From positions 1 to 33,482 of the forward strand of contig SYJV01000552.1 in the NCBI GenBank assembly GCA_005798335.1: 33,482 nucleotides of DNA, in the 5' to 3' direction. The position numbers and the translations under genes are program-made. Positions within the stretch are counted from its first letter, which is position 1; each line of letters begins with the position of its first letter. Positions 1 to 33,482 of the stretch are shown piece after piece. The stretch comes from Planctomycetaceae bacterium. GTDB lineage: Bacteria > Planctomycetota > Planctomycetia > Pirellulales > Pirellulaceae. Below the pieces are notes generated by a model. That model made no database searches. It saw nothing but the letters and a program-made list of their open reading frames with translations, and was not told the origin of the DNA.

Positions 1-695
1 CAAGTTGGCGACCATAGCGTTCAAGCCGTCTCCGGTGGGGAGATCTAAACTCTTTGTGGTCGCATAATTTTCCCATGCTCTCCAGGTTGCACCGCCGAAG
101 TTTGTCTTCGATCATCCGTGCAATCCGTGTAATCCGTGGTTTGGTTTCACATCGAATGCCGGGAATCAGCCAGCTCATCCTAGTTCGTCCGTGCATCGCT
201 TCTTGGGGCACGTCGATCCAAGCCGCGCTCGCTAGAGCCAAGTTGAACCGCATTCTCGCGAGACGATCGTTCCGCTTCGCGCTGGCTCTCTTGTTGATTC
301 CGACTTAGTGACCGTTTCGCTTCCACGATTTTTTCGTTACCCTCCGCCAGCTGCTTACCCGGCATGCCGTCCATTCCCATACCGCCCATGCCCATGCCTC
401 GTCCCATATCCTTGGCCCAGCAAAGCGCATCGTATTGCCAACGCGTTTGAGCTCGATTACTGAGTATTCGGCAAACTTCGGCCACGGAAAAACACGGACG
501 CCACACGGAAGGTCGTGATGATGGGTATTCGCTAGGTCAGAGAATTCACCTTCAGTCAAACCTGTCCTTCAGCCAACAGTGATATTGCGAAGGTTATTGA
601 TTCCGTGTTCATTCCGTGTACTTCTGTGGCCGTCGCCTTCGAAATGATACAGAATTACGCCCAGCACCAGGCGTGACAGACCAGTTTTTTGCGAG
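1..695. other. Intergenic region downstream of the metal pump; no convincing gene
   Basis: No open frame here looks like a conserved protein. The stretch holds CCGTG-rich repeat text near 112-145, its complement near 481-510, and another run near 598-633. A minus-strand frame at 180-506 encodes a short Met/Gly-rich patch (positions about 365-415) inside otherwise low-complexity, Arg/Ser/Glu-rich sequence. That could be a decayed gene, but I cannot support it as a real CDS. The left part may continue a feature lying outside the window. Confidence 0.5.
112..633. repeat. CCGTG-rich intergenic repeats, partly inverted
   Basis: Three patches share the words ATCCGTG, CCGTGTAATCCGTGG and CCACGGA: about 112-145 (plus sense), about 481-510 (complementary sense) and about 598-633 (plus sense). 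The first and second could pair as loose arms of a long inverted repeat, and the third is a separate copy. Such CCGTG strings recur between genes in planctomycete genomes as I recall them. Boundaries are approximate. Confidence 0.4.
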
Positions 696-3600
696 TCATC
701 GATCTAACGTGCCATGGACATTTACCAACTCGCTTGAAACTACTCTTTGGGCTGAGCGTAAGCCGAATAACCAAAATAAAGCGGGATGGACAAAAAAATC
801 GAGCAGCGTTGAACTAATGACGCCTCCCAAAATAACTGTCGCTACGGGATATAGAATCTCTTTCCCAGGCTGGCCTGCTGCAAGTACTAGCGGCACTAGT
901 CCAATCCCTGCTGTAAGCGCTGTCATTAGGACAGGCGCGAGTCGTTCGACCCCGGCGCGCACGATCATGGTTTGCGACCAAGTTTCACCTTCGTGTTTGA
1001 CTAGATGCAGATAATGTTGCAGTAGCAGAATCCCGTTTCTGGAAGCAATTCCTCCTAACGAAACAAAACCTACCATGCTGGCAATCGTCAAGTTCTGATG
1101 GGTCAGCACCAGTGCGATCACCGAGCCGATAAACGCCATCGGTATGGCTGCCATGACTTGCAAAGCCAGGTTGATCGAACGGAACATGCTGAAGAGCGTT
1201 AAGAAAATTCCAACCAGCGACAGTAGAAACAACCAACCGATCATGCGCGCCGCGCGCTGTTGGCTTTCGAATTGACCGCTGTACTCGAAGTAATATCCTT
1301 GCGGCAATACGACTGCGGCCAGCCTGCGTTTGATATCTTGGACGACTTCGACCAACCCTCGATCGGCCACGTTGCACTGAATCACGATGCGCCGGCGAAT
1401 CTTCTCGCGCTGAATCGTATTTGGGCCATAGGAATCGTAGATTTTTGCGAGCGATTCCAGAGCTACCCTACCGCCAGTCGGCAAATCAATCGGTAATCGA
1501 CGCAGCGTGTCTAGATCCTGGCGCGAATCATCGTCCAGCCGTACCACCAAATCAAACGTGCGTTGGCCCTGGAGGATCTCGGACACGACTTGACCGTTCA
1601 TCGCTGTTTCGATGAACTGATTCAGCGCTGCGACCGTAATGCCGGCAGAGAGCAGTTTGGCGCGGTCGTATTCGATCTTCAATTGCGGAATCAGAACTTG
1701 TTGCTCGACCAGTAAGTCGCGAACACCGGTGACATCTTGAATTTTAGCTTTGACTTCTGCGGCTTTGCTGCGCAAAACATCCAGATCATCACCGTACAGT
1801 TTGATTCCAATTTGTGCTTTCACGCCCGACAGCATGTGCGAAATAAGATGTGAAATTGGCTGCTCGACTGAGTAGATCACGCCTGGGATTTGTTCCATAT
1901 CTTGGCGTATTCGATCCAATTGTTCTCCTCGGTCGCGCGGCGAACCAGGATCGAGATCGATTATGTACTCGCTAGCGCTGACCGGCTCGGCATGTTCATC
2001 CAACTCGGCGCGGCCTGTGCGGCGCACGAAATTTAACACGTCTTCATTGCGAACCAATGTTGCTTCGACGGTCTCATTGATCGCGTTGCTGGTGGTCAGC
2101 GAAGTCCCGGGTGGTAGGAGCACATTCAATTGAATTGCGCCCTCGTTGAATGGTGGCAAGAAATCTCGCTCGCGCTGCACCGCCAAAATCATGCAGCCAC
2201 CGACCATCAACAATACCGCTGCAATATTCAGCCAGGGATAGCGCAGGCTGAACCGAATCGCAAATCCGACCAACCATTTCAGCAGCCTCAGCAGTGGTCC
2301 GTCCTGGGTATGGGCTACGGCGCGCGATTGCGGGAGCAACCAATATGCCAGAATAGGAGTTACTGTTAGCGATACTATCAGCGAAGAAAGTATTGATACG
2401 ACATAGGCCACGCCCAGCGGAGTAAATAACCTGCCGGCCATTCCAGTCAACGCAAACAGCGGCAGGAAGACCAGGCACACGATCACTGTGCTAAACACGA
2501 TAGAACTGCGCACTTCCAGGCTTGCCTCATAAACAACGCGCAGTGCCGGCCGTGGATTTTCGATTCGCGAGTTCTCTTTCAGGCGTCGGAAGATATTCTC
2601 GACATCAACGATTGCGTCGTCGACTAGTTCGCCAATCGCCACTGCTAGTCCACCCAAAGTCATTGTGTTGATCGACAAGCCAAACCAGTGAAAAACCAAG
2701 ACGGTCATCAACAGGGAAAGTGGGATTGCGGTTAACGAAATCAACGTCGTGCGCAAATTCATCAGGAAGAGAAACAAGATGATGATCACGAGAATTCCGC
2801 CGTCGCGCAAAGCAACGATCACATTCTCGATTGCGCGATCAATAAAGTGTTCCTGAGCATACAGGGACTGTAATCGAATCGACTTTCCCAGGCTCAGTCG
2901 AGTCTCCTCGATCGCTCGGTGAATTTCGCGGCTGATCTGGCGTGTATCGGCGCCAGGTTGTTTGCTGATCGTGAGCACTACGGCGGGTCCACCTGAAAAG
3001 GAATCGTCCTGTTGTCGCACAAACGCTGACGCATCTCCGCGTTTCAGTTGCGGGCCTTCCACGATTCTGGCAAGCATTTCCAGAGCTACCGGTCGACCGT
3101 CGCCACTGGTCAGCGGAATGGACTTGATATCGTCGACCGATTGAATGCGGCCAATCGCGCGGACCAGCCATTCGCTGGCACCACGCTGTTCCAAGTAACC
3201 TCCCGCGGCATTTTCGTTGCTCGCTTGCAGCCCTTTTTTCAGTTGGTCCATGGTAACGCCGTAGCGAGTCAGCGCGGCGGGATCGATCAGAACTTGGTAC
3301 TGTTTGCGCCCGCCGCCCATCGTAAAAACCTGGGCAACTCCTGGAATTGAAAGCAAGCGTTGGCGCACGACCCAATCGGCCTGAGTGCGCAGTTCCATCG
3401 GATCCATTTGCGGATCGTCACTCCACATGCCGATGACCATGATCTGGCCCATGATCGACGAGATCGGGGCCAGTTGCGGCCTGATTCCTAGAGGCAAGCG
3501 ATCCACGGCTACTGCCAGTCGTTCATTGACGACTTGCCGAGCCAAGTAGATGTTCGTCCCGAAATCGAACTCCACATAAATCACTGAAAGTCCGGTTGAC

Positions 3601-3857
3601 GAAGTACTCCTAACCGCTTGAACTCCATGAGCGCCATTGATGGCCGTTTCGATGGGAAAAGTAACTTGCGATTCAATCTCTTCCGGTGCTAGGCCCGCAG
3701 CCTCGGTCATCACGACGACACGTGGCCGATCGAGATCGGGAAACACATCGATCGGCAAATGAAGCGCAGTCCGCGTTCCATAACCGCACAGAATCATGGC
3801 CACAGCCATTACCAGAAGGTTTTGCTGAAGCGAAAACTTGATTATGCCGTTAAACAC
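696..3857 (-). CDS. CusA/CzcA-family heavy-metal efflux RND pump
   Basis: This 1053-residue protein has the usual length of an RND (resistance-nodulation-division) inner-membrane pump. It starts with a single TM helix (about residues 10-32) and the family text LPIDVFPDLDRPRV. A large periplasmic porter region follows, then TM helices from about 352, then a second periplasmic loop and a C-terminal TM bundle. The TM4 proton-relay region reads AIGELVDDAIVDVEN at about 407-421, whereas zinc/cobalt/cadmium pumps of the CzcA type have DFG...DGA...VEN there. The protein is therefore a heavy-metal RND member, but probably not of the classical CzcA subclass, and the metal is unknown. It would take up its substrate in the periplasm or inner membrane and pass it to the adaptor encoded just upstream. 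No TolC-like outer-membrane gene lies in the window. The gene ends close to a repeat-rich region with no further metal gene. Confidence 0.93.
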   Translation of the reverse strand: MFNGIIKFSLQQNLLVMAVAMILCGYGTRTALHLPIDVFPDLDRPRVVVMTEAAGLAPEEIESQVTFPIETAINGAHGVQAVRSTSSTGLSVIYVEFDFGTNIYLARQVVNERLAVAVDRLPLGIRPQLAPISSIMGQIMVIGMWSDDPQMDPMELRTQADWVVRQRLLSIPGVAQVFTMGGGRKQYQVLIDPAALTRYGVTMDQLKKGLQASNENAAGGYLEQRGASEWLVRAIGRIQSVDDIKSIPLTSGDGRPVALEMLARIVEGPQLKRGDASAFVRQQDDSFSGGPAVVLTISKQPGADTRQISREIHRAIEETRLSLGKSIRLQSLYAQEHFIDRAIENVIVALRDGGILVIIILFLFLMNLRTTLISLTAIPLSLLMTVLVFHWFGLSINTMTLGGLAVAIGELVDDAIVDVENIFRRLKENSRIENPRPALRVVYEASLEVRSSIVFSTVIVCLVFLPLFALTGMAGRLFTPLGVAYVVSILSSLIVSLTVTPILAYWLLPQSRAVAHTQDGPLLRLLKWLVGFAIRFSLRYPWLNIAAVLLMVGGCMILAVQRERDFLPPFNEGAIQLNVLLPPGTSLTTSNAINETVEATLVRNEDVLNFVRRTGRAELDEHAEPVSASEYIIDLDPGSPRDRGEQLDRIRQDMEQIPGVIYSVEQPISHLISHMLSGVKAQIGIKLYGDDLDVLRSKAAEVKAKIQDVTGVRDLLVEQQVLIPQLKIEYDRAKLLSAGITVAALNQFIETAMNGQVVSEILQGQRTFDLVVRLDDDSRQDLDTLRRLPIDLPTGGRVALESLAKIYDSYGPNTIQREKIRRRIVIQCNVADRGLVEVVQDIKRRLAAVVLPQGYYFEYSGQFESQQRAARMIGWLFLLSLVGIFLTLFSMFRSINLALQVMAAIPMAFIGSVIALVLTHQNLTIASMVGFVSLGGIASRNGILLLQHYLHLVKHEGETWSQTMIVRAGVERLAPVLMTALTAGIGLVPLVLAAGQPGKEILYPVATVILGGVISSTLLDFFVHPALFWLFGLRSAQRVVSSELVNVHGTLDR

Positions 3858-3945
3858 AGTGCTTCCATTGCTTGCAGGTCTCCGTCAAATCAGCCCATAG
3901 GTCGCGGCTCGAGTCAGAATTCACATCAATCAAAACCGCAGTGCA

Positions 3946-4038
3946 TCAATGGCTGTGGCCAGCATGGGGATCGATACTGCCACCGGCTTTATTCTTCAAA
4001 GCCATTTGCATCTGATGTGCTCCCTTGAGCGCAACTAC
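3946..4038 (-). pseudogene. Out-of-frame C-terminal tail of the metal-efflux adaptor
   Basis: Read in a different frame from the adaptor gene, this stretch encodes VVALKGAHQMQMALKNKAGG followed by a His-containing end (SIDPHAGHSH) and a TGA at 3948-3946. This resembles the usual C-terminus of CusB/CzcB adaptors in this group, which I recall as a GDxVAxxGAYQLxLALKNK-like segment ending in His residues. The adaptor's own frame leaves the family pattern after FRDQRNVVIG and ends 43 bases earlier in FEE. The simplest reading is an indel near 4035-4055, probably a short deletion because about ten expected residues between the two parts are missing. A sequencing error cannot be excluded. Confidence 0.7.
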
Positions 4039-5515
4039 CAATGACGACGTTTCTTTGGTCGCGAAACTTCTCGTGAACGGAAACACGATCATAGTGCTCA
4101 CCGTTCTGCTGAAAGACATAACTTTCGATCCCTTCCCGTACCACGGCGTCGACGGGCAAGACAATCTGTTCATCCCATTTTTCAACTGGAACTTGCAACT
4201 GCAGGCGCTGGCCAGTACGGTAGTTCCAGTCAACGAAGCGCTGACCAGTGGCATTGCTGGATTCCGAACGGATCTGGTTGGGCAATTGCACATAAAACTT
4301 CAATGTTCGAGACGCTGGATCGATCTCGTTTTCTATCCAACCAAATTCGAGTTCGCGGAGCTCGGTCGAACGCTTTCCCAGATCCAAGATGGCGTTTACT
4401 TTCCAACCCAATTGCTTCGCGCTGGCAATCTGCGACGCCTCAGCTTCGAAGGCTTGACCTTCGATCAGCAATTCGTCGTAGTCTGCCAAGACACACAGCA
4501 GATCGCCAGCGTTAACAATCTGTCCCTTTTGCACTTTGAGATCTTGAACGACCAGCAAGTGTTTGCGGCTCGCCTCGATATTGCCGGCTGTGCGAATTCG
4601 TGGTCGCTCGGCTGGCAGCGGCAAAGTGGTACTATCGATCTGAGTGCCGTTGGGAGCTAGCGCGGATGCGTGCCTGAGTTGGTTGCCTCGGCTGAGTTGA
4701 ATGTCTTCATGGCCATGATCATCCGGACTTGGCGCCATGATGCGCACTTCGGTCAAAAGTCGGCGTTCCTTCTCAATCACCTCCAGTTGCGAGTCGCTCA
4801 ATCCGTGCAGGCGCAGCGCTTCCCTCTGCGCGCGAATTTGCGAGTCTAGTTTGTCCCGACTGTATTCGCGCTCGAGCCGAGTCTTGGTGGCCACCGCACC
4901 AGTTGCGGATACGCCGGCTAAACGTTGGATTTCTTTATTCTCGACATCGCGTTCACCCAGCGCCTGTAAATAGTCTTTTTGCAACGTGACGAGGTCCTCG
5001 TGCGTTAAACGCATTTCGATCATCAGGTCACCCGATTCGATCGCTTCGCCAGGGACCGCATGCACGTGAGTTACCAAGCCAGTCATAGCCGCGCTGACAG
5101 GCAACTTGGTACGTCCGGGACGATCGACGATGATCGCGGGAATACTGATCGCTCTCGTAAACGTCGTGAGTTCGATCGGCTTTAAGAACTCATCCGAGAG
5201 ACCGAGATTTTTGGCTGCTGCTGAGGACAGTTCCAGCGAATTCTCGTCGTCATGAGCGTGCTGGTGATCAGCGTGCATATGTCCGCCATGAGAATGTGTA
5301 CCCGAACCATGATCATGCACCGCTGCCTGGCTGTGGTCGGTGCTGGTCGGAGCGTTTCCAGGGACAGCAAACCAGGGCGGTCGCCCACCGGCCAGGTACC
5401 GAGCATGTACGAAGCCTCCAAGATAGGCCAATCCCATTCCCAGCAAGGAAATGCTGGCCGCGATCATGAATCCACGCTTGGTGTTATTCATCAAATGGCA
5501 TCCGGAGCTGCTCAA
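3989..5515 (-). CDS. Heavy-metal efflux RND periplasmic adaptor, C-terminus frameshifted
   Basis: This 508-residue membrane-fusion protein is the likely partner of the pump whose start lies 131 bases downstream. Residues 15-37 form an N-terminal anchor or signal (FMIAASISLLGMGLAYLGG). A His/Asp-rich stretch at about 60-92, with many HxH pairs, probably binds metal in the periplasm. A barrel-sandwich/lipoyl-like half follows (TGLVTHVHAVPGEAIESGDL), then a coiled-coil hairpin (about 150-240), the second lipoyl half (KVQKGQIVNAGDLLCVL) and beta-barrel segments. The last 15 or so residues do not fit the family, and the expected tail is readable in another frame down to 3946. A second in-frame ATG at 5491 (MNNTKRGF) is an equally plausible start. 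A repeat hairpin lies just upstream at 5533-5630. Function is clear from family and context, but the intactness of this copy is uncertain. Confidence 0.88.
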   Translation of the reverse strand: MSSSGCHLMNNTKRGFMIAASISLLGMGLAYLGGFVHARYLAGGRPPWFAVPGNAPTSTDHSQAAVHDHGSGTHSHGGHMHADHQHAHDDENSLELSSAAAKNLGLSDEFLKPIELTTFTRAISIPAIIVDRPGRTKLPVSAAMTGLVTHVHAVPGEAIESGDLMIEMRLTHEDLVTLQKDYLQALGERDVENKEIQRLAGVSATGAVATKTRLEREYSRDKLDSQIRAQREALRLHGLSDSQLEVIEKERRLLTEVRIMAPSPDDHGHEDIQLSRGNQLRHASALAPNGTQIDSTTLPLPAERPRIRTAGNIEASRKHLLVVQDLKVQKGQIVNAGDLLCVLADYDELLIEGQAFEAEASQIASAKQLGWKVNAILDLGKRSTELRELEFGWIENEIDPASRTLKFYVQLPNQIRSESSNATGQRFVDWNYRTGQRLQLQVPVEKWDEQIVLPVDAVVREGIESYVFQQNGEHYDRVSVHEKFRDQRNVVIGSCAQGSTSDANGFEE

Positions 5516-5532
5516 GTGCTTTATCAGAGTCT

Positions 5533-5630
5533 TAAGGTAGCGGAAACCGTCAAGGCTTTCGTGCAGCGCTTATCAACATCGCGATGTCGAACGTGCTTCA
5601 TCCAAATGCTTGACGCCTTCCGCTACCTTA
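5533..5630. repeat. Inverted repeat, AAGGTAGCGG family, copy 1
   Basis: The arms 5533-5555 and 5608-5630 pair over 23 bases with 3 mismatches. The outer 13 bases (TAAGGTAGCGGAA against TTCCGCTACCTTA) are perfect. The loop contains its own 12-base palindrome, ACATCGCGATGT, at 5576-5587. The element sits 18 bases upstream of the adaptor start and downstream of the His-rich gene, so it may fold in a shared transcript. A related, larger element is at 25511-25658. Confidence 0.85.
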
Positions 5631-5718
5631 GAAAATGAAGCTTTGAAAAAGCACAAATGCGATTGTCGCCCATAGCCCGAAGTCCTGGCAAGTACCCAGC
5701 CAGTCCGCACGATCTAAG

Positions 5719-6264
5719 CTATTTCGTTTTGCTGGCTGTTTTCTTAGAGCTATGATTCTGGCCGGAATGGTCGTGGCTTGCGTGATCGTGTCCAGCGTGA
5801 TCGTGGTCATGGACGATTTTGACCGAATAGGACTTATTGCCAATCCTTAGTGCCAAACGAGCATCGGCATGAGCCGCGTGCAGAGCATCGACCAAGCCTG
5901 CGCTGGAGAGTCCAAATCGTGAGGAAAATCCAGATTGGTCGATTTCTTGTGGCATGGGAAGGAGCTTGAATTGGACAGGCTTACCGCCGTCTTTTAGATT
6001 GAGCACCAAATTCGGCGAGTTCAATGCCACATAGGACTTTACATTCTTGTCGAACAAATAAACCACGAAATGCTTTTTTACTTCGTGGATACACATCTCC
6101 ACATGGTATTCGCCTTTACCAACTTCGAGCAATTCGCCCTGATGCGGGCCATGGGTGCCGTGGCTGTGCGGGTGATCCGCAGTTGCTGCAGGAGCTAGAT
6201 GAGCAGACAACGAGGCCCCATGAATCGCGATGGATATCAACAAAACAGTGAATGATCGACACAT
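5719..6264 (-). CDS. Secreted His-rich protein of the metal-efflux locus
   Basis: The protein has 181 residues. Its N-terminus (MCRSFTVLLISIAIHGASLS) is a likely signal peptide, followed by a His-rich stretch at about 30-42 and a core starting GPHQGELLEVGKGEYHVEM. The C-terminal tail (from about residue 150) is again His/Asp-rich with HDHDHAGHDH-like repeats and ends in a Lys/Ser/Thr run. Both His-rich segments suggest periplasmic metal binding. The core resembles a domain I recall beside or fused to CusB/CzcB adaptors (GPHGG...ELG...EYHAEL), so a metal chaperone or sensor-like role is an inference. I chose the ATG at 6264 because it gives the signal peptide and has GGAG 11 bases upstream. 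The frame stays open to 6525, but that extension runs through repeat sequence and has no signal peptide. Confidence 0.8.
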   Translation of the reverse strand: MCRSFTVLLISIAIHGASLSAHLAPAATADHPHSHGTHGPHQGELLEVGKGEYHVEMCIHEVKKHFVVYLFDKNVKSYVALNSPNLVLNLKDGGKPVQFKLLPMPQEIDQSGFSSRFGLSSAGLVDALHAAHADARLALRIGNKSYSVKIVHDHDHAGHDHASHDHSGQNHSSKKTASKTK

Positions 6265-6650
6265 GGAAATATACTCCGTTAGGTATGAAGACTCGGATGG
6301 TTCGAGCATCGAGCGAATCGGATGCGCAGCTCGTCCCGCAGGGCCAGTAGGGACAAAGTGTCGATCGTAAACGAGGATCGGATTCAGGCGAGCATCCCGT
6401 AGGGACATTATGTCGTCGTAGATGGCAGTCGCGGAACCACGACCAGAATCTGTAGAAATGCTACGATTCGCTGCATGAATTTGGTTTCCGTGCTCATTGT
6501 ATCGACAAAGCAGAACAGGAAACAAAATCCAACGAGATATTTTTTCAGGTCCAGAATAAGAACTCAGCCTGTCGCGCTGCCCTGGAGCGCCCAGCCTACA
6601 CTGCGCCTAAGATTTTAGCTGTATAGCTAGCATTGAATCGGCGAACAGCA
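6265..6650. other. Intergenic region with TCCCGTAGGGA-type short repeats
   Basis: No gene is supported here. Two related short palindromic words occur at 6333-6354 (GTCCCGCAGGGCC...GGGAC) and at about 6394-6407 (ATCCCGTAGGGACAT), together with ordinary-looking sequence. The region probably carries the promoter of the His-rich gene and the 3' end of the protease transcript, but I cannot place promoter boxes with confidence. Confidence 0.5.
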
Positions 6651-8405
6651 TTAATTGCGACTGACATGTGGAGCCAGTTGCGCCGATATAGCTCGCTCGA
6701 TCGCAGTTCGCAATACAGCGTCGCTCGCAGCGCTATCCTCGATTAATCGCTCTCCATCCCCACCGACAATCGGACTTGCCGAACGTACAAACCCACCGCC
6801 AATATCGCTCGAGGGTGCCAAAGCAGGTTTGGCAGCATAGCGAGGTTGTTCGGCGACACCGGTCGCCACGATCTGAGTGGAATTGACCGGAACGTGAGGT
6901 GCGACTCCGCGTTCGCTGATCGCATCTCCGTCGGGGGAATAGAACTTCGACACTGTCAGACGCAATCCCCCGGGAAAAGTCTTGGTGGGAAACAAGCCTT
7001 GTACGCTACCCTTGCCGTAAGTGGTGCTGCCGACCAACAATCCACGATTGTTGTCGCGAATCGCACCGGCAAAAATCTCGCTCGCGCTGGCGCTGTCACC
7101 ATCTACCAGAACGACCAACGGCATTTGCCAAGTCCCACCGCGTGTGGCGGAGTAGTTCTGGTTTTCAATTCCGTTTTTGCCGCGCGTGCTAACAATGCCG
7201 CCTACATCAAGAAAGCGATCCGCGACCGCGACCGCGGCATTAAACCATCCGCCCGGATTGCCGCGCAGATCGACGATCAAACTACGCATTCCCTGCCGAT
7301 GCAGTGCCCAAAGAGCGTCATCAAGTTCTTGCGTGGTTGTTTTCTGAAAGCTGGTAACCTTCAAGTGACCGACGCCCGCAGTTTTGTCGATCATGTGCAC
7401 TTTTTCGACGCTCGAAACTTCGACTCTGCGACGATTGATGGTTACTTCGAACACTGGTTGGCTTTGACGCTGGATTAGCAAGCGAACAGAGCTATTTTCA
7501 GGACCTCGCAGCAAGTCTGCCGCGCGTTCGGCTCCGACTTCGGTACAGCGTGCGGCCCCTACTTCAATAATACGATCGCCAGACAAAAGCCCAGCCTCTT
7601 GAGCTGGTCCGCGGGGAATAACGTTCAGAATGCGCAGCGGAACTTCCTGGGGTTGGAGGGCGATTCCCAGCCCAACAAAATTGCCTTCGATTTGCGACTC
7701 AGTTTCAGATAGTTCGCCTGCCGACAAGAACGAGGAATAAGGGTCCAACAATCCGACGGCACCACAAATAAATTGCAGAACTGTGGCGGTGGCGGCGAGC
7801 GACAAATCGCGTTCGGCCACGGACGCAACGGTCGCAACAACTTTGCGAGCCTCCAATCGCGAACGAATTGGGTGAGCCAGCGCGACGCGGTGAATCGACG
7901 TTCTGAATTGCTCGATAACTACCGCATCTTTATTGGCGAGGAACGCGTGTACGAATCGAGGCTCGGTGAGCGCGACTTCTAAGTATGCCGTGCCGCCGCG
8001 TACAATTTCCGTCATATCGACCACATCGACATAGTTCATCTCCAACAGTGCCAGTACTTCGGAATACAGTTCCAACGATTGCTCAACGGACATCGCGCGA
8101 ACCGCTTGCAGCAATGTTGGATCCTGGCAGCGTCGATTGACGTCGTAATGGATACGAGAAATTAGCAGTCTGAGCTTAATTTCTTCGTCGCTGGGAAACG
8201 CTCGCGTAGCTTTTTCATAGTGCTGAACCGCCTCAAGCCACTTGCGGCCTTGCTCCAACTGTACGCCCGAGCGCAGAAAGTTAATGACCGCATGATCGTT
8301 ACCGGCACTGGATCCTTCCGCACCAAATGCAATTGCGCAATAGAACAGCGCAAACGCAAAAGCGCCAATCCTGGCAAAATGAGTTCCATTTTGGGAAACA
8401 CGCAT
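6651..8405 (-). CDS. S41 family C-terminal processing peptidase with PDZ domain
   Basis: This 584-residue protein (from ATG 8405) is a probable periplasmic tail-specific protease of the Prc/CtpA type. An N-terminal signal peptide (ARIGAFAFALFYCAIAFGAEG) is followed by a TPR-like helical pair at about 40-80. A PDZ domain lies at about 240-323 (GLGIALQPQ, GPAQEAGLLSGDRI) and the S41 catalytic domain at about 340-510. The catalytic set matches E. coli Prc in residue spacing: Ser440 in SASASE, Asp451 eleven residues later and Lys465 in YGKGSVQ, 25 after the Ser. The frame extends upstream to 8471, but the ATG at 8405 opens directly into the signal peptide and has GGAAG about 10 bases upstream. 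Substrates are unknown. It is followed at 386 bases by the metal-efflux genes, and I see no functional link. Confidence 0.92.
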   Translation of the reverse strand: MRVSQNGTHFARIGAFAFALFYCAIAFGAEGSSAGNDHAVINFLRSGVQLEQGRKWLEAVQHYEKATRAFPSDEEIKLRLLISRIHYDVNRRCQDPTLLQAVRAMSVEQSLELYSEVLALLEMNYVDVVDMTEIVRGGTAYLEVALTEPRFVHAFLANKDAVVIEQFRTSIHRVALAHPIRSRLEARKVVATVASVAERDLSLAATATVLQFICGAVGLLDPYSSFLSAGELSETESQIEGNFVGLGIALQPQEVPLRILNVIPRGPAQEAGLLSGDRIIEVGAARCTEVGAERAADLLRGPENSSVRLLIQRQSQPVFEVTINRRRVEVSSVEKVHMIDKTAGVGHLKVTSFQKTTTQELDDALWALHRQGMRSLIVDLRGNPGGWFNAAVAVADRFLDVGGIVSTRGKNGIENQNYSATRGGTWQMPLVVLVDGDSASASEIFAGAIRDNNRGLLVGSTTYGKGSVQGLFPTKTFPGGLRLTVSKFYSPDGDAISERGVAPHVPVNSTQIVATGVAEQPRYAAKPALAPSSDIGGGFVRSASPIVGGDGERLIEDSAASDAVLRTAIERAISAQLAPHVSRN

Positions 8406-8926
8406 CGTCACACACTTCCGAATTGGGCGAGCTGGGCAGGACTTCGTGGTTATGGTTTTTTCCGATTCCACTGCGACGGGCTTGCGCGATCATCAACTAG
8501 CGCGATTCGCTCGCTACGAAGCGGTTTCGAAAAGCGGCTGGAGCCTCGCGGCGCGGTGCGAACCAACCGAAAAACTGCCGATAATTTGGAGCGGCTATTC
8601 CGGATCATCTGGTTCGACTGTGCCGTGCCACCATCCATGCACGAAGTCAGCCTGTCGAAACATAGGTTACGATCTGTGCCTGGTCAAAAAACTGACCGAT
8701 AATTTTCGCACGAGCATCCGGCACATTCGCTCCCATCTGCCCTCGGCCAGCGCAAGACAACGCCTTTGCGGTTCTTACTGAGCGAGCTTCACAGACAATC
8801 GCGACTCGTCCGACCATGGCGCATCCAGCGCAAGAAAGAACTTGCGGCTTACCAACCGCCAGTTCCATTGGCATCCGCGGAATCGTATGCGCCAAGTTCG
8901 CCAGCGGCAAGCAGTTTTTTTTAGAA
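8406..8926. other. Intergenic region without a convincing gene
   Basis: About 520 bases between the bioD stop and the protease start carry no frame with recognisable protein features. Overlapping short frames exist on both strands but have no signal peptide, domain or consistent start. A short similar word pair (CAGCGCAAGA followed by TTGCGG) occurs near 8751 and 8827. The promoter of the protease gene probably lies here. Confidence 0.5.
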
Positions 8927-9598
8927 TCAGGTTGGGTCGCAAAGATCCAAGCCGATTGCCGGCCAACGCACCGTACCAAATGGGATGGGAATGACCGACA
9001 TTTGCGGCGCAAATCTCTCAATCAATTGCCGATTCCAATGAGTTGAGGAATCGGCAGGATTTTGGCTCATGTCGTTAAGAACCACCGATGTTACGGCCAG
9101 CCCACGCTGGGACGCTGCTTCCAAAGATAGCAAGACATGATTGACCACTCCCAAGCGATTATCGGCAACCAACAAAAGTGGTAATCGAATGCGCTGGGCC
9201 AAATCCAAAACTGTCCAATCGGTAGCGATGGGGCTGAGCGCTCCTCCGGCTCCCTCGACGATCAGAGTGTCGCACTGACCGTACCACCAGTGGGCACCAT
9301 CCACCAATTTGTTTTTATCGACCGAGCGCCCCTCAAGTTCCGCCGCCAAGGGCGGGGCCAATGGCATAGAAAATTGTTGAGGACATACTTGTTCCAAGGG
9401 CCAGTCGGTCTGGCTGGCGGCGCGCAGCAACTCGGCGTCGCTGGTCACCGAAGCGTCGTTGCCGCTAGCAACCGGCTTGTAAACACCAACGCGATTTCCC
9501 AAACTCGCCAGGTGTCTCGCCAGCAAGCAGGCAATGTATGTCTTGCCGACTTCGGTATCGGTACCGATCACAAACAGACCGCGCGGTGGCTTGCTCAC
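8927..9598 (-). CDS. bioD: Dethiobiotin synthase
   Basis: This 223-residue protein is a cytosolic enzyme of biotin synthesis. It uses ATP and CO2 to close the ureido ring of 7,8-diaminopelargonic acid, giving dethiobiotin. The P-loop GTDTEVGKT lies at about residues 10-18, KPVASG at about 37-42 and EGAGGALSPI at about 109-118, followed by a typical LLLVADNRLGVVNH segment. Length fits the family. The frame is open to 9856, but that would overlap the divergent gene at 9752, so I chose the GTG at 9598, ten residues before the P-loop. A second GTG nine codons further upstream, with AGGA before it, is possible. No other biotin genes lie in the window. It is divergent from aguB across about 150 bases. 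Confidence 0.9.
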   Translation of the reverse strand: MSKPPRGLFVIGTDTEVGKTYIACLLARHLASLGNRVGVYKPVASGNDASVTSDAELLRAASQTDWPLEQVCPQQFSMPLAPPLAAELEGRSVDKNKLVDGAHWWYGQCDTLIVEGAGGALSPIATDWTVLDLAQRIRLPLLLVADNRLGVVNHVLLSLEAASQRGLAVTSVVLNDMSQNPADSSTHWNRQLIERFAPQMSVIPIPFGTVRWPAIGLDLCDPT

Positions 9599-9751
9599 AT
9601 TTTCAAGCCTGTTAGCATTGACCACCGGATGGATTCCTACTTGGCAACTAGCGGAGAAATTGGTCGCCGAATTCGACGACCGGCCAAAAAAATCTAGCTG
9701 GCCCACAGTTTGTGGACGTTTTATTCTCGATTTCCCAATGGAACTTACAAG

Positions 9752-10639
9752 ATGTCGGAGAATACCCGAAATCGCACTGTCCAACTCGCACTCGTCCAAA
9801 TGACTTGCTGCGAAAATAAGCAGGACAACCTTGAAAAGGCAATTTCCCAGGCGCAAGCCGCCGCCGACAAGGGCGCAGAAATAATTTGCCTACAAGAGGT
9901 GTTCAATACTCAATATCCCTGCCAGTCCGAAGACCATGTGCGATTTGACCTGGCAGAGGAGATTCCCGGTCCAACCAGCAACCGATTATCGGAGGTCGCA
10001 CGCCAGCGAAACGTCGTAATTACTTGCTCGATTTTCGAACGGCGAACTCATGGCTTGTACCACAATACGGCCGTTACATTTGATGTCGACGGAAGTTTGG
10101 TCGGACGCTACCGCAAGATGCATATTCCCGACGATCCGCTGTACTATGAAAAGTTCTATTTTACTCCCGGCGATTTGGGCTTTACGGTTGCCAAGACCAA
10201 GTTCGCTCGCATCGGCATCGGAGTCTGCTGGGATCAGTGGTATCCTGAAGCGGCTCGGCTGTTTGCACTGCGAGGAGCTGAAATCATTCTCTATCCGACG
10301 GCAATCGGTTGGATTCATGCCGAACGGGAACAATTTGGTGCCACACAACACGATTCGTGGGAAACTGCCATGCGGGCGCACGCAATCTCCAACGGCATTT
10401 ATGTCGGCGCCGCGAATCGCGTAGGCACCGAAGGCGGACTTCAGTTTTGGGGAGCTTCCTTCGTAGCCGATCCAAACGGCCGAGTACTATATCGCGCAAG
10501 TCACGATTGCGAAGAAATTGTGCTGGTTCCCTGCGATCTATCGCTGATTGACACAGTGCGAACTCATTGGCCCTTCCTTCGTGACCGGCGCATTGACGCT
10601 TATAGTGAAATCACTCGTCGGTACATTGATGTGGATTAA
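9752..10639 (+). CDS. aguB: N-carbamoylputrescine amidase (nitrilase superfamily)
   Basis: The 295-residue protein should hydrolyse N-carbamoylputrescine to putrescine, CO2 and ammonia in the cytosol. The nitrilase-superfamily triad is visible: Glu49 (CLQEVFNTQYP), Lys122 (RYRKMHIPDD) and Cys159 (GVCWDQWYPE). The strings QYPCQSED and YEKFYFTPGD are typical of the AguB branch. The start at 9752 (MSENTRNRTVQLALVQM) places the first beta strand where expected; the frame is open from 9710, but that adds residues unlike the family. The next gene, 61 bases downstream on the same strand, encodes agmatine deiminase, which makes this enzyme's substrate, so the two probably form an operon. No arginine decarboxylase is in the window. 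Confidence 0.93.
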   Translation: MSENTRNRTVQLALVQMTCCENKQDNLEKAISQAQAAADKGAEIICLQEVFNTQYPCQSEDHVRFDLAEEIPGPTSNRLSEVARQRNVVITCSIFERRTHGLYHNTAVTFDVDGSLVGRYRKMHIPDDPLYYEKFYFTPGDLGFTVAKTKFARIGIGVCWDQWYPEAARLFALRGAEIILYPTAIGWIHAEREQFGATQHDSWETAMRAHAISNGIYVGAANRVGTEGGLQFWGASFVADPNGRVLYRASHDCEEIVLVPCDLSLIDTVRTHWPFLRDRRIDAYSEITRRYIDVD

Positions 10640-10700
10640 GAGTCGCACGACCCTCAGCGCCTGACACTGCTTCGTATTCGATAAGTAGATCGGTAAATTG

Positions 10701-11732
10701 ATGCCTGCAGAATCCATAGTTCGTTGGCCAGCCGAGTGGGAACCTCAAGCAGCAACGTGGCTGGCCTGGCCACACAATTGCGAGACGTGGCCCGGCCACT
10801 ACGAGAACATTCCAAACACCTTCGTACAATTCTTGCGCGCAATCAGCCAAGTACAGCCAGTTCACTTGCTGAGCGGTCCGACAGAAATTCCTCCTAGTGC
10901 CATGGCGACCATCAGCAAACTGAGTAATGTTGCCGTGCATCACGTGCGTACAAACGACACTTGGATTCGCGACTACGGCCCCACATTTGTCGTGCGAATC
11001 GCCGACAGCAAATTGGTCGGCATCCGCTGGCGATTTAATGCTTGGGGAGGAAAATACCTACCGTGCGATGACGATGCGGCCGCTGCTGCGGCCATATGTG
11101 GCATTGTTGGCTGCGACTGCGTCTCATCAGAACTCCATTGCGAAGGGGGCGCACTGGAAACTGATGGCTGCGGTACACTCCTGACCAATAGTAGCTGTCT
11201 ACTAACCGATACTCGAAATCCAGGTTGGACTCGCACTCATATTGAAGATCAATTCAAGCAGAACTTGGGGGCAAAGAAGATCATTTGGGTCGACGGCGGT
11301 GGCCTCGACGGCGACGATACCGACGGCCACATCGACCAGCTCGCCCGGTTCGTGTCGCCTGGGCGAGTTGTCGTGGCTACCAGCAGTCACAGCAACGATT
11401 CCAACGCCCGTGGATTACGCGCTAACGCTCAGATTCTGCGCGCCAGTACCGATGCCAATCACCGGCCGTTGGAAGTTATTCCTTTGCCCACACCCGCGCC
11501 GCGCTGGGTAGACGGCAAACGCGTTCCGGAGAGCTACTGCAATTTCCTGATCGCAAACGAGATCGTCATCTTGCCCACCTTTCGATCGCCGCCAACCGAC
11601 CAGTATGCGACAAAGTTGCTCAGCGAGCTAATGCCGGATCGAACGGTGATTCCGCTGGATGCATACGATTTCATTTGGGGATTAGGCGCATTTCACTGTG
11701 CGTCCCAGCAGCAACCGCGTGAGATCGATTAG
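10701..11732 (+). CDS. aguA: Agmatine deiminase
   Basis: The 343-residue protein belongs to the Porphyromonas-type peptidylarginine deiminase/agmatine deiminase family and should convert agmatine to N-carbamoylputrescine plus ammonia. Visible family blocks are WPAEWEPQAATWLAWPHN at the N-terminus, DTWIRDYGPTF, the HCEGGALETDG block, GGGLDGDDTDGHID and the C-terminal GAFHCASQQQP with the catalytic Cys at about residue 333. The last block is usually GGGNIHCITQQ, so it is slightly divergent here, but Cys and the preceding His are kept. The ATG at 10701 is preceded by an in-frame TTG that would add one residue. It follows aguB by 61 bases, and a perfect repeat hairpin begins 16 bases after its stop. 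Confidence 0.93.
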   Translation: MPAESIVRWPAEWEPQAATWLAWPHNCETWPGHYENIPNTFVQFLRAISQVQPVHLLSGPTEIPPSAMATISKLSNVAVHHVRTNDTWIRDYGPTFVVRIADSKLVGIRWRFNAWGGKYLPCDDDAAAAAAICGIVGCDCVSSELHCEGGALETDGCGTLLTNSSCLLTDTRNPGWTRTHIEDQFKQNLGAKKIIWVDGGGLDGDDTDGHIDQLARFVSPGRVVVATSSHSNDSNARGLRANAQILRASTDANHRPLEVIPLPTPAPRWVDGKRVPESYCNFLIANEIVILPTFRSPPTDQYATKLLSELMPDRTVIPLDAYDFIWGLGAFHCASQQQPREID

Positions 11733-11748
11733 AACCAAGGCGTGAGCG

Positions 11749-11815
11749 AATACCAGCCCGAAGCGCAAGCGAGTGAATCATCGCATGTCACTCGCTTGCG
11801 CTTCGGGCTGGTATT
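11749..11815. repeat. REP-like hairpin, copy 1 (perfect 27-base arms)
   Basis: The arms 11749-11775 and 11789-11815 are perfectly complementary over 27 bases, with a 13-base loop. Their core words are AGCCCGAAGCGCAAGCGAGT and the complement. The hairpin lies just after the aguA stop and has no T-run, so it could stabilise the 3' end of the aguBA transcript or be a passive repeat. Related copies lie at 12331-12406, 22026-22114 and, degenerate, at 29648-29714. Confidence 0.92.
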
Positions 11816-11914
11816 GCGCACGGGATTCGGGCCGCCGGTTACTTCCAAGCCGCCGCCAAATCCGCCTTGCCCATCCGACTTAGCAGCGACAAGAGCAACT
11901 AGGACGGACATCTC

Positions 11915-11995
11915 CGACTCTGCGACTCTGCGACTCTGTGTGACAACTTTCAGTTACACGGATTGGATTCACACAGAGGCACAGAGCCACAGAGT
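11915..11995. repeat. Two facing runs of an 8-base tandem repeat
   Basis: Three perfect tandem copies of CGACTCTG (11915-11938) face three near-copies of CACAGAGN (11972-11995). The runs are roughly reverse complements of each other (CTCTGNGN against NCNCAGAG), so 11918-11943 and 11969-11994 can form a long imperfect stem with a loop of about 25 bases. The CACAGAGGCACAGAG text is a low-complexity intergenic repeat I recall from several environmental bacteria. Confidence 0.85.
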
Positions 11996-12049
11996 TTCCG
12001 GCACCCATTGGCTTCACCTTATTCTCAGTACAGCTACATCTTTCTCCAC

Positions 12050-12283
12050 ATGCTTACGCTCGCGCCCAATTTGACGCTTACCGCCGGACTGCCAGGCGAC
12101 GGCCTGCTGATCAATACGGAAACCGGTAAGGTGCAGGTCAAGGGCCTGAGCTTGAAGGCAGAAGGAGACATCACGTTTGGCGTGCTGAAGATCAAGGGTC
12201 TGCAGGTGGTCAAAGCCACAGCGAGTGGTAAACGCTCCTCACGAACGACAAGACGATATTCTTCCGCCTCTAGCGAAAGCTAA
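12050..12283 (+). CDS. Small hypothetical ORF, possibly a gene fragment
   Basis: A 77-residue frame from ATG 12050 begins LTLAPNLTLTAGLPGDGLLI and contains regular alternating beta-like text (GKVQVKGLSLKAEGDITFGV) up to about residue 58. It then turns abruptly into Arg/Ser-rich sequence, which suggests that a longer original frame was cut or shifted near 12225. I recognise no family. It has no clear ribosome binding site and lies between repeats in a convergent intergenic region, so it may be a remnant. Confidence 0.25.
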   Translation: MLTLAPNLTLTAGLPGDGLLINTETGKVQVKGLSLKAEGDITFGVLKIKGLQVVKATASGKRSSRTTRRYSSASSES

Positions 12284-12330
12284 CAATCGCAGGTAACATC
12301 GACCTGTAAATTGCCCGTAATTTCAAGATA

Positions 12331-12406
12331 CAAGCGAGTGCATCAGTCCCGGCACAGAAGCGAGTGAAATCACGGCACGCACTCGCTTGCGCGTCGGGCT
12401 GGTATT
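12331..12406. repeat. REP-like hairpin, copy 2 (left arm truncated)
   Basis: The inner arms CAAGCGAGTGC (12331-12341) and GCACTCGCTTG (12379-12389) are perfect. The right side continues with the full outer part of the REP arm (GCGCGTCGGGCTGGTATT, to 12406), but the matching outer left part is missing. It lies just beyond the stop of the minus-strand transglutaminase gene, so the convergent gene pair has a copy next to each stop. Confidence 0.75.
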
Positions 12407-12421
12407 CGCAATCGCTACAGC

Positions 12422-13300
12422 TTATTCCACAGGTGCTACGTCGACACTGACCGTTAACGTATGTTGCCCGCCGCCGAGAAAGACACCGCGCAGTGGAACG
12501 ACGTCCTGATAATCGCGGCCGACCGCTACCGGAATATGATCGAGATTACACAGGCAATCATTGGTAGGATCTACATCCAACCAACCCAATTCAGCGCCAC
12601 AATAGACTGAGACCCACGCGTGAGACTGGTCGCAACCAACCAAACGTGGTTTTCCTTCCGGTGGGACAGTGCGCAGATAGCCGCTGACGTAGCGAGCTGG
12701 CAGGCTCAGTGATCGCAGGCAGGCAATCTGAATCTGAGCGAAGTCCTGGCACACGCCCCGCCGCAATTGAAAGGCTTCTTCGGTCGAGGTGTTAACGAGT
12801 GTGGCGCCGGGATCGTAGGTAAAGTCTTGGCGAATTCGATGAGTCAGATGGATCAGTGCTTGAGCGATCGGGCAATTCGCGGTAAACGACTTGGCCGCGT
12901 ACTGAGCGAACTCATCGGCGCGACGAATGCGTCGCGAATCGAATTGGAATTGGCTCGCTTCCAGCCAATTGGGGTCTCGCTGCTGCTGAACGTCCGCCAG
13001 GACTTGCTGCCAATCCTGCGTACTTTCCGGAACGAAGGCAGGACGCGGCCGAACGCTTACTCGGCTGGTCGCGGTAACAGTCAACTGCCGATGGCTTTCT
13101 TCAATAGAAAACGCGTGTACCGTATTACCAAAAAAATCGCGGCGACGATTGTGAATCTGTGGAGTGGGCCGAAATCGCACATGGTGCGAAAGGGTCCGGA
13201 TTCGCCAGTCATCGCGCGGCGTTTGCAACACGAGGTTCTGGCATACTCGCACGGGAGATTCGTAGATGTACTTGGTAATGTGTGTGATCTTGTACTTCAT
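12422..13300 (-). CDS. Transglutaminase-like cysteine peptidase-fold protein
   Basis: The 292-residue protein has the two-part build of the COG1305 family: a bacterial transglutaminase N-terminal beta domain (MKYKITHITKYIYESPV, residues 1-80) and a papain-like transglutaminase core (about 140-250). The catalytic triad is visible as Cys184 (RRGVCQDFAQ), His227 (DQSHAWVSVY) and Asp244 (DVDPTND). The ending (VPLRGVFLGGGQHTLTVSV) is typical of this subgroup. No signal peptide is seen, so it probably acts in the cytoplasm. Its ATG overlaps the TGA of the preceding fusion gene (ATGA at 13300-13297), indicating translational coupling. It is the last gene of a five-gene set. Known members usually accompany alpha-E and ATP-grasp genes; the substrate is unknown. 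Confidence 0.9.
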   Translation of the reverse strand: MKYKITHITKYIYESPVRVCQNLVLQTPRDDWRIRTLSHHVRFRPTPQIHNRRRDFFGNTVHAFSIEESHRQLTVTATSRVSVRPRPAFVPESTQDWQQVLADVQQQRDPNWLEASQFQFDSRRIRRADEFAQYAAKSFTANCPIAQALIHLTHRIRQDFTYDPGATLVNTSTEEAFQLRRGVCQDFAQIQIACLRSLSLPARYVSGYLRTVPPEGKPRLVGCDQSHAWVSVYCGAELGWLDVDPTNDCLCNLDHIPVAVGRDYQDVVPLRGVFLGGGQHTLTVSVDVAPVE

Positions 13301-15843
13301 GCTGGACCTCGCTCTTTTCCAGCGTAATGTCGCTGCTGGCCAACATGGATGAGGAACTTTCCAGATATTGCTTCGGAAAGTCTGGGTAATAGTTCACCCA
13401 AACGATCCAGTAGTCGCACCAGCGCCGAGCGTTCGCCGCTGGTATCGACGCGGACGAGGGCAATAACGTCGGCCAATTGCACGGTATTTAGCAGAGTGAG
13501 CGCCAAACGATATTCGGGCGAACGCACGGCCTGACGTGGATCGCTCGGCAAACACTCGACGTGATTCATGATCACCGCCAGTTGATAACCGATCGACCGT
13601 GGGTTGGTCTCGTCAGTCAGCACAAGGTCAAGCACCGGAGCCGCTTGTAGGCTGGCCATATAGCGCGAACGGTAGGTCATAATACTATCGAGAGTGACCA
13701 GTACAGCATCCAGTACCGCTTCCGTCTCGCTAGTCGCTTTGGTTAGCATGGCACGGCAGAGCGCCGTGGTTTGCCAGGCGCGTTCGATGCGTCGGCCAAG
13801 TTCGAGGAAGCGCCAAGCCTGAGTTCGCGTCATGCTTTCGGCAGACAAACCGGCTAGCGCCACCAGTTCCGTGATGACTCGATCGAGCACACCAATGGAA
13901 TCGGTTGCGTCGATCGCGCCGGTCGCATTAGGACGCTGGCAGGTCTCATCGATTCTGCGGATCATGCGCCACATGTCAATGGCAACCCGGTCGCGCACAC
14001 TGGATGCAATGCGCGTGATTTCATTGACTGTTGATCGCAGGCTCATCGATTGAGTCGCATCAAACACGGACTCCGGAAGCATCTCGGAAACGCTCGGCAG
14101 CCGCTGCTGCAATCCATCGATCACATAATCGGGTTCGATCTGACCACGTTCCGCCAAGGCGCGTAGCAAAACCGGCATTTCATCGACTTTCTCTCGCTCG
14201 TCAGTCAATCGAAGCAGCGCCGTGCGCAACAATCGAGCTTGTGCCTCGGCGCGCTCTACGTTGCGACCGAGCCAGAAAAGATTGTCCGCAACTCGACTCG
14301 GGAAATCGTCGCCGCTGCGCCTTAGCGTGACAGCTTTGGTTTCTGCCTTGAGCAGTGTGACTTTCTCGACAGGCTTTTCAGAGAGAATCCACACATCCTG
14401 ACTGCGTTCGCCCGAAGTCATGGTCTGGTTCAGCACCATTGGGTCGGGCGAAACTCGCGACAGAGCGCTCGGCAGAGCTGAATAGGTACCGCCATTCTCT
14501 ACCACGAACCCGCGCAGCGCGACGAACCACGGTTGCAACCGACCGTCAACGAAAACCGGCGTCGTCGACCGCACCTGCATTTGTTGAGCGACGAATTGCG
14601 ATGGATGTTTCTTGATGCGCTCGATCAAGTCAGTTCGCTGGCCACTGGTCAGTGACCCGGGATGGATGGCCGGCGAATCGTACGTGCGAAACGCTGGTCG
14701 AATCAGCAACTGGTCGAAGTGGCTCCACACATAGTCGAGCGAAATTCGATCGGCGCACCACCACGTGGGAACCGACGGGATCAGCAAATCCTCACTCATC
14801 AAGTAACGGCAGATCTTATCGAGGTAAGGGTAAAAAACGGGCGATTCGACCAAGCGACTTCCCAGCGCATTGGCGACCGCTACTTCTTGGCAGCGCATGA
14901 CTTCAACCAAGCCAGCAATTCCCTTGTCCGACTCCGGGTTCAATTCGACCTGGTCGCAATCGTCGTCGTCCAAACGGCGGAACAAGACCTCGACCGGCAG
15001 TAGTCCGCCAAGAGTCTTCAGCATAACTCGGTTTTCTCGCACCGCCAAATCGTCACCTTCGGCCAGCGTGTATCCCAAATATCGAGCCAGATAAGCATCC
15101 TCGACGTAGGATTGGCTGCGCGGTCCGCTGGTCCACAGCACAATCCGCGGATTATCGCGATATCTTGGTGCCAGTTTGCGCAGCGACTCCTGGAGAGATA
15201 TAAAAAACGGTGCCAAGCGCTGCGCACGGCAGTTGCGAAACGCTACAGGCAAGTTTCGCGAGGTGACGATTCGGTTCTCCAGTAAGTACCCCAATCCAAA
15301 TGGCGCTCGCGTGCGATCGCCCATCGCCCACCAGCCGCCATCCGCCGAGCGCGCTAAATCTGTCGCAAATAGTTGCAGATACTTTTGGTTACCAGCAACT
15401 AGCTCGTGATACGCCGGGTAGAAACTGGGATGCCCAAACAGTATCTCCGGTGGAATTAAGTGTTCGCGCAGCAGTCGTTGGGCTCCAAACAAGTCCGCCA
15501 AGATCGCTTCATAGAGCCTGGCACGTTGTACCAGACCGGCAACCAACTGTTCCCATGCTTGGTGCGGTATTAACAAGGGCATAGCGTCCAAGGTCCACGG
15601 TCGAGCCTTGCCACCATGCAAATTCTGGACAGCGGCGGTCAAACCATCGCTGGCGATCTGCCGCTGCGCCAGCTCCCAGCGCCGCTGAATCTCTGACACA
15701 CCTAGTTGATCGATATAGCGAAAAAACGATATCCAATGGGACCGCAACTGATGTTCGACAACGAGCTCATCGTAAACACTCGCCGGTGGGTGATAGTCGC
15801 TTAACAGTTCCGCGAAGGAATTGCTTCCAGAAGGCGCACTCAT
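13297..15843 (-). CDS. Fused circularly permuted ATP-grasp and alpha-E protein
   Basis: This 848-residue protein joins a circularly permuted ATP-grasp domain (about 1-500, COG2308 type) to an alpha-helical alpha-E domain (about 513-840, COG2307/DUF403; RVADNLFWLGRNVERAEAQA). The two halves correspond to the separate genes at 20247-21755 and 19235-20197. Several nucleotide- or metal-binding blocks differ from the stand-alone copy. VLEDNLRCPSG becomes AMGDRTRAPFG (173-183), LVIKAANEAGGYG becomes LLIRPAFRTYDSP, and GGGSKDTWVL becomes TSGERSQDVWIL (476-487). It may use another substrate or be a non-catalytic partner. The ATG at 15843 overlaps the preceding TGA (ATGA) and fits the family start (FAELLSDYHPPASVYDELV). 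The frame is open to 16209, but that part overlaps the preceding gene. Confidence 0.88.
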   Translation of the reverse strand: MSAPSGSNSFAELLSDYHPPASVYDELVVEHQLRSHWISFFRYIDQLGVSEIQRRWELAQRQIASDGLTAAVQNLHGGKARPWTLDAMPLLIPHQAWEQLVAGLVQRARLYEAILADLFGAQRLLREHLIPPEILFGHPSFYPAYHELVAGNQKYLQLFATDLARSADGGWWAMGDRTRAPFGLGYLLENRIVTSRNLPVAFRNCRAQRLAPFFISLQESLRKLAPRYRDNPRIVLWTSGPRSQSYVEDAYLARYLGYTLAEGDDLAVRENRVMLKTLGGLLPVEVLFRRLDDDDCDQVELNPESDKGIAGLVEVMRCQEVAVANALGSRLVESPVFYPYLDKICRYLMSEDLLIPSVPTWWCADRISLDYVWSHFDQLLIRPAFRTYDSPAIHPGSLTSGQRTDLIERIKKHPSQFVAQQMQVRSTTPVFVDGRLQPWFVALRGFVVENGGTYSALPSALSRVSPDPMVLNQTMTSGERSQDVWILSEKPVEKVTLLKAETKAVTLRRSGDDFPSRVADNLFWLGRNVERAEAQARLLRTALLRLTDEREKVDEMPVLLRALAERGQIEPDYVIDGLQQRLPSVSEMLPESVFDATQSMSLRSTVNEITRIASSVRDRVAIDMWRMIRRIDETCQRPNATGAIDATDSIGVLDRVITELVALAGLSAESMTRTQAWRFLELGRRIERAWQTTALCRAMLTKATSETEAVLDAVLVTLDSIMTYRSRYMASLQAAPVLDLVLTDETNPRSIGYQLAVIMNHVECLPSDPRQAVRSPEYRLALTLLNTVQLADVIALVRVDTSGERSALVRLLDRLGELLPRLSEAISGKFLIHVGQQRHYAGKERGPA

Positions 15844-18800
15844 AACGGTCGGACCGCTCGGCGCAAATCGAGTGTCATGGGAAACGCGGCATTCATTTCC
15901 ACAGATGGCGGCGTTACCTGGCCCGGAGTATGGCCGTTCGCGAAAAACCGAGCGACTCGGCGGGCCTCGGCTTCGTATGCGTTCACGGGAAAGGATTGAT
16001 AATTGCGACCCGCTGGGTGCGCTACGTGATAAGTACAGCCACCGATCGAACGATTGGACCAAGTATCGATAAAATCGAACACCAGAGGAGTGTGCACCCC
16101 AATGGTTGGATGCAGCGCGCTGGCCGGAGCCCACGCGCGATAGCGCACCCCGGCGACATACTGGCCTTGAATTCCAGTCGAACACAACGGAACTCGCCGA
16201 CCTCCGCATGTGACGACATATCGTGACCCGACCATTCCGGAAACTTCTACTTGCAATCGCTCAACCGAAGAATCCACAAATCGGACGGTACCGCCACCGG
16301 CCGGTTCCTCCCCTAAGACATACCACGGCTCGATCGCCGAACGCAAGTCCAAACGCATATCACCCAGCGACATTTGGCCGATCTTCGGAAATCGAAATTC
16401 AAAGTGCGGTGCAAACCAAGCGCGGTCGATGGGTAGGTCTACCAGGTTCAATTCGTCAATCACTTCGCCAAAATCGCGCCATACGAAATGCGGTAACATG
16501 AAACGATCATGCAATGTCGTGCCCCAATCGATCAATGGTCGATCGTAGGGCGTCTCCCAAAAACGCGCGATCAGCGCTCGAATCAACAGTTGCTGCGTCA
16601 AGCTCATCTGGGCATGCGGAGGCATTTCAAATCCGCGGAATTCGAGCAATCCCAGCCTCCCACTGCTGCTGTCCGGCGAGTAAAGTTTGTCGATGCAGAA
16701 CTCCGCGCGATGCGTGTTGCCGGTCAAGTCGATCAACAAGTTGCGAAACAATCGATCGACCAACCACGGTGGGCAATTCTCATGGCGCGGTGGCACAAGC
16801 GAAAAAGCCAGTTCCAGTTCGTATAAAGCGTCCTTGCGCCCCTCGTCCACGCGCGGCGCTTGGCTAGTTGGACCGATAAATCGTCCGCTGAAAAGATAGG
16901 ATAACGAAGGATGATTCACCCAGTACCCAATCAAGCTGCGCAGCAGATCCGGCCGTCGCAAAATCGGACTTTCGGCCGGTGAGGGACCACCCAGCACCAC
17001 ATGATTCCCGCCACCGGTGCCAGTGTGCTTGCCGTCTAAATCGAACTTCTCAGTAGCCAACCGAGTCGAACGTGCTGCCTCGTATAAAGTCGTCGTATTA
17101 TCTACTAACTCGTCCCAGTTCGCGGCAGGATGAATGTTCACCTCAATCACGCCAGGATCGGGCGTTACCTTGATTTGATTCAATCGAGCATCTGAGGGTG
17201 GCAAATATCCTTCGATCACGATTGGCATGCGCAGATCGATCGCAGTCGTCTCGAGAGCGGAAATCAACTCAAGAAAATCTTCGAGCGATTCCACAGGTGG
17301 CATGAACGCATGAATCTTGCCTCCGCGCGGTTCGAAACACATCGCGGTACGCACGCTTGTCGCAACCGGATGCTCTTCACGCGGATCGGCTTCCATGGTT
17401 GGCGAATCCGCCGCATCGCCTTTACTGGCGGAGAGTTGTTGTTCGATTGTGGCGCCACCCAGGACTGGATCGATATGCGTGGAGTGTAGCGGTTGCCGGC
17501 GGAAGGGAGGCTCGGGCAGCGCTGATTGGGGTGCGAGTGGATCGACCGGAAGAAACTCAGGCAGGTTAGCGGGCGGAATCCATGGAAGCGATTCTAGAGG
17601 TAGGCGCAAACCGATCGGTGAGTCGCCGGGCAGCAGAAACATTTTTTCCGAGCGCGTTGGCCACGGACCGCTCAGCCATCGAGCGCGCCCTTGCCACCAT
17701 TGACGTTGCAATGGCATGACCAAGCCGCTTGGTTGATTGATGCCACGCTCGAAGATCTTAGCCAGGCGCGCACGTTGCTCAGGATCTTTCAGTTTCGAAT
17801 CACGTGGATCGACATTGATGGGCAAACGCTGCTCTTTCCACAGGTAGTGAGCGACGTCTTCGTAAGCAGGTGTGATCCACTTCGCAGGCACGCCCAGGAC
17901 TTTGGCGAAATGCCTAGCAAACGTGTCGGTTTCAGCAAATCCATGACCATAGTCCCGATCGATATCGGCGATCAAGTTCTCGTCCTGCCAAATCGCAACT
18001 CCATCGCGGCGCCAGAAACATGCCAGCGACCAACGAGGTAGTGATTCGCCTGGATACCATTTACCCTGACCGTAGTGCAACAGCCCGTCGGGCGCAAACC
18101 GCTCGCGCAGACGCTTGATCAAGACCTCGGAAAGTTTGCGTTTGTGAGGACCAACCGCCGCGGTGTTCCACTCCGCACCGTCCATATCGTCGATCGATAC
18201 AAAGGTTGGCTCACCTCCCATCGTCAGTCGCACATCACCGGCGCGCAATCGCTGGTCGATCTCTTTTCCCAACGCTTCGATGGCATTCCACTGGTCCAGC
18301 GTGTAGGGTTTGGTGACTCGCGGATCTTCGTGGATGCGCGTAACCTGCATCGCAAAGTCGAACTTGACCTCGCATTCGTCGAGCGCGCCGGATATCGGTG
18401 CGGCGCTCGATGGGTCTGGCGTACATGCGAGCGGAATATGCCCCTCGCCAGCTAACAAGCCAGACGTTGGGTCCAATCCGATCCAGCCCGCACCCGGTAC
18501 GAAGGCCTCCGCCCACGCGTGCAGATCGGTAAAGTCAGCTTCTGGGCCAGATGGACCATCCAAACTCTTCTGGTCGGGTGCCAACTGAATCAAGTAACCC
18601 GAAACGAATCGGGCCGCGATGCCCGAATGTCGCAGCATTTGTACCAGCAACCAAGCTGAATCGCGACACGAGCCTTGTTTGCGCACCAGTGTTTCTTCGG
18701 GCGTCTGCACGCCGGGTTCCAAGCGGATCAAATAATCGATCTCGCTTTGGATGCGCTGGTTCAGGTCGACTAAAAAGTTCACGGTCAATCGCGGAGTTTG

Positions 18801-19205
18801 GTCGATGGTTGTGAGAAACTTGCGTCCCGAATTTTCCAACGGCAAAGTCTCAAGAAACGGTCGCAGTTCGCGATCCAGCCACGCGTCATATTGAAACGGA
18901 TATTTCTCAGCCGACGGCTCGACGAAAAAATCGAACGGATTGATCACCGTCATCTCGGCCAGCAGATCGACTTCGATGCGCAAGCTGCGCGCTGGTTTGG
19001 GAAACACGTAACGAGCCAAAAAGTTACCGTGCGGGTCCTGTTGCCAATTGACGAAATGTTCCGCCGGCTCGACCTTCAATGAGTAACTGGATATCGGTGT
19101 TCGGCAATGGGGCGCTGGGCGCAACCGCACCAGATGCGGTCCCAATGATACCAGCCGATCGTAGGTGTAATTCGTAGTGTGATGCAGCGCAACGCGAATC
19201 GACAT
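15840..19205 (-). CDS. Transglutaminase-like plus DUF2126 protein
   Basis: The protein has 1121 residues. The N-terminal 290 form a transglutaminase-like unit (SIRVALHHTTNYTYDRLVSL) with triad Cys180 (RKQGSCRDSAW), His229 (DLHAWAEAF) and Asp245 (GLDPTSG). From about 320 the DUF2126/COG4196 part begins, with LTMGGEPTFVSIDD, LHYGQGKWYPGE, KHTGTGGGNHVVLGGPSP (about 726-743) and, near the end, LEFRGFEMPPH. The GTGGGNH and LEFRGFEMPPH blocks remind me of glutamine-synthetase-like ligases, but that is inference. Length fits the family. The ATG at 19205 matches the usual start; an upstream TTG at 19238 overlaps the previous stop (TTGA) and is an alternative. It is the third gene of the operon and is linked by ATGA overlap to the next. 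Confidence 0.88.
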   Translation of the reverse strand: MSIRVALHHTTNYTYDRLVSLGPHLVRLRPAPHCRTPISSYSLKVEPAEHFVNWQQDPHGNFLARYVFPKPARSLRIEVDLLAEMTVINPFDFFVEPSAEKYPFQYDAWLDRELRPFLETLPLENSGRKFLTTIDQTPRLTVNFLVDLNQRIQSEIDYLIRLEPGVQTPEETLVRKQGSCRDSAWLLVQMLRHSGIAARFVSGYLIQLAPDQKSLDGPSGPEADFTDLHAWAEAFVPGAGWIGLDPTSGLLAGEGHIPLACTPDPSSAAPISGALDECEVKFDFAMQVTRIHEDPRVTKPYTLDQWNAIEALGKEIDQRLRAGDVRLTMGGEPTFVSIDDMDGAEWNTAAVGPHKRKLSEVLIKRLRERFAPDGLLHYGQGKWYPGESLPRWSLACFWRRDGVAIWQDENLIADIDRDYGHGFAETDTFARHFAKVLGVPAKWITPAYEDVAHYLWKEQRLPINVDPRDSKLKDPEQRARLAKIFERGINQPSGLVMPLQRQWWQGRARWLSGPWPTRSEKMFLLPGDSPIGLRLPLESLPWIPPANLPEFLPVDPLAPQSALPEPPFRRQPLHSTHIDPVLGGATIEQQLSASKGDAADSPTMEADPREEHPVATSVRTAMCFEPRGGKIHAFMPPVESLEDFLELISALETTAIDLRMPIVIEGYLPPSDARLNQIKVTPDPGVIEVNIHPAANWDELVDNTTTLYEAARSTRLATEKFDLDGKHTGTGGGNHVVLGGPSPAESPILRRPDLLRSLIGYWVNHPSLSYLFSGRFIGPTSQAPRVDEGRKDALYELELAFSLVPPRHENCPPWLVDRLFRNLLIDLTGNTHRAEFCIDKLYSPDSSSGRLGLLEFRGFEMPPHAQMSLTQQLLIRALIARFWETPYDRPLIDWGTTLHDRFMLPHFVWRDFGEVIDELNLVDLPIDRAWFAPHFEFRFPKIGQMSLGDMRLDLRSAIEPWYVLGEEPAGGGTVRFVDSSVERLQVEVSGMVGSRYVVTCGGRRVPLCSTGIQGQYVAGVRYRAWAPASALHPTIGVHTPLVFDFIDTWSNRSIGGCTYHVAHPAGRNYQSFPVNAYEAEARRVARFFANGHTPGQVTPPSVEMNAAFPMTLDLRRAVRPL

Positions 19206-19234
19206 AGACAACTTTTTTAGACAGCCACCCTGGT

Positions 19235-20197
19235 TCAAGCCGTTTTCTCAATCGGTCGCATGGCGAAAAAGGATTCATGGATCCCTTCGCTGACGCTGTT
19301 GAGTTTCGTTTGCAAATTGTCGATGAATTCGTGCAACCCGCGTTCGATGATCAATTCGATATCGGCAAATGCAAGTTCGCTTTTTAGACTGCCAAGTCGT
19401 CTTTCGGCCAAGTTCCGATAGGATCCTACCGGCGATCCGACAACTTCGTGGAGAGACCAATCGGCGCCCATCAAACAATACTGTACCGCGCGGGGAAATT
19501 CGCGATCGAGGATCAAGAACTCGACTACGCGCCGCACGGACAGTCCGCGGAAGCGTTTGCGATACATCTCAAAACCGCTGACTGATCGCAAGACAGCGGA
19601 CCAACCAAGATCGTCGATCGTAGTGCCGACATCGTTGACCGACGGCAGTAGAGCAAAATATTTGACATCTAAAATTCTGCTGGTCTTGTCGGCACGTTCC
19701 ATCAATCTGCCGAGATTCGCGAAATGCCATCCTTTATCGCGCGACATCGTCGCGTCGAGGATTCCATGGAACAAGTGGGCATGCTGTTTGACCGATCGAA
19801 AGAACTCCGACGGCGAGGCAAACCGTGCTTGATCGGTGGCCGAGCTGTTCACGAAATGATAGAACTCGTTCAGTTGTTCCCAAGCTTCTGAGGAAATCGA
19901 CTCGCGTACCGTACGCGCATTTTCGCGTGCAGCGCGCAACGAGGAGACGATCGAGTTGGGATACTTCTTGTCCGAGGTCAAGAACTGAATCACGCTTTCG
20001 GCAGTCGCTTCGCCATAGTTCTTGGCGAAATACTCATCGTCGCCGGTAGTGCTGACCAGCGGACGCCACTGTGAGTCCGAACCGGCTGGCTGGTCGAGTA
20101 TCAAGTTCAACGTAACATCAATGAAGCGCGCCAAATTTTCGGCGCGCTCCACATATCGAGCCATCCAATAAATTGATTCCGCTACTCGGCTCAGCAT
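19235..20197 (-). CDS. Alpha-E domain protein (stand-alone)
   Basis: The 320-residue protein belongs to the COG2307/DUF403 alpha-E family: almost all helical, starting with MLSRVAESIYWMARYVERAENLARFIDVT. It carries repeated charged motifs such as HFANLGRLMERADKTSRILD (about 168-187). It has no signal peptide or TM segment. The family is nearly always encoded beside a circularly permuted ATP-grasp gene, as here, where the ATP-grasp gene ends 49 bases upstream. Its biochemical role is unknown; a binding partner of the ATP-grasp enzyme is a reasonable inference, supported by the fusion of the same two domains in the gene at 13297-15843. No catalytic residues can be assigned. Confidence 0.92.
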   Translation of the reverse strand: MLSRVAESIYWMARYVERAENLARFIDVTLNLILDQPAGSDSQWRPLVSTTGDDEYFAKNYGEATAESVIQFLTSDKKYPNSIVSSLRAARENARTVRESISSEAWEQLNEFYHFVNSSATDQARFASPSEFFRSVKQHAHLFHGILDATMSRDKGWHFANLGRLMERADKTSRILDVKYFALLPSVNDVGTTIDDLGWSAVLRSVSGFEMYRKRFRGLSVRRVVEFLILDREFPRAVQYCLMGADWSLHEVVGSPVGSYRNLAERRLGSLKSELAFADIELIIERGLHEFIDNLQTKLNSVSEGIHESFFAMRPIEKTA

Positions 20198-20246
20198 ATT
20201 CCAATCTCTGCCTTAGTCTCTATTTGCGCTAATATCTCAAGAGTTG

Positions 20247-21755
20247 CTAACTTGCCATTCGCGCGACGATTTGCTGCTGGCTCTGTTGGGATTCAACCGC
20301 TTCGGCCTGTTCGTCAGCTAATACCCACGTATCCTTACTGCCGCCGCCCTGCGAGGAATTTACGACTAACGAACCTTTTCGCAGCGCCACGCGAGTCAGA
20401 CCACCGGGCAGCACCCAAATGTCCCGCCCGTACAAAATATAAGGTCGCAAATCGACGTGCCGGCCTTCAAAGTGATCGGTGACTAGAGTGGGCACGCGCG
20501 ACAGAGCCAGCGTAGGCTGGGCGATATAGTTTCTTGGGTCCGCTTCGATCTTGTGCGCGAATTCTACTTGCTGCTGGCGAGTCGAATGCGGGCCAATCAG
20601 CATGCCATAGCCACCCGCCTCGTTCGCCGCCTTGATGACTAACTCGTCAAGATGATCCAGTACGAAACGCCGATCGTCATCGCGGGCACAAACATAGGTG
20701 GGAACGTTGGGCAGAATGGGCTCTTGGTCGAGATAAAACTTGATCATGTCGGGCACGAAAGCATAGATCACTTTGTCGTCGGCCACGCCTGTCCCTGGCG
20801 CATTGGCCAGCGCCACATGCCCTTTGCGATACACATTCATCAGCCCCGCGACCCCGAGCATGGAATCGGCTCGGAACGCAAGTGGGTCGATAAAGTCGTC
20901 ATCGATGCGCCGATAAATTACATCCACTCGCTGAAATCCGTCGGTGGTGCGCATATATACGAAGTCATCTTTGACCAGCAAATCACGGCCTTCCACTAGC
21001 TCGACACCCATCTGCTGTGCCAGAAATGAATGTTCGTAGTAGGCCGAGTTATAAATGCCGGGGCTTAATACGACGATCGTCGGAGTTGTGATCGCGTTGG
21101 AAGCCAGACCTGCCAATGTCTCGTACAACTTGCTGGGATAAGTATCCACCGGCCGTACGCGCAGATCGCGAAACGCCATTGGAAAACTGCTCTTCATCAC
21201 CAGGCGATTCTGCAGTACGTAGGAAACTCCCGACGGGCAGCGCAGATTATCTTCCAGAACATAGATCTTACCGTCGGCATGGCGAATCAAGTCCGTGCCC
21301 GTGATATGGCACCAAATTCCGCCTGGCGGATTCAAGCCTCGGCATTGGTGGCGATAGGATTTGGCTTTATCCAACAAATCTCTGGGAACAATGCCCTCAC
21401 GAATAATATCCTGGTCATGGTACACATCGTTGATGAATCGGTTCAGTGCTTCGATGCGCTGTTTGAGCCCTGCCTCGATCAATCGCCACTCGATCGCGTC
21501 TACGATGCGCGGCACGATGTCGAATGGAAAGATCTTCTCCGTACCTTGTTGGTCTCCATAGACCGTAAAGGTAATTCCCATTCTCAGCAGCGCTCGATCA
21601 ACCGCTTCTTGACGCTGCTTCAATTCAGTCGCTGAAAGCGCGCTGAATTTGTCGATTAATATACTGGCTCCCCCGCGAGGCTGGCCCTCAGCGTCGAATA
21701 ATTCGTCGAAGAAGCCTTCAGTAGAATAGCCTTCAAAGGCATGTTGCTGGTTCAT
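20247..21755 (-). CDS. Circularly permuted ATP-grasp protein (stand-alone)
   Basis: The 502-residue protein is a type-2 circularly permuted ATP-grasp protein (COG2308, DUF404/407). The expected blocks are present: GFFDELFDAEGQPR at the N-terminus, IYVLEDNLRCPSGVSYVLQN (about 164-183), PNVPTYVCARDDDRRFVLDH, LVIKAANEAGGYGMLIGP (372-389) and VNSSQGGGSKDTWVLA (465-480). The charged VLEDN and the glycine-rich GGGSKD block look intact, so this copy is likely the active ATP-using ligase of the locus. ATP-grasp enzymes join a carboxylate to an amine through an acyl phosphate; its substrates are not known. GAGG lies 10 bases before the ATG. It is the first gene of the minus-strand operon, with a 700-base upstream region shared with the divergent efflux genes. 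Confidence 0.93.
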   Translation of the reverse strand: MNQQHAFEGYSTEGFFDELFDAEGQPRGGASILIDKFSALSATELKQRQEAVDRALLRMGITFTVYGDQQGTEKIFPFDIVPRIVDAIEWRLIEAGLKQRIEALNRFINDVYHDQDIIREGIVPRDLLDKAKSYRHQCRGLNPPGGIWCHITGTDLIRHADGKIYVLEDNLRCPSGVSYVLQNRLVMKSSFPMAFRDLRVRPVDTYPSKLYETLAGLASNAITTPTIVVLSPGIYNSAYYEHSFLAQQMGVELVEGRDLLVKDDFVYMRTTDGFQRVDVIYRRIDDDFIDPLAFRADSMLGVAGLMNVYRKGHVALANAPGTGVADDKVIYAFVPDMIKFYLDQEPILPNVPTYVCARDDDRRFVLDHLDELVIKAANEAGGYGMLIGPHSTRQQQVEFAHKIEADPRNYIAQPTLALSRVPTLVTDHFEGRHVDLRPYILYGRDIWVLPGGLTRVALRKGSLVVNSSQGGGSKDTWVLADEQAEAVESQQSQQQIVARMAS

Positions 21756-22457
21756 AGGTGACGGACCTCAAGCTAGCATTTCGACTCGGAAGCTACCGCC
21801 ACTAGCTCGTTCGTAGATGTCACAATCATAACAAGTTGCTTGACCGTACCTCTCAATCGGACCGTCAGAATTTGAAATTCAGTTCGAAACTGCATAAACG
21901 ACAAAATGTCACAGAATCGACAAATCCAGTGGTTTTGCATCAACGATGCCACCAGATTTTGCTCGACCTCATAGGGAGAAAGCTTAAGGCGAGCGGCAGA
22001 TGGCAATTTACCATGCCGTGAGCGTATACAAGCCCGAAGCGCAAGCGAGTGCGTCAATCCTGGCACGGACACAATCCCGGCACGGTCACACTCTCTTGCG
22101 CGTCGGGCTTGTATTGGTAAGCACCTAACATTTCAGCATCGCCCCTGCGGAAGTACGGGTCCCTAGGGATTTTTCCCCCAAGAATGATGCGGCATCACCA
22201 GGTTTACAGCGAACTTCTGTTGGCAACAAACTACGATGCACGATATAATTCAACATCCCACCGGTCTTTTGGCTGGGCGCCAGCCACGACCAACCATAAT
22301 CCCACCCAAACCCCAACCTGACTTTTGATGCGTAGGTTCTGACGATTTATTGAACCTATTGGTCAACTCCCTAGTTTGATTGCAATTCAAATCCAAACTT
22401 TCGCATTTAGCGATTTAGTTGATCATGAATTGCAGTTTCTATGCACTGGAGCAACTT
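21756..22457. promoter_or_regulatory. Divergent intergenic region between ATP-grasp operon and efflux genes
   Basis: About 700 bases separate two divergent transcription units, so promoters for both should lie here, although I cannot place boxes confidently. It holds REP copy 3 at 22026-22114. Short open frames at 22072-21773 and 22316-22125 (minus strand) show no conserved features; the first starts inside the repeat. The rest appears to hold no gene. Confidence 0.45.
22026..22114. repeat. REP-like hairpin, copy 3
   Basis: The arms 22026-22051 and 22089-22114 match at 24 of 26 positions, with core words AAGCCCGAAGCGCAAGCGAG and the near-complement. The loop contains two tandem near-copies of AATCCTGGCACGGACA, a word also seen as TCCCGGCACAG in copy 2. 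Unlike copies 1 and 2, it lies between divergent genes, so a terminator role is unlikely at this site. Confidence 0.88.
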
Positions 22458-24155
22458 ATGAGCGCCATTTCTAACCCATTGCAGTCGTCTGGTTCGGCCA
22501 GCCACTCCTGGGTATCGAGGCTACACGGAATGACCTTACCCAGCAGCAAATGGATGTGGTTCACGGTCGGCGCGATCGGCTTGGCGATTGGATACTGGTT
22601 GATCGCGGGGCTGCAAACCAACCATTCGGTCTCCAATAAATCGCTGGTGATGTACACGGTCCAATCGCGAGATCTGCCTATCTCAGTAATCGAGCGCGGT
22701 AATTTGGAGAGCCAGTCGAACGTGCGAATATTGTGCGAAGTAGACGATCTACGCAACGATGGTGTCTACGGCACACCGGTGGTATGGATCATCCCCAACG
22801 GTTCGTCAGTAAAAAAGGGTGATTTGTTGGCGGAATTTGATTCGGCTCCCATTTTGACTGAGTTGGATCAGCAAGTTCTCGACACCGAACGCTCGAAAGC
22901 CGAGTTCATGCAAGCAGAAGCCAGTTTGAAGAATCAGGAAATCGAAAATCAAAGCTCCAAGGACAAAGCAGAGCTAGACGTTCAGCTCGCGCAATTGGAC
23001 TTGAAGATGTATCAAGATGAAGAAAAAGGGACGCATCGCCTGGCCGTCGAGGCGATCAATCGGCTGATCGACGACGTTAACAATGAGATCCTAACCGCCG
23101 AGATGAACCTCAAACTGCGTCGCAACGAGAAAGTCGGCATCGAGTCGCTTTTCAAACTGGGCTATGCAGGCAAGAGTGAAAAAGATCGTTCGGTGCTCAG
23201 TTACCTTCAAGCCGAAGCTGACTACTCGGCGAAGCTCAACAAGATGAAGACCCAGTTGGCTTCCTTGGATAAGATTGAGCATTACGAGTTACGGATGCAA
23301 ACTTTGACGCTCCGAGGAAAACAAACAACTGCTGAGCAAAGCCTGAAGCAAGTGCTGCTAACGAACTCGGCCAAACTGCAGCAAGCCAAGGGCATATTGG
23401 CAGCCCGGAAGGAATCTTTGAAGAAAGAAGAAGAGCTACTCGCTCGATTCAAGGCTCAGCTTGACAAGTGCAAGATTCTGGCGCCTTCGGACGGCATGGT
23501 AACGTACGCTTCGGATCGCGACATTGAAATTCGCGAAGGTGCGGCCATCCGCAAGAGTCAGCACTTTATGTCTTTGCCCAATCTTCAGCAAATGCAAGTT
23601 CAGGTCAGTGTCCACGAATCAGTCTTGGATCGTGTTAAAGTTGGTCAAAAGGCCACTATCTCAATCGATGCCTTTGCAGAACGCAGATACGAAGGTACTG
23701 TCCAGTCGGTCGCAGTACTACCAGAACAGAACTATTACTATGGATCGGACACGAAAGTCTACAAAGCAATCGTGAAAATCGACGAAACGGTGGGACAGCT
23801 CAAACCAGGCATGACTGCTGTGGCCGAAATACATATCGATCTGCTGGAACACGTCAACGCAGTTCCGGTGCAGGCAATTGTGCAGCGCGACGGCAAGAGT
23901 TGGCTGTACGTTGAAGATGGCTCGTCTGTCGCTCATCGCGATATTACGCTCGGACCGAGCAATGATCTATTTGTAACCGTCACCGACGGCATTCAAGCGG
24001 GGGAACGAGTGGTTCTGAACCCGACGGAGTTGATCGAGACTGCGGACGAGAAGCAGAATAATCCCGAGCTTGATCAAGTCTCACCGCCGGCAACTCCCAT
24101 CGCGCCCAAAGGGACGCTGACGGCGGCGCTGGTGAGTGGACCGGCGAAGAAATAA
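22458..24155 (+). CDS. HlyD/MacA-type efflux adaptor
   Basis: The 565-residue membrane-fusion protein has an N-terminal TM anchor at about 32-52 ([21 protein letters not shown]). A first lipoyl half follows ([20 protein letters not shown]), then a long charged coiled-coil region (about 135-345), the second lipoyl half ([27 protein letters not shown], within about 350-380) and a beta-barrel part ([30 protein letters not shown]). The C-terminus is a Pro/Thr-rich tail. It should bridge an inner-membrane ABC permease and an outer-membrane channel. The ATG at 22458 has GGAG six bases upstream; earlier in-frame starts at 22419 (TTG) and 22425 lack such a site. The permease gene starts 11 bases downstream, so the two are co-transcribed. 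Confidence 0.9.
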
Positions 24156-24166
24156 GGCGTTCATCC

Positions 24167-25462
24167 GTGTGGATAGCCACAATTCAGTTAGCGGTCCGCA
24201 ACCTGCTGCTTCATAAACTGAGAAGTTTCCTAACCATCCTGGGAACGATTCTTGGAGTTGCGTCGGTGATCGCCATGCTCAGTGTGGGCGAGGGTTCCAA
24301 ACGCAAAGCGGTCGAACAAATTCGGCAATTGGGCGCTTGCAACGTGATGGTGCGCAGCGTTCGACCGGGCAGTGGTTCACAAGGTGGTTCGCAATCTGGC
24401 AATACCTCTGGCCAGACGACTTCGCGAGTTCTCGAATATGGATTGACCTATGAAGACCTGCGTTCACTGAGCGGTAGTTTACCCACAGTCGAGCGCGTCG
24501 TGCCACTTGCTTTGGTGCGCAAGAATGCTCAGCACCAAACTTTTCGAATTCAGAATGCGAGAATACTTGGTACGACTCCTGAATTGCTCATGGTCAAGAA
24601 CTTGAAAATTTCCCGCGGGCGATTCATCACGCAGCAGGATCTGGATCAGATCAGCAACGTCGTCGTCCTCAGTGAAGGTGCCGCGCGTCGTTTGTTCAGC
24701 TTTGCCGATCCACTCGGCGAAGCAGTGCTGCTGGGTGACGGAGCCTATCGAGTAGTCGGAATTCTTAAACAGCAATCATCGGGAGCGGAAGCGGTTGGCC
24801 AGATTGGAAACGATAATATGAACGAGGACATGTATATTCCGCTGACCGCAGTGCGCAGCAGGTTTGGGGAACTGCAACGCATCGTTTCGGCGGGCAGTCG
24901 ATCCTACGAACGAAACCCATTGAGCGAAATCACGTTGGCCGTTAATTCGGAAGACATCGTTCCGCAGACTGCGGATATGGTCCGCCGGCTGCTTGAAATT
25001 CGACATACCCGCGCGAAAGACTATGAAGTCGTCGTGCCTCTTGAACTGCTCAATCAGGCCGAACATGAAAAACAGGTGTGGAATATCGTTCTCGGTTCCA
25101 TCGCAGGCATATCCCTGTTGGTAGGTGGCATCGGAATCATGAATATCATGCTCGCCACCGTCACTGAACGTACACGCGAAATTGGCATTCGTCGCGCCAT
25201 TGGCGCTCGCCGCGGCGATATCATTCGTCAGTTCTTGATCGAGACCATTGTGCTCAGCACAACTGGCGGCTTAATCGGAATTTTCCTCGGCGTCGCGTTA
25301 CCGTGGAGCGTAACTCAGTTTGCGGGAATTCCGACTGCAACCAGCACCTGGAGCGTAGTCGTCGCGTTTGGTATCTCAGTCGCAACGGGTATCGTATTCG
25401 GAGTCTACCCCGCTCGCAAAGCCGCCCACATGAACCCGATCGAAGCGCTGCGACATCAATAG
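24167..25462 (+). CDS. MacB/FtsX-type ABC transporter permease
   Basis: The 431-residue protein has the four-TM layout of MacB-like permeases. The first TM helix is at about 18-40 ([18 protein letters not shown]). A large periplasmic MacB core domain (about 45-290) contains a Gly/Ser-rich loop near 68-82. A C-terminal FtsX domain holds three helices, including [20 protein letters not shown] and the family signature [16 protein letters not shown]. It ends [17 protein letters not shown], as is standard for the family. It lacks the ATP-binding domain found in fused MacB, and no separate ATPase gene is next to it, so the NBD must be encoded elsewhere. It starts at GTG 24167 with AAGG nine bases upstream, 11 bases after the adaptor stop. 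Substrate unknown. Confidence 0.92.
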
Positions 25463-25510
25463 AGCCAGCGTCGAGAAAAATCTCGAAAGCATTTGGGATG
25501 CCTTCTCCCC

Positions 25511-25658
25511 TGCTGCTATAACTAGATTTAAAGGTAGCGGAAGTCGTCGAGGGCGTCGTCTGGGCTTTCGTGTCAAGTCCTTCGAAACCCAGCCAGCATT
25601 GAACGAAGAACGAAAGCCTCGACGGCTGCCGCTACCTCTAGATCTAGTTATGGCAGCA
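25511..25658. repeat. Large inverted repeat, AAGGTAGCGG family, copy 2
   Basis: Arms 25511-25552 and 25617-25658 (42 bases each) pair with about five mismatches and share the AAGGTAGCGG...CGTCGAGG core with the element at 5533-5630. A second stem lies inside (CTGGGCTTTCG at 25560-25570 against CGAAACCCAG at 25583-25592). It fills the gap between the permease stop and polX, both on the plus strand. It could terminate or stabilise the upstream transcript, but there is no T-run. Confidence 0.88.
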
Positions 25659-25685
25659 GCGTGATGGTTACGAAGGTGAGCTGAG

Positions 25686-27425
25686 ATGGAGAATAGCGAA
25701 ATCGCGGATGTTTTCGACCAGATGGCAGAATTGCTTGAGTTGAGCGGAGAGAACATGTTTCGCATCCGCGCGTATCGCAACGGTGCCAAAGCCATTCGCG
25801 AGTTGCCGGAAAACGTAGCAGATATTCTCACGGACTCCGCTAGAGACCTCAAGGACGTGCCTGGCATCGGTCAAACGCTCGCAGACAAAAGCAGAACTTT
25901 GGTAACCACTGGCAGCCTACCGCAGTTGGACGAATTGCGCAAGAAGATCCCGCCTGGGTTGATCAAGATCATGCATATACCCGGACTGGGCGCCAAGAAG
26001 GCAATCGCCTTGCATCGTGAACTGGGCGTCGAGAATTTGGAACAATTGCGCACCGCATGCGAACAACATCAAGTTCGACAGATTAAGGGCTTTGGCGAGA
26101 AAACGGAGCAGTCGATTCTCGAGGGCTTAACGATTGCCCAGTCGGCTGCCCAACGCATGCGAATTGATCAGGCGCAAACACTGGCATCGCGCATTCGCGC
26201 GCACATGACGCAATGCGCTTCGATCAAGCGCTTAGAATTCGCTGGCAGCTTGCGGCGAGGAAAAGAGACCGTCGGCGATCTCGATATGCTCGTCATCAGC
26301 GACGATCCCGCGGCGGTAATGGACCATTTCGGCCAACTACGCGGCATTGCCAGTGTGATTGGGCGCGGCGATACCAAGATGTCGCTGCGCGTGGACGATC
26401 AATTCCAAGTCGATATGCGTGTAGTTCCTCAAGCCAGTTTCGGTGCTGCGTTGCAGTACTTCACCGGCTCGAAGGAACACAATGTGGCCATTCGACAACG
26501 AGCTAAAAAAATGGGCATGACCGTCAATGAATACGGCGTTGCCAAACTGAGTGCGCCCGGCGAACTCTTTGCGGGCGCGTCGGAAGAGGAACTCTATTCG
26601 ACTCTAGGTTTGCAGTGGATACCACCTGAGCTTCGCGAGGGCCGCCACGAAATCCAGTGGGCTGGATCTGACCACGGATTTCCAAATCTCGTACAGTTGC
26701 GAGACATGCAGGGCGATTTGCATATGCACACGGTTGCTTCCGATGGCACTGAATCGATCGAAGCGATGGCCGCCGCCGCGGCAAAGCGAGGATTAAAGTA
26801 CATCGCCATCACAGATCATTCCAAACGCGTCAGTATGGCTCGAGGACTGGGCCCTGAGCGATTGTTAGCTCAATGGGCCGAGATCGACCAACTCAATCGC
26901 AACCCAGCGAACGGTCCAGCGGTCCGCATACTCAAAGGGATCGAATGTGATATTCTCGAATCCGGACCATTGGACTTGCCGGATGAAGTTTTGGAACAGG
27001 CTGATTGGGTCGTCGCCAGTGTCCATTATGGCCAAAAGCAGTCGCGCCAGGAAATCACCGCCCGCATTGTCGGTGCGCTGTGCAATCCTCATGTCGACTG
27101 CATCGCGCATCCAACCGGCCGGTTGATCGGTAGGCGGCAACCCTACGAAGTGGACATGTCCGCAGTGATTCAAACTGCCGCTAACGAACGAAAGTGTTTG
27201 GAACTGAACGCGCATCCCACGCGGCTTGATTTATCCGAGTCGTTTTTAATGAGCGCAATTGCGGCGGGGGTTCCGATATCCATCAATACCGATGCGCACA
27301 CAATCGACGGGATGGATGTGATGTCCTTTGGCGTCATTCAAGCCCGGCGCGCGGGGGTTCTGGCAGATCAAGTCATCAATACTTGGCCAATTACTAGGCT
27401 CCTAAGCTGGCTGGAGCGAAATTAA
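25686..27425 (+). CDS. polX: DNA polymerase X family with PHP exonuclease domain
   Basis: The 579-residue protein has the bacterial PolX architecture. Helix-hairpin-helix segments come first (VPGIGQTLA at about 58, IPGLGAKKA at about 98, IKGFGEKTE at about 133). The family X nucleotidyltransferase core follows, with catalytic Asp198 and Asp200 (GDLDMLV) and Asp243 (QVDMRVV). The C-terminal PHP domain starts at about 340. All expected PHP metal ligands are visible: His346/His348, Asp353, His378, Glu420, His447, His475, Asp536 and His538. It should therefore have gap-filling polymerase activity and Mn-dependent 3'-5' exonuclease or end-processing activity in base-excision-type DNA repair. Length fits the family. 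AAGG lies about nine bases before the ATG. It stands alone between a hairpin repeat and an ATPase gene. Confidence 0.95.
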   Translation: MENSEIADVFDQMAELLELSGENMFRIRAYRNGAKAIRELPENVADILTDSARDLKDVPGIGQTLADKSRTLVTTGSLPQLDELRKKIPPGLIKIMHIPGLGAKKAIALHRELGVENLEQLRTACEQHQVRQIKGFGEKTEQSILEGLTIAQSAAQRMRIDQAQTLASRIRAHMTQCASIKRLEFAGSLRRGKETVGDLDMLVISDDPAAVMDHFGQLRGIASVIGRGDTKMSLRVDDQFQVDMRVVPQASFGAALQYFTGSKEHNVAIRQRAKKMGMTVNEYGVAKLSAPGELFAGASEEELYSTLGLQWIPPELREGRHEIQWAGSDHGFPNLVQLRDMQGDLHMHTVASDGTESIEAMAAAAAKRGLKYIAITDHSKRVSMARGLGPERLLAQWAEIDQLNRNPANGPAVRILKGIECDILESGPLDLPDEVLEQADWVVASVHYGQKQSRQEITARIVGALCNPHVDCIAHPTGRLIGRRQPYEVDMSAVIQTAANERKCLELNAHPTRLDLSESFLMSAIAAGVPISINTDAHTIDGMDVMSFGVIQARRAGVLADQVINTWPITRLLSWLERN

Positions 27426-27625
27426 GAAGCTCTGCAACGATCGCCAACTATAGCGATTGATCGGATTGTAGTGATTGCTGCACTCGCGTAATCGCACAGC
27501 CGTTTACTTAACAGGTTGCGGCGTAGCCGAGCGTGACCTACTTTTCGATACAAGCCAAAATGGCAACGCCGATTCCGTGCCTCGGCAGTTCAACCAATCC
27601 AGATTTCGTGCTAGTAGAGATACCT

Positions 27626-29173
27626 ATGCCTAGTTCCGGACCTGCTTCGATGACGGGATTGACCAGTGCACTAGCGGGAGGCAATTCATCGGGTGATTCC
27701 GCCAAATTGGATGAATTGCTACAGCGCATCAATCAGCTTGCAGGCAATTCTCCTGGTGCCTCCGCAGGCGCGGAAGTTGTGGCTGCCCCACCGGCTAAGC
27801 CGGCCGCTTCCGCCTCGTTGCCCGAGCCAAATGCAGCCGCGACGTCGGCAAGCCAAGCAGTGAACAACAAAGTACCTCAGAGTTTTGCAAAGATCACCGG
27901 CGACTCCGAGGAGCCTTTCATTCCCAATGTACCCGGGTCGCTCCGTGAAGCAGGCATCGGGGAGGGATTGGTCGAAGAGTTGATCATGCGGTACTTGTTG
28001 AGCAAAGGCGAAGCTCCTGGGCGCATGATTGCTGACCAAATCAAACTGCCGTTCCGATTGCTCGAACCGATTCTCAATCGACTTAAATACGAACAAATGA
28101 CCGCGTACCGCGGCGCGAATTCGCTGCACGATTACACACATATATTGACTGACCAAGGCATGGATCGCGCCCGTCGATACCTCCTGCGCACGACTTATTT
28201 TGGTGCCGCGCCTGTACCGCTCGAACAATATTGCCAAGCCGTTAAAATGCAATCGGTTGAAGGTCAGAGTCCTGGCCCTCAAGACCTCGCCCGCGCCTTC
28301 AAGGATTTATTGATCGATCGCAAGATGTTCGGTCGGTTGGGGCCGGCGATCAACAGCGGCAAAGGCATGTTTCTGTACGGTTATCCAGGAAACGGCAAGA
28401 CCAGTATCGCCGAACGCGTCACTCAAGCGTTTGGCAAGTACATCTGGATACCTCGCAGTATCATAATCGAAGGTGAGATCATGCGTCTGTTTGATCCGCT
28501 GATGCACCAGGAAGAAGACAGTACGCCCGCCAACGTTTCGCCTTTCGAAGAAAGCAAGTTTGACAAGCGTTGGGTGCGAGTTCGCCGTCCCACGATCGTT
28601 GCCGGCGGTGAATTGACGATGGATATGCTCGAAGTGCGCAAAGACCACACGACGAACATCAGCGAAGCCCCTTTGCAATTGAAGAGCAATTGCGGTGTGC
28701 TGCTCATCGACGACTTTGGCCGCCAAAAAATGCGCGTCGACGAGTTGCTGAACCGTTGGATCGTGCCCTTGGAAAAACGCTACGACTACCTCAATCTTTG
28801 TAGCGGCAAGAAGACTCAAGTCCCGTTCGATCAACTGGTAATCTTTTCCACCAATCTGCAACCCAAGGATCTCGTTGACGACGCGTTCCTAAGGCGTATT
28901 CCCTACAAGATCGAAGTGCCCAACCCCAGCGAAGAAGCGTTTCGAAAGCTGTTCGAAATCATGTGTCCAAAAATCGGCTTGCCGTATCAACCCGAGTCCA
29001 TTAACTACTTGGTCGAAAAGCACTATCGTGCGAATGGGCGTCCATTCCGCAATTGCCATCCGCGCGATCTGCTATTGCAAGTTCGCAATTATTGCTTGTA
29101 CCACAAATATCCTCTGGAATTACGCATCGATTATCTCGACTTCGCCTGCGAGAATTATTTCTCGATCATGTAA
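27626..29173 (+). CDS. AAA+ type ATPase, function unknown
   Basis: The 515-residue protein begins with an Ala/Pro/Ser-rich, probably disordered stretch (about 1-85). A helical region follows that may be winged-helix-like (LVEELIMRYLLSKGEAPGRM, DQIKLPFRLLEPILNRLKYE). The ATPase core has Walker A GYPGNGKT (252-259), Walker B LLIDDFG (359-365), sensor-type FSTNLQP and a likely arginine finger in DAFLRRIPYKIEVP. A C-terminal helical lid follows. I recognise the fold but no specific family name; no signal peptide or TM segment is seen. The frame is open from a GTG at 27533; I prefer ATG 27626 with a weak AGAGA upstream, but this is uncertain. It follows polX by 200 bases; no partner gene is evident. 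Confidence 0.82.
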   Translation: MPSSGPASMTGLTSALAGGNSSGDSAKLDELLQRINQLAGNSPGASAGAEVVAAPPAKPAASASLPEPNAAATSASQAVNNKVPQSFAKITGDSEEPFIPNVPGSLREAGIGEGLVEELIMRYLLSKGEAPGRMIADQIKLPFRLLEPILNRLKYEQMTAYRGANSLHDYTHILTDQGMDRARRYLLRTTYFGAAPVPLEQYCQAVKMQSVEGQSPGPQDLARAFKDLLIDRKMFGRLGPAINSGKGMFLYGYPGNGKTSIAERVTQAFGKYIWIPRSIIIEGEIMRLFDPLMHQEEDSTPANVSPFEESKFDKRWVRVRRPTIVAGGELTMDMLEVRKDHTTNISEAPLQLKSNCGVLLIDDFGRQKMRVDELLNRWIVPLEKRYDYLNLCSGKKTQVPFDQLVIFSTNLQPKDLVDDAFLRRIPYKIEVPNPSEEAFRKLFEIMCPKIGLPYQPESINYLVEKHYRANGRPFRNCHPRDLLLQVRNYCLYHKYPLELRIDYLDFACENYFSIM

Positions 29174-29216
29174 TTCCGCAATTGGGACTGGCGCCGTTAT
29201 TCTTCAAGTATGTGTT

Positions 29217-29357
29217 GCTTAGGCGCAATACCGTTCAACGAACGTGGGATAAGCTTACAGCTTGTCAATATCTTGTGCAAGCAATGGCGAAACTCCGCTA
29301 CAGGTTGACAAGCTGGAAGCTTATCCCACGTTCGTTGAACGGTATTGTGCTTAGGCG
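29217..29357. mobile_element. MITE-like hairpin with 9-base flanking direct repeat
   Basis: Arms 29226-29268 and 29305-29347 are complementary at 42 of 43 positions, with a 36-base loop. Immediately outside lie two exact copies of GCTTAGGCG, at 29217-29225 and 29349-29357 (one extra T between the right arm and its copy). A long terminal inverted repeat bordered by a 9-base direct repeat is what a small non-autonomous transposon leaves after insertion. No coding capacity is present. It lies 43 bases after the ATPase stop. Confidence 0.65.
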
Positions 29358-29433
29358 AGTGGCAATACGAAATCTAAGGGCGAGTTGTTCCGACGGAGTT
29401 CGACGCGAGCGAGACTCCAACCGAGCGCGAGTC

Positions 29434-29452
29434 CCACCGACTGGTTCGGTGG
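29434..29452. repeat. Short stem-loop before GTTAGG
   Basis: CCACCGA (29434-29440) pairs perfectly with TCGGTGG (29446-29452) across a 5-base loop and is followed by ATTGTTAGG. The upstream text (29376-29433) is rich in GCGAG words. It looks like part of a recurring intergenic element. There is no T-run, so it is not a classical terminator. Confidence 0.45.
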
Positions 29453-29647
29453 ATTGTTAGGCTTCAAGCAACTCAGCATCGCACTTATCTCGCGCCTGCA
29501 ACTCCGGCGCAAATTCTACGGATGTTCCGTATCGCCGATGGCAAGCTGGGGGCAAACTCGCTGCCCCAAACCACGCTCGGGGTGTCGCGATTCGCTGTGT
29601 GGTATCTGCCAATTCAATGAACTGGACAGCGATACATATTTGCAGTC

Positions 29648-29714
29648 TATAAGCCCGAAGCGAATGCGATCCCATGGCATACATAGTTTTTTCGCTTGCG
29701 CGTTGCGTTACAAT
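29648..29714. repeat. REP-like element, copy 4 (degenerate)
   Basis: The left side TATAAGCCCGAAGCGAATGCGA and the right side TTCGCTTGCGCGTTGCGTTACA keep the word order of the REP family (AAGCCCGAAGCG ... CGCTTGCGCGT), but their pairing is broken by several mismatches. It lies upstream of the oxidoreductase gene. Confidence 0.5.
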
Positions 29715-29771
29715 AAACTGAAATATTCTGCCAAGGTGACGCTGAGCAAATTGTTGGAAGGGCGATAATCG

Positions 29772-31232
29772 ATGAACAAAATTTCTCGTCGTGCGTTATT
29801 GAAGAGTGCCGCAGCGAGCAGCGTGTTTCCACTATTCACGATTGGCGGAACCAAGTCCTCCGGTCAAATCCTGGGAGCGAACGACGTGATCCGCGTCGGC
29901 GTTGCAGGGATTCATGGGCAGGGGCGAGCTCATATCGAACAGTACATCGGTCTACCCGGTTGCCAAGTCACGCATTTGATCGATCCCGATGCACGGCTCT
30001 TCGAATCGCGCAGCAAGATGGTGCAGGACAAATGGGGGCATCGGCCAAAGTGCTTTCAAGATTTGCGCGAAGCGCTTAACGACAAGGAGTTCGACGCGAT
30101 TTCAATCGCAACCCCAAATCACTGGCACTCCTTGGCAACCATTTGGGCATGCCAGGCGGGTAAGGATGTCTACGTCGAAAAGCCTTTGAGTCATAACATC
30201 ACCGAAGGCAGACGATGTGTCGAGGCGGCGAGAAGATACCATCGAATCGTCCAGCACGGAACTCAACAGCGCAGCAACTCTTGGCAGGCCAGCGAGATTG
30301 CAACGGTACAGTCCGGGAAGTATGGCAAGTTATTGGTCTCTAAGGGATATTGCTGCAAACCACGTTGGAGTATTGGTCACAAACCCATTGCACCAGCTCC
30401 CAGTGAAGTCGATTTCAATTTGTGGCTCGGACCGGCACCCCAACAACCCCATCACGGAAATCTAGTCCACTACAATTGGCACTGGTTTTGGGATTTCGGC
30501 AATGGTGATATCGGCAATCAGGGAATTCATGAACTTGATGTAGCTCGCTGGGCAATCCCTGGCGCAACAATACCTTCGCGAGTTTGGAGTCTAGGAGGTC
30601 GATTCGCCGAAGCAGATCAAGGGCAAACTCCCAACATGCAGATGGCCGTGTATGAATACGGCGACGTTACTCTACTGTTCGAAGTACGTGGATTGGTCCG
30701 AGGTGCCGAGGAAAAACCCGAAAGCCTGCTGTCTCGGTTCAAAGTACTGAATGAGTTCTATACAACAGAAGGAATGATTACGAATAACACGTTTTTTCCC
30801 AAGAACGGCGGCCAGCCGCAGAAGCTGGACAAGCTTGATGTCAAAGTCACCAATGGTGGAGCGTGGGGGAGTTTCCTGAAAGCTGTGCGCAGCCGCAATG
30901 TGTCCGATTGCAACGCGGATGTCGAAATCGGACACTACTCTTGCGTGTTAATTCATGCGGCAAATGCATCGTACCGCTTGGGGAATGATGTGCCCTTCGA
31001 TCCCAAATCGCAAAAGCTGGGAGACAACCGCGAAGTAGTCGAATCGTTCAATAACCTGCAAGCAAACTTGAAAGAAGCAGGTGTACAACTGAACGCTGCA
31101 ACCTATCGAATGGGTCGGACGTTGACGATGAATGCTCAGAAGGAACAATACATCGGTGACGGAGCCAAGGAAGCGAATGCTTTCCTGTCGCGTGACTACC
31201 GCGCTCCGTTTGTCGTACCTCACAGCGTGTGA
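29772..31232 (+). CDS. Tat-exported Gfo/Idh/MocA family oxidoreductase
   Basis: The 486-residue protein starts with a twin-arginine signal (SRRALLKSAAASSVFPLFT), so it is probably exported folded with its NAD(P) cofactor. The Rossmann domain follows (VIRVGVAGIHGQGRAHI, about 39-55), with the family blocks AISIATPNHWHSLAT and VYVEKPLSHN (the EKP motif at about residues 137-139). The C-terminal alpha/beta domain includes HYNWHWFWDFGNGDIGNQGI and HELDVARWAIP. Such enzymes typically oxidise or reduce sugars or their derivatives; the substrate cannot be told here. GGAAGGG lies about nine bases before the ATG. The beta-helix gene starts 49 bases downstream on the same strand, which suggests joint work on a polysaccharide, though this is inference. 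Confidence 0.93.
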   Translation: MNKISRRALLKSAAASSVFPLFTIGGTKSSGQILGANDVIRVGVAGIHGQGRAHIEQYIGLPGCQVTHLIDPDARLFESRSKMVQDKWGHRPKCFQDLREALNDKEFDAISIATPNHWHSLATIWACQAGKDVYVEKPLSHNITEGRRCVEAARRYHRIVQHGTQQRSNSWQASEIATVQSGKYGKLLVSKGYCCKPRWSIGHKPIAPAPSEVDFNLWLGPAPQQPHHGNLVHYNWHWFWDFGNGDIGNQGIHELDVARWAIPGATIPSRVWSLGGRFAEADQGQTPNMQMAVYEYGDVTLLFEVRGLVRGAEEKPESLLSRFKVLNEFYTTEGMITNNTFFPKNGGQPQKLDKLDVKVTNGGAWGSFLKAVRSRNVSDCNADVEIGHYSCVLIHAANASYRLGNDVPFDPKSQKLGDNREVVESFNNLQANLKEAGVQLNAATYRMGRTLTMNAQKEQYIGDGAKEANAFLSRDYRAPFVVPHSV

Positions 31233-31281
31233 GTCGTGCAATCAAATTCCTAGGTTGAACTTAACGTTGGAGAGGCTTCCC

Positions 31282-32625
31282 ATGCTCAGAATTATTGTTC
31301 CAAATCTGTGGAACTTTTCCGGCAAAGTCCTGGGTGCGTTGCTCGTTATCGCAAGCCATGTCCCGTGTGTCGCCGATGACTTGCCTGAAAATGCCCAGCC
31401 AAGGACGATCCATGGCGATTCCGTTGAACCGGAATGGGAAGAGCCTGTAACGATCACGGTCGGTCAAAACGACGGTGACTTGCGCGGCGATACGGGCAAA
31501 GCGATCCAAGCGGCCGTCGACTACGTAGCTCGGCAAGGTGGCGGCACGGTGAAGATTCTTCCCGGAACCTATCGCTTGCGCAATTCGATATTCTTGCAGT
31601 CACACGTCAGGTTGGTGGGCAGCGGCGAACAGACAATATTGTTCAAAGAGCCTTCAACAACCACCGATCTAACGGTCGACGGCGATCATTGGGATCAGGA
31701 AGTTACGCTTGCCGATGCGAAAGGATTTCGTGTCGGCGACGGAGTACGCTTGGTCGCACAGGACCCACATGGCAAAGGAACGAACATCATTCAGCGAACG
31801 TTGATCGCACGCAAAGGCAACCGGTACAAACTCAACGAGCGCTTATCGGAGCGCTACCATCTCTCCGGTAAGCCGAAGATTGCCACAAATTTTGCTTTGA
31901 TACAGGGAACGAATATTTCGCATGCCGCCATCGAGGATTTGATGGTTGACGGTAACAAGTCGCAAAACACCATGCTCGACAAAGGAGCATTTGATGACGG
32001 AGCGATTCGTTTTGATCAATGCAAGCGTATGATGGTTCGCGGAGTTACGGTCCGCAACTTTTATTGTGACGGAATTGTTTGGGGTATTTCGCACGATGTG
32101 CTCGTCGAGAATTGCAAACTACTCGACGGTGTTCGACTGGCAATTCACTCAGGGTCCGGGTCGCAACGGTCGATCGTTCGTGGAAATACGGTTACCAAAT
32201 GTGCGGAAGGAGTCTATTTTTGCTGGGGTGCCCAACATGGCCTGTATGAAAAGAACGTTATCGCGCAGTGCGGTTACGGCATGACGCTTGGCCACAGCGA
32301 TTCCAACAACCTAATCCGCAACAACGAAATCCGCGACAGCCGCCAAGCCGGAATCTACTTTCGCGGTCATGGCGGTGCTTTTGGGCCACATCGCAATCGC
32401 TTTGAAAACAACCGCATCATCAACAGCGGAGGCGAAAGCGGGGTCGCGATCGATGTCCAAGGGGAAGTGGAAGGAGTCGAAATCGTCAACAATGTGATCG
32501 AGGAATCCCGCGGCCCGGCGAACCGGAGCGGCATTCGCATCGCCGCAGAAGCGAAAAACATCCGCTATGAGGGCAACCAAGTGCACGGAGTCTCCGTATT
32601 AATCGCGGATCAACGCCCCAAATAG
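31282..32625 (+). CDS. Secreted right-handed parallel beta-helix protein
   Basis: The 447-residue protein has a likely signal peptide (about 1-31, hydrophobic VLGALLVIASHVPCVADD). A pectate-lyase-3-like opening follows (DTGKAIQAAVDYVARQGGGT, ILPGTYRLRNSIFLQSHVRL), then successive beta-helix coils from about 205 to the end (for example IEDLMVDGNKSQN, VLVENCKLLDG, SIVRGNTVTKC, NLIRNNEIRDSRQAGIYF, NRFENNRIINSGG). Proteins of this fold are often polysaccharide lyases or hydrolases, or mannuronan-epimerase-like, but I see no catalytic site that fixes the activity. The ATG at 31282 has GGAGAGG upstream at the right spacing; the longer frame from 31132 overlaps the oxidoreductase gene. Probably co-transcribed with the oxidoreductase. 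Confidence 0.9.
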   Translation: MLRIIVPNLWNFSGKVLGALLVIASHVPCVADDLPENAQPRTIHGDSVEPEWEEPVTITVGQNDGDLRGDTGKAIQAAVDYVARQGGGTVKILPGTYRLRNSIFLQSHVRLVGSGEQTILFKEPSTTTDLTVDGDHWDQEVTLADAKGFRVGDGVRLVAQDPHGKGTNIIQRTLIARKGNRYKLNERLSERYHLSGKPKIATNFALIQGTNISHAAIEDLMVDGNKSQNTMLDKGAFDDGAIRFDQCKRMMVRGVTVRNFYCDGIVWGISHDVLVENCKLLDGVRLAIHSGSGSQRSIVRGNTVTKCAEGVYFCWGAQHGLYEKNVIAQCGYGMTLGHSDSNNLIRNNEIRDSRQAGIYFRGHGGAFGPHRNRFENNRIINSGGESGVAIDVQGEVEGVEIVNNVIEESRGPANRSGIRIAAEAKNIRYEGNQVHGVSVLIADQRPK

Positions 32626-32924
32626 TGAACAATGGTGAGCTCCAACTGCGGCTGCTGAATCGCTCGCTTTTTCGTGCCGATTGCACAAAGAGAAGATAGG
32701 TTTATTTTCCAGAATCAACGGCCACCTCTATCGCTGGCGCCATTTTCCCATGAGATGCAAATCTCACGATTTGCCAACAAAATGGTGAGAATTTTTTGCA
32801 GGTTTCGCTCACGCTTCTTGCATATCTAATTGGGCAGTTCTGAGAAAAGAATTGCTAGGAACTGCCGTGTAGGCTTTTCTCCTTCTCAAGACATTTTCCT
32901 GGCAATGGTAATCGGGCGGCAGTC
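32626..32924. other. Intergenic region before the surface-protein gene
   Basis: No gene is seen. The stretch holds a nested stem structure (32740-32797) and AT-rich sequence with poly-T runs, which fits an end of the preceding transcript and the promoter of the next gene. The base composition is visibly more AT-rich than the flanking genes. Confidence 0.45.
32740..32797 (+). terminator. Possible terminator after the beta-helix gene
   Basis: The inner stem TGAGAT-GCAA-ATCTCA (32751-32766) is perfect. The outer words CCATTTT (32740-32746) and AAAATGG (32779-32785) can also pair, and a run of six T follows at 32792-32797. The stem is AT-rich and about 110 bases downstream of the stop, so the call is weak. 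Confidence 0.35.
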
Positions 32925-33482
32925 ATGACTCGACGTTACAAGAAAAATCGAAAAGCGGAAAAACGTTGTTCTTGTTCATACCGACCCAATTTGGAGGCAC
33001 TCGAAACGCGAATAGCGCTGAATGGTACTGATATTAATCCAGACGAAATTGGCGATGTGATGCTAAGTGACGTTTCGATCGAAACGTCACAACCCAATCT
33101 GCGCCTTTCGATTCCATCTGAACAATCGGCTGTACTTTCTTGGGGCTTGACTGGCAAACCAATTGAGCAAAGCTCAGCGATCCCCGCGACGGTGACGGCG
33201 GCCAGTACGTCATTGTCGGCGCTAACCGTTTCGCCCTTCGAGTTCGTCGGCAACGCCTTGTCAGTCAGTACGACACTGACGCGGACCAGTGCACCAACAG
33301 GTGCACTTGCTGGACAAACTGTGACTTTCACACTGACCGGGCCAGTCACGACCACGCTCGGCGCGACCACAGATGCCAACGGTCTTGCGTCAGTCGTATT
33401 TCCGCTTACGGATCGCGGTACTTACAGCGTGAACGCGAACTTTAATAGCGGCACTCCCTTGCTTACCTCAGCCATATCGAAC
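32925..33482 (+). CDS. Start of a large secreted/surface protein with Ig-like repeat (partial)
   Basis: From ATG 32925 a frame of 186 codons stays open to the window edge. The N-terminus is very basic (MTRRYKKNRKAEKR), followed by RPNLEALETRIALNG. This is the planctomycete N-terminal LExLExRxxL-type box found at the start of many giant exported proteins in this phylum. Residues from about 95 on (LTVSPFEFVGNALSVSTTL, GQTVTFTLTGPVTTTLGATT, TDANGLASVVFPLTDRGTYS) form a bacterial Ig-like/invasin-type beta repeat with the usual GQTVTFTLTG and TDANGLAS blocks. The protein probably continues for many more repeats and acts at the cell surface. No classical signal peptide is visible; the box itself is thought to serve as a sorting signal, but this is not proven. 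Full length and C-terminus are unknown. Confidence 0.85.
   Translation, partial: MTRRYKKNRKAEKRCSCSYRPNLEALETRIALNGTDINPDEIGDVMLSDVSIETSQPNLRLSIPSEQSAVLSWGLTGKPIEQSSAIPATVTAASTSLSALTVSPFEFVGNALSVSTTLTRTSAPTGALAGQTVTFTLTGPVTTTLGATTDANGLASVVFPLTDRGTYSVNANFNSGTPLLTSAISN

Follow-up and report, generated by a model that had tools for sequence, protein, structure and literature searches.

The window, that is, the whole stretch of 33,482 nucleotides that was analysed, carries at 29,226–29,347 a palindromic MITE of 122 bp (orientation arbitrary), which was most likely mobilised in trans by a transposase of the IS4 subgroup and took its interior from a resident palindrome. As expected of a MITE, the element is short, bounded by terminal inverted repeats, and, with its 122 bp, too small to hold a transposase gene. 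As a class the MITE is ordinary; what stands out is how an IS4-type MITE, a palindromic repeat and an IS50-type element are layered.

The two borders of the window copy are marked by the direct repeat TGCTTAGGCG, seen as identical flanking 10-mers at 29,216–29,225 (left target-site duplication) and 29,348–29,357 (right). An initial sequence-only reading had given this repeat 9 bases. It is indeed exact and in the same orientation on both sides, but its length is 10 bp, the T before GCTTAGGCG being common to both. The left terminal inverted repeat, CAATACCGTTCAACGAA, occupies 29,226–29,242 on the plus strand (17 bp, IS4-like, as judged from the end matches and the comparison with IS4 described below), and the same sequence is found on the minus strand at 29,331–29,347. 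Its inner border at 17 bp is a putative one, drawn from an interior motif that exists without MITE ends. Between the terminal repeats, inverted-repeat detection and folding delimit a right hairpin arm, TTGACAAGCTGGAAGCTTATCCCACG (29,305–29,330, plus strand), and a loop region separating the arms (29,269–29,304); the left arm, CGTGGGATAAGCTTACAGCTTGTCAA (29,243–29,268, plus strand), contains the motif also found without MITE ends. Each arm holds one site that receives a nested 196-bp element in other copies, namely the consensus site GCTTCCAGC, which reads GCTTACAGC in the window copy (29,253–29,261, plus strand), and GCTGGAAGC (29,312–29,320, plus strand).

The arms were detected as an inverted repeat at 29,217–29,268 and 29,305–29,356 (52 nt including part of the flanks, 92% complementary), and the near-perfect hairpin reported from the first reading is borne out, with 42 of 43 arm positions paired in the window copy. 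The consensus of the 122-bp copies pairs at 43 of 43. The window copy falls one short because of a private change of C to A at base 29,257 (element position 32), which is its single difference from the family consensus.

Searching the genome of origin with the 17-base end, at most one mismatch being allowed, gave 179 and 170 matches (349 together) and 0 and 0 for a reversed control pattern; there are therefore at most about 170 copies with both ends at this stringency. From the initial loci, the first 100 listed end matches and the surrounding stretches, a sample that is not random, we recovered 66 distinct complete copies, of which 59 measure 122 bp, four 131 bp, and one each 118, 126 and 327 bp. 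Within the 122-bp group the copies are on average 98.4% identical in pairwise comparison, and 30 of the 59 show the consensus sequence itself. The full element occurs in its own genome only, among 60 genomes searched including that one, and nine others gave matches of at most 33 bases. From these sequences the burst of copies looks recent and local. Contig ends interrupt several copies, which makes the family a probable contributor to the fragmentation of the assembly.

Beyond these genomes, blastn of the element against plasmids gave no match. Viral contigs contain CAATRCCGTTCANNNAAG in at least 120 stretches, and a scan of 80 of 120 such stretches for an inverted partner returned one loose pair around an open frame, with no transposon recognised; exact CAATACCGTTCAACGAA was absent from the viral contigs. 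No description of this element was found in the titles and abstract openings of the literature searched, including a search on CAATACCGTTCA.

The flanks argue for transposition. Where both could be read (61 copies), the adjoining 10-mers are identical in 48, agree at nine of ten positions in five and at eight or fewer in eight, so that a border repeat beyond chance, as first proposed, is well supported. The 48 perfect duplications represent 44 distinct 10-mers (43 once reverse complements are merged), which follow a palindromic target consensus, CGNYTARNCG, with TA at positions 5–6 in 37 of the 44 and YTAR at positions 4–7 in 36. The first reading would have failed had the flanks proved to be part of the repeat; they differ from copy to copy, and GCTTAGGCG stands on both sides in only four of the 66 copies (L001–L004). 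In these four the outer flanks differ, which points to target preference. Ten of the 66 copies have GTTTAACCC at their border and lie inside a larger repeat, and may therefore not be independent insertions. Two of the ten, L048 (contig C28) and L078 (contig C73), share the same flanks and carry the MITE in opposite orientations, which could reflect either an inversion through the MITE arms or two insertions at one repeat site. Integron attC sites, considered for their TTAGGC motif, were dropped, because the 10-mer duplications explain the motif.

Searches with joined flanks also recovered uninserted paralogous sites with one exact 10-mer: 20 loci in at least 15 separate places for L014, all belonging to a repeat that starts TTAGGCGAGCGGCAGATGGG, two loci each for L048 and L078, and three for L102. 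Empty sites are thus present within the genome, in paralogous form, for these four copies. For the window copy, whose empty site the sequence-only reading had suggested seeking in a related strain, none could be aligned among the 14 congeners compared; the upstream gene aligns in 13 of the 14 (in 12 of these as far as roughly the stop codon), but the orthologous intergenic part fails to align. Together, the perfect duplications, the differing flanks and the uninserted sites uphold the proposal of a recently inserted non-autonomous element with its target-site duplication.

The palindrome could also be read as a structural or regulatory one (a REP-like repeat, a terminator or an RNA hairpin) kept by selection and not mobile. 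Its fold is very stable (−80.7 kcal/mol for the 122 bases, z = −15.4, with 0 of 200 shuffles equally stable), its interior motif is found without ends, and in the 122-bp copies its arms vary less than its loop (0.0047 against 0.0165 per position, the loop figure being inflated by variants shared by descent). The element also lies near the upstream open frame, 52 bases separating it from that frame's stop codon. Nevertheless, the duplications, the target consensus and the uninserted paralogous sites mark its insertion as a unit of 122 bp, which refutes a structural palindrome as the sole explanation and leaves this reading with hardly any probability. Rfam gave no match at gathering thresholds within 28,500–30,000.

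In the window, the element lies between that upstream open frame, which ends at 29,173 and has a weak AAA match (20.4 bits, below the cut-off of 21.2), and a GFO/IDH/MocA-type gene starting at 29,772. Open frames of at least 100 codons span 20 of 34 tested insertion points, compared with 64 of 68 control points nearby; the pieces used as controls are shorter than the insertion pieces, a bias that works against the observed difference. Two further dispersed repeats were noted. The first, about 50 bases at 29,426–29,478 of the window, has several matches in congener G012 at 82–87% identity. The second, TTAGGCGAGCGGCAGATGGGAATTTACCAA, has 283 matches with at most three mismatches in the genome of origin (for example at L199, L203 and L226), is often followed by GGCCTAAGCGAATACAAGCCCGATGCGCAAGCGAGTG, lies several times near contig edges and is a target of the MITE.

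The IS4 subgroup, whose transposases carry DDE and YREK motifs, makes target duplications of about 10–13 bp. The two ends of E. coli IS4 (insG) agree with the MITE end at 10 and 11 of its 17 bases (chance per comparison 0.003 for at least 10 matches and 0.0006 for at least 11), and IS4 is flanked by a 12-bp duplication. We also examined 12 IS4-like plasmid loci, hand-picked among 60 listed of 614 records, whose ends were picked on the strength of their inverted repeat and duplication, regardless of likeness to the MITE. Eight of them have YAATRC-type ends (9–13 of 17 matches) and duplications of 10–12 bp, for example CAATACCGGTAACTTAGG with ACCCTTGACC and CAATGCCGTTGCTTT with CCTCTAAGAC. The other four are unlike: L416 and L417 have ends of another kind, L416 also lacks a duplication, and no ends were found at L420 and L421. 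The MITE thus resembles the subgroup in its YAATRCC-type ends and, with 10 bp, falls within its range of duplication lengths (10–12 bp in the comparison loci), but it has no transposase, and the inner part of its end reads ACGAA instead of the GTTAA or CTTAA of most IS4 elements. For the IS4 family as a whole, the accessible part of one survey gives duplications of about 10 bp (PMC2266710). Resting on the 17-base end and the duplication length, an IS4 affinity of the MITE is probable. A transposase family other than IS4 that also uses CAAT-type ends and makes 10-bp duplications is an unlikely mobiliser: the failure to find a partner gene and the four plasmid loci without this end type would be compatible with it, but the end motif and the duplication length, taken together, match E. 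coli IS4 and the eight plasmid loci.

The transposase gene with matching terminal repeats that the sequence-only reading had suggested seeking did not turn up in the 558-contig assembly of the genome. Exact matches to CAATRCCGTTCA without the MITE's G at position 22 number only three (four for a control pattern), all of them inside recovered MITE copies (L048, L115 and L116), in a test that is blind to a partner with G at position 22 or with a mismatch in the first 12 bases. Five DDE_Tnp_1 matches are present in the genome, the fifth being Tn5-like. The other four were rejected as partners, since none has a CAATACC-like end: the genes at L066 and L067 have other definable ends, that at L068 is cut by a contig edge with its ends undefined, and L063 is a 168-aa fragment. 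The element at L067 (contig C199, 684–2193) is itself of the IS4 family; its ends are CAGCCCTGTGAAGG and its duplication, GCGTCAATGGG, measures 11 bp. The open frames on either side of it may be the two parts of a single gene.

Because half of the 122-bp copies are identical, the transposase of the MITE was probably present until recently, and a multicopy insertion sequence would easily be lost from an assembly in 558 contigs. We propose that a DDE transposase of the IS4 subgroup (insG-like), lost or missing from the assembly, acts in trans on the CAATACCGTTCAACGAA ends; it would excise the MITE and insert it at cuts 10 bp apart. The MITE would thus have spread, probably, by borrowing the transposase of another element.

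Tn5-like elements were another candidate source. On contig C54, a 489-aa Tn5-like transposase adjoins a CAATACC end, and in genome G020 a 474-aa Tn5-like transposase lies between CAATACC ends in a unit of 1,699 bp. These arrangements would fit a MITE that is a deletion derivative of a Tn5-like (IS50-type) insertion sequence of the same genome and is mobilised by the 489-aa transposase, a reading we regard as very improbable. The Tn5-like elements have their own ends (beginning CTTTTTATACCCC and CTGTTGATTACCC) and their own duplications inside the CAATACC element. The G020 unit was accordingly rejected as autonomous partner: it encloses an insertion sequence of 1,543 bp with ends CTGTTGATTACCC and represents a Tn5-like element that sits within a MITE about 145 bp long. 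The C54 element was rejected as well, because its relatives have ends and duplications of their own. Four such relatives in named assemblies (66–75% identity, three labelled Pirellula and one Planctomyces) show no CAATACC ends where their flanks are readable; at L128 and L130 the ends are CTTTTTATACC / CTTGTTATACC, next to duplications read as 9 and 10 bp, and at L129 and L131 only one end is seen. According to the accessible part of PMC2266710, IS10 and IS50 have 5'-CT ends, ISPepr1 has them preferentially, and the other IS4-family members have 5'-CA ends, so that ends of CT type suit IS50 and those of CA type, such as the CAATACC of the MITE, do not.

The insertions of these Tn5-like elements point the same way. 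In G020/G108, 14 loci were examined among the 19 full-length matches listed (at least 19 exist). Thirteen of them lie in the motif GAGGNNACGAG, and 12 have perfect 11-bp duplications; L280 lies outside GAGGNNACGAG with an 8-bp duplication, and one of the 14 has no perfect duplication. A CAATACC end stands near seven of these loci and near none of the other seven, which is against a Tn5-like source. Where CAATACC ends are paired (six loci), the outer 10-mers agree at ten of ten positions in two and at nine of ten in four. In G064, all four loci examined, of six listed, lie in other palindromes, with duplications of 9–10 bp. The insertions in G020, G108 and G064 (L134 and L268–L284) thus fall mostly in palindromes: Tn5-like elements have a preference for palindromic repeats, to which the arms of the MITE belong.

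The 196-bp element that nests in the arms is apparently derived from a Tn5-like insertion sequence. Its ends, CTTGTTATACCCCACATCTTT, have 37 matches in the genome of origin, for instance at L193 (C419), L172 (C86) and L197 (C456). In a tally based on loci for 30 of the 37 places, 20 of 24 distinct flanks abut GCTTCCAGC or GCTGGAAGC in a hairpin arm; right-arm sites are under-counted here because identical flanks were merged. The remaining four flanks come from L172 and L193, where this derivative sits outside the MITE with 9-bp duplications, which again speaks against a Tn5-like source. In the genome of origin, then, IS50/Tn5-type elements are found nested in MITE copies, and they differ from the MITE in their ends and in their duplications (9 bp in this genome, 8–11 bp in relatives). 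The IS50-type element is not the source of the MITE.

An origin of the interior in a resident palindrome, as the IS4-type reading has it, is consistent with where the interior motif occurs. With a pattern that excludes the normal MITE end, CGTGGGATAAGCTTCCAGC was found at 30 places. Of 34 readings of flanks, 23 are free of a MITE end within four substitutions on the readable sides, although inspection by eye reveals a degenerate or far-side end in at least five of these (two at L229, two at L247, and L238). Several other end-less copies form palindromes whose outer arms differ, such as GGTTCATGCAA at L234, L235 and L253, with variants at L244 and L249; alternatively, part of the end-less copies could be decayed MITEs that lost their ends. 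The motif is also present in congeners, in tandem at L022 (G002, C106), and a variant is in tandem at L024 (G027, C1) in another genus. The tandem units seen in these two relatives are of the GTGGGATAAGCTTCCAGCTTGTCA type. The interior would have been gained when IS4-type ends came to flank a resident palindromic repeat beginning CGTGGGATAAGCTTCCAGCTTGTCAA, and such an acquired palindrome would explain why the near-perfect hairpin extends well past the 17-bp ends.

MITEs of other hosts suggest a similar history. In G003, a MITE of 124 bp has nearly identical ends and likewise a duplication of 10 bp, around a different palindromic interior, and the MITE of G020/G108, estimated at about 141–145 bp once the nested insertion sequence is subtracted, wraps yet another repeat; in both G003 and G020 the 18th base of the end differs from that of the window copy, the first 17 being shared. 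Nearly the same ends thus appear to enclose other palindromic interiors in a congener and, judging from the nested copies, in another genus, and we infer that MITE ends wrapped different resident palindromes in different hosts. We suggest, tentatively and at somewhat less than even odds, that one IS4-type end pair repeatedly wraps host palindromes (GTGGGATAAGCTTCCAGC here, GCGTCTCTCCGAGACGCG in the congener and GTAGTGGACGAGGNNACGAG in the other genus) and has thereby multiplied landing sites for IS50-type elements that target palindromes. If true, the system would have two layers, one parasite creating the habitat that another prefers. The MITE burst, which to judge by the Pirellula and Planctomyces labels of the transposase relatives took place probably in a planctomycete, is clear and recent: as many as about 170 insertions can be traced, their target consensus is explicit, and no partner was found in the assembly. 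The family also offers a natural record of hierarchical targeting, in which IS50-type elements choose palindromes that are in part spread by an IS4-type MITE.

REP repeats, to which palindromes of this kind may be compared, have an associated tyrosine transposase (RAYT). They consist of a palindrome of 20–40 bp with a GTAG or CGTC tag at one end, as defined in the accessible part of PMC3733652. The present unit is different, measuring 122 bp and having terminal inverted repeats and duplications. The same source names RUP, NEMIS, ERIC and Nezha as bacterial MITEs (PMC3733652), and these resemble the present MITE in being non-coding, 70–300 bp long, bounded by terminal inverted repeats and able to form hairpins. 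Set beside them by description, the present MITE may be distinguished by a 10-bp duplication at a palindromic target, and by an interior palindrome that also occurs alone and is the landing site of a second element. Insertion sequences that target REP sequences are already known, as the accessible part of PMC1525189 reports, and the Tn5-like elements described here likewise insert mostly into palindromic repeats; unlike in that case, part of the targeted palindromes lie inside another mobile element.
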